Shown piece after piece: positions 1 through 64,000 of a DNA stretch of 64,000 nt (position 1 is the stretch's first letter; each line of letters opens with the position of its first letter). The DNA lies in the NCBI GenBank assembly GCA_000381625.1, contig KB906767.1, positions 4,269,357-4,333,356 of the forward strand. Reading direction: 5' to 3'. The position numbers were made by a program, and so were the translations under genes. This stretch comes from Bryobacterales bacterium KBS 96. GTDB lineage: Bacteria > Acidobacteriota > Terriglobia > Bryobacterales > Bryobacteraceae. Under the pieces are notes generated by a model. That model saw only the letters and a list, made by a program, of their open reading frames with translations, did not search any database and was not told where the DNA came from.

Positions 1-58
1 CAACCTGCTCGTGGATGTGTCCGCGGGTATCCGCGTATCGCAACAAAAATTCCGCCAC
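1..58 (-). CDS. Type II secretion / type IV pilus platform protein (GspF/PilC-like), N-terminus only
   Basis: Reading leftwards from a GTG at 58, the window edge holds 19 codons giving MAEFLLRYADTRGHIHEQV. This resembles the opening of GspF/PilC-type inner-membrane platform proteins, which often begin with MAEF-(V/L)-x-Y-AD-x-RG-x-x-H. A purine-rich GGGAGAG lies about ten bases upstream and the lolA stop is only four bases before the GTG, so the gene would be the next one in the same minus-strand series. The rest lies outside the window, so the family call rests on these few residues only. Confidence 0.45.
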   Translation of the reverse strand, partial: MAEFLLRYADTRGHIHEQV

Positions 59-62
59 GCGT

Positions 63-728
63 CTAATTCTCTCCCGTGTTCACGGCGTTCACCACTTCGG
101 CCCCATCTGGGATCGCAAACGCGAACAGATCGTCGCTTACCTTGGGATTCACCGTTTCATCGCTGAAGGTGAAATCCAAAACAGACTCGTCTCGTCCGGT
201 GATCTTCAGTTCGCGGATCGAATAGTCCGGAGCAATCAGCATGGCGACCCTTTCATAAGGCAGGCGATCGTTTGCGGCCTTACCTTCAAGCCAGGTTCCG
301 CCCGTTCCGCCGTGGGTTTCAAACTCTCGAAACTCTTTCTTTAAATCCAGTTTTCCTAACAAAAATGCCATCGGCGCTCTGAGATCGTCGCTCGCTTTTA
401 GAGTAGACTTCTCCACCCGGTTGTCTTGCGAGGTATATAAATAGACTTCTTTCCCGTCCGAAATGAACAGTTTTCCTTCCGGTTGAGCATACGTCCAACG
501 CATGCGTCCCGGTTTACGCAGTACGAGACGGCCCGATTCGGGCGACCGCTCGTGCCCCGCGATCCGATATGTCTCGGTAAACGAAACCGAGAGGGTGCGA
601 GCGGCGTTATATCGGTGCTCCACTCCCCGGATCAGGGTCTGAAGCTCTGTCGGGCCGGCGAAGACGCCTTCGGCGGCCAGCAAACCGATCGCCACGCACA
701 CCAGCCACATCAATCCCGATTGACGCAT
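63..728 (-). CDS. lolA: Outer-membrane lipoprotein carrier protein LolA-like
   Basis: A 221-residue protein with an N-terminal signal peptide (hydrophobic stretch LMWLVCVAIGLLAAEGVFAG), hence periplasmic. It carries the LolA-type pattern: a scaffold around GRLVLRKPGRMRWTYAQPEG, then a strand with ISDGKEVYLY and a later FTFSDETVNPKVSDDLFAF. LolA carries lipoproteins from the LolCDE exporter to the outer membrane; the fold is also used by lipid-handling paralogues. An upstream in-frame extension to 944 would overlap pdxH and lacks a signal peptide at its start, so the ATG at 728 was chosen. It sits downstream of pdxH and upstream of a GspF-like gene. Confidence 0.8.
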   Translation of the reverse strand: MRQSGLMWLVCVAIGLLAAEGVFAGPTELQTLIRGVEHRYNAARTLSVSFTETYRIAGHERSPESGRLVLRKPGRMRWTYAQPEGKLFISDGKEVYLYTSQDNRVEKSTLKASDDLRAPMAFLLGKLDLKKEFREFETHGGTGGTWLEGKAANDRLPYERVAMLIAPDYSIRELKITGRDESVLDFTFSDETVNPKVSDDLFAFAIPDGAEVVNAVNTGEN

Positions 729-846
729 CACAAAATAGATTCGTTTACTTAACTTCAATCCCAAGTAACAGCCGGCGCGACGAGCAGGTGCGCCAGTTTT
801 TCTTTCCTGCCGTGTGTGGGCATCCCGCGCTGTGTCGGCTGGCCAT

Positions 847-1518
847 TTACGGCGCCAACCGCTCCCGTTGCCATAACTGATCCTGGTCCCGCCAGTACTG
901 TAAACGGTCATGCAGCCGGTTCGGCCGTCCCTGCCAGAATTCAATGACTTCCGGCTCTACACGATAGCCGCCCCAGAACTCCGGCAGCGGCACATCCTCG
1001 ATTTCCGAATAGCGCGCTTCCAGGTCCTTAAGCCGCGCTTCCAACGACGTGCGATTGGGAATCACGGCGCTTTGATGCGATGCCCACGCTCCTAGCCTGC
1101 TCCCTTTCGGCCGGCTCTGAAAGTAATGTTCAGATTGGCCACGCGAAACCCGTTTGACTATCCCTTCCACCCGTACCTGGCGCTCCAGTTCCGCCCAATA
1201 TAAAGTCAGAGCGGCTCGTGGATTTTCTCGCAATTCCCGCGCCTTCCGGCTCTCGTAGTTCGTATAAAACACAAACCCGGCCTCATCCACTTCTTTCAGC
1301 AGAACAATCCGAGCGGATGGACGGCCATCCGGCGTCGCGGTAGCCAGCGTCATTGCGTTTGGCTCTTTCAGCCCCGCTCGCAGCGCTTCCGCAAACCACT
1401 TTTCAAACTGCGCGATCGGGTTCGTGTCCACGGCTGCTTCATCTAGTCCGCCTTGGGTATAGTTTTCCCGTAAGTCGGCAAGCGACAGTTTTAGCGATGA
1501 TGCCGCGTGGTCGGCCAT
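847..1518 (-). CDS. pdxH: Pyridoxamine 5'-phosphate oxidase
   Basis: A 223-residue protein of the usual PdxH length. This cytoplasmic FMN enzyme oxidises pyridoxine or pyridoxamine 5'-phosphate to pyridoxal 5'-phosphate, the last step of vitamin B6 synthesis and salvage. The core contains [20 protein letters not shown] and [20 protein letters not shown] (FMN and phosphate contacts). [11 protein letters not shown] follows, and the C-terminal signature [14 protein letters not shown] is followed by the usual W-x-RERLAP end. The start is an ATG in the expected place. It lies between dnaJ and lolA on the same strand. Confidence 0.95.
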
Positions 1519-1644
1519 TCAAACACAGCGAATTTCTCTCCCCAGTGTGACATCTCCGGCCCGTGATTTCACGGAACGGCGCCCGTACTCACGTGCCGCG
1601 CCCCGCCAGTCCACGCCAAACCTGCGGATTGGACGGATAGTGGA

Positions 1645-2772
1645 CTATTGCGTAAAGAAGTCCCGCACCTTCTCGAACACGCTCTTTTCGTGAGGCTTAT
1701 TCTCGGTGGGCAGCAGCTCCTGCAACTGCTCGAACAGGCGCCGCTGTTCTTTGTTGAGCTTTTTGGGGACCTGCACGTCGATATGCACGTACAGGTCGCC
1801 TCGCCCCCGGCTGTTTACCTCGGGAACGCCTAGATTCCGCAGCCGGAATTGGGCGCCCGCTTGGGTTCCCTCCGGAATTTTGATGGTCTGCTGGCCGTCG
1901 AACGTCTCAATCCCGATCTCCGCTCCCAACGCGGCCTGGGCGATATTGATGGGCAGCGTGCAATGCAGATCGTTATCCCGCCGCTCGAAAATAGGATGTT
2001 CGGCTACCTTGATGACGACGTAAAGGTCTCCTGGCTGGCTACCCGGAGGCCCCGGGTTGCCTTCGCGCTGCAGGCGCAAGCGGGTGCCATTATCCACGCC
2101 GGCCGGAATATTGACCCGCAGCTTTTTTTCTGTCCGCGAATAGCCTTCGCCTTTGCACTGCTGGCAAATCTGGCGAATCACCTGTCCACGGCCGCTGCAA
2201 GTGGGGCAGGTTTTGCGGATGGTGAGAAAGCTTTGCTGGTACAGCACCTCGCCGCGGCCATTGCACGTAGCGCATTTCACCATGCCGCCGTTGGGCTCGG
2301 CGCCGGCGCCCTGGCATCGCGCGCAAGCTTCCAGGCGGGGCACCTGCAGGTCGGCGCCCAAGCCCTTCATCGAATCTTCGAAGCTGATTTCCAGGTCGTA
2401 GCGAATGTCTTCCCCGCGCTGCTGCGTTCTCGACCGCCGGCGGCTGCCGCCCCCGAACAGATCGCCAAAGCCGAATAGATCGCCCAGAATATCGCCGAAA
2501 TCCGCAAATACGGACTCGTCGAAGCCCGGCGCGGCGTTTCCGTTCACCGCCTGATGACCGTACCGGTCGTAAGCGGCGCGGCGCTGAGGATCGCTCAGAA
2601 TGCTATACGCTTCGGCGGCTTCTTTGAATCTCTCTTCCGCCGCCGGGTCGTTGGGGTTGCGGTCGGGGTGATATTGCAGCGCTAGTTTGCGGTATGCGCT
2701 CTTGAGCGTCTGGTCATCGCAGTCGCGGGTTACCGACAGTACTTCGTAATAGTCTCGTTTGGCGACGCTCAT
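1645..2772 (-). CDS. dnaJ: Chaperone protein DnaJ
   Basis: A 375-residue full-length type I DnaJ, the co-chaperone that stimulates DnaK ATPase. It has an N-terminal J domain with HPD at about residues 33-35 (QYHPDRNPND), a Gly/Phe-rich linker (DLFGFGDLFGGGSRRR), and four zinc-binding CxxCxGxG repeats: CARCQGAG, CATCNGRG, CPTCSGRG and CQQCKGEG. A C-terminal substrate-binding domain containing PGDLYVVI and GDLYVHI follows. It is 33 bases downstream of grpE in an hrcA-grpE-dnaJ order. dnaK itself is not in the window. Confidence 0.97.
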   Translation of the reverse strand: MSVAKRDYYEVLSVTRDCDDQTLKSAYRKLALQYHPDRNPNDPAAEERFKEAAEAYSILSDPQRRAAYDRYGHQAVNGNAAPGFDESVFADFGDILGDLFGFGDLFGGGSRRRSRTQQRGEDIRYDLEISFEDSMKGLGADLQVPRLEACARCQGAGAEPNGGMVKCATCNGRGEVLYQQSFLTIRKTCPTCSGRGQVIRQICQQCKGEGYSRTEKKLRVNIPAGVDNGTRLRLQREGNPGPPGSQPGDLYVVIKVAEHPIFERRDNDLHCTLPINIAQAALGAEIGIETFDGQQTIKIPEGTQAGAQFRLRNLGVPEVNSRGRGDLYVHIDVQVPKKLNKEQRRLFEQLQELLPTENKPHEKSVFEKVRDFFTQ

Positions 2773-2805
2773 TTTCTCGCTATTCCGGTTGGCTTCAAGG
2801 GTTGT

Positions 2806-3363
2806 TTACTGTTCGACCGCGACTTTCACCATCGCGGGACGCAACAGACGCCCTTTGAAGTTGTAGCCGCGCTGGTATTCTTCGAGGATCGTGTGATCCG
2901 GGTATTCATCCGTTTCCACCATTTCCACCGCGTGGTGAATGTGTGGATCGAACAGCACATCCTTAGTAGAAATCGGCTCCAGGCCGAGCTTCTTTAATAG
3001 ATCGTAAAAGCGCTGGTAGATCAGTTCCATACCGCGCGCGTAATCCTTATCGGTGCTTTCCACCTTCAGCGCCCGCTCGAAATCGTCTAACACGGGCAAC
3101 AATGCTTTCACGCTATCCATGCTCGCGAATTCGAAGACCTCGGTCTTCTCGCGCTCCACGCGCCGGCGAAAATTTTCAAATTCCGCCTGCCGGCGCTGTA
3201 GCAGATCGTGCAGTTCACCCTTATCTTTTGCAAGCTGATCGCGATCGGCGTTAGCCGCGGTAAGCTGCTCGGCCAAATTAGGGAGAACTTCTTTGTTTTG
3301 TGCCCCTTCGCCTTGGGAATCTGGCGAGGATTGGGGATCGGCCGTAGAATTCACGGTTTCCAT
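2806..3363 (-). CDS. grpE: Nucleotide exchange factor GrpE
   Basis: A 185-residue GrpE, the DnaK nucleotide-exchange factor. An acidic, disordered N-terminus leads into a long coiled coil (LTAANADRDQLAKDKGELHD) containing the conserved FENFRRRVEREK block, then the beta-wing domain with DNVL-like LLPVLDDFERAL. It ends in YNFKGRLLRPAMVKVAV, the family's usual C-terminus. AGGAAG seven bases upstream of the ATG supports the start. It lies between hrcA and dnaJ in the heat-shock set. Confidence 0.96.
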   Translation of the reverse strand: METVNSTADPQSSPDSQGEGAQNKEVLPNLAEQLTAANADRDQLAKDKGELHDLLQRRQAEFENFRRRVEREKTEVFEFASMDSVKALLPVLDDFERALKVESTDKDYARGMELIYQRFYDLLKKLGLEPISTKDVLFDPHIHHAVEMVETDEYPDHTILEEYQRGYNFKGRLLRPAMVKVAVEQ

Positions 3364-3434
3364 ATCGATTCTTCCTGAAATCTCAGCGTAACAGAGGCGC
3401 CCTGGCGCCTACACGAAACTGTGGTGTGTTGTGG

Positions 3435-3454
3435 GGTCGAGGCATGCCTCGACC
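3435..3454. repeat. 20-bp perfect palindrome following TTGTGGGG
   Basis: GGTCGAGGCATGCCTCGACC is a perfect 20-base palindrome in the hrcA-grpE spacer, immediately after TTGTGGGG (3429-3436, overlapping by two bases). A second hairpin-forming GGCGCC-CTGGC-type element is just upstream. The same TTGTGGGG-plus-hairpin arrangement recurs at 25415 and 41861, so this looks like a dispersed palindromic element rather than a site specific to the heat-shock genes. Confidence 0.6.
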
Positions 3455-3465
3455 GTTTTACGCAA

Positions 3466-4494
3466 TCACACGACAGATGTCTTGAACGCCTGCCCCACAT
3501 GTAACACGGCTGAGATCGCGCGCGCATAGTTCATGCGCATTGGCCCGAGGACCGCTACTTTCGTCTCGAGACCGTTCGCCAGCTCGAAGCGAATGCCGAT
3601 CAGCGAAAGCTCGCCCATGCTCGGATGCAGGTCCGACAGGCCGACATGAATGCCCACTTCGCCATTCGGGTCGAGGAAGCGATCAAGCAGTTGAAGGATG
3701 CGCTTCTTCTCCTCGAGCGTATGAAATAGTTCCCGCAGCCTCTCCCTGGTGAGATGAAGATCGAGTCCAATCAGGTTGCCGACGCCGTCGAGGTGTACCT
3801 CGGCGGCGAGCCCGAAGTCCAGCAATCCCTTCGAATAAAGCAGGTTGACACGATTCAGAATCGCATCATAAGCGGCACTCTCAAGTTCGAAACGCCGCTT
3901 CAATTCGCGATGTATGTTCGGCAGCATCCACCCGCTGAAATTGTAGTTGATGTAGTTGCGTATATTGACCAGTTCGTCCTGTGTCAAGCGATCGTTTACC
4001 GCAACCACCCGATGGCGGACCATCTTGTCGCGCGTGGCAACCACCATGAGCACCCGCGAGTCCGGCAGCAGCATCAATTCGATCTGATCGAGTGTCCGAT
4101 TCTCGCTCGGAATTGCAGCCGCGATGCCGAGTTGACGCGTCAGTTGCGTCAATAACTGGGAAGAGCGCTCAATTCGGTCCTCGACCGCAGGAAACTGCTG
4201 TAGTTCCGCCTGCAGCCGGTCTAATTCCGCCTGCACGATGCGGCTTCCCATCAGGGTACCCGCGTAACTCTGAAATGCCTGTTCGGTCGGCACGCGTCCC
4301 GCCGACGTATGCGGTTGCGAGAGATACCCTTCCTCGGCCAAATCGGCCATCATATTCCGGATTGACGCCGGGCTCAGGGGGTGGCGCCGGGCAATCGTCC
4401 GCGAAGCCACAGGTTCGCCTGTGTCGATATAGTTCTGCACGATGGCGTGCAGAACTTCGAAATGGCGAGGCGATAAAGCGCCGAAATGGTTCAT
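3466..4494 (-). CDS. hrcA: Heat-inducible transcription repressor HrcA
   Basis: A 342-residue repressor of class I heat-shock genes; it normally binds CIRCE operators and is folded by GroEL. The N-terminal winged helix is visible in LSPRHFEVLHAIVQNYIDTG, followed by PVASRTIAR and SIRNMMADLAEEGYLSQPHTSAGRVPT. The GAF-like inserted-dimerisation domain follows. An ATG at 4521 gives nine extra residues, but family members begin just before the LSPR block, so 4494 is preferred. Downstream grpE and dnaJ share the strand. No CIRCE sequence (TTAGCACTC-N9-GAGTGCTAA) is seen upstream. Confidence 0.93.
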   Translation of the reverse strand: MNHFGALSPRHFEVLHAIVQNYIDTGEPVASRTIARRHPLSPASIRNMMADLAEEGYLSQPHTSAGRVPTEQAFQSYAGTLMGSRIVQAELDRLQAELQQFPAVEDRIERSSQLLTQLTRQLGIAAAIPSENRTLDQIELMLLPDSRVLMVVATRDKMVRHRVVAVNDRLTQDELVNIRNYINYNFSGWMLPNIHRELKRRFELESAAYDAILNRVNLLYSKGLLDFGLAAEVHLDGVGNLIGLDLHLTRERLRELFHTLEEKKRILQLLDRFLDPNGEVGIHVGLSDLHPSMGELSLIGIRFELANGLETKVAVLGPMRMNYARAISAVLHVGQAFKTSVV

Positions 4495-4503
4495 GGTTTC
4501 GCC

Positions 4504-4543
4504 GCCGGTTGCTACCGGCAACGCTTTCTATTACTAGAGTATA
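4504..4543 (-). promoter_or_regulatory. Possible hrcA promoter and leader hairpin
   Basis: Upstream of hrcA, TATACT on the minus strand (4543-4538) resembles a sigma-70 -10 box, without a convincing -35 at the right distance. Between it and the ATG, GCCGGT-AGCA-ACCGGC (4519-4504) forms a perfect six-base-pair stem with a four-base loop ending nine bases before the start codon. It could mask the ribosome-binding region. This is inference from sequence only. Confidence 0.3.
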
Positions 4544-4664
4544 AGGCCTGGAGCCTGAGCGCGCGACTATCAAGCGCCGCCGGTCCTGCAACGTACTTAC
4601 GGCCCCGATTAGTACCGAAGTCTTGAAAATGCCGGAAAACCGGCTCAGACGGAAATCCAGCCAA

Positions 4665-5114
4665 TTAACGGAGCGATTCGAGATCGACGGCCTTCGCGTG
4701 CCGCCATAACCGCTCCAGGTCATAGTACGATCGCGCCGCGGTCGAGAGGATATGGACGAGAAAATCGCCATAGTCCAGCAATATCCATTCGGCGGGATCA
4801 TATCCTTCGGCGCTTACTGGCAGTTCGCCAAGCTCCTTGAGTTGTTTGCCGATCTCATCGGCGATGGCCTGCCCCTGGCGTGGATTCGCCGACGTGCAGA
4901 TCACGAAATAATCGGTGAAGGACGTAACCTCGCGCAGATCGAGCACCAGGAGATCTTTGGCTTTTTTGGATTCGGCGGCGCGCACGGCAACCAGCCAGTT
5001 GGGCAATTCCGTGGTGAGGGGGCCCTGATGGCCCTGTGTGATATCTCGGAGTTTTGAGCTCGTGAGGACTTCTCCCTGGCCCCAGCCTACTACATTTGTG
5101 GCTCGCAACAGCAA
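4665..5114 (-). CDS. rsfS: Ribosomal silencing factor RsfS
   Basis: RsfS (Iojap family) binds L14 of the large ribosomal subunit and blocks subunit joining when nutrients are low. The core matches well: KDLLVLDLREVTSFTDYFVI, TSANPRQGQAIADEI, EGYDPAEWILLDYGDFLVHI and YYDLERLW near the C-terminus. The reading frame opens with a TTG at 5114 (149 codons), but the family is usually about 110-120 residues. A start at the TTG beginning LPNWLVAVRAAE, about 38 codons in, is possible, so the N-terminus is uncertain. It is the first gene before hrcA. Confidence 0.85.
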   Translation of the reverse strand: MLLRATNVVGWGQGEVLTSSKLRDITQGHQGPLTTELPNWLVAVRAAESKKAKDLLVLDLREVTSFTDYFVICTSANPRQGQAIADEIGKQLKELGELPVSAEGYDPAEWILLDYGDFLVHILSTAARSYYDLERLWRHAKAVDLESLR

Positions 5115-5169
5115 AGGAAGTAGCCGATCCGGGGCTGAAAAAATTTAGGCGGTGCGCCGAGTCTGTGAA

Positions 5170-7011
5170 CTAACTCCCACTACGGCTTCCACTTTGTTCG
5201 TATTCATGTAAACGCCTCAGATTCTTCCATTCTTCGGACGTCATTGCATAAACTAGCAGGCCGATTGCCAGGACGAAACTTACCCACCGGCCAACATAGT
5301 CCGAGATCTTCAGAGCAAAAAACATTTTGATATCGGTCGTGCCGTTGGGAAGCGCGATAGTGGCCAATCCGCGGGTGTTGTCGCAACCGATGACAAGCGG
5401 CTTCCCGGTTTTCAAGTCGATGGCTTTCCATCCTGGAAAACAGATAAGGTTCATCACTACCGTATCGGTAGTGGTCGGGTTTGTGTGTACAACAAATCCG
5501 CCGACGGGATTCCGGATAACATTCCAGTGGCGACTGGCAGGAAGCCGCCGGCTTCGTACAAGGGCCAGCGGCTGCTGACTATCGCCGACGGGCTGAAATG
5601 CGTGCCCGGCGTAAGAGTAGTACTGATCCACATCCACTCCGGTAACGATCGCATGTCTCCGAAAGCTCGAAATACTCAGAGCCACCAGGTTTCCAGACCC
5701 AAGCAGCACGAGAACCGCCGCTGTCAGGCCAGCCAACCGGAAGCGCGAGCGTCGTTGAGCGCGGACGCGTTCCCAGCAGCCCGCCGAGACAGCGGCCAAA
5801 GCGACGCAGGTGATGGTCGAAAATCTCCACGGAAACTGAATTGTTTTCAAAGGCGGGAGGACATCGGCGATCCAGTGACTTGGATAGGTCTGTACATAGA
5901 TGCTGATAATACCGATGGCAAGCCAAACGGTCAGATTCGTATCTCGCCACCACCGGTTCGTCATCAATACGCAAACCGCTCCCGCGAGCACCATCAACGC
6001 GTCGCCAATCAGAGATTCGATCGCCGCAAAGCCGACGTATTTGCTCTCTCGAACGAAGCCCGGCTCGAATAGCCGTAAGGCGCGCACCACCGTCTTTTCG
6101 GCGGATGCCGAAGCGCCGTGCCGCTGCATTGCTGAGATAACACTGCTGGTCGGAACCTTCAAATAATTGTCGTCGTAGATGTGATTCAGCCGTGGATTGG
6201 GATGCATTTCGACATTCCGATAGTCGGCGGCAAACGGAAATAAATAAAACGACGAAAGCAATATACCGGCGCCTAGCGCGAAACCTAAGCCGCCAAGCCG
6301 CGTCCGTGAACCGGGCGACACCGGCCTTACCAACATTGCCTGTACAACAATCAGGGGAAGCAGCATTGCGGCCGTAATGGGATGGGAGCATACAAGAGCG
6401 GCAAAGAGAAAAGAAATCGCGACAAAATACGTCCGGCTCTTTCGCCCGCTCATCAGATTGCGAGTATGGAGCAGTATTAGCGGAATCAGGCTGTAGGCAA
6501 CCAGCTCTCCCAGCGCATATCTCTCGTACGCATCGACGCCGAAATGGTAGGGAGCGAATGCATATACGAGCGATCCGAACAAAGCCGCCGTCGGCGAACA
6601 CCACGACTTCAGCCACTCATACGCTGCCCAACCGGATGAGGCGATCAAAATGAATAAAGTTGCCGTGACGAGGGCAGGCGCGGCGCTTGCTACATCCATC
6701 CGGGTCAGAAAGTGAATTGGCCAATACACGGCCAGAAGGAAAAAATATGGCAGCGGATACTGAATGAGGAAAATCGGAGAGCCCTGTCCTCCGTTCAACG
6801 TGCTTAACCAGCGGGGATAGAGATCATTTGGACCGAGTTCGCTGAGAAAGGCGCGGAAGTAAGATAAGTGTGGATCCAGGTCCTTGCCCTGTACGACGCC
6901 CTTCCACAAAATCGGAGCGACGTTCAGGAACGCGATCGCCAAAATCAACAACACTGCATAATGGCGCTGTAGAAAGCGAACTGGATTGTGAGGGCCGCGC
7001 TTGCGGAACAT
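5170..7011 (-). CDS. Polytopic membrane protein, PTPS-related / GT-C-like
   Basis: A 613-residue integral membrane protein with about a dozen hydrophobic segments. The N-terminus has a loop with QGKDLDPHLSYFRAFLSELG and LYPRWLSTLNGGQGSPIFLI, typical of the '6-pyruvoyl-tetrahydropterin synthase-related' membrane family (PF10131), which resembles GT-C glycosyltransferases of lipid-linked sugars. The acidic D-x-H in the first periplasmic loop fits a GT-C catalytic site. A C-terminal soluble stretch (about residues 455-580) precedes a final membrane span. Substrate unknown; despite the family name, no pterin synthase domain is visible. It lies 55 bases upstream of rsfS. Confidence 0.7.
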   Translation of the reverse strand: MFRKRGPHNPVRFLQRHYAVLLILAIAFLNVAPILWKGVVQGKDLDPHLSYFRAFLSELGPNDLYPRWLSTLNGGQGSPIFLIQYPLPYFFLLAVYWPIHFLTRMDVASAAPALVTATLFILIASSGWAAYEWLKSWCSPTAALFGSLVYAFAPYHFGVDAYERYALGELVAYSLIPLILLHTRNLMSGRKSRTYFVAISFLFAALVCSHPITAAMLLPLIVVQAMLVRPVSPGSRTRLGGLGFALGAGILLSSFYLFPFAADYRNVEMHPNPRLNHIYDDNYLKVPTSSVISAMQRHGASASAEKTVVRALRLFEPGFVRESKYVGFAAIESLIGDALMVLAGAVCVLMTNRWWRDTNLTVWLAIGIISIYVQTYPSHWIADVLPPLKTIQFPWRFSTITCVALAAVSAGCWERVRAQRRSRFRLAGLTAAVLVLLGSGNLVALSISSFRRHAIVTGVDVDQYYSYAGHAFQPVGDSQQPLALVRSRRLPASRHWNVIRNPVGGFVVHTNPTTTDTVVMNLICFPGWKAIDLKTGKPLVIGCDNTRGLATIALPNGTTDIKMFFALKISDYVGRWVSFVLAIGLLVYAMTSEEWKNLRRLHEYEQSGSRSGS

Positions 7012-7174
7012 ACTTCATCGGGCGCCGCTTCGACGAGCGCGCCAGCATCCGCACGGTAAAATAGTTATGCGTTGCGCGCAAGTGGGTCATTTCCCAGGTG
7101 CTACTTCCCGGGAATCGAGCGCACGTCGCTCCCCACGCGTTTACGATGCGATGTGAGGATCGGAAGCGCTTACT

Positions 7175-8242
7175 TTAGCCATGTTGCGTTGTGAAGTTCG
7201 CTAACTGTTCCAATTTGGCTTTGGCTGCTCCGGAATCGATGGATTCCTGCGCAAGTTGGCAGGAGGCGCGGATATCAGCCGCCTTATGGGCGAGCAACAG
7301 CGCGGCGGCGGCGTTCACAAGGACAATGTCGCGTTGAGGGCCCATCTTGCCGGCCAGAATGTCTCGAACGATTTGCGCATTCTCCTCGGGTGAGCCACCC
7401 TTCAGATCCTCGATGGAGGCGGTCTCCACGCCAAAGTCCTGAGGCGACCACATGCCTTTCTGCACTTTGCCGTCCTCCACTTGAAAGCAGACAGTCGGGC
7501 CGGTCGTCGATATCTCGTCTAATCCATCGGCGCCGTGTACGACATAGGCGCGCTCCGTCCCGAGTCGCGAAGCTGTCTGAGCCAGAATCTCGGCCGCGCG
7601 TATGGAGAACGCTCCAATCAACTGCATGCGAGCCTGCACGGGATTAGTAAGCGGGCCCAGCAGATTGAAAACTGTCTGGCCCTTCAACTGAAGGCGGGCT
7701 TCCTGTGCGTGCTTAACGGCGGGATGCAATAGAGGCGCATAGAGGAAGCCTATGCCGGTCTGCCGAACGCATTCGGCGACATCTCCTGCCGATAAACTGA
7801 CACGCACTCCCAACTGCTCCAGTACGTCCGCGCTGCCGCACTGGCTGGAAATACGCCGATTGCCGTGCTTTGCGACGCGCAGTCCGGCTCCCGCAACGAC
7901 AAATGCCGTGGCCGTCGAGATGTTAAACGTGTTCGCACCATCCCCGCCGGTGCCGCATGTATCCAGCACGGGTTCCTGCGACTGATCGAGATGGACCGGT
8001 TGCGCCATGTCGCGCATCGCGCTGGCGAAACCGACGATTTCGGCCACCGTCTCACCCTTGCGGCGCAGATATGCGAGAACCTCGGCAATACCGGCCGTAT
8101 CCATCGAACCCGAAAGCATTTCGCACATCAGGTCGTGTGCCTCCGCTTGCGTCAGATGGACAGAATTGCGAAATGGAAGAAAGCGCATGCCTTCGCTACT
8201 CATTCGACCACATGTTTCGAAATCGGCGCCGAACGTTGCCAT
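7175..8242 (-). CDS. trpD: Anthranilate phosphoribosyltransferase
   Basis: A 355-residue TrpD, second step of tryptophan synthesis, joining anthranilate to PRPP. The PRPP/Mg site is clear: DTCGTGGDGANTFNISTATA followed by KHGNRRISSQCGSADVLE, with FNLLGPLTNPV later. An N-terminal helical bundle contains the usual EAHDLMCEMLSG. The ATG at 8242 is given, but in-frame ATGs at 8203 and 8188 start closer to the family N-terminus (MRFLPFRNSVHLTQAEA). No other trp genes are nearby, so it is encoded alone. Confidence 0.93.
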   Translation of the reverse strand: MATFGADFETCGRMSSEGMRFLPFRNSVHLTQAEAHDLMCEMLSGSMDTAGIAEVLAYLRRKGETVAEIVGFASAMRDMAQPVHLDQSQEPVLDTCGTGGDGANTFNISTATAFVVAGAGLRVAKHGNRRISSQCGSADVLEQLGVRVSLSAGDVAECVRQTGIGFLYAPLLHPAVKHAQEARLQLKGQTVFNLLGPLTNPVQARMQLIGAFSIRAAEILAQTASRLGTERAYVVHGADGLDEISTTGPTVCFQVEDGKVQKGMWSPQDFGVETASIEDLKGGSPEENAQIVRDILAGKMGPQRDIVLVNAAAALLLAHKAADIRASCQLAQESIDSGAAKAKLEQLANFTTQHG

Positions 8243-8391
8243 GGGTATCTATTCGCCTACCGCACAAGGTGCGTGTGGTGTTTCTCGCTCGTTGGATTTT
8301 TCCGCCAAATACCATTGAAGCATTACCAATCGCGTGTTCCCGCCGAACTGCCGCGATTGCGCCGAGCTGCCATTTCCCGCGAGCGTTGCGG

Positions 8392-8461
8392 CGCTATGTC
8401 CACGTTACTGTTCTTCGTCAGCCTCGACTTTCCGTGAACCTGTGACGCTATGCCCACGTTA
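8392..8461. repeat. Two direct 16-bp repeats upstream of the DinB-like gene
   Basis: CGCTATGTCCACGTTA (8392-8407) recurs as CGCTATGCCCACGTTA (8446-8461), one mismatch in 16, with 54 bases from start to start. Both lie in the spacer between trpD and the DinB-like gene. Each contains an ATG opening a very short reading frame (13 and 5 codons), the second ending just before the ribosome-binding site of the next gene. They could be paired protein-binding sites or upstream mini-ORFs. Confidence 0.45.
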
Positions 8462-8481
8462 AAGTGAGAGGAAGGATAACC

Positions 8482-8976
8482 GTGACACTCGCCACCCCTA
8501 TGCTGACGCACCTTCGGTTTCACCGCTGGGCGACCGGGCAGGTCCTTGAAGAAGCGATGGCCTTGCCCGCTCCTGATCTGATGAAGGATCTGAAGAGTTC
8601 GTTTCCCAGCGTCTACGATACCGTAGTGCATCTGTACCAGTCCGATAGCGTCTGGCTCGCGCGTTTCGAAGAAAGGCCCACGGGAACTCGCACCGACTAT
8701 GAGGCTCCCGGCTGCCTCTATGATCTCCGCTCCGCCTGGATGGACGTTTTGGGCCGGCTGATCGGCTTTGCGGAAGGTGTCGGAGAAGGTGGCTGGAACC
8801 GTGAAATCTCGTACAAGACTCTGGGCGGCGTGCCGTATTCGACCCCGATCTGGCAAATGGTTTTGCACGTTGTAAACCATGGAACGCAGCATCGCGGTCA
8901 AATTAACACCATGCTGCGGCAGTTGGGAGTAACCCCGCGTAATCTGGACCTGATCGCCTATTGCCGGGCAAACTAG
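8482..8976 (+). CDS. DinB-family (four-helix, metal-binding) protein
   Basis: A 164-residue protein with the DinB/YfiT four-helix bundle pattern: MLTHLRFHRWATGQVLEEA, then DTVVHLYQSDSVWLARF and a late helix VLHVVNHGTQHRGQINTML. A histidine in the second helix and the H-x3-H of NHGTQH would be the metal ligands. Members include thiol-dependent transferases and damage-inducible proteins, so the reaction is unknown. AGGAAGG six bases upstream of a GTG at 8482 is an excellent ribosome-binding site; the frame stays open to a GTG at 8464, which would lie upstream of that site. Confidence 0.8.
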   Translation: MTLATPMLTHLRFHRWATGQVLEEAMALPAPDLMKDLKSSFPSVYDTVVHLYQSDSVWLARFEERPTGTRTDYEAPGCLYDLRSAWMDVLGRLIGFAEGVGEGGWNREISYKTLGGVPYSTPIWQMVLHVVNHGTQHRGQINTMLRQLGVTPRNLDLIAYCRAN

Positions 8977-9072
8977 TAGCTCTGCCCCGTCTCCCGGGGC
9001 GCATTCTGCCGCCCGCGATACACTAACAGTTTGGACTTGGGCGTCCTTCCGCCGCCCCACTCCATATCCAAT

Positions 9073-10230
9073 ATGAAAATTCACGAGTATCAGGGCAAGG
9101 CTATTCTGGCCCAATACAACGTTCCTGTGCCGCGTGGCGAAGTCGCCTACACGGTGGAGGAAGCTGAAGCGGCAGCGAAGAAGATCGGCGGCAGCGTTGT
9201 TGTGAAGGCACAGATCCATGCCGGCGGCCGCGGTAAAGGCGGCGGCGTGAAGATCGCGAAGAATGCCGTGGAAGCCGCGGAAATTGCCAAGAAGATGCTC
9301 GGCATGACCCTGGTGACGCACCAGACCGGCCCGGAAGGCCGCGTCGTACAGCGTCTGCTCATCGAGGAAACGCTCCCCATTGAGCGCGAACTTTATCTGG
9401 GCATTGTTCTCGATCGCGCCATCGGAGTGCCGGTATTCATGGCGTCCTCGGCGGGCGGGATGGAAATCGAAGAAGTCGCTGAGAAGACTCCTGAACTGAT
9501 TCTCAAAGAAACCCTGAAGCCTGGATTTGGATTAGCGCCATTTCAGGCGCGCAAACTCGCGTTCGGCATGGGTATCCCGGCGTCGAGCGTGAATGCCGCC
9601 GCGGCCGCTATGTCCGCTTTGGCGAAAGCCTACGAGGCGATCGACTGCTCGCTCGCTGAAATCAATCCGTTCATCCTAACCAAAGACGGCAAAGTATACG
9701 CGCTCGACGCCAAAATCAACCTTGATGACAATGCGCTGTATCGACACAAGGATTTGCTGGAGTTGCGCGATCTCAACGAAGAGGATCCGCTCGAAGTAGA
9801 GGCTTCGCGCTTTGGCCTGAATTACATCAAACTCGATGGCAACATCGCATGCATGGTGAATGGCGCCGGGCTTGCGATGGCCACCATGGACATCATCAAA
9901 TACGCGGGCGGGCGGCCTGCAAACTTCCTGGACGTCGGCGGCGGGGCCAGCGCCGAACAGGTCAAGAATGCATTTCGCATTCTGTTATCCGATCCCAGTG
10001 TGAAGGCGGTGTTGATTAATATTTTCGGCGGCATCCTTCGCTGCGATACGCTTGCGAGCGGCGTGATCGCCGCCGCACGGGAACTGGAGATCAAGATCCC
10101 GGTTGTGGTTCGCATGGAAGGGACCAACGTGGAACTCGGGCAGCAACTTCTCAAGGAATCCGGATTGAATTTCACCGTCGCGGACGGCATGAAAGACGCT
10201 GCCGAGAAAGTGGTGAGGCTGGCACAATGA
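9073..10230 (+). CDS. sucC: Succinate-CoA ligase [ADP-forming] subunit beta
   Basis: A 385-residue SucC, which with SucD interconverts succinyl-CoA and succinate with nucleotide phosphorylation in the TCA cycle. It starts with the usual [20 protein letters not shown], has an ATP-grasp domain ([20 protein letters not shown]), [16 protein letters not shown], and the C-terminal ligase domain with [12 protein letters not shown] and [11 protein letters not shown]. The frame is open upstream to 9031, but the family start is at the ATG at 9073. The stop overlaps the sucD start by four bases (ATGA). Confidence 0.97.
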
Positions 10231-11111
10231 GCGTACTCGTCAACGAACACACCAAAGTCATCTTTCAGGGCTTCACCGGCAGGGAGGGCACATTTCACGC
10301 CCAACAGGCAATCGCTTACGGCACGAAAGTAGTGGGCGGCATTACGCCCGGCAAAGGCGGTACGAAGCACCTGGAGCTTCCCGTTTTCAATACCGTTTCC
10401 GATGCGGTGAGCGAGACCGGTGCGAATGCAACGGTGATATTCGTTCCTCCGCCGTTTGCCGCCGACGCCATCATGGAAGCCGCCGATGCCGGCTTGCCTC
10501 TGATCGTCTGTATCACCGAAGGGATTCCTGCGGCCGACATGATCAAGGTGCATGAATACCTGAAATCGAAGCCCACGACGCGCCTCATTGGACCCAACTG
10601 TCCCGGAGTAATCACTCCCGGCAAATGCAAAATCGGTATTATGCCGGGGCACATCCACAAAGCCGGACACGTCGGCATCGTGTCGCGCTCGGGCACCCTT
10701 ACCTACGAAGCGGTGGGGCAGCTTTCCCGCCTCGATATCGGCCAGTCCACATGTATCGGCATTGGCGGCGACCCTATCATCGGAACCAGTTTCACCGACG
10801 CTATTAAGCTGTTCAACGAGGACCCGGACACGCACGCCATCATCATGATCGGCGAAATCGGCGGAACGGCCGAAGAAACGGCCGCCGCTTACGTTAAGGA
10901 ACATGTCCGCAAGCCGGTCGTTGGATTTATCGCGGGCCAGACTGCGCCTCCCGGACGCCGCATGGGCCATGCGGGAGCCATCATTTCGGGCGGCGCCGGC
11001 AAAGCGGAAGACAAGCTTGCCGCGATGGAAGCCGCCGGTATCGTTACTTGTCCATCGCCCGCCCTAATGGGTGAAAAGATGCAAGCGGCGTTGGTCGGCA
11101 AACACCAATAA
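10227..11111 (+). CDS. sucD: Succinate-CoA ligase subunit alpha
   Basis: A 294-residue SucD carrying the CoA-binding Rossmann domain (INTEH-like [34 protein letters not shown]) and the phospho-histidine domain. The catalytic histidine is H248 in [10 protein letters not shown], and [14 protein letters not shown] supplies the glutamate loop. The start overlaps sucC by four bases, giving translational coupling and equal amounts of subunits. The stop codon sits inside the first copy of a 21-base tandem repeat. Confidence 0.97.
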
Positions 11112-11147
11112 CTCGGAACCAGAAAGCAATAACTCGGAACCAGAAAG
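11106..11147 (+). repeat. 21-bp tandem duplication spanning the sucD stop
   Basis: A 21-base unit beginning CAATAACTCGG and ending CCAGAAAG occurs twice, exactly and head to tail (11106-11126, 11127-11147). The first copy contains the sucD TAA, and the second ends seven bases before the ndk ATG. It lengthens the sucD-ndk spacer without affecting either protein and looks like a recent replication-slippage event. Confidence 0.85.
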
Positions 11148-11153
11148 CGAAGA

Positions 11154-11570
11154 ATGTTGGAACGTACGTTTGGAATGATCAAGCCGGACGCCGTGGCGAA
11201 CGGCTACGTGGGAGACATCCTCAATGTCATCCGGGATAGCGGATTTCGCATTGCCGGCATGAAGATGCGGCGCGTTACACGGCCTGAGGCGGAGGCGTTT
11301 TACGCCGTACATAAAGCACGGCCCTTTTATCCCAGCCTGGTTGCCTTTATGAGCGAGGGCCCCGTCGTCGTGTTGGTGCTCGAGGGCGAAAATGCCATTG
11401 CCAAGTGGCGCGACGCGATGGGTGCGACTAATCCGGCAAACGCCGCTGAAGGCACTATTCGTAAGAAATTTGCCGAGAGCATTGAGCGGAATGCAGTGCA
11501 CGGTTCCGATGCGCCGGAAACGGCGGCGCAGGAGATTCCATTCTTTTTTACTACCGCGGAATTGCTGTAG
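11154..11570 (+). CDS. ndk: Nucleoside diphosphate kinase
   Basis: A 138-residue Ndk that transfers the gamma phosphate of ATP to other NDPs through a phosphohistidine. It has [20 protein letters not shown] at the N-terminus, [20 protein letters not shown], and the active-site [16 protein letters not shown] with H116. Length and order of motifs are standard. It follows sucD by 42 bases; the pairing fits nucleotide coupling between succinyl-CoA ligase and Ndk. Confidence 0.97.
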
Positions 11571-11675
11571 GTCGAAGCTACGGGTTTAAAGCGGTTGCGC
11601 GTCCGTCACCGGCGTGGCCCGCATATTGCTACACTGTTCGGAGAAATTAGTTCACGCCCATTTATTAAGGTTGTC

Positions 11676-13181
11676 TTGACCCTCCGCGCCGTTTTCCTCT
11701 CCTCTTTGCCCCTCATTCTGGCTGGCAGTTCCGCACTCGCCGCCGATGCTCCATCGCCCCCGCGTTCGACGGAAAACCAGTTCGACGTCAGCATCACGCT
11801 GTTCTCAACCATGGCGGCCATCAATGCGGCCGGGTATAACGTCGATCTGAATTCCGCCGCGAATTACCCGATCCGTAACCAGATCCGTGCGGAACTGGCT
11901 AAACGCAACGTTCCGGCAATGGGCGAGTTGAAGCACTTCTATCAGGAGCATCGGAAGGGTACCGACACCGCGACTCTCAGCCAGTATATTTCCTTTGCTT
12001 TGTTGGCTGGCGGACCGCCCGACTTTAAGCTGGACGAAGGCGATCTGCCGCCCGATGTCCAGCCGCTGATCGGCTTCAGTGATATTCTCGCCCGCTTCTA
12101 TAAGGAAGCCGACATCGAGAATCTGTGGGCCAGATCGCAGAACGCCTACCTATCGGCAATCCAGCGCTACCAGGACCCTGTTGTCAATGCACTTCTCGAA
12201 GCCAATGCATATCTGCGCAATCCCACCAGCGGAGATACGGGGCGGGGCTTCCAGATCTATCTTTCTTTGCTTGCCTCACCCAATCAGGTCCAGGTTCGAA
12301 GCTATAAGGGCGATTACTTTGTCGTCATCACGCCCGCCTACGATCCTCTTGTGAATCAGTTGCGTGCAGCTTATTTGTCATATTTACTAGATCCGCTCAG
12401 TCTACGATTTAGCAGGGATATTGAGACCAAGAAGGACTTGAGAAGGTTTGCCGAAGAAGCGCCCGCCCTCGACGAGGCTTACAAGAACGATTTTTCGCTG
12501 CTTGTGACGCAATGTCTGATTAAGGCGGTCGAGAGCCGGCTCATGCGTGGCTCCGAAAAAAGGCAGGCATATGTAGATGAAGCGATGCGGGAGGGATACG
12601 TTTTGACCGCCGCTTTCGCAGATTTGCTGCCAATTTACGAGAAGCAGCCCGAGGCGATGCGACTTTATTATCCGGATCTCATCAACGCCATCGATGTCGA
12701 CAAAGAACGGAAGCGTCTGAAAAAAGTGGAGTTCGTTCAATCCATTCCCCAGAAAGTGATTGTTCCGCCGCCGTCGGTGCAGCAGATGAGCCAAGCGGAG
12801 CAGACGCTCGAACAGGCCGAATCGCTTTACACTCAACACGATTTCGCCGGCGCGAAGAAGCTGTTTCAACAGGCGCTCCAGCAAACCGAAGATAACCGGG
12901 CGCACGGCGAAGCCTATTACGGGCTGGCGCGCGTAGCTGTGCAGGAACGGCAAGCCGATCAGGCAACATCGCTGTTCCAGAAAGTAGTGGACCTGAACCC
13001 CAACCCGCAGCTTGCCGCCTGGTCTCACGTTTATCTGGGTCGCCTCGCGATGTTGCACGAGGATGCCAAGACGGCAACGGACCAATTTAAGCAGGCGCTG
13101 GCGATCGACGGAGCCTCGGTGAAGGCCCGTGAGGCCGCACAGAACGATTTAGCGAAAGTAGCAGGAGATCAACAGCAATGA
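11676..13181 (+). CDS. Secreted TPR-containing protein, function unknown
   Basis: About 501 residues. The TTG at 11676, preceded by TTAAGG at five bases, gives an immediate signal peptide (LTLRAVFLSSLPLILAGSSA, cut near ALAAD); the frame is open to 11595 without such a site. Residues 40-350 form a helical region of unknown family with no catalytic motif seen. The last 130 residues contain TPR-like helices (AEQTLEQAESLYTQHDFAGA, EAYYGLARVAVQERQADQA, AWSHVYLGRLAMLHEDAKTA). It overlaps the next gene by four bases, and both are likely periplasmic partners. No function can be assigned. Confidence 0.7.
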   Translation: MTLRAVFLSSLPLILAGSSALAADAPSPPRSTENQFDVSITLFSTMAAINAAGYNVDLNSAANYPIRNQIRAELAKRNVPAMGELKHFYQEHRKGTDTATLSQYISFALLAGGPPDFKLDEGDLPPDVQPLIGFSDILARFYKEADIENLWARSQNAYLSAIQRYQDPVVNALLEANAYLRNPTSGDTGRGFQIYLSLLASPNQVQVRSYKGDYFVVITPAYDPLVNQLRAAYLSYLLDPLSLRFSRDIETKKDLRRFAEEAPALDEAYKNDFSLLVTQCLIKAVESRLMRGSEKRQAYVDEAMREGYVLTAAFADLLPIYEKQPEAMRLYYPDLINAIDVDKERKRLKKVEFVQSIPQKVIVPPPSVQQMSQAEQTLEQAESLYTQHDFAGAKKLFQQALQQTEDNRAHGEAYYGLARVAVQERQADQATSLFQKVVDLNPNPQLAAWSHVYLGRLAMLHEDAKTATDQFKQALAIDGASVKAREAAQNDLAKVAGDQQQ

Positions 13182-13984
13182 AGAAGCAATTCTTGACGGC
13201 CGCCGCCATGCTCGGTTTTGCCGTAGCCGCGGTCGGCCAGCAATCCCCTCAACAGCCTGGCCAAACGCAATCGGGACAAGCCCAGAGCGCACAGCCGCAG
13301 GGCCCCCGCGCCAAGTCGCAAAAGGAACTCGATGCACTGAAACAGGTGCAGGCCGCGACCGACCCCGAACAGCGCATCACCGCAATACAAAACGTTCTTG
13401 AAAACTTTGCCGACACCGAATACAAACAAGTGCTTCTCGATATGGCGGTGCAATCGGCCGAGCAAGCCAACGATTATCCAAAGATCATGATTTACGGCGA
13501 GCGAGCGACGCAAGGCAATCCGAACGACTACGAAGCGCTCACCGCCATGGCCGCGGGGACCGCGCAGAATACGAAAGAGTTCGACCTGGACAAAGAGCAG
13601 AAGCTCGCGAAAGTGGATAAGTACGCCCAGCAGGCAATCGCCGCGATGAAGAGCGCTTCGAAGCCGAGCGGCCAGTTGACCGATGAACAGTGGGAGCAGG
13701 AAAAGAAGCAGTTGACCGCCGAGGCGTATGCCTCCATGGGCGCCGCGGCGATGCTCCGGAAGAAATACGACGACGCAATCACGAATTTCAAAACCGCGGC
13801 CGATACAAATCCCGATGCCGTTATCCTGGTCCGTTTGGCTGATGCGTATAACAATGCCAATCAGCCCGACAACGCCATTACAACCGCGGATCGAGTAATC
13901 GCCATGAACGACGCCCCGGCAAACCTTAAGCAGTTCGCCCAGGCTGAGAAAGCGAAAGCGCAAAAGGCGAAGGGCGGAAAATAG
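13178..13984 (+). CDS. Secreted TPR-like protein, function unknown
   Basis: A 268-residue protein with a signal peptide (MKKQFLTAAAMLGFAVAAVG), then a Gln/Pro-rich linker (residues 20-45, QQPGQTQSGQAQSAQ). Helical repeats follow, with TPR-like pairs in the second half (AEAYASMGAAAMLRKKYDDA, AVILVRLADAYNNANQPDNA) and a Lys/Ala-rich tail. It starts inside the stop of the preceding TPR gene (ATGA). The two probably act together in the periplasm. Family common in Acidobacteria, no known role. Confidence 0.7.
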   Translation: MKKQFLTAAAMLGFAVAAVGQQSPQQPGQTQSGQAQSAQPQGPRAKSQKELDALKQVQAATDPEQRITAIQNVLENFADTEYKQVLLDMAVQSAEQANDYPKIMIYGERATQGNPNDYEALTAMAAGTAQNTKEFDLDKEQKLAKVDKYAQQAIAAMKSASKPSGQLTDEQWEQEKKQLTAEAYASMGAAAMLRKKYDDAITNFKTAADTNPDAVILVRLADAYNNANQPDNAITTADRVIAMNDAPANLKQFAQAEKAKAQKAKGGK

Positions 13985-14003
13985 GCACTCCGGGCGCCTC
14001 ACG

Positions 14004-14711
14004 ATGGAAGCCGACCGAGGATTGCTGCAAGCCAGAATCGGCTATCGGTTCCGGAATCGCGAGTTGTTGGAACGGGCGCTCACTCATCGCTCGTGGCTCG
14101 AAGGACGCGCCTCTTCCCGTCAGGAGCACGAGGATAACGAGCAGCTTGAGTTTCTGGGCGACTCGGTCCTTGGATTTGTGATCGCGGAGGCTTTGGTTTT
14201 GCGTCAGCCGGCGGCTCGCGAGGGGCAACTCTCTCGTTGGAAGGCTCATCTAGTGAGCGCCACGCATCTGCACCGCTGCGCGCTGGAACTCGACCTCGGC
14301 CAATACTTGATGCTCGGCCGGGGAGAAGACCGCAGCGGAGGCCGCGAGCGGCGTACACTGCTGTCGGACGCAGTCGAGGCCCTCATTGCGGCGCTATACC
14401 TGGATGGCGGCATTGATCCCGTTCGCCGCTTCATTGAGGAACATATCCTGAAGGTCAATCCGGACCTGGACGACGTCACGCAGGATAACAATCAGAAAGT
14501 CGATTTGCAGAGTCGAGCAAAGGCGCTCGGGCTCCCCAATCCCCGCTATTCGGTTGTTGCCGAGGAAGGACCGGATCACGCGAAAGTTTTCGTTGTCGAA
14601 GTTCGTCTTGGTGAGCAACTGGCGAGCCAGGCCCGTGCCAGCACGAAGAAAGTGGCCAGTCTTTTGGCGGCTAAACAGCTACTCGAACAGTTGGAAAACG
14701 AGCCCGTCTGA
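14004..14711 (+). CDS. rnc: Ribonuclease III
   Basis: A 235-residue RNase III, the double-stranded RNA endonuclease that processes rRNA precursors and some mRNAs. The catalytic domain holds the signature NEQLEFLGDSVLG and the second acidic cluster LLSDAVEALIAALYLDGG. The C-terminal double-stranded RNA-binding domain has DLQSRAKALGLPNPRYSVV and ends with the helix KKVASLLAAKQLLEQLE. The ATG at 14004 gives the standard length. It follows the TPR pair by 19 bases. Confidence 0.96.
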   Translation: MEADRGLLQARIGYRFRNRELLERALTHRSWLEGRASSRQEHEDNEQLEFLGDSVLGFVIAEALVLRQPAAREGQLSRWKAHLVSATHLHRCALELDLGQYLMLGRGEDRSGGRERRTLLSDAVEALIAALYLDGGIDPVRRFIEEHILKVNPDLDDVTQDNNQKVDLQSRAKALGLPNPRYSVVAEEGPDHAKVFVVEVRLGEQLASQARASTKKVASLLAAKQLLEQLENEPV

Positions 14712-14729
14712 AGAGCCGCTACGAATGGT

Positions 14730-15206
14730 CTACTTCTTCCGGTCCTTCTTCCCGTAATCGCTCTCCAGGTGAAAATCGGCGCCCACCAGCACACCCGCCT
14801 GTCTCATGCTGATCCGCATGGTTTTCGTTTTCGTGTTGACTTGCAGTTGATACGGGCCATCTTGTGTCCCTAGCTCGTCGCGGAAGGTTATTTGATCGCC
14901 GTCCAGTTCATAGGCGCCGTGGCGCCGCACGTTTTCGCCGTGAATCTGGATGTTCTGAACGAAATCGCCGTCCGGGGTGAACTTCAGTGTTCCGCGGCAG
15001 TCTTCGGGCCTGAGCTGTCCCGCAACGAAGCATGTTGCCGTTATATGCATGCCGTTATCAAGATTTAAGACGGCCACGTACTCCCATCCACCGGGATCGT
15101 GCAGCATCTTAAGAGCACTCTGATCGAGCGACGAGGCCGCAACCGCGAGCTTGCAGAGAAGAAACGCGGCGCACAGCACGGGAACCAGCCGCGTCCGCGG
15201 AGCCAT
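14730..15206 (-). CDS. Secreted hypothetical protein
   Basis: A 158-residue protein with a signal peptide (TRLVPVLCAAFLLCKLAVAA). The mature part is beta-rich, with strands such as GWEYVAVLNLDNGMHITATC and QITFRDELGTQDGPYQLQVN. Two cysteines (ATCFVAG, EDCRGT) could form a disulphide. The frame is open upstream to 15383, but the ATG at 15206 places a signal peptide at the N-terminus and avoids overlap with the neighbouring gene. No family recognised. Confidence 0.6.
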   Translation of the reverse strand: MAPRTRLVPVLCAAFLLCKLAVAASSLDQSALKMLHDPGGWEYVAVLNLDNGMHITATCFVAGQLRPEDCRGTLKFTPDGDFVQNIQIHGENVRRHGAYELDGDQITFRDELGTQDGPYQLQVNTKTKTMRISMRQAGVLVGADFHLESDYGKKDRKK

Positions 15207-15214
15207 GCCCAAGT

Positions 15215-15547
15215 TTAACCCGCTAATACGAACGCGATAAATAGAGCGACGGCCGTTGCGCAGGTTAGTCCAGAAAGGAATAGCCAGTCGGCAATTTGCG
15301 TCAGTAGATGAATGCGCTTCTGGGAAATGGCTCGAAGCGCGAGATACGAGCAGATGGTCGCCAGCAGAAATGCCACCAGGCATATGGCAAGCAAGTTATC
15401 GGCAAGCGTTGTGATCCGTTGAAGCGACGCGTAGATCTTCAACAACCCGATCACGGTCAGGCACAGCGCGAGCATTGTGGGTGAGTTAACGAAAATGTGC
15501 TCCGTAATCTTACGGTGTAGATTTTGACTGAGCTGGTTTTGGTCCAT
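15215..15547 (-). CDS. Small membrane protein, hypothetical
   Basis: A 110-residue protein starting at the ATG at 15547 (MDQNQLSQNLHRKITEHIFV). It has three likely transmembrane helices: MLALCLTVIGLLKIYASL, LLAICLVAFLLATICSYLAL and FLSGLTCATAVALFIAFVLA. It ends eight bases before the secreted hypothetical gene and follows the P1-family peptidase gene, so the three may be co-transcribed. The frame continues upstream across the peptidase gene, but that part is clearly a shadow. Function unknown. Confidence 0.6.
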   Translation of the reverse strand: MDQNQLSQNLHRKITEHIFVNSPTMLALCLTVIGLLKIYASLQRITTLADNLLAICLVAFLLATICSYLALRAISQKRIHLLTQIADWLFLSGLTCATAVALFIAFVLAG

Positions 15548-15588
15548 ATCGTGAAACGATTGTACGAGGATAAATCGCCACAATGGGT

Positions 15589-16563
15589 TCACGCCGGCGA
15601 TGAAGACGTTCCGCCGCTCAGGCCGGGGATGCCACGTACGGTCGGCGCCAGACGAACGGCACGCAGTATTGCTTCCGACACCGCTTCGGAAGCCGCGACG
15701 CCGAGCGCATCCACAGGGGCGCGCTTGTCGCCTGCCGAGAGTGCGAAACAGATATCGCCGTCGCTCATGGTGAAGACCGGAGAGATTGTGCGAGCCATGC
15801 CGATAGTCGCCAATTGCGCCACCTTGCCGGCTTCCACCCGGTTTAATCGGGCATCCGTCGCGACCACGACTAGCGTGGTATTCCCATGCGTGAACCCGGC
15901 CGGCGGGGCGCCGTCTTTTATCGCTTCCGCGGTATTGGCGAATTCGCGGCTTCCGGGCGACTTGCGCGCTCCGGCGATAATCCGGCCGTTCTTCGGATCT
16001 ACGATATCTCCAAGCGCGTTCACCACCGCCAGAGCCGCGACTCGAACCCCGCCGCCGATCTCCAGGGAATACGAGCCGGCGCCGCTCTTCATCATCCGCG
16101 ATGGACCGAACCATTTACCAACGGTTGCTCCCGTGCCTGCTCCAACGGCACCCTCCTGAACGGGGCCATCGTTCGCCGCCGCGGCCGCCACTTCTCCCAT
16201 CTCGCGATTCGGATGAATGCCGCGCTTCGCGACTCCAAGGTCATAGAGAATGGCGGCGGTGACAAGCGGCACGGGTCCGGCCGGCGTGGGAAAGCCGATG
16301 CCCTTTTGAGCCAGGTAACGGCGTACCCCCGAAGCCGCTTCCAGGCCGAACGCGCTGCCTCCGGCGAGACACACGGCGTGAATTCGGTTTGTGATGGATC
16401 CAGGTTTAAGTAGATCGATCTCTTCGGTGCCGGTCGCCGATCCTGGAATGGAAACGCCCGGCACGGCGCCCGCCTCGCAGAGGACAACCGTGCAGCCGGT
16501 AAGAGCATCTAAATTTGTGGAATGACCCACCCGAATGCCGGAAATTTCCGTTAAACCTTTCAT
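15589..16563 (-). CDS. P1-family (DmpA/S58-like) self-processing peptidase or amide hydrolase
   Basis: A 324-residue member of the DmpA N-terminal nucleophile family. It begins with the typical ISGIRVGHSTNLDALTGCTV, contains LAGGSAFGLEAASGVRRYL, and carries the autocleavage region HGNTTLVVVATDARLNR, in which the residue after GN becomes the nucleophile of the beta chain. Family members are aminopeptidases, beta-peptidyl aminopeptidases or nylon endo-amidases; the substrate is not predictable. No signal peptide is seen. Its start is 57 bases from the divergent mlaE reading frame. Confidence 0.88.
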   Translation of the reverse strand: MKGLTEISGIRVGHSTNLDALTGCTVVLCEAGAVPGVSIPGSATGTEEIDLLKPGSITNRIHAVCLAGGSAFGLEAASGVRRYLAQKGIGFPTPAGPVPLVTAAILYDLGVAKRGIHPNREMGEVAAAAANDGPVQEGAVGAGTGATVGKWFGPSRMMKSGAGSYSLEIGGGVRVAALAVVNALGDIVDPKNGRIIAGARKSPGSREFANTAEAIKDGAPPAGFTHGNTTLVVVATDARLNRVEAGKVAQLATIGMARTISPVFTMSDGDICFALSAGDKRAPVDALGVAASEAVSEAILRAVRLAPTVRGIPGLSGGTSSSPA

Positions 16564-16620
16564 GATTCAGTAGTTCTTGCTGGCAGGTATGGTAGCATCG
16601 AGCATTATGAGAGCAAGGCT

Positions 16621-17397
16621 TTGCCCGGGAGCCCGATCTTGCTCAGCTTCCTGAAGGATCTGATCGCCTCCTTTCAGGAGTTCGTCTTCGTAGCTGGCCG
16701 CGCATTCCAAAATATCTTCCGGCGCCCCCACTATTACGGCGATGTGTTGATCCAGATGGACATCATCGGATTCGGCAGCCTCACGATTGTGATGCTAACC
16801 GGATTCTTCAGCGGAGCGATTATCGCGCTGCAGATGTCTCGTGCGCTGAACACCTACGGCGCCGCAAGCCAGGTGGGTTCCATCGTTTCGCTGACGCTCG
16901 TGCGCGAACTGGGGCCGGTGTTGACCGCTTTGCTGGTGGCGGGGCGCAACGCCTCCGGCATCGCTAGCGAGCTCGGTTCCATGAAGGTCACCGAGCAGAT
17001 CGATGCCATGCGGGCGCTAGGCACGGACCCCGTTCAGAAGCTCATCACGCCCCGGCTGACCGCTACCTCCGTCATGCTGCCGCTCCTCACCGTGATTGCG
17101 GATGCCATTGGACTGGTTGGAGCCTATCTGGTTTCGGTGCCTCTGCTGGGCCTTCTCACCGGCTCCGAATACTGGTCCAGCTCGTGGCAAGTCCTCGTCT
17201 ACAACGATCTGGCGCAAGGGCTGATCAAGCCTTTCATTTTCGGCATCATCATTGCCTTGGTGGGCTGCTTCTACGGAATGCGCACGTCCGGCGGGACCCA
17301 AGGCGTCGGCCATGCCACAACGCAAGCGGTTGTCGCCTCATCCATCTGGATCTTCTTTGTAGCGTTGCTGATAGATAAGATATTCGTCAATTTGTGA
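16621..17397 (+). CDS. mlaE: MlaE-family phospholipid ABC transporter permease
   Basis: A 258-residue permease of the Mla/Mce system that moves phospholipids between the inner and outer membranes. It has an amphipathic N-terminal helix (FLKDLIASFQEFVFVAGRAF) and the family motifs GSLTIVMLTGFFSGAIIALQ, LGPVLTALLVAGRNASGIAS and ELGSMKVTEQIDAMRALGTD. Several membrane spans follow. The frame opens with TTG at 16621; a TTG at 16639 with GGGAG seven bases upstream is an equally good start. mlaF follows after nine bases. Confidence 0.92.
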   Translation: MPGSPILLSFLKDLIASFQEFVFVAGRAFQNIFRRPHYYGDVLIQMDIIGFGSLTIVMLTGFFSGAIIALQMSRALNTYGAASQVGSIVSLTLVRELGPVLTALLVAGRNASGIASELGSMKVTEQIDAMRALGTDPVQKLITPRLTATSVMLPLLTVIADAIGLVGAYLVSVPLLGLLTGSEYWSSSWQVLVYNDLAQGLIKPFIFGIIIALVGCFYGMRTSGGTQGVGHATTQAVVASSIWIFFVALLIDKIFVNL

Positions 17398-17406
17398 GAA
17401 CCCTAG

Positions 17407-18234
17407 ATGCCCGAAGACGTTGAAGCGCTCGTACAATTCGACGATGTGAGTACGCAGTTCGGCGATCTCTGGGCGCTGCGGGATGTGAGTTTTGGATTGC
17501 GCAAGAGCGAAACGCGGATAATTTTCGGAGCGGCGGGCAGTGGAAAGACGACTCTGTTGAAGGCGGCGATCGGACTGATTCAGCCGGACTCCGGAAAGAT
17601 CTGCCTTTTCGGCGAAGAAATCACAAATCGCAGTGAACATGCGCTGTTCGCGCTGCGCGCTAAGGCCGGCATGCTCTTTCAGGAGAGCGCTCTCTTCGAC
17701 TCTCTGACCGTTCGCGAAAACGTAGAGTATCCTCTTCGGAACCAACAATCGGAGACGCCGCTTACCGAGGAAGAAATGGAGGGCCGCGTGCGCGAGGCTT
17801 TGCGGTTCGTGGAATTGGAGCACACGCTCGACAAATTGCCGAGCGAACTCTCGGGCGGCATGCGCCGGCGTGTCGGCATTGCGCGGGCTATTGTTACCGA
17901 GCCCCCGCTGGTTCTGTACGATTCACCTACGGCGGGACTGGACCCTATTACGGCGAACACGATCATGGCGCTGATTGCAAAGGAACGCGACGTGCGCCAA
18001 ACAGCCTCGTTAATCGTTACTCATCGTTTCCAGGACGGGGAACTGATGGCCAACTTCCGCTATGACGCCGGGACGGAGGAGCTTGTGCCCGTGCCCGAGT
18101 CCGGCGGAGACAGTACCGAGCGCGCACTGACGAAGTTCTTTGTCATGAAAGAGGGAGAGATCGTCTTCTCGGGATCGCGGGAGCAGCTCGATCAGGCGAC
18201 CGATCCTTATGTTCGGCGGTTTGCAAAGCACTGA
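17407..18234 (+). CDS. mlaF: MlaF-family ABC transporter ATP-binding protein
   Basis: A 275-residue ABC ATPase with Walker A GAAGSGKTT at residues 41-49, signature LSGGMRRRVGIARAI and Walker B LVLYDSPTAGLD followed by a TH-R H-loop (LIVTHRFQD). It would energise MlaE. A C-terminal insert (GTEELVPVPESGGDSTERAL) is longer than in E. coli MlaF. Middle gene of mlaE-mlaF-mlaD, nine bases from mlaE and eight from mlaD. Confidence 0.92.
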   Translation: MPEDVEALVQFDDVSTQFGDLWALRDVSFGLRKSETRIIFGAAGSGKTTLLKAAIGLIQPDSGKICLFGEEITNRSEHALFALRAKAGMLFQESALFDSLTVRENVEYPLRNQQSETPLTEEEMEGRVREALRFVELEHTLDKLPSELSGGMRRRVGIARAIVTEPPLVLYDSPTAGLDPITANTIMALIAKERDVRQTASLIVTHRFQDGELMANFRYDAGTEELVPVPESGGDSTERALTKFFVMKEGEIVFSGSREQLDQATDPYVRRFAKH

Positions 18235-18242
18235 GGGACATT

Positions 18243-19319
18243 ATGGCCAGCAAAGATAAAGTGAGTATGGCGCAATTGAGGGTCGGGATTCTGGCGATCG
18301 TGGCTCTTTCGTGCATCGTTCTGCTGATTTTTCTGCTAACCGGAAATAAGAAATTCTTTATTACCGAAGTTCCTCTTCACACTTACGTGGACGATGCCGC
18401 CTCGCTTCAAGCGGGCGCCGCCGTGCGTATCGCCGGCATCCAGGCCGGCACGGTGAAAAAGGTTGCGCTGTCCGGATCGAACGATCCTCGGCGCGTCATT
18501 CGAGTAGATTTTGAAGTTGACCAGGACATGCTGAAAGATATCCCGGTGGATTCGGTGATCTCCATCTCTTCGGACAATCTTCTTGGCAGCACCAAGTTCC
18601 TCAACATCAAAAAAGGCCAAAGCCCGCAAACCGTAAAGGCCGGCGCTGAATTGCCGGCGCTCGATACGCGCCAGTTTGATGAGCTCGTGCAGCAGGGCTA
18701 TACGGTGCTTGGCTCATTACAAGGCATTTTGCAGCAGGTGCAGACGATTGTCGGGGAGGTGGAATCCGGCAAAGGCACTATCGGAAAATTCCTTGTCGAC
18801 GACACCCTCTACAAAAACCTGAACGACACGATTGCGCAGCTTCAGTCCCTCGTCGCGACGCTGAATTCAAATCAGGGCACCATCGGAAAGCTCGTTCACG
18901 ACGACGCGTTCTACAACGACGTACGCACAACCTTGGGTCGGTTCGATTCGGTAATGCAAGGAATACAAGCCGGCCAGGGCTCAGCCGGCAAATTCATAAA
19001 AGATCCGGCGCTCTATAACGATCTGCACGCGAGCGTTACGCAATTGAACACCCTACTCGCGAATTTGAATTCCGGAAAAGGCACCGCGGGCCAACTGCTG
19101 ACAAACGAGCGTCTGTCGAACCAGATCTCGGATACGCTGACGAAAATCGATACGACCATCGACAAGATTAATTCCGGGCAGGGCACGTTAGGACAACTAA
19201 TGGTGAACCCGCAGCTTTACGATTCGCTGAATGGAACAACGCGTGAATTGCACGAGCTTTTGAAGGACTTTCGCGCCAATCCCAAAAAGTTTCTGCGCAT
19301 CCAGTTGCACCTGTTCTGA
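18243..19319 (+). CDS. mlaD: MlaD-like MCE-domain protein
   Basis: A 358-residue membrane-anchored periplasmic protein. One N-terminal span (VGILAIVALSCIVLLIFLL) is followed by an MCE domain (ASLQAGAAVRIAGIQAGTVK, SSDNLLGSTKFLNIKKGQ). The long C-terminal half is made of repeated helices each bearing a (G/S)-x-GT-x-G-(K/Q)-(F/L) turn: GKGTIGKFLVDDTLYKNLND, NQGTIGKLVHDDAFYNDV, GQGSAGKFIKDPALYNDL, GKGTAGQLLTNERL and GQGTLGQLMVNPQLYDSLN. Such repeats build needle-like MCE barrels. It completes the mlaEFD operon; mlaB and mlaC are not adjacent. Confidence 0.9.
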   Translation: MASKDKVSMAQLRVGILAIVALSCIVLLIFLLTGNKKFFITEVPLHTYVDDAASLQAGAAVRIAGIQAGTVKKVALSGSNDPRRVIRVDFEVDQDMLKDIPVDSVISISSDNLLGSTKFLNIKKGQSPQTVKAGAELPALDTRQFDELVQQGYTVLGSLQGILQQVQTIVGEVESGKGTIGKFLVDDTLYKNLNDTIAQLQSLVATLNSNQGTIGKLVHDDAFYNDVRTTLGRFDSVMQGIQAGQGSAGKFIKDPALYNDLHASVTQLNTLLANLNSGKGTAGQLLTNERLSNQISDTLTKIDTTIDKINSGQGTLGQLMVNPQLYDSLNGTTRELHELLKDFRANPKKFLRIQLHLF

Positions 19320-19355
19320 TCCCGTGGGTTCGCGAATATTTCCCAGGCGGAGCAT

Positions 19356-20138
19356 TTGAAGATAGAAAGGCGTTTGATCGTTAACGCCGACGATTTTGGA
19401 TTCACGACCGATGTGAACGCCGGCATCGTCGCGGCGCATCGCGCGGGTGTGCTGACCGCCACCACTCTGATGGCGAATGGCGGCGCCTTAGAGGATGCGA
19501 TCCAACTCGCGCGGGAAACACCGTCGCTTGATGTGGGATGTCATCTCGTTCTGGTGCAGGGGCGCTCCCTCCTTACCGGCGAACCGCTTCCGGAGAAATT
19601 TCCGGAACTGATGAAGCGGCTTGCCGTGCGCCGTATCGATCCGTATTCGGAACTGCGACCGCAGGTCGAAAAGCTGCTTGCCTCCGGAATACATCCGTCG
19701 CATTTCGACACTCACAAGCACACGCACGTATTGCCGCCGGTCTTCTCGGCCGTGGTTCGCCTGGCTCGCGAGTTCGACGTGCCATTCATCCGGCTACCGT
19801 TTGATGCCGGATGGCTTCCGGTGCGAGGAATGGATCGCTGGTATCGGCGGCGGCTCGGCAAAGCGGGACTCCGTTCGACCGATCACTTCGTGGGCTTCCT
19901 TCTAACCGATTCGCTGCGCGAGAATACCTTTACGAAAGCGCTGAAATCGTTGCCACCAGGCTTAACGGAATTCATGTGCCATCCCGGTTACCTCGGCGCC
20001 GAATTGAGAAGGGCGGCGACGCGGCTGAAGGAGAGCCGCCAGCGTGAACTCGAAGCGCTGACGTCGCCGGCGGTGAAACGGCTGCTCCCCGAACTGGGCA
20101 TACGGCTCACAACGTATCGGGAACTGCGCGATGCGTAG
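19356..20138 (+). CDS. ChbG/HpnK-family carbohydrate deacetylase
   Basis: A 260-residue YdjC-fold deacetylase. It starts at a TTG (KIERRLIVNADDFGFTTDVN), where the aspartate pair and later histidines (DVGCHLVL, SHFDTHKHTHVLP) form the metal site of this family. Characterised relatives deacetylate chitobiose (ChbG) or the hopanoid precursor (HpnK). No hopanoid or chitin genes are adjacent, so the substrate is open. It lies 36 bases after mlaD and overlaps the glycosidase-like gene by eight bases. Confidence 0.82.
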   Translation: MKIERRLIVNADDFGFTTDVNAGIVAAHRAGVLTATTLMANGGALEDAIQLARETPSLDVGCHLVLVQGRSLLTGEPLPEKFPELMKRLAVRRIDPYSELRPQVEKLLASGIHPSHFDTHKHTHVLPPVFSAVVRLAREFDVPFIRLPFDAGWLPVRGMDRWYRRRLGKAGLRSTDHFVGFLLTDSLRENTFTKALKSLPPGLTEFMCHPGYLGAELRRAATRLKESRQRELEALTSPAVKRLLPELGIRLTTYRELRDA

Positions 20139-21966
20139 AAGCGTATCGATGCTGAGCCGTGCGCAAAAGCAAACGGGCGTTCGTGCCTTTCGACAAACTT
20201 GTAAGTGGCCTGTATTTTTGTTTTTCGCGGCTCTTTGCCTATTGGCGGCGTCTGCAACGCAGCGCGACCTGTTGCTTCGGCAAATGTCGGCGCATCCGGA
20301 TCGCGCGTGGCCCCGTGGCGCCGGACACATCGTATACGCATGGCCAGGAACGACCGAATGGCAGAAATCCTATATCGAGCCGGCCGGGAGTTTCAGCCCC
20401 GTGCCGGGAAGTTTCGGCTTGTCTCTTGACGATGCGGAAAGCGCTCCGGCCGTCGAAATTCGCCAGCGCTTCGAGTGGGCGCGCGACAGCCGGTTGCCTC
20501 TGGTTATCACCTCAACTAAACGCTTCAGAGAAGTATTGTGGTCGAATCTTCCCGGACACTGGTTCATTTCGGCGGCAAGCTCTACGCAATCGCCGCTACG
20601 TCTGTCGATTCGAAGCGCGGGACCTGCCGGCGGCGCGATTCATAGCCTCGAGAACCGGTACGGAAGGCTGCTGATTGAAGACCGTTGGGTGGTTGTGTTC
20701 TCTCCCCCCGCGGTTTCCATTCGAATCTCGGACGAGGGGCAGGAACAGCAGGGTTGGCGGCGCGCGGATGTAACACTTCCGGCCAAGAGCCGCATCGAAA
20801 TCACGGATTTGCGGTTCGGACCGGTTTACACACTACCCTATGGATCGACACGGGCTCTGGGTAAGTGGAACTTTTCAGACCCGCGTTTTGCCGCTTGTCT
20901 GAACGCACAGATCGCGAATTTGATGATGTCGCTGGTGCGGAACGAGACGCGGCCCGGCGATCCGTTGAATTATCCGCTTGCCTGGCTGCGGGACGGCGCC
21001 TATGTCGTGGTCGCGCTTGCGCGTGCCGGACAGATCGATCTCGCGAAGAGCCTGTGCGCCTATTTCGCGGAGCATGACTTTTTCTGGGGCTTCGGGTCGG
21101 AAGCGGACGCGCCGGGGCTATCCTTATGGGCGATCGGTCAGACCGCATCGCTTGCTCACGACCCAGCGTTCACCGCGCGAATGTGGCCTGCCGTTCGCCG
21201 TAAGGCAGAGTTCATTATTCGTATGCGGCACACGAACGCTCCCATCAGAGAGCCATGGTTCGGACCCATTGTGCCCGCTCGTCGGAACAATAAGGATCTG
21301 GATCTTGTATGCGATCCGGCGCGGTCTGGGCTCATTATCGGACGCATGGATTTTCACCGGCCAGTTCTGTTCGTGAATGCCGTGAGTTTCGCCGGGCTTC
21401 GCGAAGCCTCAGGCATGGCGGACCGTCTTGGCGCGCGTGCGGATGCGGGCCGCTGGCAGGCGGAAGCGCGAGACACGCAGACTGCTTGGGAACAGGCTCT
21501 TCGGACTAAAGAAGGCGATGACGAGCGGGTATTTGCAAGCGCCTTATGGCCTTCCGAAATTGGCGTGAAATCGAAAGCGCTCTTGAAACACCTTATGTCG
21601 AAGCGCTGGAAGCGCCTGCGAACACCCGACGGCGGTTTTCGGCAGACGCCCTTGTGGACCTATTTCAGCCTTGCTGAAGCGCACGATTGGCTGGAACTGG
21701 GTGACCGGGCAAAAGCGGAAGACACAGTGCGTTGGTTTCTCGCACATCAAGCGTCACCGGCTTTTTATACGTGGTGGGAAGGCAGCGGCGAAGAAAATAG
21801 CTTTCACCTCTGGAATCAAGTGCTAGGCTGGGCGAAACCGCAATACGTTACTCCACACTACTGGACGGCAGCCGAAATGGCGCTGTTGCTGATGGATCTC
21901 GGCCGCCCCGGCAACGACGCGGGCTTATATCAAGGCGCGACGAGAAGATCCGCAAGTCTCCCGTAA
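20131..21966 (+). CDS. Membrane-anchored six-hairpin glycosidase-like protein
   Basis: A 611-residue protein with a basic N-terminus and one hydrophobic segment (WPVFLFFAALCLLAASA, about residues 26-43), so exported or anchored. A beta-rich domain (about 50-270) is followed by an alpha/alpha-toroid resembling GH15-type glycosidases: NYPLAWLRDGAYVVVALARA, FWGFGSEADAPGLSLWAIGQ, RMDFHRPVLFVNAVSFAGLR and WWEGSGEENSFHLWNQVLGW. The acidic residues of WLRD and WEGSGEE are candidate catalytic positions. Its eight-base overlap with the deacetylase gene suggests joint action on one glycan. Confidence 0.65.
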   Translation: MRRSVSMLSRAQKQTGVRAFRQTCKWPVFLFFAALCLLAASATQRDLLLRQMSAHPDRAWPRGAGHIVYAWPGTTEWQKSYIEPAGSFSPVPGSFGLSLDDAESAPAVEIRQRFEWARDSRLPLVITSTKRFREVLWSNLPGHWFISAASSTQSPLRLSIRSAGPAGGAIHSLENRYGRLLIEDRWVVVFSPPAVSIRISDEGQEQQGWRRADVTLPAKSRIEITDLRFGPVYTLPYGSTRALGKWNFSDPRFAACLNAQIANLMMSLVRNETRPGDPLNYPLAWLRDGAYVVVALARAGQIDLAKSLCAYFAEHDFFWGFGSEADAPGLSLWAIGQTASLAHDPAFTARMWPAVRRKAEFIIRMRHTNAPIREPWFGPIVPARRNNKDLDLVCDPARSGLIIGRMDFHRPVLFVNAVSFAGLREASGMADRLGARADAGRWQAEARDTQTAWEQALRTKEGDDERVFASALWPSEIGVKSKALLKHLMSKRWKRLRTPDGGFRQTPLWTYFSLAEAHDWLELGDRAKAEDTVRWFLAHQASPAFYTWWEGSGEENSFHLWNQVLGWAKPQYVTPHYWTAAEMALLLMDLGRPGNDAGLYQGATRRSASLP

Positions 21967-21982
21967 TCTGTATCATGCGGCA

Positions 21983-22435
21983 ATGATTCCCTTAATTGTG
22001 CTCGCCGCCGGCTTTCTCCTCTTTATATTACTGGGGATGGCTGGAATTCCCTATTTCGCCGGCTACCATCACGCATTGCGCCTAGCCCTTGCCGTCATGT
22101 TCTTGTTGACCGCGAGCGCTCACTGGGGAGCGAAACGCGCCGACTTGGTGCGCATGGTTCCGCCTTCGTTTAAGCACCCCGAACTGTGGGTGACGGTAAC
22201 CGGAATACTTGAAATATTAGGCGCGGCCGGTCTGCTGATCCCGGCCACCGTGACTATCGCCGCCATTGGCCTTTCACTGATGCTGATTGCCATGTTCCCG
22301 GCCAATGTTCACGCGGCGCGTCTTCGTCTGACGATTGGGGGTCGTCCTGTTCCAAGGCTTGGGACCAGGATTGTAATTCAGCTCATTTTCTTGGCTTGCG
22401 TCCTGATCGCCGGCTTCGATTTTGGCGCCGCCTGA
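21983..22435 (+). CDS. DoxX-family membrane protein
   Basis: A 150-residue protein with four predicted membrane helices: LIVLAAGFLLFILLGMAG, LALAVMFLLTASAHW, ELWVTVTGILEILGAAGLLI and IVIQLIFLACVLIAGFDFG. The pattern LTASAHW...PPSFKHPELWV...GILEILGAAGLLIP fits DoxX-like proteins, whose function is poorly defined (quinone or sulfur-related in some archaea). It follows the glycosidase-like gene by 16 bases. Confidence 0.65.
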   Translation: MIPLIVLAAGFLLFILLGMAGIPYFAGYHHALRLALAVMFLLTASAHWGAKRADLVRMVPPSFKHPELWVTVTGILEILGAAGLLIPATVTIAAIGLSLMLIAMFPANVHAARLRLTIGGRPVPRLGTRIVIQLIFLACVLIAGFDFGAA

Positions 22436-22507
22436 TGTTCCGCATCTGGCGTTCCCCGAAAATTTGTTGCGATCCGAGACTAATTGTGAATATGCTTGTT
22501 ACAGCTT

Positions 22508-23710
22508 ATGTCGATTGAGAGTGAAGCCGCGCGGCCGAAAAAACTCCTTACGGCGACCACCGGGTCGGTGCGGGATATCAATCGATCCATTCTATTGAAT
22601 CTGGTTCGTAGCGAACAACCTATTTCGCGAGCGGACCTATCCCGCCGGACGGGAATGTTTCGAAGCAACGTATCCGCCATCATCGACGAACTGGTTGACG
22701 AAGGCATGTTGACCGAAGAGCGCCCTTTGCACGCCGGCCGTGGACGAGTGCCTACTCACCTGAGATTGAACGATTCGGCTTACCCGGTAGTGGGCGTGTA
22801 CGTGCAGCCGGCTACCACGCTCGTGGCCTTCGCCGGCCTGAACGGCGCATTCCATAAGACATGGTCGTTTCCAACCATCCAGCAGCCGGTTCTGTTCGTG
22901 CAGGAACTTCGCCGGACCATTTCTAAAATCCAGCGGGAGATGCGGGTTGAGCGGTTGCGGGGCATAGGAATCGCATTCCCCGGTTTCGTGAACGCCAAAA
23001 CCGGGCGAGTTAAGTTCAGCCCCGGGTTACCGGAGTTCTCGGGATATTCCTTGCGAGATGAGATGCAGCGGAAAATCGGTGTCCCGGTCTGCGCGGATAA
23101 CGATAGCAATCTGGGCGCGCTCTCGGAACTGTGGCTGCGCAAGGCCAGTGAGCGGGAACGGCCGTCGGATTTCGTTTTCATCAGTATCGGCGAGTCTGGC
23201 GTCGGCTCGGGCGCGGTGCTGGACGGCAAGTTGTATCGCGGCCACGATTCCGAGTTCGCCGTCGAGTTCGGACACATGATTATCGACCCGAAAGGCGACA
23301 AATGCAGTTGCGGCCGGTCGGGCTGCTGGGAACGATATATCAGGAATAAAGCCACATGGAAGCGATATAAGCCGAAAGCGGCCTTCCATAAGGAGCGCTT
23401 CGTCGAATTCGTCCAGGCGGCTCGCAGTGGCGATCCCGCGGCGATGGCCGCACTGCGGGAAACTGCCTCCTATATCGCACTCGGTGTATCGAATATCGCA
23501 TTCGCCTTGAACCCCGGCGAGTTGATTCTCGCGGGCGAGATTACGGACGCTTGGGACGTCATTCGCGAGCCCGTTGAAGCTGCCTTTCAATCGCTACGCG
23601 CGGGAACCGTACTCCGGCGGGCGCGGTTGGAACGAGAACTTCCACATTTGCACGGAGCAATTTGTTTGGTCCTGAATGATGTGTTTGCCAAACCGGTATT
23701 GGGGCAATAA
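22508..23710 (+). CDS. ROK-family transcriptional regulator
   Basis: A 400-residue NagC/XylR-type regulator. The N-terminal winged helix reads INRSILLNLVRSEQPISRAD then LSRRTGMFRSNVSAIIDELV. The ROK sugar-kinase-like domain follows with the zinc motif CSCGRSGCWE at residues 266-275, and GIAFPGFVNAKTG and ISIGESGVGSGAVLDGKLYR earlier. Such proteins repress sugar-use genes and respond to a sugar or sugar phosphate. ATG at 22508 is preferred to TTG at 22496. Only eight bases separate it from the AtzG-like gene, so it may control the amidase pair. Confidence 0.85.
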   Translation: MSIESEAARPKKLLTATTGSVRDINRSILLNLVRSEQPISRADLSRRTGMFRSNVSAIIDELVDEGMLTEERPLHAGRGRVPTHLRLNDSAYPVVGVYVQPATTLVAFAGLNGAFHKTWSFPTIQQPVLFVQELRRTISKIQREMRVERLRGIGIAFPGFVNAKTGRVKFSPGLPEFSGYSLRDEMQRKIGVPVCADNDSNLGALSELWLRKASERERPSDFVFISIGESGVGSGAVLDGKLYRGHDSEFAVEFGHMIIDPKGDKCSCGRSGCWERYIRNKATWKRYKPKAAFHKERFVEFVQAARSGDPAAMAALRETASYIALGVSNIAFALNPGELILAGEITDAWDVIREPVEAAFQSLRAGTVLRRARLERELPHLHGAICLVLNDVFAKPVLGQ

Positions 23711-23718
23711 GGCGACGG

Positions 23719-23916
23719 ATGGATGAAATAGATTCGATCGACGAGCGGACAATCGCGACATTAACGAACTGGTGCGGCCTTTCGCTTTCAGACGATCGTG
23801 TAAAGGGACTGATTCCGGCTGGCAGGCGCCTGCGGCACGCGGCGCAATGGCTATCTCGACTCGATCTCGACGCGACCGAGCCTGCGTGTACCTTCGATCC
23901 GCGGATAGCCGAATAG
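23719..23916 (+). CDS. AtzG/GatC-like small amidase partner
   Basis: A 65-residue protein (MDEIDSIDERTIATLTNWCG...). The length, the helical N-terminal half and the position directly before an AtzE/GatA-type amidase fit the AtzG-like (DUF4089) family, small proteins that wrap an amidase as GatC wraps GatA. The family match is by size, context and general pattern rather than a strong motif. Start ATG at 23719; the amidase ATG follows five bases after its stop. Confidence 0.55.
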   Translation: MDEIDSIDERTIATLTNWCGLSLSDDRVKGLIPAGRRLRHAAQWLSRLDLDATEPACTFDPRIAE

Positions 23917-23920
23917 ATCA

Positions 23921-25339
23921 ATGACTCCAGACGAGCTTGCTTACTTCAGCTTGGACGAGTTAGGCCGCGCTTACCTTACCGGCGGTTTATCTCCTGTCGA
24001 AGTGACGGAGGCGATGCTTGCGCGCATCGAGCGTCTCAATCCGCGGATAAACGCGTTCCTGAAAATAACGGCGGATGAAGCACGGAAACAAGCGCGCTCC
24101 GCCGAAACTGAAATCCGCGCGGGCGAGTGGCGTGGTCCGCTGCATGGCGTGCCGGTTTCCGTAAAAGATCTGTTTTTCACTCGGGGCGTTGAAACCACGG
24201 GGGGATCGCCGATTTACCGGAATTTCGTGCCGGATTTTGACAGCACCGTCGTCGCGCGACTGAAAGCCGCCGGCGCGGTTCTTCTCGGCAAAACACATTT
24301 GCACGAGCTCGCCTATGGCATTACGAACGATAATCCGCACTATGGGCCATGTCTCAATCCGTGGGATCGGACCCGCATACCGGGCGGTTCCAGCGGCGGA
24401 AGCGCCGCGGCGGTTTCTGCCGGATTGAGTTTCGCCTCGTTTGGAACGGATACCGGCGGCTCCATTCGCATTCCCGCCTCCTATTGCGGCGTGACCGGGT
24501 TAAAACCAACCTATGGCCGGATCAGCCGGTACGGCGTCATCCCCCTTTCCGTGAACCTCGATCATGTTGGTCCATTTGCGCGAACGGTGAAGGATGCCGC
24601 GGTCGCGGCTGAGATAGTGGCCGGTTCCGATAAGAACGATCCCTCCTCCCTTCGGGCAGCGTGCCCTTCATGGGCGGAAAATCTGGAAAGTTCGATCCGC
24701 GGATGGCGCATCGGAGCAGTGCGCGGGGCGTTCATTGGCGCTCTTCATCCTGAAATCGCTCAGGCCATGGCTAACGCCGAATTCGAATTGGAGCGTGCGG
24801 GGGCTGCGCTGGAAGAAATTGAAATTCCGGACGCAACTGAGATAGGTGAGATTGCCCATCTACTGCAGATGGCCGACGGTGCCGCTGTTTACCATCGCCG
24901 GATTATAGAACAGCCGGAAGCGTTCAGCGAAGATGTCCGGATTTTGATTGAACAGGGCCACCTGGTTTCCGCCGTCGATTACATCAATGCGCAACGATTC
25001 AGGCGGCAATTCCAAAAGAAACTCCGCGCTCTGTTCCGCCGATTGAAAGCGATGATTCTTCCGGCAACCCCCATTCCGGCGCCGCTCCTGGGGCAGCGTG
25101 AAATCGAGTTGGCCGGGGCTCCGGAAGATGTGGGCATTGCTTCAACCCGCCTCGTGAGGCCGTTCAATTTCGCCGGCGTGCCCGTGCTTACTGTTCCTTG
25201 CGGCATTACTAACACCGGCCTTCCCTTCGGCATGCAAATAGTAACTCGGGCCGCAGACGAGCTAACGGGACTATCGCTTGGTCACGTCTATCAGGAACGA
25301 ACACAATGGCACACGCGCAGGCCGACGGATTGTTATTGA
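23921..25339 (+). CDS. Amidase-signature family hydrolase (AtzE/GatA-like)
   Basis: A 472-residue cytoplasmic amidase. The Ser-cisSer-Lys triad is visible: K82 in GVPVSVKDLFF, the serine pair S157/S158 in GGSSGGSAAAVSAG, and the nucleophile S181 in FGTDTGGSIRIPASYCG. TGLKPTYGRISRYGV and GPFARTVKDAA are typical of GatA relatives. With the AtzG-like small gene it most resembles an AtzE/AtzG pair, which deaminates 1-carboxybiuret in the cyanurate route, but nitrogen-catabolism genes are absent, so the substrate is open. No GatB is nearby, arguing against tRNA transamidation. Confidence 0.85.
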   Translation: MTPDELAYFSLDELGRAYLTGGLSPVEVTEAMLARIERLNPRINAFLKITADEARKQARSAETEIRAGEWRGPLHGVPVSVKDLFFTRGVETTGGSPIYRNFVPDFDSTVVARLKAAGAVLLGKTHLHELAYGITNDNPHYGPCLNPWDRTRIPGGSSGGSAAAVSAGLSFASFGTDTGGSIRIPASYCGVTGLKPTYGRISRYGVIPLSVNLDHVGPFARTVKDAAVAAEIVAGSDKNDPSSLRAACPSWAENLESSIRGWRIGAVRGAFIGALHPEIAQAMANAEFELERAGAALEEIEIPDATEIGEIAHLLQMADGAAVYHRRIIEQPEAFSEDVRILIEQGHLVSAVDYINAQRFRRQFQKKLRALFRRLKAMILPATPIPAPLLGQREIELAGAPEDVGIASTRLVRPFNFAGVPVLTVPCGITNTGLPFGMQIVTRAADELTGLSLGHVYQERTQWHTRRPTDCY

Positions 25340-25414
25340 ACGAATTTGGGGGGACAGGCATACCCGTCCTGTGGAATTTGGATATTTAGTTGCGCTCCAC
25401 TACTGTAGTTTCCC

Positions 25415-25438
25415 TTGTGGGGCAGATGCTCGATCTGC
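25415..25438. repeat. TTGTGGGG-associated hairpin
   Basis: TTGTGGGG (25415-25422) leads straight into GCAGAT-GCTCG-ATCTGC, a six-base-pair stem with a five-base loop. A weaker hairpin (ACAGG...CCTGT, 25354-25372) lies a little upstream in the same spacer. The arrangement matches the elements at 3429-3454 and 41861-41890. Either hairpin might also end amidase transcription, though no T-run follows. Confidence 0.5.
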
Positions 25439-25650
25439 GGCGGCCGCCTAACTGTAAGTCCGCGTCGCTCTCCGTCGGGAAAGCCAAAAAAAATATATGC
25501 TCGCCGGCGTTATTTTGTTGCGCTGCAAGACTAATTGGGTTATTGTTGTACCAAGATTTCTCAAGTTGTCTCAGGGTGAGGTCGTTGAAGCGTACAAACA
25601 CAGGTGCGGATGCATATTTGACGGGGTTTTTTGATCTTCTTACCGGCGCC

Positions 25651-27015
25651 ATGGACCGAGTAATCCCTTCGTCTCTTATGTTTGTGGCGTTCACCCTGGC
25701 GGTCGCGTGGCCGGTGAATGCCCAACCACCTGCGCCGGCGGACAATTCCCAACTTGTAAATCAACTTCCTTCCGGTCTCCGCCAGCAAGGAATGGAGATT
25801 CTGGACCCGCAAAATCGTAGTACGAGCGCGGCGTCGCTCTCCGCGATGCAGAAATCCGGTGGGGTGGATGTAACGCCCTTCCTGATCGCGCTGGTGGATG
25901 CGAACCGCTGTCCTCGCGATCGGCGGTACTGCTCGCGCCTTCTTGCGGCGAGTGTTGCGGATTACGGCGATTCCCAAGCGCGCGCGGCGCTGGAGCGTTG
26001 GGCTGGCCTCGGTAACGATCCGGAATTGGCATCAATCGCCTTCGAGCAGCTATATTCCGCCGATACTGCCCCGTTGCGTAAGTTGCTCGATAAGCAGCGT
26101 GAAACTGCCCTCTCCTCCGGCGATCCCGCCGCAATCAAGCGGTATGGTCAATTTGAGCAGCAATGGCTTCCCCTCCTGAACGGAAGCTCTTTCCCGCCAT
26201 TCCTGTATCAACCCCCGGCGCTGTTTTCTGTGAAGCCCGAAGGAAAGTCCATACGGTTTGTGGCATTTGGCGACTTTGGGAACAGTTCGGAGGATGAGAA
26301 AGCCGTCGCCGGCGAAATCTTGAAGGTACACAAGAAGAAGCCGTTCGACTTTGGCATAACTCTTGGAGACAATTTCTATCCACGTGGCGCTGAGAGCACG
26401 AGCGACCCCCGCTGGCATGCCTGGTGGGAACGACTTTACGGACGGTTGGGGATTCCTTTCTACCCCACGCTAGGCAACCATGACTGGCTCAATTCGGGCA
26501 GCGCGGCCGCGGAAGTTCTGTATTCCCGGCAGAGCCGTAGCTGGCAGATGCCCTCACCTTATTACACGTACACGGCTGGTCCGGCTCAGTTCTTTGCGCT
26601 CGATACGGCATATTTGACGGAAGGCGAATTGCTTTGGCTGAAAGGCGAACTGCAAAGAAGTCACGCGAAATGGAAGATCGTTTACGCCCATCATCCGTTC
26701 TATTCCGCTACAGCCACGCGCGGCGACAACAAGCTGCTGATTGAACGGTTGCTACCTCTCTTGAAGGATTCTGCCGACATGTATATTGCCGGTCACGACC
26801 ATAACCTTCAAGTCTTTAAGCCGGAAGGAAAGTTACATTTCGTCGTGGCAGGCGGCGGCGGGGCCACTCTATACGACATGAAGCAGTACGGCCGTTCTCA
26901 ATTTAAAAGCAAAACCCACGGTTTTGCCGTAATTGAGGTGAACGAACATCGTATCGAAGTGACGCTCATCGATAGCGGTGGAAAGACGCTCTATGAAGAT
27001 GAAATCACTTCCTGA
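25651..27015 (+). CDS. Secreted purple-acid-phosphatase-like metallophosphoesterase
   Basis: About 454 residues from the ATG at 25651, which gives a signal peptide (SSLMFVAFTLAVAWPVNAQ). The frame is open to 25390 but without a sensible N-terminus. A helical region (residues 25-190) precedes the calcineurin-like domain with all metal motifs: FVAFGDFGN, GITLGDNFYPRG, PTLGNHDW, YAHHPFYS and AGHDHNLQVF. The order and the GNHDW/GHDHN spacing are like TRAP/purple acid phosphatases, which release phosphate from organic esters. It lies just upstream of the TonB receptor gene. Confidence 0.85.
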   Translation: MDRVIPSSLMFVAFTLAVAWPVNAQPPAPADNSQLVNQLPSGLRQQGMEILDPQNRSTSAASLSAMQKSGGVDVTPFLIALVDANRCPRDRRYCSRLLAASVADYGDSQARAALERWAGLGNDPELASIAFEQLYSADTAPLRKLLDKQRETALSSGDPAAIKRYGQFEQQWLPLLNGSSFPPFLYQPPALFSVKPEGKSIRFVAFGDFGNSSEDEKAVAGEILKVHKKKPFDFGITLGDNFYPRGAESTSDPRWHAWWERLYGRLGIPFYPTLGNHDWLNSGSAAAEVLYSRQSRSWQMPSPYYTYTAGPAQFFALDTAYLTEGELLWLKGELQRSHAKWKIVYAHHPFYSATATRGDNKLLIERLLPLLKDSADMYIAGHDHNLQVFKPEGKLHFVVAGGGGATLYDMKQYGRSQFKSKTHGFAVIEVNEHRIEVTLIDSGGKTLYEDEITS

Positions 27016-27192
27016 AACAGATTGGAAGTTTGTTGAACGTCGCTACAGGTAAGGCCGATTCTGAGTCGCGTGAGTAAGCGGCTTTTTAAACGGCAATGTT
27101 TTGAGTCGAAGTAAAACTACAAAAGCCACGGACTGGGGTAAATGGCCGTCCGGGAAAGAAAGAGCGGAAACGCAGTACTTAGGAGTCCACGT

Positions 27193-30100
27193 ATGTCTCA
27201 AAGGTTAAGAGCAATTTTTGTCGTAATTGCGTTTGCCGCGCTTCTGCGCGGGCAGGCGTTTCTTGGCGCTATATCGGGCCGGGTGACAGACCAAAGCGGC
27301 GCCGCTGTTGCCGGCGCGCAAGTTGAAATAAAAGCTGTAGCGACCGGACAAGTTTCGAATGTGACCACCGATGCCGATGGGCGGTATCAGGCGTTGTCTC
27401 TATCGCCCGGTGAATATCAGGTGACGACTGAAAAAACCGGCTTCCAGCGCTCCGTGAGCCAGGGCCTTCAATTGCAGGTGGCCGAAACGGCTGAGTTAAA
27501 CATCACGCTCAATGTCGGAAATCTGCAACAGACGGTTCAGGTTACGGCCGACGCCGCGGTGGTTCAGGCGGATAGCGCCGACCGCGGACTCACGATCGAT
27601 AAGGCGCGTGTCGAAAACGCTCCTCTGCAAGGCCGGAACATCTTTGCGGCTGCCTGGTCCGCTCCGGGCGTCGCGGTGACATCGAAAGTGCAGCGCTTAC
27701 GCCCCTTCGATATCGGCGGATCGTCGAATATTTCGATCAACGGCGGTCAACCGTCCGGCAACGAAGTGTTGATCGATGGCGTATCCAACATCTCGGCTTC
27801 GGGAACTTCCGTGGCTTACGTTCCGCCGGTGGATTCGACTGACGAATTTAAAGTGCAGACGACGAACTTCGACGCGCAATATGGGTGGACGACGGGAGGC
27901 GTGGTCAACATTATTACCAAGGGCGGAACGAATGAATATCACGGTGTGGCGTATGAATATCTCCAGAATACGCTTCTGAACGCCAATACCTTTGGAAGCA
28001 ACCGCAATGGCGTTGGACGGCAGTCTTCTCACATCAACACGTTCGGCGGCGATATCGGTGGTCCAATTAAAAAGAATAAATTGTTCTTCTTCTTCAGCTA
28101 CGAAGATCTCCGCCAGGTGATTCCGGATCCATTTGTTACTTCGGTGCCGACCGCTTTGCAGCGCCAGGGTGATTTTTCGCAAACTTACTACAAGCCGGGG
28201 ATGTTGCAAACGATCTACGATCCCTTTTCAACCGTAAATGGAACTCTGGCCCGCGCTCCATACCCTGGTAATGTGATCCCAGCCGACAAGTTGAATCCAA
28301 TCGCGCTCAAAACGTTGTCGATTATTCCGCTAGGTAATGTTCCGGGCGATCCAGTCACCGGTTTGAACAATCTGGTCAACACTGGAAATTCGCGCAAGTT
28401 CACCGACTTCTTTCCGGAATACCTAGGCCGGGTAGATTATCAGGTCTCCGACAGCACGAAACTATTCGTCCGCTATTCCCAGAACAATTTGACCGAGGCT
28501 CGCGGTTTTCACTACTCCACGGTGTCGAATGCCAACGTCGCGGAAACCAGCGGCAACGCGCCGTTTGAGAGAAACAACAACAGCGCCACCATTCAGTTGA
28601 CCCATGTTTTCAATCCGACGACGATATTGGAGCTGCGCACAGGCATGCTGCGGTTCACCTCCGTAGGGGGAGGTAATAACTATGGCGCCAACTACGATCT
28701 TGCCGGCCTGGGCTTCGCTCCGCAGTTCGTTTCCCAGGCGGCTTCTAATTTCCCTAAATTTAATTGGGCCAATTACGAAGGCGCGGGCAATCAGCCTTCG
28801 CAATTGAGCCCGGTCTCCCAGACCAATTCCTTCCAGGGAACCGTCTCGAAAACTCTTGGACGGCAGACTCTCAAGATGGGAGGAGAGTTCCGCCTCCAGC
28901 GAGTCAATCAAATCAATCCCGGATATGTAGCCGGCAATTTTAGCTTCACTCAGCTATTCACCGGGCAGAACGCACTTAAAATTCAACCGGATACCGGGAA
29001 CTCCATCGCCTCGTTTTTGGCCGGCACTCCGGATTCCGGTTTTATCGACGTGAATAACAATCCAGCACGTCAACAGAAGATGTTTTCGTTATTTACGCAG
29101 GATGACATTCGCTTGAGCGAGCGCCTCACGGTCAATCTCGGCTTGCGATGGGACCACTTGAGCCCGATGACGGATCGTTTCAATGCCCTCACTCGCGGTT
29201 TCAATACGACCGCCGACAGCCCGCTGCAAGTTCCTGGACTGGATTTGAAGGGCGGATTGCAGTACGTCGGCGAGGACGGCCTCCCGAGAAATGCATACAA
29301 CAGCCATTGGGACAATTTCGGACCCCGCCTTGGCCTTGCTTATCGAATTAACGACAAGACAGTGCTGCGCGCCGGGTATGGTCTCCTGTACGGCCAGACT
29401 TTCGACGATCCGGGACTCGCACAAGGGTTCAGCCAACGCACGGCCATGGTCACTTCGGTGCAGACTGGCATACCCTACAACACGCTGACAAATCCGTTCC
29501 CCGGAGGCATTCTGGAGCCAGCCGGCGCATCGCTCGGGCTGGGCACCAATCTCGGGCAAACCTTTTCCTTCTCCGATCCCAGGGGTGGGCTACCTCGTGT
29601 GCAGCAGTTCTCGGTTGAATTTCAGCGCGAGTTGCCCTTCAAACTCCTAGCCACTGCTGCCTATGTTGGAAATCGCACCAGCGATCTAGCCGTTTCGCAG
29701 CTTGTCAACGAAGTTTCCGCGCAAGACCTCGCTCTTGGTGCCTCGGCTCTCACCAAGAACGTTGCTAACCCGATGGCGGGGCTCGTGCCGGGCACGTCCC
29801 TCAACAATGCTACGGTGCAGCAGTATCAGTTGCTCCGGCCTTTCCCCCAGTTCCTCGGATTGACCGAGCAGAATCGGCATATTGGAAAGTCCCGTTATGA
29901 TGCCATGCAGTTATTGCTATCAAAACGCATGTCCACCAATCTCAGTGCAAGTATTGCCTATACCTATTCGAAAACTTTTACTTGGACTAACTTCCAAAAC
30001 GCTCAGGATACGCAGTTGGAAAAAGTCGTTGCTCCCTGGGACGTCACTCACAGCATTCAGCTCAACGCGCTCTATCAACTGCCGTTCGGCAAAGGGCAGC

Positions 30101-30651
30101 GTTTCGGATCGAACATGCCGTCCGCTTTGAGATATATGGCCAGCGGCTGGCAGATTAGTGCGCTGGTTCGTCTCCAGAGCGGTATGCCGATGCCCTATCC
30201 AAGCAACCAGCAAACGGGTAACCCCATAGCTTATCCGACAGGAGCCGCTCCTACAGGAGTTAGTCCGAAGCTCGAGAATCCGACGCTCGACCATTGGTTC
30301 AACACCTGTACGTTGCTCGCAAACGGTTCCACCAGCGGATGTCAAGCGGGTGAAAAGCCCGCCTGGACCGTTCGGCAGCCTTACACGGAACAGCAGTGGT
30401 CGTCCTATTTCAGCAATATCCGCTTGCCGCGTATTGATAATCTCGATATGTCGGTAATGAAATCCAACCGGATTACCGAGCGTGTGAACCTGATATTCCG
30501 CACCGATTTCCTCAACGCCACGAACACGCCCGAGTTTTATAGCGGCATGAACATGGACGTGAACAGCGCCAATTTCGGACGCATCGCTGGTGTAACCGAC
30601 CAAAGCAATCTGCCGCGCGTCATTCAGATGTCGCTAAAATTGCAATTCTAG
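27193..30651 (+). CDS. TonB-dependent receptor with N-terminal carboxypeptidase-regulatory-like domain
   Basis: A 1152-residue outer-membrane receptor of the acidobacterial 'Oar-like' type. AGGAG seven bases before the ATG at 27193 fixes the start. A signal peptide is followed by a CarboxypepD_reg-like beta domain (ISGRVTDQSGAAVAGAQVEI, residues about 25-105), a plug domain (VLIDGVSN, GGVVNIITKGGTNEYHGVAY) and a 22-strand-type barrel (LNLGLRWDHLSP-like VNLGLRWDHLSPMTDRFNAL). It ends in the aromatic terminal signal VIQMSLKLQF. It probably imports a glycan or another large ligand. The neighbouring 441-residue secreted protein may act on the same ligand. No SusD-like partner is seen. Confidence 0.9.
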   Translation: MSQRLRAIFVVIAFAALLRGQAFLGAISGRVTDQSGAAVAGAQVEIKAVATGQVSNVTTDADGRYQALSLSPGEYQVTTEKTGFQRSVSQGLQLQVAETAELNITLNVGNLQQTVQVTADAAVVQADSADRGLTIDKARVENAPLQGRNIFAAAWSAPGVAVTSKVQRLRPFDIGGSSNISINGGQPSGNEVLIDGVSNISASGTSVAYVPPVDSTDEFKVQTTNFDAQYGWTTGGVVNIITKGGTNEYHGVAYEYLQNTLLNANTFGSNRNGVGRQSSHINTFGGDIGGPIKKNKLFFFFSYEDLRQVIPDPFVTSVPTALQRQGDFSQTYYKPGMLQTIYDPFSTVNGTLARAPYPGNVIPADKLNPIALKTLSIIPLGNVPGDPVTGLNNLVNTGNSRKFTDFFPEYLGRVDYQVSDSTKLFVRYSQNNLTEARGFHYSTVSNANVAETSGNAPFERNNNSATIQLTHVFNPTTILELRTGMLRFTSVGGGNNYGANYDLAGLGFAPQFVSQAASNFPKFNWANYEGAGNQPSQLSPVSQTNSFQGTVSKTLGRQTLKMGGEFRLQRVNQINPGYVAGNFSFTQLFTGQNALKIQPDTGNSIASFLAGTPDSGFIDVNNNPARQQKMFSLFTQDDIRLSERLTVNLGLRWDHLSPMTDRFNALTRGFNTTADSPLQVPGLDLKGGLQYVGEDGLPRNAYNSHWDNFGPRLGLAYRINDKTVLRAGYGLLYGQTFDDPGLAQGFSQRTAMVTSVQTGIPYNTLTNPFPGGILEPAGASLGLGTNLGQTFSFSDPRGGLPRVQQFSVEFQRELPFKLLATAAYVGNRTSDLAVSQLVNEVSAQDLALGASALTKNVANPMAGLVPGTSLNNATVQQYQLLRPFPQFLGLTEQNRHIGKSRYDAMQLLLSKRMSTNLSASIAYTYSKTFTWTNFQNAQDTQLEKVVAPWDVTHSIQLNALYQLPFGKGQRFGSNMPSALRYMASGWQISALVRLQSGMPMPYPSNQQTGNPIAYPTGAAPTGVSPKLENPTLDHWFNTCTLLANGSTSGCQAGEKPAWTVRQPYTEQQWSSYFSNIRLPRIDNLDMSVMKSNRITERVNLIFRTDFLNATNTPEFYSGMNMDVNSANFGRIAGVTDQSNLPRVIQMSLKLQF

Positions 30652-30659
30652 TCGTAAGG

Positions 30660-30690
30660 GGGCGGCTAACGCCAGGTGGCGCTCCCGCCC
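30660..30690 (+). terminator. Possible two-part hairpin after the TonB receptor gene
   Basis: GGGCGG (30660-30665) can pair with CCGCCC (30685-30690), enclosing an inner stem CGCC-AGGT-GGCG (30670-30681). It begins nine bases after the receptor stop. There is no T-run, so intrinsic termination is uncertain. Confidence 0.4.
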
Positions 30691-30756
30691 TCTAAGAGAT
30701 CTCCAGTTGAGGGATGAATCCCTTGACAATTTATTCCGAAGACCCTCTGTTACCAA

Positions 30757-32082
30757 ATGAAAGTCAGTCGGTTTGCACAAATGGTCGCGGTGAGCCTCTT
30801 CTGTTTCCAGGCATCGGGACAAATGTTGGATAGCCATCAGGCGAAGTACGCTGCCGATGGGCAATTGCTCCCCTGGACTTCCTTCCGGGATGCGATCGAT
30901 CGGGAGATGAACTGGTATCTCAAATGTCCGATTGAGAATGGCTATCCGCGTTTCGTATGGATGACGTTCATGGACGGGAATTATGAGCCTGTTCAGAGCC
31001 GCCTTGATTTCATTCCGGCGATGCAGAATAGCGCCGGAATCATATCTTACTTGAAGTATTACGAGTACACCGGAAACAAAACCCCGGCTGTTCTCCGGTT
31101 TGCTCGTTACATGGGCGACTATCTTGTGAAAGAATCGCTAACGCCCGATACGGGAAAGTATCCTCGCTTTCCACGTTCCACCGGTTTACGAGGCAAGTTC
31201 CCACAACCTGCCGATGCGGGATGTCAGCGCGATCGGCTTTACGAAATCGAACCAGACAAGGGAGGAATGGCCGGTTATGCCCTGATGTTGCTTTACGAAG
31301 CTACGGGCGAGGAACGGTATCGATCCGAAGCTGTTCATATCGCAAAAACCCTTACCGCTAATATGCTTGCCGGTGACGGGGATCGCTCTCCTTGGCCCTT
31401 TCGCGTCGACTACCGCACGGGCGACGGGCGTGGAACTGTATCGGGGAACATGACATTCATCTTGAGGCTGTACGATAAGCTTCTCGCCTCGGGATATGCC
31501 GAATTTCAGCAGCCGCGAGCGGCCCTGTGGACGTGGATACGCGATTATCAAATCCCCAGCGCGGGGCCCAAACAGGACGGGCGGCTGTGGGCGCAATTTT
31601 TCGAAGATCACGACGATGAACATAATCGGACAGCTTGGGCGCCGCTTAATCTTGCGCGGTATTTGATCGAAAAGAAGGAGGCGATCGATCCGGATTGGAA
31701 GGAACATGCCCACGGCTTGATTGAATTTGTAAACCAGACGTTCACCAGCGTTCGCTTTGGAGTGGCGGTGAGCGGCGAACAGGATCAGGACCGGATTCCG
31801 TGGGGCGGAGTAAATTCCACTTACGGCGCCGTGCTGGCGATGTACTCAGCCGCGACCGGTTCGCCCGAATATCGTTCCATCGCCCGGCAAGCGTTAACGT
31901 TATGCCTGTACGCGGTCGAAGACGATGGCCACCCTTTCGATACGATTGGCGACCGGCGGGGCCGTGGTTGGCAGGAAGACGCCCATACGGATAAAATTCA
32001 CAACATCGTCGATGCAATTACCGCTTTTCCGGAATGGGCAAATTGGACGGGAATAATTGACGCTGGAGTGAAGACGCGCTGA
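30757..32082 (+). CDS. Secreted alpha-barrel (glycoside-hydrolase-like) protein
   Basis: A 441-residue protein with a short signal peptide (MKVSRFAQMVAVSLFCFQAS). Repeated helical pairs suggest an alpha/alpha toroid as in unsaturated glucuronyl hydrolases or related glycosidases: AGIISYLKYYEYTGNKTPA, GYALMLLYEATGEERYRSEA, GNMTFILRLYDKLLASGYAE and AVLAMYSAATGSPEYRSIAR. Conserved-looking acidic and aromatic runs (FVWMTFMDGNYEP, FFEDHDDEHNRTAW) may line the active cleft. No exact family could be named. It follows the TonB receptor by 105 bases on the same strand. Confidence 0.6.
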   Translation: MKVSRFAQMVAVSLFCFQASGQMLDSHQAKYAADGQLLPWTSFRDAIDREMNWYLKCPIENGYPRFVWMTFMDGNYEPVQSRLDFIPAMQNSAGIISYLKYYEYTGNKTPAVLRFARYMGDYLVKESLTPDTGKYPRFPRSTGLRGKFPQPADAGCQRDRLYEIEPDKGGMAGYALMLLYEATGEERYRSEAVHIAKTLTANMLAGDGDRSPWPFRVDYRTGDGRGTVSGNMTFILRLYDKLLASGYAEFQQPRAALWTWIRDYQIPSAGPKQDGRLWAQFFEDHDDEHNRTAWAPLNLARYLIEKKEAIDPDWKEHAHGLIEFVNQTFTSVRFGVAVSGEQDQDRIPWGGVNSTYGAVLAMYSAATGSPEYRSIARQALTLCLYAVEDDGHPFDTIGDRRGRGWQEDAHTDKIHNIVDAITAFPEWANWTGIIDAGVKTR

Positions 32083-32123
32083 TGGCTGCCGGGAGCGCCC
32101 CGCGGCCCGCCAAAATTGATGCA

Positions 32124-32201
32124 GACACTCGCTCTCCAGCACCGAACCGCGACTGTGATGAAGACGCTCGGTTACCTGCACCAAACGGCGACCGTCTTCA
32201 A
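32124..32201 (+). repeat. Degenerate 39-base tandem repeat
   Basis: Two 39-base units (32124-32162 and 32163-32201) match at 28 of 39 positions. In the frame opening at TTG 32116 they encode TLALQHRTATVMK and TLGYLHQTATVFK, and four of the base changes are synonymous (the Thr and Val codons). The frame then runs on, antisense to the end of the aldolase gene, to 32445. This may be a decayed coding fragment; no protein is claimed here. Confidence 0.4.
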
Positions 32202-32271
32202 GGAGCGGACGTTTTTACCGGCATCTACAACCGAGCGCGGGATTCAACCAATGTGGTCGAATCCGTCATTG

Positions 32272-33192
32272 CTAGACATGGTTAACATTCGCTTCGGTTT
32301 GCGGCCACCATTGCCGAAACCAGGTACGAAAATCGTCCATTTGACGTTTTCGTTGTTGCGAGACCGGAAGGCTGAACTGAGCGGATACGCCAAAACGGAG
32401 TTCCGCGATGAGTTTCAAGCCCCAGGGAGTGGGGAACACGTTTAATTGGGACAACAATTCGGAAAGTCTGTGAGCGAGAATCTCTTTCCATTGAGTGTCG
32501 CCGGCGCGACTCGCATTCCACAACGAGAGCGTAAGTTCCGGGAGAACGCCCGCTACGCCGGAAATGACGCAGTCGCAAAGTTTTCGGTCGAGCGCTTCGC
32601 TCAAGGCTGCATCGTTTCCGATAGCTCGCACGGCGTTCAAGGCGGGTTCTTTCGAAAGGGCTTCAAGAATGGCCAATTCGCCGCTGCTGTCTTTGATGCC
32701 CACGATGGAATCCGCGGAACGCAATACGCTCTCGACAAGCGGGAGCGTCAGTGCTCCGGTAAATGCCGGAAGATTGTAGAGTATGACGGGAATCGGCGAA
32801 TCCGCAGCGATACGCGTGAAGGACTCTTCGAGGTCGCTTTGCTCGTAGCAAAAGAAGTGAGGAGCTGGAATCAGCAGCGCGTCGGCGCCGGCATCGGCCG
32901 CTTCCCTGGCGAGCGAACGCGTTTCTGTCCAATGAACGGCGCCAATGCCGGAGAGAACGATGGCGGAATCGCCCGCGGCGCGACGGGCGTGCGCTGTCGC
33001 CTCACGCCGTTCGGATCGCGTGGCGGCTGCGTATTCGCCCGTCGCGCCGTTCACGCATACGCCGGCCAAACCGGCCTGCATGGCGTAAGCCGTATTCGCG
33101 TCAAAAGCGTCCCACGCGGGAAGGCCCGCGGCGTCTCTCGGCAACAGCAGCGCGGAAATGACGCCGTGGAGGCGCCGCCTTGGTTGTGACAT
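32272..33192 (-). CDS. DapA/NanA-type class I aldolase (dihydrodipicolinate synthase family)
   Basis: A 306-residue TIM barrel. Pyruvate-binding GATGE is at residues 49-53, the proton-relay tyrosine Y139 is in VILYNLPAFTG, and the Schiff-base lysine K167 is in GIKDSSGE. The family includes dihydrodipicolinate synthase, N-acetylneuraminate lyase and 2-keto-3-deoxygluconate-type aldolases. Lack of lysine-pathway neighbours and the sugar-related context favour a sugar-acid aldolase, but the reaction is not predictable. It is divergent from the HAD-DHS-PfkB operon, with a 196-base shared upstream region. Confidence 0.85.
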   Translation of the reverse strand: MSQPRRRLHGVISALLLPRDAAGLPAWDAFDANTAYAMQAGLAGVCVNGATGEYAAATRSERREATAHARRAAGDSAIVLSGIGAVHWTETRSLAREAADAGADALLIPAPHFFCYEQSDLEESFTRIAADSPIPVILYNLPAFTGALTLPLVESVLRSADSIVGIKDSSGELAILEALSKEPALNAVRAIGNDAALSEALDRKLCDCVISGVAGVLPELTLSLWNASRAGDTQWKEILAHRLSELLSQLNVFPTPWGLKLIAELRFGVSAQFSLPVSQQRKRQMDDFRTWFRQWWPQTEANVNHV

Positions 33193-33269
33193 AGGGGTCT
33201 TCGGTGATAGGAATCGCGGATTGAACTACTTTCCGCGCGGTTCCTGAATCTTCATTTTAGATTTATTAG

Positions 33270-33306
33270 TTGACATTCTCCAAGCAAAAAATGAAATGAC
33301 GTTTCA
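33270..33306. promoter_or_regulatory. Promoter-like TTGACA and palindromic operator between divergent genes
   Basis: TTGACA at 33270-33275 is a perfect -35 box, but the region 17 bases on is only A-rich and gives a weak -10. TGAAATGACGTTTCA at 33292-33306 is a 15-base palindrome with one mismatch in the half-sites, like LacI/GalR- or ROK-type operators. It sits between the aldolase gene (left) and the HAD gene (right) and could control either or both. Confidence 0.4.
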
Positions 33307-33388
33307 CAATATTTCCGCAGGCCGCCGCTTTCTCGAGTGGCAACCACATGGCCGCGCGGAATCGCCCAGACGATGAGGAGGAGGTTTT

Positions 33389-34216
33389 TTGAGAGCGTAT
33401 GAAATTACAGCGCCGGTAGAGGTTTTGACCGGCGCATCGGCGGCACGAGCGAAAGTCGCTCTTTTTGATTTTGACGGGACGTTATCGCTCATTCGAGCAG
33501 GATGGATCGACGTCATGGTCCCGATGATGGTCGAAGCCCTGGCGAACCTGCATACCGGCGAATCGGAAGCGGAATTAACTGCGGTGGTAAGGGATTTCGT
33601 CGACAGGCTAACCGGGAAACAGACGGTTTATCAAATGATCGAGTTGAGCCGTCAAATCGCACTTCGCGGCGGCGCGCCCCACGATCCCATCGTGTATAAG
33701 AAGCGCTACCTCGATCTGCTCCATGCGCGTATTAGCAACCGCCTTGAGGAACTCCGCCAAAACCCGTCCTCGGTCGAAAAGTATATGGTCCCCGGTTCGC
33801 TCGAATTGCTCGAAGCTCTTCGCTTGCGGGGATTAACGCTCTATCTCGCTAGCGGCACGGACCAGGATTATATGCGCGCGGAAGCGGATCTGCTCGGCGT
33901 TACGCCCTTTTTCAACGGCGGCGTATTTGGCGCGCTGGACGACTATAAGAGCTTTTCGAAGAAGATGCTTATCGAAAGAATCATTGCGGGCGCCGAGTGT
34001 AGCGGCTCCGAAATTTTAGGATTTGGGGATGGCTACGTCGAAATTGAGAACGTGAAAGCGGTAGGCGGAGTCGCGGTCGGCGTGGCAAGCGACGAGTTGG
34101 AATGCCTGAAGGTCGACGTCTGGAAACGGGATCGCCTTGCGAGCGTCGGCGCCGACTACATCGTTCCGAATTATCTATCTCGCGCGGCTCTGTTTGAACG
34201 CCTATTCGCCTTATGA
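33389..34216 (+). CDS. HAD-family phosphatase
   Basis: A 275-residue HAD hydrolase. The nucleophile loop is LFDFDGTLSLIRAGW with D27 and D29, motif II is LYLASGTDQDY, and GFGDGYVEIENVKAVGG forms the acidic motif IV. A large helical cap lies between. AGGAGGAGG four bases before a TTG at 33389 gives a very strong start site. It is first in a three-gene overlapping operon (its stop overlaps the next ATG), suggesting it dephosphorylates an intermediate made with the HldE-like kinase two genes on. Confidence 0.85.
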   Translation: MRAYEITAPVEVLTGASAARAKVALFDFDGTLSLIRAGWIDVMVPMMVEALANLHTGESEAELTAVVRDFVDRLTGKQTVYQMIELSRQIALRGGAPHDPIVYKKRYLDLLHARISNRLEELRQNPSSVEKYMVPGSLELLEALRLRGLTLYLASGTDQDYMRAEADLLGVTPFFNGGVFGALDDYKSFSKKMLIERIIAGAECSGSEILGFGDGYVEIENVKAVGGVAVGVASDELECLKVDVWKRDRLASVGADYIVPNYLSRAALFERLFAL

Positions 34217-35181
34217 AATCCCGATATACTCCCTTTGATCGCAGCCGGCTGCTCATAAAGCCGCTAGGCGAGCGTATTCACGATCTTCACCTCGATCGAT
34301 GGCTTTCGCTGCAGGATGAAACGCCGCCTTACCGGCATCCGGATTTGGATACCGTTGCCGATCGCTTAGTGGCTGCCAAAACCAGGGGAGCGGCCCGCAT
34401 CTTGATGATGGGCGCCCACGTCCTCCGCGCCGGCGTAAATCGGCATATCATCGATCTCCTCGAACGAGGTCTCATTACTCACATCGCAATGAATGGCGCT
34501 GGAGCTATTCACGATTACGAGCTGGCCCGCATCGGTGAAACCACCGAAAGCGTCGCTCGGTATATCAGCACCGGCGAATTCGGCCTTTGGCGTGAAACCG
34601 CCGAACTCAACGACTGGGTTACCGAAGCGGCTGAGCTGGGCCTGGGATTCGGAGAAAACGTCGGTCGCCGCATCCTCGACAGCTCGTATCCCCACCGCGA
34701 CCTCAGCGTATTTGCCGCGGCGTATCGGCTCTCAGTGCCGGTAACTGTGCATGTGAGTCTCGGTTATGACATTGTGCACGAGCATCCTAATTGCGACGGC
34801 GCCGCTACCGGTAAAACCAGCTATTACGATTTCCTTGTATTTGCCAAGACCGTCGAGAATCTGGAAGGCGGAGTGATGCTCAGCTTCGGATCGGCGATCA
34901 TGGCCCCGGAGGTGTATTTGAAAGCGCTGTCGATGGCGCGGAATGTCGCGCATCAGGAAGGCCGCGTCATTCGCCATTTCACTACGTCAGTTTTCGATCT
35001 AGTTCCGATGACCGGTGATTTTCGCCAGGAACAGCCGAAAACGGAAGCGGCTTATTATTTCCGGCCACGAAAAACGATTCTCGTTCGAACGGTTGCTGAT
35101 GGAGGTGAGAGCTTTTATTTCCATGGCGATCATCGCGCCACATTTCCTGCCCTCTGGCGCGCGGTGCGGGAGCGCCTGTGA
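34213..35181 (+). CDS. Deoxyhypusine-synthase-like protein of unknown function
   Basis: A 322-residue protein whose centre resembles the NAD-binding Rossmann core of deoxyhypusine synthase: ILMMGAHVLRAGVNRHIIDL, ITHIAMNGAGAIHDYELARI, and a later PVTVHVSLGYDIVHEHP. Bacteria lack eIF5A, so hypusine synthesis is not expected; I cannot identify the catalytic lysine motif of true DHS. It overlaps the HAD gene by four bases (ATGA) and the kinase by four bases (GTGA), so it very likely acts in one pathway with a sugar kinase and a phosphatase. The reaction is unknown. Confidence 0.6.
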   Translation: MKSRYTPFDRSRLLIKPLGERIHDLHLDRWLSLQDETPPYRHPDLDTVADRLVAAKTRGAARILMMGAHVLRAGVNRHIIDLLERGLITHIAMNGAGAIHDYELARIGETTESVARYISTGEFGLWRETAELNDWVTEAAELGLGFGENVGRRILDSSYPHRDLSVFAAAYRLSVPVTVHVSLGYDIVHEHPNCDGAATGKTSYYDFLVFAKTVENLEGGVMLSFGSAIMAPEVYLKALSMARNVAHQEGRVIRHFTTSVFDLVPMTGDFRQEQPKTEAAYYFRPRKTILVRTVADGGESFYFHGDHRATFPALWRAVRERL

Positions 35182-36167
35182 ACATCTCCAAAATCCTGAA
35201 CTCTTTGCCGGGCCTTTCGGTTTTGGTGGCCGGCGATATCTGTCTCGATCGCTGGTGTTCCTACGATCCTTCTCTTTCCGAACCATCACGCGAAACGGGT
35301 ATTCCGAGGTTAGCGGTGGTATCCACGGAGACGACTCCCGGCGCCGCCGGCGTAGTTGCCTCGAACCTGGCCGCGCTGGGTGTGGGACGTGTCACCGTTC
35401 TTGGCGCTGTTGGTATGGATGGTCATGCCTTTGAGTTGATCGAGGCCTTGCGGCGTCGCGGCATCGATCCGTCTCATCTGGTGCGCGAACCACGAATCCC
35501 GACATTTACGTACACAAAACTCATTAACCTGAAGACGGGCGAAGAAGACCAGCCAAGAGTAGATTACGTTCTTGCCCGCCGGCCGCCTGCCGAGGCAGAC
35601 TCCGCCGTCGTGACGTCGTTCGAGCGGCTGGCTCCGAAGGCCGACGTGATTATCGTCTCCGATCAGGCCGAGACGGACGAGGGTGGAGTTGTCACGCAGG
35701 CCTTGCGCGACGCGATGACTCGCGTTGCCGTCGAGCATCCGGGAAAAACGATCTGGGTCGATTCGCGAAAGCGTGGAGAACACTATCGCCGCGTCCTGCT
35801 GAAACTGAACGAACAGGAAGCTGAAGAATGTTGCCAGCGGATTGGGCGCCCCGACTATCAATCTTTGCGCCGCCTCATCGAGCACGGCACGTTAATTGTG
35901 ACTCGCGGCGAAAAGGGCGCGCTCGTCTGTACCGAGGAGGGCATGCGGAACGTGCCGGCGCGCGCGGTTGCGAGCCCTGTTGATATTTGTGGAGCGGGTG
36001 ATGCCTTCAACGCGGGAGCGTCCGTCGCGTTCGCGCTTACCGGCGATCCCGAACTGGCGGTCCGCATGGGCAACACAGTCGCCTCGGTGACTATCATGAA
36101 GCGTGGCACTGGAACCGCATCCGCGAGCGAGGTTCTCGCGGCGATGGCGCAAACTGCAAGCGGGTAA
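35178..36167 (+). CDS. PfkB-family sugar kinase, HldE/RfaE kinase-domain-like
   Basis: A 329-residue ribokinase-fold protein. The N-terminus LSVLVAGDICLDRWCSYDPS and the sequence TPGAAGVVASNLAALGVGRV resemble the heptose-7-phosphate kinase half of HldE. PfkB signature 2 is DICGAGDAFNAG with the catalytic base D275. No cytidylyltransferase half is attached. It starts at GTG 35178 inside the stop of the DHS-like gene. In ADP-heptose synthesis an HldE kinase works with a HAD phosphatase, so a parallel sugar-activation or salvage pathway is a reasonable inference. Confidence 0.85.
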   Translation: MNISKILNSLPGLSVLVAGDICLDRWCSYDPSLSEPSRETGIPRLAVVSTETTPGAAGVVASNLAALGVGRVTVLGAVGMDGHAFELIEALRRRGIDPSHLVREPRIPTFTYTKLINLKTGEEDQPRVDYVLARRPPAEADSAVVTSFERLAPKADVIIVSDQAETDEGGVVTQALRDAMTRVAVEHPGKTIWVDSRKRGEHYRRVLLKLNEQEAEECCQRIGRPDYQSLRRLIEHGTLIVTRGEKGALVCTEEGMRNVPARAVASPVDICGAGDAFNAGASVAFALTGDPELAVRMGNTVASVTIMKRGTGTASASEVLAAMAQTASG

Positions 36168-36266
36168 ATCGTTTGGCCGTGGCGCGGAACTTGGCCGCGC
36201 GCGCCCAGCAAGCGGGTTTCAGAAGCTCTTCGCTGGGCTGCTGTGTTTTGCCAAACGGTGCATTGA

Positions 36267-36292
36267 GCGATATGGGAAGCCCCCCATATCGC
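36267..36292. terminator. Ten-base-pair stem-loop between convergent genes
   Basis: GCGATATGGG (36267-36276) and CCCATATCGC (36283-36292) form a perfect ten-pair stem with a six-base loop. It lies between the ends of the PfkB gene (plus) and an OmpA gene (minus), a position suited to a bidirectional terminator, but there is no clear T-run on either side. Confidence 0.5.
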
Positions 36293-36305
36293 GCGTCTCC
36301 CGGAG

Positions 36306-37976
36306 TTACTGAGGAGGCGGCGGCGGTGGAGCCCCGGGATTTGCGGGCGCCGGTGGGGCTGCCGGGGCTTGGCCATTCGGAGGCGCTGGCGTTGCGCCGG
36401 GTTGTCCCTCCGGCGCCTCCGGATTTCCGCCGATCGCTCCGCCAGAAACCACGATTTCCACCCGGCGATTCTGCTGGCGTCCCTTTGCGCTGTCGTTGGA
36501 AGCGATGGGATTGGTTTTGCCGAATCCTTTCGCGGTGACTGAATCCGCCGATATGCCCTGTGAAATCAGATAGTCGCGAACCGCGTCCGCACGTTGCTCG
36601 GAAAGCTTCTGGTTGAATTCGTCGCTGCCCACGTTATCGGTGTAGCCTTCGACTTGCAGCTTCATGTCCGGATGGGCGAGCAGGATACCTGAAACCTTCG
36701 CCAATTTTTCCCGCGTATCCGGCTTTAACGTGTACTTGCCAAAATCGAACAGAACGTCGGAGAGATTCATGATGAGACCGCGCGCGGTCTCACGAGTCTG
36801 CAGCACCTGATTGAGTTGCGCCAGCATCTGTTTGCGCATCGCTTCCCTCTGGGCATCGGCCTGGGAGGCTGACTGTCTGGCGCGTTCAGCTTCGGCGGCG
36901 GCTTGTGCTTGGGCGGCTTCCGCAATCTTTCTGGCGCGCTCCGCCTGCTCGCGCTTCTGGGCGTCCAATTGCGCCTGCTGTTCGGCCAACTGCCGCTGCT
37001 GATCGGCCAATTGCTGCTGGCGTGCCGATTCCGCGGCGGCCGCCTTCGCAGCCGATACCCGGGCAGCCTGCTCTTCGCGCTGCATCTGAAGCGCTAGTTC
37101 GCGCTGCCGGCGGATGGAGATGATGCGGGCATCTTCCGACTTTTGAACTGCCTCGCGCGATGTCATGATCACCGGCCTCTCGCCGGCCTTCCGATCCTGA
37201 TATTGTTGGGCCTGATTGAGCAGATTCTGAGCATTCTGAAATACCTCGGTTGCGTACTTATCGGCGCCCGCGGCGCGCGATAGCAGGACGGCGTTGCGCG
37301 CCTCATACAACTCCAACGGCACCTTCTTGTCCATTTGCATCGGCTCCTCCCTGCCCGAAGGGAGCTGTGCCGTATAGATGCCACGGGGAAGGAGCTGATA
37401 TTTTGCGTCCACTTCTTCAAATTTGCCCTTCGTATCTTTGCGGATGATGTTTTCCATCACCACGACATCGCTGGGCTGGGTCACCGCAAAATAGGGCTCC
37501 GCAGTCACGATCAAGCCGAACGACTGGAGATCGGTGGTTACGTCGATATCGGCGTTGCCGTCGCCATTGACCAGCAACTCGCCGAGGTTCTTTGGGCGCC
37601 CGTCGGGCGTGATGGCCCAGAGTACGTACGTGAGATATTCGTTGCCGAATGTCATTGCCGGCGGTAGCCGCTTCACCGTGGCCTTCACTTGGATGTATCC
37701 CTTGCGGCTGTTCACCTGCGCTTGCCCGTTCGCCTTAGGCGCCAGCGCGGTGCCCTGAAAATCGACCTTAGTCCAACCACTCCGATTGCGGTAGCTCACC
37801 GCCTGGATGGTTCGGGAGACCACCTGGACGCGGAAAATGGGATTCTTCTGCTGTGAAGATGGCTCGGTTTGCTCCTGACCGTTTTGCTCCTGAGTTGCTT
37901 TCTGCGTCGGGTTGGCCTCCTGGGCCAAGAGCATTCCTCCTAACGCAAACACCGCCAAAATAAGAGAAGACTTCAT
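36306..37976 (-). CDS. OmpA-family outer-membrane protein with central coiled coil
   Basis: About 556 residues from the ATG at 37976, which gives a signal peptide (SSLILAVFALGGMLLAQ) and an AAAGGACGG-like site upstream. The order is: a low-complexity Gln/Glu linker, a beta-rich domain (about 45-235), an Ala/Gln/Glu-rich coiled coil (about 260-390, QQQLADQQRQLAEQQAQLDA), an OmpA C-terminal peptidoglycan-binding domain (LQVEGYTDNVGSDEFNQKLS, AKGFGKTNPIASNDSAKGR, QQNRRVEIVV) and a Pro/Ala tail. A paralogue lies at 59739. Confidence 0.85.
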   Translation of the reverse strand: MKSSLILAVFALGGMLLAQEANPTQKATQEQNGQEQTEPSSQQKNPIFRVQVVSRTIQAVSYRNRSGWTKVDFQGTALAPKANGQAQVNSRKGYIQVKATVKRLPPAMTFGNEYLTYVLWAITPDGRPKNLGELLVNGDGNADIDVTTDLQSFGLIVTAEPYFAVTQPSDVVVMENIIRKDTKGKFEEVDAKYQLLPRGIYTAQLPSGREEPMQMDKKVPLELYEARNAVLLSRAAGADKYATEVFQNAQNLLNQAQQYQDRKAGERPVIMTSREAVQKSEDARIISIRRQRELALQMQREEQAARVSAAKAAAAESARQQQLADQQRQLAEQQAQLDAQKREQAERARKIAEAAQAQAAAEAERARQSASQADAQREAMRKQMLAQLNQVLQTRETARGLIMNLSDVLFDFGKYTLKPDTREKLAKVSGILLAHPDMKLQVEGYTDNVGSDEFNQKLSEQRADAVRDYLISQGISADSVTAKGFGKTNPIASNDSAKGRQQNRRVEIVVSGGAIGGNPEAPEGQPGATPAPPNGQAPAAPPAPANPGAPPPPPPQ

Positions 37977-38027
37977 TGCACCCGTCCTTTCGCGTTTAGC
38001 TGAGTGGTGCAAGAAGTTTACCAAACG

Positions 38028-40502
38028 CTAACCGGTTGATTTCACAGCCGAAGAGGGAACGGCTCGAGCGGCGGTCAGGTACTTTTTGCCCAGAGGCGAA
38101 ACTAGAGCCGATGCAAGAGCGGCCAGATAAAATAGGCCGCCAATAATGAGAGTGTTTTGCAGCCCAAAGTAAATGGCGAGAACAATTGCTCCGGCCGAAC
38201 CTAGCACGCTCGCGGCCGCATTGATGGCCCAGGCCCAGCGGACGTTCTGGGGCATGATGTTTTCCAACCGCGTGAGCCCAGAAGGGAAGGGCATTCCCAT
38301 GGCAAAACCCGGAGGCGCGATGAGCAGGACGGAAACCAGAACCTTCACCGGGAATGGCAGGCCGACGCCACCCTCGGTTACCTGGGTCACGATCAGCGAG
38401 AGCAGCAGGATCGCGGCCGAGATGCAGATGAGGACCGCCGTGAGCCGGTTCATTGAGCCGCGGACGATGCGCTTGCTGAAGAAGCTACCTACGCCGCTTG
38501 AGATGAGCATGGAGAAGATGATGACGGTCAGCGCATACGTCGGGTGCCCGAGAAAAAGCACGAATTTTTGTATGAGCGCAACCTGGACCAGGATGTAGCC
38601 GGCGCCAATGCAGAGAAAGTAGACGAGCGACGGGATGGCGCCTGGCTCGGCTGGCAGGCGATGTCCCAACAATACTGGCGGCAACGCCAAAATGATTAAA
38701 GTCGCGACGATGCTGACGGCGACCAGACCGAAAAGCAGCGGCACAGCTTTATTGATTTTGTAATCGGCGCTGGAATGTGACGCGGTCGTGATGAATCGCC
38801 AGAGGTCGCGCGGCTGCACGGTGTAAAAAAAGAACGGACGATTGTCAGTAACGGGGCGTACGTCGAAATCGTAAGCATCGTAAAACTGTTCGGGGTTACT
38901 CGTGAGCAGAAGATCGCGAAACGCGCTGGGTTGGCCGGTCCCCGGCAGATACACGCCTTCCATCTTCGCTTTGACGAGGGCCGCCTTCGCGCGCGCGACG
39001 TCATCGGCGGAAAATGGCTTACGTGAAATCAGGATGGTGTCCTGGGCGCCCCAGGCATACAGGTTCTGCACGTTCTGACGCAGCACCATAATGTGCCGGG
39101 CGACGTCGTGTTCACCGAGCTGTTCGAGCGCGGCGCGGGCGAGTGATACAACGCGGAGCGATTCGCGCGGCGGTTTAAATCCCCATCGTGTAAACGCCAT
39201 CACGCCGCTATCGGTCAGATGGGTGAGGTAATCGCGAAAGGCATTCGTCGTGTAGAGATTGTTTTCGGAAAGGGCGAAGGCGCCGGCCGCGGTGGAAGCC
39301 CATGTATCGACGAGGGTGGCCTGCAGCACCTGATATTTTTCGTGGCTGCGGCGCACGAACGACCGTCCGTCTTCCACGACGATATGCACGTCCGGCCGGC
39401 TGTACAGATATTGGCTGTATGCGGGAAATTTCTTCCGCATGATATCGGTGGCGATGATCGGGTTAATTTCTACGCCGGTTACATCCTTGCTGCCGGATGC
39501 GATGGCGCGGGCAACATCCCAGCCGCCGCCGGGTCCGATGACGAGCGTCTTTGCGCCGGGACGCAGGATATACGGGAACCCCGGACCCTCATAAGTAAGA
39601 TTGTGCTTTTGATCGGGCGTCAGATGGGCGAAATCGAAATTCGCCACTCCGGTGGCCGCATCGCCGTCGATGACGATGCTCTTCACGCTGGAGTTCGGCT
39701 CTGTTGTCAGTCCGATGCGGGAAAAACTATTCCAGCGGACGAACTCCTCATGTCGCAGCGCGTGCCCTTTGGCGTAATGCAGATCGATGACCACTTTCTT
39801 AGCGTTGTATGTGATCAGGCAAACGAACGCGAGCGCCAGCGCCACGCCCAGGATGCGGCCGCGCGTGTGGCCCGCAACATGGAACCAGATCGCCGCGGAG
39901 ACGGCAAACAGCACTGCGGACACGAGCAGCGTGTTTGGGCCGCCGATCCAGTTGAGGAAGGGAACCAGGACGGCGCACCCGCCGGCCGCGCCGATCAAAT
40001 CGAAGAAATAGATCCGGTCAACGCGCTGGATCGTGTCAGCCACCACGAGCGAAACGATTGTCCCCGAAAGAAAGAACGGCAGGGCGCAGATGAAATAGAC
40101 CGGCAGGACATCCAGCATGTGCAGATCGCCCTTACGGGTCAGCAGGAACTGTAACGCAAGAACGACTGAAATGGAGTCGATGACGGCGAGCGCCCCGAGT
40201 TTGCGGTAGAGGCCGCCCTTCCAACCTGCAACGACATAGGAGAAGACGCCTCCGGCCCCCAGACCGAAGAGCGCGATAGATATCGCCAGAAACGCGAAAT
40301 GGTAGTAGAAGACGACCGAAAATATGCGAGTGAGCGACAGTTCGAGCAATAACGATGCAAGCGTCGTTACTGCCACCCCGAGATAAATCTGGGGCCAGAT
40401 GCGCTGCTGGCCGGCAGCGAAGCGTTCGGATTTTCGCGAGTCGAGGGAGGACAACTTACTATGGTAAAGGACGCAGAGAGGAGTGGCGCGGATTCCTCGC
40501 AA
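38028..40502 (-). CDS. Polytopic membrane protein with spermidine-synthase-like domain
   Basis: An 824-residue protein with about seven N-terminal and seven C-terminal hydrophobic segments flanking a soluble Rossmann methyltransferase-like domain: TLVIGPGGGWDVARAIASGS, VTGVEINPI and VVEDGRSFVRR. The motif order is that of spermidine synthases fused to membrane transporters, widespread and uncharacterised. The substrate is unknown. The TTG at 40502 opens the frame; a TTG 16 codons later (LSSLDSRKSERFAAG) is an alternative start. It ends 51 bases before the OmpA gene start on the same strand. Confidence 0.75.
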   Translation of the reverse strand: MRGIRATPLCVLYHSKLSSLDSRKSERFAAGQQRIWPQIYLGVAVTTLASLLLELSLTRIFSVVFYYHFAFLAISIALFGLGAGGVFSYVVAGWKGGLYRKLGALAVIDSISVVLALQFLLTRKGDLHMLDVLPVYFICALPFFLSGTIVSLVVADTIQRVDRIYFFDLIGAAGGCAVLVPFLNWIGGPNTLLVSAVLFAVSAAIWFHVAGHTRGRILGVALALAFVCLITYNAKKVVIDLHYAKGHALRHEEFVRWNSFSRIGLTTEPNSSVKSIVIDGDAATGVANFDFAHLTPDQKHNLTYEGPGFPYILRPGAKTLVIGPGGGWDVARAIASGSKDVTGVEINPIIATDIMRKKFPAYSQYLYSRPDVHIVVEDGRSFVRRSHEKYQVLQATLVDTWASTAAGAFALSENNLYTTNAFRDYLTHLTDSGVMAFTRWGFKPPRESLRVVSLARAALEQLGEHDVARHIMVLRQNVQNLYAWGAQDTILISRKPFSADDVARAKAALVKAKMEGVYLPGTGQPSAFRDLLLTSNPEQFYDAYDFDVRPVTDNRPFFFYTVQPRDLWRFITTASHSSADYKINKAVPLLFGLVAVSIVATLIILALPPVLLGHRLPAEPGAIPSLVYFLCIGAGYILVQVALIQKFVLFLGHPTYALTVIIFSMLISSGVGSFFSKRIVRGSMNRLTAVLICISAAILLLSLIVTQVTEGGVGLPFPVKVLVSVLLIAPPGFAMGMPFPSGLTRLENIMPQNVRWAWAINAAASVLGSAGAIVLAIYFGLQNTLIIGGLFYLAALASALVSPLGKKYLTAARAVPSSAVKSTG

Positions 40503-40528
40503 GTGAGGAAATTTGCAGGGGCTATGCG

Positions 40529-41644
40529 TTACCCGGCTTCCATCGCCGCCTGCATCATCGCTCGTGCATAACCGACATTGAAGGCGAACCCGGCGTAGGA
40601 ACCGCCGCCGGGGTACATAGATTTGAAGGCCCGCCGCGTCGCGGGTGATTCGTCCTTATCGGCTTCAAGCCCTCGCTGATGTTCCGGGTAGATCAGCCTG
40701 GGATACTTCAGCTTCACCAGTTCGCGCATTACCCCGAACATATCCACCTGCCCCGCGTCGATGAACACCTCGGTATATTCTTCGTGCGGTTTCCGGACTC
40801 GTACATTCCGGTAGTGCACATGATTGATGCAGTCCTTCTTCATAAAATAGCGGCAGACCTCAACCGGATCTTCGCCCATTTCACGCGTGACTCCGCAATC
40901 GAACGTAATTCCGTTGTAGGGGCTGGGAACAATGTCCACGAGTTTCTTCCACCCCGCCAGCGATCCCATAATCTGGCCGGAACCACGGCTGAGCGGGACC
41001 GGAGGATCGTTCGGGTGAAGAGCCAGCCGCACATTCGATTCTTTCGCCACCGGCACAACCGCCTTCAGGAAATAAGTGGCGTTCTTCCACATTTCATCGA
41101 GACTGTGCGCGCCCTCATTCGGCAGCGCAGGCAGATCCTTCATGCGTTGGTAATCGAAAGCGGTGTATCCGGCGCCCCCGCGCCCGGTTTCCGCGTAGTA
41201 GCCCTCCATCGCGCGGTGTGCATAAAAGTTGTATTCGACAACGGGCAAGCCGACACGGCCGGCGGCGCGGATGGATTGTTGAACCTTTTCAATCTCTTCA
41301 TCGCGGCCCGGCTTTCCGTAGAGCGTGTTCGGAAACCCGCCGATCATCAGGTTCGCCAGAGTCAGGCCGCCGGCTTTGTATTTGTCGATCATGGTCCGAA
41401 GTTCCGCCTCTTGCCAGGGGATTCGCGGGCCGCCGCGAAGCACGTAATTCACTCCAAGCTGCTTCACTTCGCGCATGGCCGTTTCGTCCGCGGGACCAAT
41501 GCCGAGGCAAAGCTTCGGAGTGCCGGCGCCCTCGGTGAGCGGCCAGTTGTCGAGCGCCGCGGATGCGGTCTGAGGAAGTTGAGAGATCAAGGCAGTCGCC
41601 CCGAGCGTCTGCATCATGCCTCTACGGGAAAGCGGCAGCTTCAT
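40529..41644 (-). CDS. Tat-exported UxuA/xylose-isomerase-like TIM-barrel protein
   Basis: A 371-residue protein. The N-terminus LSRRGMMQTLGATALISQLP is a twin-arginine signal (SRRGMMQ), so export folded is likely. The barrel has mannonate-dehydratase-like motifs: EGAHSLDEMWKNATYFLKAV, VAKESNVRLALHPNDPPVPL and GITFDCGVTREMGEDPVEVC, then HVHYRNVR and FIDAGQVDMFGVMRELVKL. UxuA dehydrates D-mannonate to KDG. An exported version is unusual, so it may be a related epimerase or isomerase. Confidence 0.7.
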   Translation of the reverse strand: MKLPLSRRGMMQTLGATALISQLPQTASAALDNWPLTEGAGTPKLCLGIGPADETAMREVKQLGVNYVLRGGPRIPWQEAELRTMIDKYKAGGLTLANLMIGGFPNTLYGKPGRDEEIEKVQQSIRAAGRVGLPVVEYNFYAHRAMEGYYAETGRGGAGYTAFDYQRMKDLPALPNEGAHSLDEMWKNATYFLKAVVPVAKESNVRLALHPNDPPVPLSRGSGQIMGSLAGWKKLVDIVPSPYNGITFDCGVTREMGEDPVEVCRYFMKKDCINHVHYRNVRVRKPHEEYTEVFIDAGQVDMFGVMRELVKLKYPRLIYPEHQRGLEADKDESPATRRAFKSMYPGGGSYAGFAFNVGYARAMMQAAMEAG

Positions 41645-42200
41645 GTTTTCGATTCACCTCCGGAGGGTTTTGCCCGAACGAACCAGGGCACGGCAAGACC
41701 GATAGGAATTATATAGGGTTCGTACCGGCGCCCACGCAACGCAAGACTGCCGGCGCAATGTTGCCGCAGCCGCCTGCTCATCTCGAGCACGGAAACCAGT
41801 CGCGTATTCCAGTGCGGAAAGAGGCGATGTCATTGCGGTTTCCCGCATTCGGGCATTTGCTTGTGGGGCGGGTCCTTGGCCCATAAGGACTAACGTAAGA
41901 ACCTGGGATTTGAATCCACCCTTTCCCCTTGTTTGATAACTCGACCTGTCGTGCGCGACGGGTGATCGTTTCCGAGTGGGGGTGTGACTAGGAAAATAAG
42001 CGGATATAAGCCGACTTGAACGAGAAGCCGGCTTCGCCCAACAATTCTGCGCCGGGACATTTCCGATGAAGACTAACGACTTCTCGGTCCGTATCTGGCT
42101 TACACTCCCCGACTCCTTAACTTGGGCGGTAAACGGTAGGCCGTGATCGGTAATCTATCCGGCCCAGCGTCTAATTTCCGCCGGGCCAGATCCGGTACAA
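41645..42200. other. Gene-poor stretch at the left edge of an accessory island
   Basis: No convincing gene here. It contains one TTGTGGGG hairpin (separate entry) and several imperfect inverted repeats around 42005-42090 of the sort left by insertion sequences. The reading frames present are short and unlike known proteins. It precedes a run of degraded genes. Confidence 0.5.
41861..41890. repeat. TTGTGGGG-associated hairpin
   Basis: TTGTGGGG (41861-41868) followed after three bases by GTCCTT-GGCCCAT-AAGGAC, a six-base-pair stem with a seven-base loop. Third member of the set with 3429-3454 and 25415-25438. Confidence 0.45.
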
Positions 42201-42393
42201 GCATATGCACCGCTTTATCGGCGTGACGTGCAGCCGGATTTATTTGGGCAATGGTGCCTGATGCGTGAGTGGGGACGCAATCGGCGGTCCCCGGTCAGAC
42301 TCCCATCGCCCCCTTACCCTTCATCGCAGACCGCGTATGCGGCTCTTAAAGCGCAAAAGAGCGGCGCAGATATGGCCCATGAGCCCGCATTAG
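42201..42393 (+). pseudogene. WGR-domain protein remnant
   Basis: The plus strand encodes YRRDVQPDLFGQWCLMREWG followed by RNRRSPVRLPSPPYPSSQT and AYAALK. This closely follows short bacterial WGR proteins (QPDLFG-x-W-x-L-x-REWGR-x-G...). The WGR motif has lost part of its glycine pattern, and the basic tail expected after the last AALK (a KRKR run) is found only one base out of frame, ending at a TAG at 42391. No start codon or N-terminus is evident. I read it as a frameshifted, truncated remnant. Confidence 0.5.
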
Positions 42394-42405
42394 AGCGATC
42401 CGGCG

Positions 42406-42861
42406 CTACAGCTTGCTCGCCGAAAGTCGGAGGGAACCATCAATTAAGATGATAGGAGCAGTCGGCTCGCCCCGCTCTGCCATCTCTTTCTGGGTAGCGA
42501 GCAAGGCGCGGTCCTTGTCCCCCAGCTGGCCTACATCGAGGACGACATAATAGCCTCTCGTGGTTTGCTCCGCTTTTTGTATGTCTTTGGCTGCCGGGCA
42601 TAGCCCGCAACGAGCTTGCCGGTTGAGAGCTTCATTTCCATCACGACACGCCCATTGAACGCTTGCGGCACTTTGAAGTCCACTGGACCGTTGCCGTTTC
42701 GGCCTCCGGCTAAGACTTCCTCGTGCGCGCTGCCTTCCATCAGCAGTGGGCCCATAAACAGCTTCGTGTCTACATTGAGGGTCGGATTCGGAACGCCCGC
42801 TCGGTCAAGCTGCGCGGGGGTCCAGCTTCAAGTAATCAGAGAACCGAACACGATTTTTCAT
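42406..42861 (-). pseudogene. Frameshifted PD-(D/E)XK-nuclease-like gene
   Basis: Reading leftwards from the ATG at 42861: MKNRVRFSDYLKLDP, a one-base shift, then LNVDTKLFMGPLLMEGS and later NGNGPVDFKVPQAFNGRVVM and EMKLSTGKLVAGYARQ. A second shift follows, then KDIQKAEQTTRGYYVVLDVG, a stretch ending APIILIDGSLRLSASKL, and a TAG at 42406. The VDF...VMEMKL spacing recalls PD-(D/E)XK nucleases. The middle of the protein, between the SDYLKL block and the nuclease-like block, also appears to be missing. Two frameshifts plus a deletion mark it as dead. Confidence 0.65.
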
Positions 42862-43124
42862 TTTCGCCACGGTCAGTCAGGAATGTCGTTTAGAATTGCT
42901 GGCACATGAGTCACCCACACCGAGAAACGCAACACGTCGGTATGGTTACGGAAGCCGAGTTGCGTACACCGCCCATTGAGAGCCTAAAACAGTTATAGTA
43001 TGTTCTGTTTGGAAGACCAAGCCACACTTAAACACATCCCGATTTCCATTTCGCCCCGGGAGAGAGCGGCGCTCGATCAGCGCCAGATTAAGGGCGCGGG
43101 GGCTACTAATTAATACAATCCTGT

Positions 43125-43775
43125 ATGAATTCCTCTCTTTGGCAGCAGCTTCTTGTCCTCTTCGGCGGCAACGCGATGCTTTTGGCCGCGCTCGGGTTTC
43201 TTTTCAAATCCCTGCTATCACAGATGCTCGCCAAGGATATTGAGAAATTCAAGAGCGAGCTGAAAGCGGGCGCGGACGTTGAGCTGGAGCGCCGCAAACA
43301 CACGTCGCAAATAGCCGCGCTGGAGCATCAGGTACGGTTCTCCAAGCTCCACGAAAAGCGCGCCCTTGTCGTGGCAGATTTGTACGAGCGTTTTGTCGCG
43401 GCCTATTGGGCTGCATACACCTATCACCAGTGGTTGGTGCCAGGTGGTGGACCGAGTGAGGAGGACCAGGCCAGTCAAGCATTGCAGAAGCTCCATGAGG
43501 CTTACAAGTTCTTCGAGACGAACCGGATTTTTCTCTCACCCACGCTGACGAGTGCACTCGACACGTTTTTCGAGCGGGCCAAAACGCTCACGTTCAAAGC
43601 TCAATATTTCGCGTCTATACCTAACAAGACGGAAGAAACCGCGAAGCTCCACCACGAGGCCCGGCGCGAAGGACTGGATGCGTTCCAGAAGGAATTCCCC
43701 GCCATGCGGCAACGTCTGGACACTGAGTTTAGGAAACTGATTGAAACGACCGCTACAGAGGTACACCCTAATTGA
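43125..43775 (+). CDS. Membrane-anchored coiled-coil protein, unknown function
   Basis: A 216-residue protein: one N-terminal membrane segment (LLVLFGGNAMLLAALGFLFK) then a helical region rich in charged residues (DIEKFKSELKAGADVELERR) with the pattern FSKLHEKRALVVADLYERFV. Such single-span helical proteins are common in accessory regions. A -10-like TACAAT (43114-43119) ends five bases before the ATG and no Shine-Dalgarno is present, so the transcript may be leaderless. Its TGA overlaps the TTG of the next gene (TTGA), showing coupling to that frameshifted gene. Confidence 0.65.
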   Translation: MNSSLWQQLLVLFGGNAMLLAALGFLFKSLLSQMLAKDIEKFKSELKAGADVELERRKHTSQIAALEHQVRFSKLHEKRALVVADLYERFVAAYWAAYTYHQWLVPGGGPSEEDQASQALQKLHEAYKFFETNRIFLSPTLTSALDTFFERAKTLTFKAQYFASIPNKTEETAKLHHEARREGLDAFQKEFPAMRQRLDTEFRKLIETTATEVHPN

Positions 43776-44273
43776 ATCCCATCCTCGATTGGCTTCAACA
43801 CAACAAGGAGTGGGTGTTCAGCGGTGTCGGCGTTACGGGTGTTTGGGGTGTCATGGCTCTTTTGCGCTCGCTTTTCAGCCGAAGCGCGCGGAACGCGGCA
43901 GCGTCTCCACAGCCGCCCCGCCCCCCCTGCGCTGCAAGCAAATCTTGCTTTTGGTTTTCTGACCTACGGATCGGAACTCAGCGACCAGATGCTTCTCTTT
44001 ACTGTTGGCAATCCGAGTGACCGACCTACGCAATTAACTGGTATCCGCCTGCCGATAAAAAACGGCGGCAACATGGTGTTTCCATTTCTGGACGGCGAAA
44101 AGCGCCTGCCCTGCATGATTGAGCCGGGTACAAGCATCAAATTTTGGGTGAAGCTATCCGACGTTGAGGCAAGTATCCGGAGCAAGGGCTACGTCGGGTC
44201 GCTCGACGTGCATGCGGTGGCAAGCGACGGCTTGGGCAACGATTACAAAAGCAACACCGTTTCCGTCGGGTAA
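43772..44273 (+). pseudogene. Small membrane protein broken by a shift at a C7 tract
   Basis: The first frame (TTG at 43772) gives MNPILDWLQHNKEWVFSGVG, a membrane helix and ARNAAASPQPPRPP, then runs out of sense. One base out of frame, the sequence continues as ALQANLAFGFLTYGSELSDQ and a beta-rich domain (LLFTVGNPSDRPTQLTGIRL, IEPGTSIKFWVKLSD) to the stop at 44273. The switch falls at seven consecutive C's (43921-43927); one C fewer restores a single protein of about 166 residues. This could be a real mutation, a phase-variable tract or a sequencing error. Confidence 0.6.
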
Positions 44274-44521
44274 CTCTATCCACGAAGCGGCCAGCCAGTG
44301 GCCTTTATGGAACCGGACGCACGTTGTTTGCCCGCGCGCCGTGACTTCGTCATTTCGTTTCGGCACCGCCTCTGACAGGCCCTGAATCGAATGATCCGCA
44401 TAGGCCGATTCGCTCGTGCCCCGCAAAGTCACTTTTGTTGCGTACATCGTGCAACTCGCTTCATGGCCCCCGCCCTTTATGGTGCCGGGAAAACTGACGC
44501 GCTCTCTTTGAGATCCGATAT

Positions 44522-44758
44522 CTACTCCACTTTCCGCCATTCGCTCAGATCTTCGGGTATTCCCAAACTTGCGGTGTCAATCCCGCCGGAAATTGAAAAA
44601 GTGTGCCCCCCAGCGACATCTTCGGCCGCTTGTTCCGGGCGCGCGTAGCTCCCCAATGATTCATCCTCATAGACCGGATGAAAGCGCCCGCCACTCTCAG
44701 CGATGTAGAACGGCCCAATCCGGGTATTGCAGGCGAACAAATTGCGGAACCGTGGCAT
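44522..44758 (-). CDS. Small conserved hypothetical protein
   Basis: A 78-residue protein: MPRFRNLFACNTRIGPFYIA, HPVYEDESLGSYARPEQAAE, DVAGGHTFSISGGIDTASLG then IPEDLSEW. The pattern GPFYI...ED-ESLGSY-x-x-P-x-x-A...GGHTF...LGIP-x-DLSEW matches a small family of bacterial hypothetical proteins often found in accessory DNA. The ATG at 44758 and the intact length suggest it is functional. No role is known. The 248 bases between the preceding pseudogene and its stop hold nothing I can name. Confidence 0.6.
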   Translation of the reverse strand: MPRFRNLFACNTRIGPFYIAESGGRFHPVYEDESLGSYARPEQAAEDVAGGHTFSISGGIDTASLGIPEDLSEWRKVE

Positions 44759-45084
44759 AGAAACATTATCGCCCGAAATGTTTAGCGGTTGATCTGCTTC
44801 GAGCCGAAGAATCGTTAAGCAAAAGAGATTGCGCGTACGTTACCAGACGCCTTTCGACATGGTCAGCATCACGCTCTCCCGTGGGCATCGAAGATGCCGT
44901 AGCTGCTTGAGACTGGCCATGACAAGTAGCCCGCCGCAACCATAAGAATGAGCCTCTTCGAGTCGCAAAGTGCTAGCGCAGACAGACATGTTGGATGCAA
45001 AACGCGTAAGTACCGAAAAACACGGATCTAATCTGGCACGCTGACCGGGTTAAGCGAAGTTCCAATCTGCACCACAACCGACCA
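44759..45084. other. Non-coding stretch before the FRG gene
   Basis: 326 bases between the small conserved gene and the end of the FRG-domain gene. I see no gene, repeat or clear regulatory site. Confidence 0.4.
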
Positions 45085-46119
45085 TCATTCGTAACCTTCC
45101 TCGTTTTCGGTAACGGATGTTTTCATTGATGATTGGAACCGTTCAGCTTGGTCCACCATTTCGCGGCTTAGCCGATGCATCTTTATCTGTAAATCGAGGT
45201 CTAAAGAACGTGCAAATCCCTCCAAGCCCGGGAAGAGCGAGCCTCTATGTATGTTTGCGGCATTTAGATGCTCAAGAAAATCAACCCGCAAGTCGCCACC
45301 AATTTCAAGCTTTTTGATTCTCGGAGTAGAAACTAAGTTCGGGTGGATCATCATCCGCATTACAAGCTGGTTCATTGAGGGGACATGCCAGCACTTGCAA
45401 AGAAAAAGACCACGCTGGCTCGTCATCCAGGAATCTGTTTTTCGAGGCTCCACCCGTACTACCATTTGTGGTGCATCGTCATCGTGTTCGTCAGTTCCGG
45501 GTGCCAAAAGCTCGTTGATATAGCCCGCTCGCTGCAACGGATTCGAAGGAATTCTTTTCCTGCTTTGCGCCTGGAGAATTCTATTTCCGCGTTCCTCAAG
45601 CCAATCTAAATCGATCGCCCAGACGGCTGCTTTTGGAGTCTCATCCTCCAGAGCGAAGTAGGCAGCTACGTACGGTGAGGCGGTCCAATCCAGAAGGCGC
45701 GTCGGCGTGCCATGATGTTGCATGAGCGCCAGCCAGCTCGTTAGATCACCCTCTTCCGGCAGGTAATTGCGATATTGATGAGCCTCCCACTGGAACCTGG
45801 ACATCAGTTCTTGCTCGTAAGAACGCACATCGAGCTGTTGATAAAACTCAAAATATTGGCTTTTCCCGCTCACTCGCAAACGGCGGTCGATTGACGGATA
45901 CAAGGCCCAGCTTGCGTCTGACTGCCCACGGTAGGCCCAAACACCATGCATGCCTCTGAACCAATTGACAAAGTCCTCCCAAGACTCGGCCTCTTCGACG
46001 TATAAGAACTTGTCAAATGGGTTGTCGCCCAGGTAATCATCACCTACCGAACTCCATGCGTCCACGAAGGTTTTGAATTGCTGGTACCACACTGCTTCGT
46101 TTGCGTGTCGTGTTAGCAC
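45085..46119 (-). CDS. FRG-domain protein
   Basis: A 344-residue protein starting at GTG 46119. The FRG domain is clear: WEDFVNWFRGMHGVWAYRGQ with the YRGQ motif, SDASWALYPSIDRRL, then WLALMQHHGTPTRLLDWTAS followed by PYVAAYFALED. FRG proteins are of unknown activity but are common in phage-defence and toxin loci. The C-terminal part (QRGLFLCKCWHVPSMNQLVM) is normal for the family. It is intact amid degraded genes and reads towards the small conserved gene. Confidence 0.8.
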   Translation of the reverse strand: MLTRHANEAVWYQQFKTFVDAWSSVGDDYLGDNPFDKFLYVEEAESWEDFVNWFRGMHGVWAYRGQSDASWALYPSIDRRLRVSGKSQYFEFYQQLDVRSYEQELMSRFQWEAHQYRNYLPEEGDLTSWLALMQHHGTPTRLLDWTASPYVAAYFALEDETPKAAVWAIDLDWLEERGNRILQAQSRKRIPSNPLQRAGYINELLAPGTDEHDDDAPQMVVRVEPRKTDSWMTSQRGLFLCKCWHVPSMNQLVMRMMIHPNLVSTPRIKKLEIGGDLRVDFLEHLNAANIHRGSLFPGLEGFARSLDLDLQIKMHRLSREMVDQAERFQSSMKTSVTENEEGYE

Positions 46120-46508
46120 AGCAGGATTTTCTCATGACCTCGGTTCTAAGCGCAGTAGCATTAGTAGTTCGCCTTACATGTTCAGACTTCGCACGGATTA
46201 CTGCTGAAAAAGCCGAATCGTACTTTTAACACGAACCCTCGGAGCAGGCCGCGGTCTCCCCGGAGAACCGGTATCCGAGCCGCGGACTGACGGTACGCAG
46301 CTAGACCAGTCAGAGTTCTCTTCGTTTGCGGCCAGCATGCCACCACTTCCAAGGTCATCCGACATTGTCAGTGCGAGGAGGCCTGGTAGCCATGTCTCGT
46401 TGGAGTGAGCGGGTCGAAGTGCGGCGTTGACCACCAGAATAGCGATGTCGTTAGATCGCATTCGCTATCAATCAATCTGTCTAAGTATCGATAGCAGGCA
46501 CCAAAGTG
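46120..46508. other. Gene-poor stretch with unassigned frames
   Basis: Upstream of the FRG gene; contains short minus-strand frames (for example 46198-46461) without recognisable features. Its right part continues the reading frame of the OPT remnant but no longer looks like a transporter. Confidence 0.4.
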
Positions 46509-46758
46509 TCGCCGGTCAATGACGAGCGCCAAGCCGATCATGACGGCGATGCCGATTGTGTAGAACGGATGCGGCGTCACGATAAGCGCATTCTTCCAGG
46601 TGGGCTTGAATTGCAGTCCGGCCCAAGCCAGGCCGAGCAGCGCCTCGCCGGCGATCAGGCCCCGATGCGGTCAATACGCCCGAGTTTTCGACTCGCGCCT
46701 TCTGTGCTTCGTTCAAACCATGCCGCAGACGGCGTCCCCCATCCGCTAATCGTTCGAA
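46509..46758 (-). pseudogene. OPT-family transporter, C-terminal remnant
   Basis: On the minus strand FERLADGGRRLRHGLNEAQ and VENSGVLTASG are followed, one base out of frame, by LIAGEALLGLAWAGLQFKP then TPHPFYTIGIAVMIGLALVI. SG-LIAGEALLG is the hallmark near the C-terminus of oligopeptide (OPT) transporters. An in-frame TGA lies directly upstream of FERLAD, and no other transporter sequence is seen. Only the last segments remain, with a frameshift in the signature. Confidence 0.5.
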
Positions 46759-47308
46759 TCCTCATTCAGCTTGGCCTTAGTCCAGAAAGAGTTATTCACA
46801 CTTCGTCGCGATGCCGTGATCGGAGGCACGCTTCGTATTGACGAGACAATTGTCGAAGGTGCGTCGTCCACGGTCAAGAGGGAAAGAGGGAAGCGCCCGC
46901 GGCAATTGTTTATATCCACACGGCCTTCGAGTCCAAATTGGCCATTGGCTTCGATAATGCACCCCAGATCCAGAGACTGGTTTTTTTCCGTCCCCCCAGA
47001 GGGCCGTCCTTGGGGATCCCAAGCTATCTTAAGCCCGCCGCAGTTCGTGCCCGGCTAGACTTGTTCGTCAGGCGAACACGAACGGGAACGGCGGTCGAAA
47101 CAATTGACGTGAATTTTCAAGTTTCTACGGCGTACCCGCGGCATTCTCCTCTACCCAGGCGGCGGTCTGCTTGGAATCTGCACGCACTGTCTATCGAGTC
47201 GCCGTGAATAGCTCTTTGTTCTTTCGGCGTTTCGCCCAAGCGACTTCTGTCGACACGTGGAACAATGTACGATCTTACATGGCGCTAGTGCGGAGGAGGC
47301 AGGCACAC
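46759..47308. other. Gene-free spacer before the DUF1175 gene
   Basis: About 550 bases. Short plus-strand frames (for example 46771-47058) do not resemble proteins I know. The right end contains the ribosome-binding site of the DUF1175 gene. It may carry the promoter of the macroglobulin locus, though none is convincing. Confidence 0.4.
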
Positions 47309-48145
47309 GTGCAGAGGCAGAGGAAGATCCGCATCTTAGCTATGCTTGCAACTGCGGTAGCGCTTGCCGGTTGTTCGCGCACGCGCGACCAAGCGGTTCA
47401 GCCGAGGCCTTCGTTGTCCGCTGAACAGAAGGTTCCGGTTGGCGCCCCCGCTTTCACCGATTCGGCGCAAGACGGCACTCCCGACTTCCTCCGGCTCGAT
47501 ACGGAACAGGATCGAGCCGCCTTCCGCCGCTGGTTTACCTTTCTTGCTGAAGTGCAGTACTTCAATTCCCCCGGCAAACGTCCGCCGGAGATTGTGGATT
47601 GTTCATCGCTGCTTCGTTACTGCTACCGTGAAGCTCTTCGCCAGCACGATAGTCAATGGGCTTTGCAAGCACATCTACCGTTGGCGCCGGCGCTCGCATC
47701 CGTCAAAAAGTATAATTATCCCCATACTCCACTTCATGCGGAATTGTTCCGAATCCGCAGCGGACCATTCAAAAGGTCCGATCTGAGCGATGGTTCCTTC
47801 GCCCAGTTTGCGAACGCTGAAACCCTGCAACGCTTCAACACCTTCCGCGTGAGCCGCGATATTCATCGCGCCCAGCCTGGCGATCTGCTTTTCTTCAGGC
47901 GGGCGGAAGGAGAAGACCAGATCAGCTTCCATTCCATGATCTTTCTAGGCCATAGCCTGATTCAGCCTTCGCCTTCGCAATACGTTGTGTACGACACGGG
48001 CGCCGATGGTTCGAAATCGGGCGAGATCAAGCTGTTGAGCATTCGCAACCTCTTGCAATTTCCGGATACTCAGTGGCGCCCTTATGCCACCAATCGTCAG
48101 TTCTTAGGCGTCTTCCGCTGGAATATACTTCGCAATCCAACATGA
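47309..48145 (+). CDS. DUF1175 (YfaT-like) lipoprotein with NlpC/P60-like residues
   Basis: A 278-residue protein from GTG 47309, with GGAGGAGG about nine bases upstream. A lipoprotein signal ends in a lipobox (IRILAMLATAVALAGC). The core contains EIVDCSSLLRYCYREALRQH with C98 and AQPGDLLFFRR...FHSMIFLGHSLI with H208. This Cys block, PGDLxFF and His-x-x-x-(F/Y)LG order is that of NlpC/P60 cell-wall peptidases, so a peptidoglycan-directed cysteine hydrolase is inferred. In E. coli the DUF1175 gene yfaT sits next to yfaS, as here; the next gene starts inside its stop. Confidence 0.75.
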   Translation: MQRQRKIRILAMLATAVALAGCSRTRDQAVQPRPSLSAEQKVPVGAPAFTDSAQDGTPDFLRLDTEQDRAAFRRWFTFLAEVQYFNSPGKRPPEIVDCSSLLRYCYREALRQHDSQWALQAHLPLAPALASVKKYNYPHTPLHAELFRIRSGPFKRSDLSDGSFAQFANAETLQRFNTFRVSRDIHRAQPGDLLFFRRAEGEDQISFHSMIFLGHSLIQPSPSQYVVYDTGADGSKSGEIKLLSIRNLLQFPDTQWRPYATNRQFLGVFRWNILRNPT

Positions 48146-51100
48146 AACTTTCCTCTCGACGAAGGACATTTTTGCTTTGGCTGTTGCTCGGGCTGACGAT
48201 CGCCGCACCCATTGCCGGCCAGAGTGAGTTGCAACCATATTTTTCTCTCTCGAGCGACCGAACATTCGGATCTGAAGAGACGCCGGCTATTTCTCTAGCG
48301 GGTTCGCATGTGGCCGCCGTACAGATTCGTGTCTACCGGATAAAAGATCCCGTCGAATTCTACCGGAAGATCGAATCTCCTCATAACTTCGGCGCGGCCG
48401 AACGGCAGAATCTCAATAAGAAGAGCTTCCTCGGATCGATCCGCATTTGGAAGCACAGTCTTCGCCGGCGTATCCGGCTGTTTCTCCGTGGACAGTTCAC
48501 GGAGTCTGTCAGCGCTCATTTCAGGTCGCCGGCGAAACAACCAAAAGAAGCGCCGGCCGGCAGTCGAGAAAGCTACTTTGCCGAAGCGCCTGTCCTGAAC
48601 CGCGATCAATTAGTGCTCTCATTCATCCAACCTCTCAGTAAGCAGAACTGGAGTTCGGTGAACGTCCCCATCCGTGTACACGATAAGGGCATCTATTTGG
48701 TTGAGGCTGTCAGCGGCGGTCTTCGCGCCTACACGATTGTCATCAAATCAGATCTTGTATTCGTTACGAAAGTCGGTAGACAGCGGATTCTCGGCTTCGT
48801 GGCGGATCGAACTTCCGGTGAACCGGTCTCAGCGGCGACAGTCCAGGTGATGAAGCGCAACGGACCGCCTACTGCCTTCCACACGAATTCGGACGGGCTC
48901 ACTGACATCAAGGCCGAAGCGGGAGCAGGTCTCGATTCCGACAATCTCCGGATCGTCGTACAAAAGGGTGACGATGTCACCATCAACTCGTTATTGCTCT
49001 GGAACTTTGGCGAATCGGCCCGCTCGTGGACCGGCTATATCTACACGGATCGTCCGGTCTATCGGCCAGGCGATACTGTCCACTTCCGGGGCATTCTACG
49101 GCGCAGCAAATCTCCGAATGGCTACGCGATTCCCGCTGGACAGAGCTTCGCCGTGCAGATCCAGGACCCGGATGGTAAATCGGTGTACACCAGGCATCTC
49201 ACGGCCAACAGCAACGGAATTATTCACGATGAATTGATTACGAATCGCACCGCCTCGCTTGGTGGCTACTTCATTCAAGTTGGCGGCAGCGATGGAGCAA
49301 TGACCGGCAACTTTGAGATTCAGGATTATAAGAAACCTGAATACGAGGTTCGAGTTATACCAGCGAAGCCGCGCGTTCTCGAGGGAGAGAAGTTAGATCT
49401 GACAATCAACGCCCGCTATTACTACGGAGAGCCCGTTAAGAATGCCAAGGTGGAGTACTCGGTCTACCGCGCTCGCTATTTTTATCCTCTTTGGCGCGAC
49501 GCCGATGACGATTCGGGCGGCGATTCCGCTTTTGAAAATCCGAACAACGATGACGGCGCCGGAGAAGAAGTTCTGAAGGCGCAGGGCCAACTGGATGACA
49601 ATGGCAACCTGCACGTCAGTTACAACACAACCGTTTCCGGCGATCGCCACGATTATAAATACCGGATTGAATCTCGCGTCACGGACGAAGCGCGTCGCGA
49701 AATTGCGGGAACAGGCTGGGCTGTCGCCACCTACGGGACCTTTCTTCTCAACGCCGATCCACAGCGCTATTTTTATGAGCCGTCAGATAAAGCCGAGCTT
49801 TCGCTGAAGGCCATCGATTATGACGGCAAGCCCGTTAGCACGCCTGTGGAGATTGCGCTTGCACGAGTGAGCAATCGCCGGAACACGCCTCCCACGGTCG
49901 TCAGAACTGTAAATGCTACGGTAAACGCCGATGGGACCGGCGTCTCCACCGTTCTCCTTCCGCCGGAAGGCGGCTCCTATCAGATCACGATTTCGGCGCG
50001 GTCCGGAAATGGCCGGATCGTGCAGGGCTCGACCTATATCTGGATCGCGGGCGCCGGCGACACCGGCTTCTTTGGTGGCGGCAATGGGCACTCCGTGCAG
50101 ATTGTGCCCGACAAAAAGAAGTACCTGCCAGGGGAGACCGCCAACATGCTGATAGTCACCGGGAAACCGAACACTCCCGTTCTAGTGACTGTGGAAGGCC
50201 GCGATGTTCGTTTAGTGAAGCTGCTCCGGTCAACTGGACCCGCGGTCTCCTTTGCGTATCGAGTGATCTCCGATGACGAGCCCGGCTTCTTCGTCACAGC
50301 GCAGTTTGTGCGCAACGGTGAAATGTTTCAGGGACAGAAGCGTGTTGTTGTCCCACCAGAACATCATGAGCTGAATGTCCAAATCACAACGGATAAACCC
50401 CAATATTTGCCGGGCCAAACCGCCACATACAGCCTAAAAGCCACAACCCCGTCGGGGCAACCGGTTTCCGGCGCCGATCTGAGTCTCGGCGTCGTCGATG
50501 AAGCGATCTATGCGATTCGCCCCGATACCTCACCGGACTTGCTAAAGTTCTTCTACGGTAACGAAGGTAATGGCGTGAATACGCAGGATTCGCTCACTTA
50601 CTATTTCAGCGGAGAAGCCGGCAATCGCCGCATGCTGCTGGCATATTCGACCGCTTCGCGGCGGCCCCTGGCCCAGATCAAGCGCGAACCTCTGGTTCAG
50701 CCGAAGATCCGCAAGGCATTTCCGGATACGTCGTTTTGGGCAGCCGATCTCACCACCGATGCATCGGGAAGCGTTCAAACGAAGGTGTCATTCCCCGATT
50801 CGCTGACCACGTGGCGCGCCACGGTGAAAGGCGCTACCGCAAGCGATCGCTTTGGGGGAGCCGTTGCAAAAACCATCGTTCGCAAGAACGTCATCCTGCA
50901 ATTATCGATTCCCCGATTCTTCGTTCAAGGGGACGAAACCGTCATCTCGGGCATCGTCCACAACTATTTGCCGGCAGCCAAGCACGCTCGCGTATCTGTT
51001 TCGCTGACAGGCCTTGAACTGATGACCGGAAACGCCACGCAGGATGTCGATGTTCCCAGCCGTGGTGATGCCAGGGTCGATTGGCGTGTCAGAACGAAGT

Positions 51101-52803
51101 CCGGCGTCGAAGCGAAGATCACTGGAACTGCGCTTACCGACGAAGAATCGGATGCGCTTGAAATGGACGTTCCCATTCGTCCGCAAGGCATCGCGATTCA
51201 CTTGCCGAAGGGCGGAACGGTTTCGGCCGGCGGCGACGCCAATCAACAAATTGTTTTTCCAACCAGTGCGGAACCAGGGTCGCGTTCCCTATCCATCAGG
51301 CTTTCCTCGTCCATTGCCGGCTCAATTTTCAACGCCCTCGACTTTCTCACTTCCTTCCCGTACGGTTGCGTGGAGCAGACCATGTCCAGCTTCCTGCCTG
51401 ACCTGATGGTGACGAAAGCGATGCGGAATTTGAGTGGCGTTCCGCCTGTCGATCAGTCGAAGCTCAATGAGCAGGTGAAGGCTGGTCTCGATCGCCTCTA
51501 TGGCATGCAGCACGAAGATGGAGGCTGGGGTTGGTGGCCTAGCGATGCGTCCCATCCGTTCATGACCGCATATGTTGTGGCCGGCCTCGCCGAAGCGAAA
51601 GCTTTAGACGTTCATATCAAAGAAGCCGAGTTGCAGAAGGGTATCTCCTGGCTTCATTCCCAACTCGCCAAAAATACCGATCTGAAACCCGATATGCGAG
51701 CCTACATTGCCTACGCGCTCGCCATTGCTGAAGCGCCCGATGCAACTCTCACAGGAAGTCTCTATTCACAACGTTCCAAGCTCTCGCCTTACGGCGTCGC
51801 GCTTCTCGGCCTTGCGCTTGAGGCCGCGAAAGACGATCGGGCGTCTTCTTTAGCAGAAGATCTCGAGCACTCCGTCCAGCAAACTGAGGAAGAGGCTTGG
51901 TGGGTTGCGACTCGCGATGAAATGCTCGACCTGGATGCGGACGTCAGCGCGGAGGCGACCGCGTATGCCGTAAAGTTACTCACGCACGAGCGCAAGGACA
52001 GCCCGCTTCTGCCTAAGGCTGCTCTCTGGCTGGTGAACCATCGCAACGAAGGCTTCTGGTGGTCGTCAAGTAAACAAACCGCCATGGTCATCTATGGTCT
52101 GCTCGATTATGTCAAGGCGACCAATGAACTTGGCGCGGATTTCAGCGCGACCGTCCGTGTCAACGGCCAGGTAGTCGCAACGCAAAACTTTGCGGCCGGT
52201 TCGCCGATGGCGCCTCCCGAGATCTTCCTCGATGAATCGAAGCTTCGCCCCGGCTCAAATCAGATCTCAATTGCGACATCCGGCAAGGGCCAGCTTTATT
52301 ATTCGGTGGCCGGCGTTTACTACTCCAACGCCGCTCAAATGAAGCAACAGGGCGCCGTATCGCTCAACGTGCTTCGCGATTACTTCCGCCTGGTTCCCTC
52401 CAGAGAAAAGGACCATACGGTCTACGATCTGGCCAGTCTGGACGGTCCTGTTGCGTCCGGCGACATTATCGCTGTTCGCCTCACCGTCACTGGTTCTAAT
52501 TGGAGGTACCTGTTGGCGGAAGATCCCATTCCTGCCGGGACAGAATTTATAGAACGCGACAATTTGTACCAGATCCGCAGCCGGCCGCCCTGGTGGCAGT
52601 ATGCTTTCAGCCGCCGTGAATTGCACGACGACCACATGGCGATTTTCCAGACGTACTTCAATCAAGGTCAGCAGCGGTACTTTTATCTGTTAAAAGTGGT
52701 TAACCCCGGCTTGTTCCACGTCAGTCCCGCCAGCGTGAAGCCGATGTATCAGCCCGGCATCCAGGCCACGACCGAAAGCAGAACGTTGGAGGTAAAACAA
52801 TGA
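48142..52803 (+). CDS. Bacterial alpha-2-macroglobulin family protein
   Basis: A 1553-residue exported protein (signal FLLWLLLGLTIAAPIAGQ). It shows MG-type beta domains (YTDRPVYRPGDTVHFRGILR), a middle region with SGADLSLGVVDEAIYAIRPD (MG7/A2M entry), and AFPDTSFWAADLTTDASGSV leading to the A2M core. The thioester motif YGCVEQ is at residues 1074-1079, followed by a complement-like helical toroid (EDGGWGWWPSDASHPFMTAY). Such proteins trap proteases in the periplasm. It lacks an obvious lipobox, unlike many YfhM-type macroglobulins, and so is the YfaS type. It overlaps its neighbours on both sides by four bases. Confidence 0.92.
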   Translation: MKLSSRRRTFLLWLLLGLTIAAPIAGQSELQPYFSLSSDRTFGSEETPAISLAGSHVAAVQIRVYRIKDPVEFYRKIESPHNFGAAERQNLNKKSFLGSIRIWKHSLRRRIRLFLRGQFTESVSAHFRSPAKQPKEAPAGSRESYFAEAPVLNRDQLVLSFIQPLSKQNWSSVNVPIRVHDKGIYLVEAVSGGLRAYTIVIKSDLVFVTKVGRQRILGFVADRTSGEPVSAATVQVMKRNGPPTAFHTNSDGLTDIKAEAGAGLDSDNLRIVVQKGDDVTINSLLLWNFGESARSWTGYIYTDRPVYRPGDTVHFRGILRRSKSPNGYAIPAGQSFAVQIQDPDGKSVYTRHLTANSNGIIHDELITNRTASLGGYFIQVGGSDGAMTGNFEIQDYKKPEYEVRVIPAKPRVLEGEKLDLTINARYYYGEPVKNAKVEYSVYRARYFYPLWRDADDDSGGDSAFENPNNDDGAGEEVLKAQGQLDDNGNLHVSYNTTVSGDRHDYKYRIESRVTDEARREIAGTGWAVATYGTFLLNADPQRYFYEPSDKAELSLKAIDYDGKPVSTPVEIALARVSNRRNTPPTVVRTVNATVNADGTGVSTVLLPPEGGSYQITISARSGNGRIVQGSTYIWIAGAGDTGFFGGGNGHSVQIVPDKKKYLPGETANMLIVTGKPNTPVLVTVEGRDVRLVKLLRSTGPAVSFAYRVISDDEPGFFVTAQFVRNGEMFQGQKRVVVPPEHHELNVQITTDKPQYLPGQTATYSLKATTPSGQPVSGADLSLGVVDEAIYAIRPDTSPDLLKFFYGNEGNGVNTQDSLTYYFSGEAGNRRMLLAYSTASRRPLAQIKREPLVQPKIRKAFPDTSFWAADLTTDASGSVQTKVSFPDSLTTWRATVKGATASDRFGGAVAKTIVRKNVILQLSIPRFFVQGDETVISGIVHNYLPAAKHARVSVSLTGLELMTGNATQDVDVPSRGDARVDWRVRTKSGVEAKITGTALTDEESDALEMDVPIRPQGIAIHLPKGGTVSAGGDANQQIVFPTSAEPGSRSLSIRLSSSIAGSIFNALDFLTSFPYGCVEQTMSSFLPDLMVTKAMRNLSGVPPVDQSKLNEQVKAGLDRLYGMQHEDGGWGWWPSDASHPFMTAYVVAGLAEAKALDVHIKEAELQKGISWLHSQLAKNTDLKPDMRAYIAYALAIAEAPDATLTGSLYSQRSKLSPYGVALLGLALEAAKDDRASSLAEDLEHSVQQTEEEAWWVATRDEMLDLDADVSAEATAYAVKLLTHERKDSPLLPKAALWLVNHRNEGFWWSSSKQTAMVIYGLLDYVKATNELGADFSATVRVNGQVVATQNFAAGSPMAPPEIFLDESKLRPGSNQISIATSGKGQLYYSVAGVYYSNAAQMKQQGAVSLNVLRDYFRLVPSREKDHTVYDLASLDGPVASGDIIAVRLTVTGSNWRYLLAEDPIPAGTEFIERDNLYQIRSRPPWWQYAFSRRELHDDHMAIFQTYFNQGQQRYFYLLKVVNPGLFHVSPASVKPMYQPGIQATTESRTLEVKQ

Positions 52804-53546
52804 GGTCCTCGCTGACGGCTGTTTGCGCTCTTCATTTAATTGGCAATGCGTTGATACTCTGGCTCGGCTACGCCTGGCTCAGCATACCCGAGTCGAATGC
52901 CGCGCATCTTCTGTGGAGCCTGCTCATTGTTTTGGTGTTTGCCTGCTCGGCTCTGTGGCTTCATGGGACCGCGTTCGTCTATTTTCGGCGTGCTCCCGAA
53001 TCTAACCTTCGGCACTCCGCAGTCGTGGCTCTTCGACATCTTCCGGCTCTTTTCGCCCTGGCGGTGATCGTCATCGTCCTTTACTGGTTGCTAACCGTGG
53101 TTAACGGACTGTTGGACCAGCCTGCTTTCCAATTGGCCTCATGGCTCACCATGACGATTCGCAAACCCGTGCCGCCGGCTCGAATTCTTGCATTGTTCCA
53201 TGGCATCGTCTGGCTAGTGCAATGGCTCGTGCTGCCGGCGATACTCGTGCCAACAGCGGCAAAAGTTGCGGCAGAAGGCTTTGGAAGCATTCGGCGTTTG
53301 ATCGAAAAGCCTAGTTTGTTGCGCTCGCTCACGATTTTTGTGTTGCTTCTCGGCGCGGTATGGGCGCCCATGCGGCTGCTGGCGTGGGTTCCGGAGATGC
53401 CGAATTTCGCCGCCGAAATGGGCAGCTTTCTGCTGCGCGCCATCATCGCCTATCTGATGTTCGCTGGTTTCTTGCTGGCGCTCGAGCGGGCGATCTCCTC
53501 GGGCAGACCTTCTCTCACCCAGCGCAGGAGTTCCGCGATTCCGTAA
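52800..53546 (+). CDS. Membrane protein of the macroglobulin operon
   Basis: A 248-residue protein with about six hydrophobic segments, for example LHLIGNALILWLGYAWL, LLWSLLIVLVFACSALWLHG and LRSLTIFVLLLGAVWAPMRL. It starts in the stop of the macroglobulin gene (ATGA), so it is translationally coupled. No family recognised. The last 97 bases are antisense to the 3' end of the SpoIID gene, an unusual convergent overlap; the C-terminal tail (SSGRPSLTQRRSSAIP) is non-hydrophobic. Confidence 0.65.
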   Translation: MRSSLTAVCALHLIGNALILWLGYAWLSIPESNAAHLLWSLLIVLVFACSALWLHGTAFVYFRRAPESNLRHSAVVALRHLPALFALAVIVIVLYWLLTVVNGLLDQPAFQLASWLTMTIRKPVPPARILALFHGIVWLVQWLVLPAILVPTAAKVAAEGFGSIRRLIEKPSLLRSLTIFVLLLGAVWAPMRLLAWVPEMPNFAAEMGSFLLRAIIAYLMFAGFLLALERAISSGRPSLTQRRSSAIP

Positions 53547-54940
53547 CGAGCCCGAAGTTGGGCTACTCGTTTTTCGGCTGCGGCGTATGCATCGCGCGTA
53601 CGCACGGCGTCCTCTCGACTTCCGATATTTCCATCGGCTGCTTGCCCGCTTTTCTGCGCCGGCGCTAAGTGGACGTGATCGCCGGCCAGGTTTTCCACCA
53701 ACCCTTCTCGAAACCAAAGCGGCAGACCCGAACGCGCCATGCTCTCCACGATTGCGTGGAGCAGCTCGTGCCGCACCACCGGCCGGAACCCGCCATGCTG
53801 CTGCAACGTTTGCAGCGGCTGCGTTTCTATTTGCGTTCCGAACGTGTGAGCCGCCACCCAACCCGGTTCACCGGTTCCATTGCGATAACTCTCCATATCG
53901 GGATAAACATAGATTTTGAGATTCGCGGGAGCGGCCAAACCATACCGCGACCGCAACGCCGAAATCTCTTCGTTCGTGAGCTGGGCAACCTCGGCCGCTG
54001 TCGTTTTCCGCGCCGCGAAGATCGAAGCGTGCTCGCCGTGCACGCTGGTCCACTTCACGTCATTCGCCAGGACCGACACGCTGGCGCCGGGATAGTAGAA
54101 GTTCAAAATCTGGCGGTATGTCTTGCCTTCGACGGCCATCTCGTCCGCTCCGTCCTGACATAAGCCCACACCATGCCCCTGGCCGCGTCCTTCGAATCGG
54201 ATGTTTCCGTTTACAGATTTCACGGCGTAGCGATCGCTGCGTATTGTTTTCCAGCCAAGCGTTCTACCCACTGCAAAGCGAAAGCTGCTCGCGCTGATGA
54301 GACTCGATTCTCCATTTCCAGCAAGGGACAGCGTGCGTACTCGCCCCGAAGTAGTCTGCTTTACCACGACCACTTGTCTGAAGCGCGTGGGGACCCGCAT
54401 ACCCGCCTCTCTGAGCGCATCGCCCAATGTTGCCGCGGCAATCTCCCATGTCCATTCGGACCGGCTGCTTATCCTACAGTACGGATCGGCATGCACAGTC
54501 AGGTAAGGCGCTCGTGCGGCGGACCAAACCGCGCGTGCTGCTTCACTCCTACCTCCGCAATCCTGCGTATATACAGCGAGCGCCGGTCTTGAATGAAACC
54601 ACAGCAACTGCCCTCTGGTGGCCTCCGCCGCTTTCTGAAAACGGCCGCCGGCGTCCTTCAAAATCGCTCGCTGGCAATGGCTGGTCGAGCAAAAATCGTA
54701 ACCTTCCGCCCGGTGTCGTGATCGGAAATAAGCGGCGTACGTGCGCGCGGCTACCGCCATTGCCTTTAAGGCTTCTTCGTTTCGGAAAGCGCCCACCTCT
54801 CCGGCGAGAACCGCCGCCACATATCGCTCTTGTGGAAGTTCAACGACCGCGCCGCCTTCACCGGCGCTCAATCGGACTTTATAGATGATTTCGCCCCGGC
54901 CAATAGCCGCCGCCATAACCAGCAGTAACAGCGTGCGCAT
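53450..54940 (-). CDS. SpoIID-type amidase-enhancer fused to an HELLH metallopeptidase-like domain
   Basis: A 496-residue exported protein (MRTLLLLVMAAAIGRG). Residues about 15-290 are a SpoIID/LytB domain: ERYVAAVLAGEVGAFRNEEA, LKAMAVAARTYAAYFRSRH, and GRGQGHGVGLCQDGADEMAV, where the glycine-rich GHGVG-LCQ motif is typical. The C-terminal part contains H391-E-L-L-H395 and E412 in LPLWFREGL, a gluzincin-like zinc site as in 'peptidase MA-like' domains. SpoIID proteins cut or activate cutting of glycan strands. Its ATG lies in the stop of the penicillin-binding gene (TGATG). Confidence 0.75.
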   Translation of the reverse strand: MRTLLLLVMAAAIGRGEIIYKVRLSAGEGGAVVELPQERYVAAVLAGEVGAFRNEEALKAMAVAARTYAAYFRSRHRAEGYDFCSTSHCQRAILKDAGGRFQKAAEATRGQLLWFHSRPALAVYTQDCGGRSEAARAVWSAARAPYLTVHADPYCRISSRSEWTWEIAAATLGDALREAGMRVPTRFRQVVVVKQTTSGRVRTLSLAGNGESSLISASSFRFAVGRTLGWKTIRSDRYAVKSVNGNIRFEGRGQGHGVGLCQDGADEMAVEGKTYRQILNFYYPGASVSVLANDVKWTSVHGEHASIFAARKTTAAEVAQLTNEEISALRSRYGLAAPANLKIYVYPDMESYRNGTGEPGWVAAHTFGTQIETQPLQTLQQHGGFRPVVRHELLHAIVESMARSGLPLWFREGLVENLAGDHVHLAPAQKSGQAADGNIGSREDAVRTRDAYAAAEKRVAQLRARYGIAELLRWVREGLPEEIARSSASKKPANIR

Positions 54941-55827
54941 CACGATTCGCCCAAAAAATAGCGGCGAAAAAGCTCCCCGGCGATCGGCGCTGCCGCTTCA
55001 GCTCCTGAGCGGCCTTGCGTCAGCACCGTGACCACGACCTCGGGATCGCGGCTCGGCGCAAATCCCGCGAACCACGCCGCGTGCAGCCCCCGTTCCGTTT
55101 GCACGCTGCCTGTCTTGCCGGCTACCGTTTTCCCGGCCACTTGGGCCGCTCGCCCCGTTCCGAACTGCACGGCGCCTTCCATCCCTTCGAGGATGGGCTG
55201 GAATTCGGGATCATGAACCAGGGTTGCCATGTGGCGATATGCTTTCGCCACTTCGAGCGCTGTGACGCGCACTCCCCGTTCTCCTAGAGCCTGCAACTGC
55301 AGGCGTTCTCCGGAAATGCCTTTCTGCACGTGACCGGCGGCCTCGTTTCGTTGTAAGAGCTGGGTTGTGGATTCGAATCCGAGCCTTAAATAAAACTGGG
55401 CGAGTTCGTCACCAACAAACCGTTTCGCAAACTGCGCGGTGGTGCAATTGCACGAATACGAGATGGCGCGCGCAATATTGACCGGAAAAGGCAAGCGGGG
55501 ATGCGAGCAATCCATCGATAAGCCAGCCAATCGCAACTGGTGCGGGCAGGGGATCGATTCATCGGGCTTCACTCTCCCGGCTCGCAGCAGTGCCCACAAG
55601 CTGAGAGGTTTTACCGTCGAACCGGGCGACGCCAGCCACTCGCTTGCCTGCACAGCGCCGTGAGCGATCAGCATTCGCTTCGATCGAAGGTCGAAAAGCA
55701 GAGCACAGCCCGGAGCGTTTTCAACGAAAGCGTCACCCGGCGATGCGCGCCCCGCGCCGCGGGCCATTGTGCTGGCGCCGAGCGCCGAACTCGCTAAGCT
55801 GAAGAAATCGCGCCGTCGCAAAGTCAA
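54940..55827 (-). CDS. Tat-exported penicillin-binding transpeptidase-like protein
   Basis: A 295-residue protein with a twin-arginine-like signal (RRRDFFSLASSALGAS). All three penicillin-fold motifs are present: S70-T-V-K73 in SPGSTVKPLSLW, S126-C-N128 in SYSCNCTTAQ, and K239-T-G241 in AGKTGSVQTERG followed by HAAWFAGFAPSRDPEVVV. It is small, a single domain without the usual membrane anchor or PASTA/dimer parts. It is first in a two-gene minus-strand operon with the SpoIID gene. Confidence 0.85.
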   Translation of the reverse strand: MTLRRRDFFSLASSALGASTMARGAGRASPGDAFVENAPGCALLFDLRSKRMLIAHGAVQASEWLASPGSTVKPLSLWALLRAGRVKPDESIPCPHQLRLAGLSMDCSHPRLPFPVNIARAISYSCNCTTAQFAKRFVGDELAQFYLRLGFESTTQLLQRNEAAGHVQKGISGERLQLQALGERGVRVTALEVAKAYRHMATLVHDPEFQPILEGMEGAVQFGTGRAAQVAGKTVAGKTGSVQTERGLHAAWFAGFAPSRDPEVVVTVLTQGRSGAEAAAPIAGELFRRYFLGES

Positions 55828-55963
55828 CTTCCACTATGACGGATTCTCATGCGCAGGTGTGCCAGTTGGTTCTAGCCCGAACGGAAGGTGCTGTACGCTG
55901 GTATTCCGGTAATCGGGCGACAATCGACTATCGCACGGTTGCTTCACTCATTTAGAGGTTTGC

Positions 55964-57121
55964 ATGAAGCATTTGGCGATAGCTCTGCTCTCCATGGCCG
56001 CCTTCGCGACGGCGGCCCACGCTGCTCAATACAAGAGCACGAAGCCGCTTGAGATTTATGTTGTGGACACCGAGGGCGGAAAGGCGGATCTTTGGGTCAC
56101 GCCTTCCGGGCAAACACTCCTGATCGATGCCGGCAATCCCGGTGGGCGCGATACGGACCGTATCCTACAGGTGATGGCGGCCGCCGGAGTAAAGCGCATT
56201 GACTATTTGCTTCTGACGCACTACCACAGCGATCACGTCGGCGGCGTGCAGGACCTGGTGCAGCGTATTCCTCCGATCGCGCACTTTCTCGATCACGGAC
56301 CGACGGTCGAAGATGGCGTAAACGGGCATCAGCCCGAGATGGTTCCGGGCTTTCAGGCCGCATATGCCGGGATTTACAGCAAGGCGCAACATACCGTGCT
56401 CAAGCCGGGCGATCGCATTCCGATCCCTGGGCTCGACTGGCGCATTGTCTCTTCGGCTGGTAAGGTCATCAAAACGCCTCTGCCCGGTGGCGGCAAACCC
56501 AATCCGGCGTGCACGCAAGCCCACCGAATCGTCGATCCGCACGATCCTGACAACGGTCAATCGGTTGGCAGTGTGATCACGTTCGGGCGGTTTCGCGCTA
56601 TTGATTTAGGCGATCTGACGTCGGACATCGAGTACGATCTGATGTGCCCCGACAACCCAATCGGGACGGTGGACATGTATTTCGTATCGAACCACGGGCT
56701 GAACAACGCCAGTACGCCGGAGTTCGTGCACGCCATTCAACCTCGCGTTGTGATTCTTCAGAACGGCCCGCGCAAAGGGGGCGCGGTTGAGACATACCGG
56801 ACGTTGTACTCATCGCCCGGCATCGAGGACATCTGGCAGCTCCATTGGGGCTACGCGGCCGACATCCAATACAACAGCCCCGGAATCTTCATTGCGAATA
56901 TTGGCGATCCCGCAACAATTGCCAATGTTTTAACCGCGCCTCCGCGTCCTCCCGGCATGGGGCGCGCGCCGCTGAGCGCGGCGAGCCGGGCCGAACGCGC
57001 CAAGGCCGCCGCGCATACCCCCGCGTATTGGATAAAGATCTCCGTGCAAACCGATGGCGCCTTCACTGTAACTAACAGCCGCAATGGTTATAGCAAGACC
57101 TACGCGCATTTCAGCCGATAG
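55964..57121 (+). CDS. Secreted MBL-fold metallohydrolase
   Basis: A 385-residue protein with a signal peptide (LAIALLSMAAFATAAHAAQ). The zinc motif H86-x-H88-x-D90-H91 is in YLLLTHYHSDHVGGVQDLVQ, with IDAGNPGG before it and ITFGRFRAIDLGDL and YFVSNHGLNNASTP after it. The type is close to ComEC-like beta-CASP-free MBL proteins used as exported hydrolases. The substrate is unknown. The C-terminus has a linker (MGRAPLSAASRAERAKAAAH) and a short beta domain. Confidence 0.8.
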   Translation: MKHLAIALLSMAAFATAAHAAQYKSTKPLEIYVVDTEGGKADLWVTPSGQTLLIDAGNPGGRDTDRILQVMAAAGVKRIDYLLLTHYHSDHVGGVQDLVQRIPPIAHFLDHGPTVEDGVNGHQPEMVPGFQAAYAGIYSKAQHTVLKPGDRIPIPGLDWRIVSSAGKVIKTPLPGGGKPNPACTQAHRIVDPHDPDNGQSVGSVITFGRFRAIDLGDLTSDIEYDLMCPDNPIGTVDMYFVSNHGLNNASTPEFVHAIQPRVVILQNGPRKGGAVETYRTLYSSPGIEDIWQLHWGYAADIQYNSPGIFIANIGDPATIANVLTAPPRPPGMGRAPLSAASRAERAKAAAHTPAYWIKISVQTDGAFTVTNSRNGYSKTYAHFSR

Positions 57122-57569
57122 CCGTGGAACTTAGGAATCGCGGGCGCGGATGCTAAGTGCCGCGCCGCTGCATTTCTAGTCGAATCTAAGAGAATTGTTA
57201 CCAAAAAGCAATACATTCTCACGGGAACATTTCATTCGCAATGTGAGACAGCGCCAGTCTTAGCGTAATTAGTCTTACGTGCTTGATCGCATGACGAGCC
57301 GGTGAATCGCAGCGACGATCTCCAAATTGCTCTCCCGACGAAATGCGTATTTTCATGAGCAAGCAGCGGGCTGCGATTTGTCTGGAAATGCCTTTTTTCT
57401 TAATTCAAACCGAAACTGTACGTATTCTCGTTTCTGGTACTGCGCGTGCTGTTGCGGGATGGGTAAGTCGTCCCAAACTGTGATTCGCAATCTGGGAAGG
57501 CGCCAATGTCCATTGAGGAACTCGGTGTAATTATCGATAGCGGAGAATAGGCGAAAGAGATCGTTCATT
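57122..57569. other. Spacer with relatively AT-rich sequence and an inverted repeat
   Basis: About 450 bases with lower GC than the surroundings. TCTCAC (57217-57222) and GTGAGA (57243-57248) are inverted with a 20-base gap. It ends two bases before a PhyH gene. Apart from the doubtful small frame described separately, no gene is recognised. Confidence 0.4.
57353..57568 (-). CDS. Doubtful small ORF divergent from PhyH
   Basis: A 71-codon frame starting at an ATG one base from the PhyH ATG on the other strand: MNDLFRLFSAIDNYTEFLNG, then HWRLPRLRITVWDDLPIPQQ. Its composition is protein-like, but it has no family match I can name and no ribosome-binding site could be confirmed. It may be a gene fragment. 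Confidence 0.25.
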   Translation of the reverse strand: MNDLFRLFSAIDNYTEFLNGHWRLPRLRITVWDDLPIPQQHAQYQKREYVQFRFELRKKAFPDKSQPAACS

Positions 57570-58418
57570 ATGATGACCGCGGAACAGAGAATTCAGTTTG
57601 AAACGCAGGGATTTCTCCACATACGAGGAGCGCTTGACCCCCAACTCCTGGGAAGGTTCAAAAAAGCGTTCGATGCCGCTGCCGACAAGTATTCAAACCG
57701 TTGGAAGAGCGGTGTTTCTCCGCAATTTTTCGATATCCCGCACATCCTCGATGAAGACGACGTTTTTTCCGATCTGCTGGACGCGCCGGCTGTGTTTCCG
57801 GTCCTTTTGGGGCTTTTGGGGGGCGATATACAGCTCCACCAAACAATGGCCCGAATTTTCCCGCCAGGAGAGACGTTTACGGGCAAGTGGCATACAGACC
57901 TCGAAGGCATGAACGGCATTGAACTGGGACACTCTTGGAATTTCATGCTCAAAGTGCATTACTATCCTGAAGACTTGGCGCCAGATCAGGGCTGCCTTGC
58001 ATTTATTCCGGGTAGTCATCGATACCCCCTTGGCCACCCACAGATCCAGATCGACCACACCAGGACATCGGCTGCGATAACAAAGATTGTGCCCAAAGCG
58101 GGAGACGCGGTCGTTTTTAACGTTCACGTCCGCCACATGGCTCTTGATAACACGAGCCCCTGTATTCGTAAATCTCTGATTTATTCTTATTCCCATTTTT
58201 GGGTAAAGAATTACCCCAACGCTGTTCCAAAGGACCTGGACAGGCTGGCAACGACGAAAGAGCGCAAACAGCTCTTTGGCATTCCGACATGCGAAAAGGA
58301 AAGTTCCTACTTCCATCAGACGCTAATCGAGCCAACTCTTCGTGTCGATGTAAATAACTTATTGATGGCTGGGAAAAACCTGCTGTCAAAAACGAAGCAA
58401 GTCTACCTTGCCAAGTGA
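57570..58418 (+). CDS. Phytanoyl-CoA dioxygenase (PhyH) family protein
   Basis: A 282-residue 2-oxoglutarate/Fe(II) oxygenase. The iron facial triad is visible as H108-T-D110 in GKWHTDLEGM and H189 in VRHMALDN, and R200 would hold 2-oxoglutarate. The N-terminal helix reads TAEQRIQFETQGFLHIRGAL. Substrates in this family vary widely (halogenated or natural-product precursors), so no reaction is claimed. Its base composition is less GC-rich than its neighbours and an IS21 remnant lies about 100 bases downstream, suggesting transfer. Confidence 0.85.
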   Translation: MMTAEQRIQFETQGFLHIRGALDPQLLGRFKKAFDAAADKYSNRWKSGVSPQFFDIPHILDEDDVFSDLLDAPAVFPVLLGLLGGDIQLHQTMARIFPPGETFTGKWHTDLEGMNGIELGHSWNFMLKVHYYPEDLAPDQGCLAFIPGSHRYPLGHPQIQIDHTRTSAAITKIVPKAGDAVVFNVHVRHMALDNTSPCIRKSLIYSYSHFWVKNYPNAVPKDLDRLATTKERKQLFGIPTCEKESSYFHQTLIEPTLRVDVNNLLMAGKNLLSKTKQVYLAK

Positions 58419-58520
58419 TCGGTCGCCGGAGCCGACCGAAGCCTCGAAGCGGCCGGTTCACAACCCCGATTCTCCGCATTGGCGGGAGCGCTTTTAGGTC
58501 TTCTCGGTTTGTTTAGCGGT

Positions 58521-58703
58521 CGTAACTTCTGGGAAATTTGCGAGGAGCGTTATCAGGTCCGAAGCATGATCCTGACGTCGCAGATGCCAGTGGCGCGCCG
58601 GCATGAGCAGATCGGCGATCCCACAGTTGCAGATGGCATACTCGACCGTTTGGTGCATGATGCTCACCGCATCGAAATGCGCGGAGCCAAGTCAACGGGC
58701 TGA
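58521..58703 (+). pseudogene. istB (IS21-family ATPase) 3' remnant
   Basis: The frame RNFWEICEERYQVRSM continues ILTSQMPVARRHEQIGDPTV and ADGILDRLVHDAHRIEMRG to a TGA at 58703. This is the C-terminus of IstB, the ATPase helper of IS21 transposases (LTSQ(L/M)PV-x-x-WHE-x-IGDPT-x-ADAILDRLVHNAHRI). The conserved WHE has become RHE. The Walker motifs and the rest are absent, and the sequence 5' of 58521 is unrelated. No istA or terminal repeats were recognised. Confidence 0.7.
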
Positions 58704-58728
58704 CTTCTCGTTCCTTTGCGCCAGAACA

Positions 58729-59256
58729 TTATTGCTGCGAAGTACACTGTAGAGGCACTTTCCGCAACAACTTGAAAGATGTTCCGGTCCATTCGTAATA
58801 TCGGCGCGAACATTCGGAGTTTTTGTCCGGTACGTCTACGTCGAAATAGCCCTGGACGATGAGTAGTCGACTGTCGAGACGAAAAGAATAGGGCTCGAAT
58901 CCGATATCCGACCAGGGCAGTACCAGAATTCCAAACGGCATATGGCGATAGAGTCTGCCGGTTACAGAATCGACGACGATCGCGCTGCTGCAGCCGGAAC
59001 CACAGGTCCACCGCGCCAATGTGTAATGTCCGGCGAAGTTTGGCCCCCGCTCCGCGTCAAAGGTCACACCGCCTCGAAAGTGTCCGACCCCGTTTGGGTA
59101 CTCGTCCTCACCTGGACGAAACTGTGGTTCTGCCGGTTTGCCCTTGAAAACCTGATGCACTGGAAAATCGCCGAATTTCGGTTCGTAAGCTCCGCCAGCC
59201 ATTGTGAAAAGGCTGGTGGCCAGAATGACCACCCTAATGGCGTGCTTCGACGACAT
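58729..59256 (-). CDS. Secreted hypothetical protein
   Basis: A 175-residue protein with a signal peptide (HAIRVVILATSLFTMAGGAY). The mature region shows strands with KFGDFPVHQVFKGKPAEPQF, YTLARWTCGSGCSSAIVVDS and YRHMPFGILVLPW, with paired cysteines around CGSGC and ECSRR. This pattern occurs in small secreted proteins of unknown role. The ATG at 59256 is consistent with the signal peptide. Confidence 0.6.
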   Translation of the reverse strand: MSSKHAIRVVILATSLFTMAGGAYEPKFGDFPVHQVFKGKPAEPQFRPGEDEYPNGVGHFRGGVTFDAERGPNFAGHYTLARWTCGSGCSSAIVVDSVTGRLYRHMPFGILVLPWSDIGFEPYSFRLDSRLLIVQGYFDVDVPDKNSECSRRYYEWTGTSFKLLRKVPLQCTSQQ

Positions 59257-59599
59257 TCCCTTCGCATTCTAACTTCTCGCATCCAGCCTGACTAGCTCGC
59301 CGCTGATGGGTACAAGGTCCTCTCCAGTGCCGAGGCGGGGAAAGGAACTACCGCCCCTTGCCCCTGTACCCTTCCAAAACACTTGATTTGTCGGACCCAA
59401 TTCCAATCTTCCGAATCAAGCCGTCTCCAAAACTCTTCGCCCAGTCCTTCCCCATCCCCCCGACAATGTCCGAAATTTCCCAACGACATGGAAGGCGAGG
59501 GCGTGTGCACCAATGCTGTGGGAGTCAGACGAATGGCTCGCACCGTGTACATTGCCTGGATCGCTCAGGTTGAACTCTCTGCAAACGCTTGAAAACTAA
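59257..59599. other. Gene-poor stretch beside the tRNA
   Basis: 343 bases between the secreted gene and tRNA-Val. Short frames on both strands (for example 59292-59552 minus) are low-complexity and not recognisable. Nothing else seen. Confidence 0.4.
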
Positions 59600-59676
59600 T
59601 GGTGGGCGGTACTGGGATCGAACCAGTGACCTCCTGCTTGTAAGGCAGGCGCTCTAACCGGCTGAGCTAACCGCCC
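59600..59676 (-). tRNA. tRNA-Val (anticodon UAC)
   Basis: On the minus strand a complete cloverleaf is visible. The acceptor GGGCGGT pairs with ACCGCCC, the D arm lies around TTAGCTCAGCCGGTTAGAGC, the anticodon stem-loop is CCTGC-CTTACAA-GCAGG with anticodon UAC, and the T arm is CTGG-TTCGATC-CCAG. The 3' end ACCA means the CCA is encoded. Length 77 with CCA. Confidence 0.97.
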
Positions 59677-59738
59677 GCGAGGGTTTCTCTCCATTGTTGC
59701 ATGGAGATTCGCACTTCCAGCCGCGTGACTGGCAACGT

Positions 59739-60572
59739 TTATGGCGTGGCGCCCGGTGTCTCGCCTGCGTAGTGAATTTCGCTGTCGGTCAAAGCGATCT
59801 CGACACGCCGGTTCTGCGCTCGCGCGGCTTCGGTGGTCCCCTTCACGAGGGGATTGGTCTTACCGTACCCGCTCGCGTTAATGGTTGACGATTCAATGCC
59901 GGCTTCGACCAGATAGTCGCGAACCGCATCGGCGCGGCGAACAGATAGCTGCTTATTGTACTCAGCGCTACCTACGTCGTCCGTGTAGCCGAAGACCGAC
60001 AGCCCGTATCCTTTCGATGCAAGAAGAATACCGGCAATGCGGCTCAAGATCTCACGGCTTTTCGGCTTCAAATCAGCCTTATCGAAGTCGAACTTGAACG
60101 TTGCATCGGTCAGAACCATCACCATACCGGTTGGCGTCCGGCGGGTTTTCACCACACGGTTCAAAGCCTCCTGCATATGGTCAAGTTCTTGTTCCCGTTG
60201 CTTGCGCAGCGCGGTCAGCTCATTACGCGCGGCGTTGGCCTGCTGTGTCGCCTGTTGCGCCGCGACTTCAGCTTGGGCCTGGCTCATCTGGGCCTGTTGT
60301 TTTTGTTGATCGGCAAGCTGCTTCTGCTGTTCAGCCTCGCTCCGCGCGTTAGCGGCCATCTCGGCTTTTGCCGCGGCTTCGTTGGCGCGGGCGCTGGCTG
60401 CATTCACAGCGGCGGCCTCTTTCTGCGCGAGTTGTGAAGCCTCGTCTACCTGCCGGCTGAGGGCGGCCATATTGTCGTTTGTGCGCTTCACCCACTGGTA
60501 GCCTTCATAGCCGGCCACCGTCAGAGCGCAAATAACGACGGCTAGGCACACATAAAGCGTTAGCCGTTTCAC
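59739..60572 (-). CDS. OmpA-family protein with N-terminal membrane segment
   Basis: A 277-residue protein: an N-terminal membrane helix or signal (MKRLTLYVCLAVVICALTVA), a long coiled coil rich in Ala, Glu and Gln (about 35-135), then an OmpA C-terminal domain (LSVFGYTDDVGSAEYNKQLS, SGYGKTNPLVKGTTEAARAQ, NRRVEIAL). The peptidoglycan-binding helix and arginine are present. It shares the architecture of the OmpA gene at 36306, including a short stretch before the OmpA domain that resembles LNQVLQTRETARG. Confidence 0.85.
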   Translation of the reverse strand: MKRLTLYVCLAVVICALTVAGYEGYQWVKRTNDNMAALSRQVDEASQLAQKEAAAVNAASARANEAAAKAEMAANARSEAEQQKQLADQQKQQAQMSQAQAEVAAQQATQQANAARNELTALRKQREQELDHMQEALNRVVKTRRTPTGMVMVLTDATFKFDFDKADLKPKSREILSRIAGILLASKGYGLSVFGYTDDVGSAEYNKQLSVRRADAVRDYLVEAGIESSTINASGYGKTNPLVKGTTEAARAQNRRVEIALTDSEIHYAGETPGATP

Positions 60573-60616
60573 GCTTCTATTATATCGCCCTTTCAGAGTG
60601 ACAGTCTTACGGTGGG

Positions 60617-61636
60617 CTATGCCCCAATCAACTTCGCATAAATGCTGCGCGCCAAAGCGACATCAGTTGTGCCCTTGACGATCGCGCGTCCGTCGGGAAA
60701 GAACGTCAACTGATATTTCGGCAGGAGCATCCGCAGCGCAAACTCATTTACGCGCACGTCTCCCAGGGGACGCAAGCGCTCGGCGAGTTCGCGCAAGTCG
60801 AGCGGCCGGGCTGTTTCATGAAGTTGCACTGCGTTCCGCCCGCACAGGCTGACGGGTGCGCGGCGGCCGCCGTCGAGGAACCGAAATCGCCGTTCAGCGC
60901 ATGCAATACAGTGCGGGTCCCGATCTACGCCGCGCATCCGGCGGAAATCGGCCTTCCACAGATCCACGGTCAGAACGAAAGGCTGAAAATCGGTCCATCC
61001 AACCAGCATGCGAAGCGCAAGGGCCGTCTGAATGGCCGCAACGGTCGCCGTCGCCGGGCTGATGACCCCATCGACGTCACACGTCTTTTGCAGACTGGCC
61101 GGTGGGTCCGGGTAGACGCAGGCAAGGCACGCGCCCTTGTCCGGCTTGACCGGCATAATGATCCCATAGCTGCCGATCGCGGCGCCGTAGACCCAGGGTA
61201 TTGAAAACTTAACGCTGATATCGTTGAGTAGATAGCGTGTTTCGAAGTTGTCCGTTCCATCCAGAATCAGGTCGCATCCGGAGAGTAAGTCCTCCGCATT
61301 GGAAGGAGTCAGGTCAGCCACAAAGGACGAAACTTGCACGTCGCGGTTCAGGTCCCGTAACCGGCGGGCGGCGGCTATCGCCTTCGGAGTTTCGCTCGAA
61401 GCATCGGCTTCGCTATAAAGCCATTGCCGTTGAAGATTCGAGAACTCAACGTAATCGCGGTCAATGAGACGTAGTGAGCCGATACCAGCACGCGCCAACG
61501 CTTCCGCTTGAAAGCTGCCCAGCGCGCCGCAACCCACGATGGTTACGGTCGCGTCTCGTATCTTTTGTTGTCCATTTGCTCCAATCGGTTGGAATAGGAT
61601 CTGCCGGGAGTACCGCTCGTTATCGCCCGCAGTCAT
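60617..61636 (-). CDS. ThiF/MoeB/HesA-family adenylyltransferase
   Basis: A 339-residue E1-like enzyme that activates the C-terminal glycine of a ThiS/MoaD-like sulfur carrier with ATP. The nucleotide fold reads TVTIVGCGALGSFQAEALA with LRLIDRDYVEFSNLQRQWLY and DLILDGTDNFETRYLLND. The two CxxC pairs of the zinc site appear as CLACVYPDPP and CIACAERRFR. The C-terminal part (about residues 260-339) is not rhodanese-like. The sulfur carrier partner is not adjacent. Divergent from the BamA-like gene with eight bases between ATGs. Confidence 0.87.
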   Translation of the reverse strand: MTAGDNERYSRQILFQPIGANGQQKIRDATVTIVGCGALGSFQAEALARAGIGSLRLIDRDYVEFSNLQRQWLYSEADASSETPKAIAAARRLRDLNRDVQVSSFVADLTPSNAEDLLSGCDLILDGTDNFETRYLLNDISVKFSIPWVYGAAIGSYGIIMPVKPDKGACLACVYPDPPASLQKTCDVDGVISPATATVAAIQTALALRMLVGWTDFQPFVLTVDLWKADFRRMRGVDRDPHCIACAERRFRFLDGGRRAPVSLCGRNAVQLHETARPLDLRELAERLRPLGDVRVNEFALRMLLPKYQLTFFPDGRAIVKGTTDVALARSIYAKLIGA

Positions 61637-61644
61637 ATACGACG

Positions 61645-64000
61645 ATGGTAACAGTCGGAGAGCGTTCGATCGTGCCGTGCAGCCACCGTCTGGCGCGGCT
61701 GGCGATCCTCGCAGTCAGTCTGCCTCTATTCATCGCCGCACAAACCATTCCGGCGGCTGCCGGCGAGAATTTCGACGGTAAAACCATTACCCGAATCGTG
61801 TTCTATCCGGCCCACCAACCCTATCCGGAGGCGGAACTCCTCAAACTGCTGCCATTGAAGGCCGGGTCGGTTTTCCGTGAACAGCAGTTGCCCTCCGCGA
61901 TCCAGGCGCTCTTCTCTACGGGCCGTTTTGCCAACATCGCCGTCGACGGGGCTGCCTCTCCCGGTGGCGTGACTTTGAAATTTCTCACCAGCCCCGCGTA
62001 TTTCGTTGGGCGCGTCTCAGTCCAGGGTGTGAAGGCGCCGCCGAATAACGGTCAGCTCGTGGGCGCTACAAAGCTGGAACTCGGCCGGGAGTTCTCGGAG
62101 CCGCAAAAGGAGCGCGCAATCGAATCGTTGCAAAACGTACTGCGCCGCAATGGCTTTTACAAATCTTCGGTTACGGCGAGCACCCAGTTCGTGCCCGATA
62201 TCCAGCAGGTGAATCTCAATTTTCAGGTCGAATCGGGCCAGCGCGCGCGCTTCGAACCGCCCGCGATTACGGGGGCTCCCGAGCGCTCTTCGGATGCCGT
62301 TATCGGTTCCACTAAGTGGAAAAGACTTTGGGGCCTACTTGGTTGGCAACAGGTTACGGATTCCCGAGTCGAGCAAGGCCTCGATAATATTCGGCAGTAC
62401 TATCAGCAAAAAGACCTCTTACTGGCGAAAGTGACTTTGCGCCAGTTGGAATATCACGCCGCCACCAACACCGTTAAGCCCACTATCCAGATAGACACCG
62501 GTCCCTCGGTCGTGATTCGCACTGAGGGCATGCGTATCCGCCGCGGGAAGTTGAAACAGCTAATTCCCGTCTACCAGGAGCGGGCCGTCGACGACGATCT
62601 GTTGATCGAGGGGCAACGCAATGTGACTCAATACCTGCAAAGTGAGGGCTATTTTGACGCCGACGTAACCTTTACCCAAAGCACCGGAAAGAATAACAGC
62701 CACGTGATCACCTACTACATCAACCGGGGCCAGCGGCACAAGTTCGTGAGGCTCGAGATCGCCGGCAATCATTACTTCAGTTCGGAGACAATTCGTGAAC
62801 GCATGTACCTGACTCCGGCGGAATTTCCCCGATATCCTCACGGCCGGTACAGCGGAACACTGCTTCAGCAGGATATCGAAGCCATCAAGGATCTCTACAG
62901 TTCGAACGGCTTTCGGGATGTCAAGATTACGGACAGATTGGCCGACAACTACGCGGGCAAGAAAACGAACGTGGCCGTCTTCATTAACATTGATGAAGGC
63001 GCGCAAACACTCGTCTCGTCGGTGTCGATCGATGGTGTTTCATCGCAGGATCTGATGCAAATCCGCTCGATCTTACTCTCATCCAAAGGACAGCCTTACA
63101 GCGGATTGAGCGTTATCGCCGACCGCGACAATATACTGAACTATTTCTATGACAACGGCTATGTCGATGCGACTGTCGATTACTCCGCGACACCGTCGAG
63201 CGATTCCCATCGCGTGGCTGTCGGTTTCATGGTGCGCCCGGGATTGCAGAAATTTGTCAGACGAGTGCTCGTTAGCGGATTGAAGACAACCAAACCGGAT
63301 CTAGTGCGTCGCCGCATCGACCTGCACTCTGGCGATCCGCTATCGTTTGCAAAAGATGCCGACAGCCAGCGGCGCCTTTACGACCTTGGAATCTTTGCCC
63401 GCGTCAATACAGCTCTCCAGAATCCGGAGGGCGCCGAGAACAACAAATACGTGTTGTATCAGCTTGATGAGGCGAGCAGATACTCCGTGAATGTGGGCGT
63501 TGGGGCCGAGTTCGGCCGGCTCGGCGGCGGCTACACTCTGGACGCTCCGGCGGGGGCGGCTGGGTTTTCGCCGCGGCTGACGCTCGGCGTGAGCCGCATC
63601 AATTTCATGGGGCTTGGGCACACGGTTAGTCTTCAGTCGTTGGTTTCAAATATCGAGCAAAGGGTGGGGCTGAGTTACATTGCTCCGCAGTTCATCGGCA
63701 ATCCTGATCTCAGCCTGATATTATCGACCCTGTACGACAGCTCTCACGATGTGCGGACATTTTCCGCGATCCGCCGCGAGGCTTCCGCCCAGGTCAGCCA
63801 GCGGCTTTCGAGAGCAAACAGCCTGCAGTACCGGATTGTATTTCGACGCGTCACGCAAGGAGATCTCCTCATCGATCCCTTGCTTGTGCCCTTGTACTCG
63901 CAACCGGCGCGTGTCGGACTCTTCGGCATGAGCTTTATTCAAGACAAGCGCGACGATCCGGCCGATGCTCACCGCGGTTCCTACACAACCCTCGACGCCG
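61645..64000 (+). CDS. BamA/TamA-family outer-membrane protein (3' end outside window)
   Basis: An open frame of 785 codons without a stop. A signal-like segment (LARLAILAVSLPLFIAAQ) is followed by POTRA-type domains, each with a pattern like ITRIVFYPA...FSTGRFANIAVDG, KFVRRVLVSGLKTTKPDLVR and RRLYDLGIFARVNTALQNPE. The beta-barrel begins with RYSVNVGVGAEFGRLGGGYT and a segment ending SFIQDKRDDPADAHRGSYTT, the typical BamA surface signature. It would assemble outer-membrane proteins or be a TamA paralogue. The ATG at 61645 or a GTG at 61672 may be the start. Confidence 0.87.
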   Translation, partial: MVTVGERSIVPCSHRLARLAILAVSLPLFIAAQTIPAAAGENFDGKTITRIVFYPAHQPYPEAELLKLLPLKAGSVFREQQLPSAIQALFSTGRFANIAVDGAASPGGVTLKFLTSPAYFVGRVSVQGVKAPPNNGQLVGATKLELGREFSEPQKERAIESLQNVLRRNGFYKSSVTASTQFVPDIQQVNLNFQVESGQRARFEPPAITGAPERSSDAVIGSTKWKRLWGLLGWQQVTDSRVEQGLDNIRQYYQQKDLLLAKVTLRQLEYHAATNTVKPTIQIDTGPSVVIRTEGMRIRRGKLKQLIPVYQERAVDDDLLIEGQRNVTQYLQSEGYFDADVTFTQSTGKNNSHVITYYINRGQRHKFVRLEIAGNHYFSSETIRERMYLTPAEFPRYPHGRYSGTLLQQDIEAIKDLYSSNGFRDVKITDRLADNYAGKKTNVAVFINIDEGAQTLVSSVSIDGVSSQDLMQIRSILLSSKGQPYSGLSVIADRDNILNYFYDNGYVDATVDYSATPSSDSHRVAVGFMVRPGLQKFVRRVLVSGLKTTKPDLVRRRIDLHSGDPLSFAKDADSQRRLYDLGIFARVNTALQNPEGAENNKYVLYQLDEASRYSVNVGVGAEFGRLGGGYTLDAPAGAAGFSPRLTLGVSRINFMGLGHTVSLQSLVSNIEQRVGLSYIAPQFIGNPDLSLILSTLYDSSHDVRTFSAIRREASAQVSQRLSRANSLQYRIVFRRVTQGDLLIDPLLVPLYSQPARVGLFGMSFIQDKRDDPADAHRGSYTTLDA

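Follow-up and report, generated by a model that had tools for sequence, protein, structure and literature searches.

Deoxyhypusine synthase (DHS) and the AgrE/ArgZ proteins act with NAD on polyamines or amino acids. The C-terminal domain of AgrE/ArgZ and the LOR/SDH protein 3c2q are taken here to be of the NAD-dependent ornithine cyclodeaminase type, and the lysine of the SWGK motif, in the alignments examined (two archaeal DHS), presumably corresponds to human Lys329. The spermidine pocket of DHS is described as acidic in the available text of one study (PMC9117371), and an imine on Lys329 in that of two (PMC7226451, PMC9117371). In Geobacter sulfurreducens, the genes hldE (GSU2085), GSU2086 and gmhA (GSU2087) score similarly in Tn-seq (-3.1, -3.2 and -3.7, respectively); the available part of that report gives GSU2086 a transposon phenotype in electrode growth and the annotation 'hypothetical cytoplasmic protein in sugar biosynthesis operon' (PMC5585712). 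Literature searches brought up nothing that joins deoxyhypusine synthase with heptose and, among the matches listed, nothing on the operon considered here, which encodes a HAD phosphatase, a GSU2086-family protein and a kinase.

The window, a stretch of 64,000 nucleotides from Bryobacterales bacterium KBS 96, carries this triad as three consecutive open reading frames (Table 1). The earlier note had drawn attention to overlaps of four bases between neighbouring genes, and both are present, as an ATGA and a GTGA. Relative to a same-genus genome (G001, locus L186), dN/dS is 0.078 for the HAD gene, 0.040 for the middle gene and 0.092 for the kinase gene. The triad genes are under strong purifying selection, and all three reading frames are therefore real genes. 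A promoter scan (three sites, shuffle mean 1.4) gave no site on the + strand, and a terminator scan gave three against a shuffle mean of 3.5; neither was informative.

Table 1. Features of the triad locus, in window positions
Feature	Position	Strand	Basis
Purine-rich ribosome-binding-like stretch GAGGAGGAGG before the HAD TTG start (putative)	33375..33384	+	Read from sequence
HAD hydrolase, 275 aa, TTG start	33389..34216	+	ORF, PF00702, model pLDDT 94.7
ATGA, overlap of HAD stop and middle gene start	34213..34216	+	Sequence
GSU2086-family protein (DHS-like fold), 322 aa, ATG start	34213..35181	+	NF052581, model pLDDT 94.0
GTGA, overlap of middle gene stop and kinase start	35178..35181	+	Sequence
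PfkB-family kinase (HldA/HldE kinase-domain relative), 329 aa, GTG start	35178..36167	+	PF00294, TIGR02198 below cut-off

What kind of protein does the middle gene encode? It belongs to NCBIfam family NF052581, the 'GSU2086 family' (383.2 bits against a cut-off of 250, 1e-114, residues 7-316), which NCBIfam names without a function and for which it gives no reaction. No Pfam family scores above cut-off. The DHS model PF01916 has no match in the protein at E up to 1 and TIGR00321 (dhys) none at E up to 0.1; by model, the protein is outside the deoxyhypusine synthase family. The model of the LOR/SDH, AgrE/ArgZ C-terminal domain (PF21570) gives 15.1 bits, below its cut-off of 27, and the single sequence finds no match in the PDB at E up to 1. 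Profile comparisons bring out more distant likenesses: hhalign aligns residues 38-180 with a DHS profile at 92.9%, the rest having no confident profile alignment, and weak ArgZ/AgrE matches (E 4e-4 to 7e-4) fall around residues 38-106. Within this stretch, NGAGAIHDYE (residues 94-103) resembles an NAD motif.

The fold is predicted with confidence. Among the matches listed by VIA-align, the best is the AgrE C-terminal domain (6lrf; Z 19.7, 3.2 Å over 220 residues, 17% identity), and DHS 6w3z aligns with Z 18.7 at 3.5 Å over 245 residues; the top Foldseek matches have modest TM-scores (about 0.46-0.52 on the query). The modelled fold thus appears to lie at much the same distance from DHS as from the NAD-binding ornithine cyclodeaminase domain of AgrE/ArgZ. 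As two NAD-dependent families have the same fold, this was counted in favour of an NAD-dependent middle protein. The description of the protein as DHS-like in the earlier note therefore stands for the predicted fold; it fails for family membership and is weak in sequence.

Residue conservation was counted over 74 sequences, 59 of the subfamily (from the window and from 58 of the 80 loci described below) and 15 paralogues. Lys237, Arg243 and Arg284 are unchanged in all 74 and Arg292 in 73, and Lys287 is unchanged in all 59 members of the window's subfamily. This basic set could be a candidate phosphate holder, in contrast to the acidic spermidine pocket of DHS. In the best ungapped register of the last 38 residues against DHS, Thr293 lies opposite Lys329, a placement that is only tentative because 44% of 2000 column shuffles score equally and the global hhalign alignment has a different register. 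Thr293 is found in 58 of the 59 subfamily sequences, and proline takes its place in 14 of the 15 paralogues. Tentatively, then, the protein would have no clear counterpart of Lys329 or of the acidic spermidine residues.

The kinase matches PF00294 (2.7e-28; 99.6 bits, cut-off 25.8) and the HldA structure 4e84 (1.2e-18). Its resemblance to the kinase domain of HldE, as noted earlier, is borne out by model TIGR02198 (rfaE_dom_I), at 139.8 bits and below the 345-bit equivalog cut-off; no adenylyltransferase domain is found among its family-model matches. GAGD (272-275) is unchanged in 27 of 27 aligned kinases, and SxETG is present in 22 of 26 triad-type kinases, versus SPEAP in the canonical HldA of the same genome. 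That HldA (361 bits, above cut-off) has a GmhB-like gene as its neighbour, near C1:4.84 Mb, and a kinase-ROK-GmhA-like set also lies elsewhere in the genome. An isomerase at about C1:6.40 Mb is GmhA-like rather than GmhA, scoring 125.9 bits, below the gmhA equivalog cut-off of 209.45. Since both the triad kinase and this isomerase score under heptose equivalog cut-offs, the sugar need not be heptose.

The HAD protein matches PF00702 at 4.4e-11, and its motifs D27-x-D-G-T31, S155-G-T157, K191 and G213-D-G215 are unchanged in 40 of 40 aligned sequences, the window included. As a single sequence it finds nothing in the PDB at E up to 0.01; as a profile it matches 15 distinct sequences, generic HAD phosphatases. 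Its closest folds among the matches listed are Rv3400 (Z 21.1), YniC, alnumycin P phosphatase and the MtlD phosphatase domain, with beta-phosphoglucomutases further down. Models for GmhB (TIGR00213) and HAD-IIIA give no match at E up to 0.1.

The neighbourhood survey covered 80 named loci, chosen solely for their likeness to the middle protein. HAD and kinase genes both adjoin the middle gene in 38 of them, in at least six phyla, so that the triad, which the earlier note suggested seeking in other genomes, is conserved well beyond close relatives. Sixteen other loci (type-2) carry an adenylyltransferase-kinase fusion, HldE-like with the domains reversed, e.g. in the order kinase fusion-middle-SIS at L101, L105 and L118. 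HAD, kinase and fusion are all absent from nine of the 60 loci whose flanks reach 1.5 kb or more on both sides. A GmhA-like SIS gene occurs within 5 kb in 30 of the 80 loci (17 of 50 type-1, 13 of 16 type-2). With GmhA-like isomerases and adenylyltransferase-kinase fusions beside the family, the HldE-like kinase is a component of a larger heptose-type gene set, and as the trio is found again in distant bacteria, frequently near heptose-isomerase-like genes, the middle enzyme probably acts on sugar phosphates. On a tree of the same 74 sequences the fusion type requires at least three changes, which are not necessarily three gains, and its three Lachnospiraceae members nest within type-1 Clostridia. 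It is as if the partner had been swapped more than once, always remaining a heptose-type kinase.

Is there a place for hypusine? No eIF5A (PF01287) was detected in the one genome searched, the window's own (96.7% complete), as the earlier note had supposed; three of 14 controls match, all archaea, although a fourth archaeal control, Haloferax volcanii, was missed, so the search can miss a case. Hypusine formation is rejected, as PF01916 failed and eIF5A was not found. The earlier interpretation, a sugar or sugar-polyamine pathway instead, is partly supported: no eIF5A partner was found and the triad is widely conserved, so that neither outcome which the note had named as refuting it turned up, and the sugar pathway is upheld; the polyamine part is not upheld, no polyamine gene being seen by eye among the 40 largest neighbour clusters.

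How might the three proteins act together? That they serve a heptose-style sugar-phosphate pathway is probable. Whether the triad forms the core of such a pathway, with the middle protein binding NAD in its DHS-like fold and adding an extra, likely redox-neutral sugar-phosphate step, is evenly balanced. NAD-dependent sugar-phosphate chemistry in the middle protein has itself about an even chance, and epimerisation in particular is rather unlikely. By analogy with the ADP-heptose pathway, a GmhA-like isomerase, whose gene many relatives carry within the operon and this genome at a separate site, would interconvert ketose phosphate and aldose phosphate; in the presumed direction the HldA-like kinase would phosphorylate C1, and the HAD enzyme would strip the original terminal phosphate. 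With NAD, the GSU2086-family protein might oxidise a carbon and, after rearrangement, re-reduce it with the same NAD, e.g. in an epimerisation.

The gene set also parallels GmhA, HldA and a phosphatase, and could represent an ordinary ADP-heptose operon in which the middle protein has diverged from an enzyme of a known step, e.g. an isomerase or epimerase. This is improbable, because the canonical HldA and the GmhB-like gene lie elsewhere and none of the 50 type-1 loci has a detected adenylyltransferase domain (flanks up to 8 kb); moreover, the GmhA-like gene accompanies the middle gene and is not replaced by it. The five Clostridia-type loci in which ABC-import-type genes surround the triad (L102, L104, L112, L123 and L124) suggest catabolism over ADP-heptose-like synthesis, and Clostridia-type loci also carry Gfo/Idh, TIM-barrel and ROK genes. 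Could the middle protein then be a retro-aldolase-like lyase, the kinase and HAD protein shifting phosphate and an invariant lysine cleaving the chain through a Schiff base? Lys237 and Lys287 are available, DHS offers a precedent in its imine (PMC7226451, PMC9117371, as far as their available text goes), and reading the genes of L102 and L124 by eye showed no other aldolase. Yet L104 has an apparent class II aldolase of its own (labelled by eye), a lysine opposite DHS Lys329 is apparently absent in an uncertain register, and cleavage makes less sense where family members lie with an adenylyltransferase in what look like clusters for nucleotide-sugar synthesis. A lyase is accordingly about as improbable as the ADP-heptose operon.

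The nearest folds, the weak ArgZ/AgrE profile matches and a weak PF01916 match of the middle gene in one relative (G014; 2.9e-4, below cut-off) would suit an enzyme of polyamines or amino acids, like DHS, homospermidine synthase or ornithine cyclodeaminase, placed by chance among sugar genes. Chance sits poorly with sugar kinase, phosphatase and isomerase neighbours that recur over several phyla. The DHS and LOR/SDH models both failed, and the genome already encodes a separate DHS-family (PF01916) protein at C1:673751 and, at C1:1059505, a longer protein with a weak match to the GSU2086 model, which we label its presumed LOR/SDH relative; the likelihood of this reading is small. Equally small is that of a non-catalytic or regulatory partner, forming a complex with the heptose-type kinase or sensing a sugar phosphate. 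A kinase, separate or fused, is indeed the commonest companion (48 of the 60 well-flanked loci); but 45 columns are invariant across the 59 subfamily sequences, including His, Asp, Glu, Arg and Lys, and together with a dN/dS that is the lowest of the triad these make the protein look like one with an enzyme active site.

Going beyond the window, a tentative proposal, with the balance somewhat against it, is that the GSU2086 family constitutes a new enzyme class on the DHS fold, NAD-dependent, redox-neutral and acting on sugar phosphates. It might form an unrecognised sugar-phosphate pathway together with a heptose-type kinase, a phosphatase, a GmhA-like isomerase and, in many cases, a ROK kinase. 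This pathway would lack an adenylyltransferase in Acidobacteriota, Planctomycetota, Chloroflexota, Armatimonadota and Clostridia, and would take a nucleotide-activating form in deltaproteobacterial, Magnetococcales, Nitrospirota and Lachnospiraceae lineages. If so, NAD chemistry of the DHS/AgrE type would extend from polyamines and amino acids to sugar phosphates, in a branch spanning several phyla; the GSU2086 family would gain a testable function, and a specific extra step would be predicted in the sugar pathway of many environmental bacteria.

Comparison with known systems brings out both shared and distinct features. The middle protein shares with AgrE/ArgZ its best structural match and a common stretch around IHDFE/VHDIE; it misses PF21570, has no arginine dihydrolase domain and lies among sugar-metabolism genes. 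To DHS and homospermidine synthase (PF01916) it is related by fold and by the profile alignment of its first half, whereas it fails their family model and its host genome has no detected eIF5A. The kinase resembles the HldA/HldE heptose-7-phosphate kinases in its PfkB family, its match to 4e84 and the retained GAGD, and differs in its model score, its SxETG motif and the missing adenylyltransferase. In Geobacter sulfurreducens, the available text on GSU2085-GSU2087 reports no triad of HAD, middle gene and kinase and has adenylyltransferase as part of the annotation; the likeness lies in the family name, NF052581 being named after GSU2086 (whose sequence is not in the tree), in the shared company of a heptose kinase and a phosphoheptose isomerase, and in the gene order kinase fusion-middle-SIS that type-2 loci such as L101 also show. 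The non-carboxylating pentose bisphosphate pathway of halophilic archaea (PMC9700705) starts from pentoses of nucleosides and uses another isomerase, with no DHS-fold protein in its abstract, but a logic is shared, whereby a sugar-phosphate kinase adds a second phosphate and a phosphatase later acts on the bisphosphate.

The HAD, middle and kinase genes form a real, conserved operon. The four-base overlaps claimed for them in the earlier note are present in the sequence, reading ATGA and GTGA, and comparison with the same-genus genome G001 (locus L186) gives dN/dS values of 0.078 for HAD, 0.040 for the middle gene and 0.092 for the kinase. The window occupies C1:4269357-4333356 of a 6.69-Mb genome.

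Coordinates of the operon, neighbouring genes and related genes elsewhere in the genome
Feature	Position	Strand	Remark
HAD hydrolase ORF	window 33389-34216	+	
Middle ORF (GSU2086 family)	window 34213-35181	+	
PfkB kinase ORF	window 35178-36167	+	
DHDPS-family gene	window 32272-33192	-	divergent, adjoins operon
Long ORF, 441 aa	window 30757-32082	+	no Pfam match at 1e-6
Long ORF, 824 aa	window 38028-40502	-	no Pfam match at 1e-6
UxuA (mannonate dehydratase)-type / TIM-barrel protein	window 40529-41644	-	
HldA-like kinase, ROK kinase, GmhA-like isomerase in a row	C1 about 6.40 Mb (L169:7559-10064)	-	
Separate DHS-family (PF01916) gene	C1:673751-674665 (L001:1501-2415)		139.7 bits

The DHDPS-family gene is kept in the same-genus genome, and no close match to it was found near the triad in the other relatives' stretches compared.

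How widely is the triad distributed? Some match to the middle protein occurs in 58 of 61 genomes (own and relatives), and in 42 of the 61, own included and counted from the match table, identity is at least 65%. All three genes stand together in 18 of the 20 short loci from those genomes (own included), with no HAD in the available piece of L018 and L021. Among 297 genomes of the phylum, 93 encode a protein scoring above the GSU2086-family cut-off. The phylum search also yielded 30 loci (L022-L051) of a second family branch, 36-43% identical in the 15 aligned, and the tree splits the two branches with 100/100 support. None of the 30 has a match to this HAD or this kinase at E 1e-4 in the roughly 1.5 kb around it; a GmhA-like gene lies directly upstream in seven, one confirmed by model. 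A QueA-like gene, labelled by eye, is directly ahead of the second-branch gene in seven of the 30.

A search for the triad in other genomes, as the earlier note had proposed, recovers it. Eighty named loci (the best 80 of the 580 listed) were picked solely by similarity to the middle protein, and neighbours were labelled by phmmer against fetched representatives, so that diverged partners may have been missed and the counts are minima: the middle gene adjoins HAD in 43, a kinase in 45, both in 38 and an adenylyltransferase-kinase fusion in 16. These best 80 comprise 50 type-1 loci (HAD, separate PfkB kinase or both), 16 type-2 loci (the HldE-like fusion) and 14 of neither type, some of them short contigs; the labelled stretches are separated by medians of 15 and 17 bases. 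In the 60 loci with flanks of 1.5 kb or more on both sides, HAD and kinase occur together in 28, a kinase in 33, the fusion in 15 (adenylyltransferase present in all 15) and HAD without kinase in three; nine of the 60 have neither HAD, kinase nor fusion, which counts against a sugar-pathway reading. In a tree covering 58 of the 80 loci, type 1 spans six (Acidobacteriota, Planctomycetota, Chloroflexota, Armatimonadota, Bipolaricaulota and Bacillota), and type 2 is found in deltaproteobacteria (tool labels Myxococcota and Thermodesulfobacteriota), Nitrospirota, Magnetococcales and Lachnospiraceae, plus one Phycisphaerales and one Parcubacteria record. The records among the best 80 that lie closest to the middle protein carry Acidobacteria in their titles, in several cases Bryobacterales or Solibacter, so the host probably belongs to that group.

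The middle protein had been called DHS-like. By family model it is not a DHS: no Pfam family is over cut-off, and its NCBIfam match is the GSU2086 family (383 bits, cut-off 250), a name that already exists with no function attached. The likeness does hold for the predicted fold and, weakly, for sequence profiles. An AlphaFold2 model built from 59 sequences (mean pLDDT 94.0) finds its top Foldseek matches in DHS of archaea, ArgZ and the LOR/SDH protein 3c2q, with query TM-scores of about 0.46-0.52. VIA-align gives Z 19.7 for AgrE (3.2 A, 220 residues) and Z 18.7 for DHS (3.5 A, 245 residues), values too close to rank either as the nearest fold. Profile searches match ArgZ/AgrE around residues 38-106 (E 4e-4 to 7e-4) and, by hhalign, the PF01916 proteins of relatives over residues 38-180 (probability 92.9%); in one relative, G014, the middle gene reaches 2.9e-4 against PF01916, below cut-off. 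Fold and profile agree, and the protein is therefore grouped by fold with the NAD-dependent DHS and AgrE/ArgZ families. No alignment register was secured with the DHS lysine and acidic residues.

DHS oxidises spermidine with NAD, transfers the imine and then re-reduces it (PMC7226451, PMC9117371). The separate DHS-family protein of the genome scores highest with the NCBIfam model 'homospermidine biosynthesis protein' (106 bits, cut-off 450), and of the DHS SWGK stretch it retains W and K; no eIF5A was detected in the genome. The statement that this bacterium is without eIF5A agrees with a PF01287 search that finds none in the one genome, own; the same search matches three of 14 controls and misses one archaeal control.

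The HAD protein matches PF00702, and its DxDGT, SGT, Lys191 and GDG do not vary in any of the 40 aligned sequences, window included. Its predicted model (pLDDT 94.7) is closest in fold to Rv3400 (Z 21.1, 2.9 A, 224 residues), ahead of other phosphatases and of beta-phosphoglucomutases; by NCBIfam model search it is not GmhB-like. The kinase is of the PfkB family, with GAGD in 27 of 27 aligned sequences and HldA 4e84 as top solved relative by sequence (1.2e-18); it scores 139.8 bits with the heptose-7-phosphate kinase model, below the cut-off of 345. Canonical HldA of this genome (about 4.84 Mb, 361 bits, over cut-off, GmhB-like neighbour) has SPEAP, whereas 22 of 26 other aligned kinase rows have SxETG at that place.

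GmhA-like SIS genes are found at distances of up to 5 kb in 17 of 50 type-1 and 13 of 16 type-2 loci, and ROK genes at up to 3.5 kb in 12 of 50 and 0 of 16. Thirteen longer stretches from relatives with a close match carry the whole triad in 12 (L187 has no visible HAD), SIS in nine and ROK in seven; four (L176, L178, L180, L181) have all five genes in the order HAD-middle-kinase-ROK-SIS. The set at about 6.40 Mb represents the remaining genes of the relatives' operon: its kinase is of the same subfamily as the window kinase (323 bits), and its GmhA-like gene scores 125.9 bits, below the gmhA cut-off of 209.45. Next to the set is a gene similar to the one for the TonB-receptor-like protein in the window. 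Type-2 loci carry varying combinations of radical SAM, split transketolase, GmhB, aminotransferase-like, epimerase-like and other genes, named by eye except for radical SAM, the first transketolase half and GmhB, checked by model in L130. Type-2 loci L095, L111, L115, L117, L120, L121 and L126 have two adenylyltransferase-like domains in tandem, the first free-standing and the second fused. Upstream of the triad in L078, L091, L094, L099, L102 and L124 are a Gfo/Idh oxidoreductase and a TIM-barrel AP_endonuc_2-type protein, joined by an SDR in the first four; the L078 Gfo/Idh resembles levoglucosan dehydrogenase (437 bits versus 650).

What might the operon do? A GmhA-like isomerase, an HldA-like kinase and a phosphatase most likely follow the logic of heptose 1-phosphate formation, and the middle protein would most likely add a further step to this heptose-style pathway; kinase and isomerase are well below the heptose equivalog cut-offs, so 'heptose-style' names enzyme types, not the sugar. 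Ornithine cyclodeaminase uses NAD with no net redox. Because DHS and this enzyme share such chemistry, we prefer a redox-neutral sugar-phosphate rearrangement, e.g. an epimerisation, as the putative reaction. A set of invariant basic residues is consistent with a phosphate-bearing substrate: Lys237, Arg243 and Arg284 are kept in 74 of 74 aligned family sequences, Arg292 in 73 and Lys287 in 59 of 59 of the window's subfamily, the last being a position at which all 15 sequences from the other branch have Thr, Gln or Glu. A real rival is that the middle protein is a lyase, since five Clostridia-type loci with the triad have ABC-import-type genes, which point towards catabolism. For the preferred rearrangement pathway we infer NAD binding, substrate, phosphorylation site and reaction alike.

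Domain order in the two fusions scanned (L105, L118) is adenylyltransferase, then kinase, opposite to the HldE model. In Geobacter sulfurreducens, published Tn-seq values during electrode growth are -3.1 for GSU2085 (hldE), -3.2 for GSU2086 and -3.7 for GSU2087 (gmhA) (PMC5585712). Judged by these published gene names, Geobacter shares the order fusion-middle-SIS with some of the type-2 loci.
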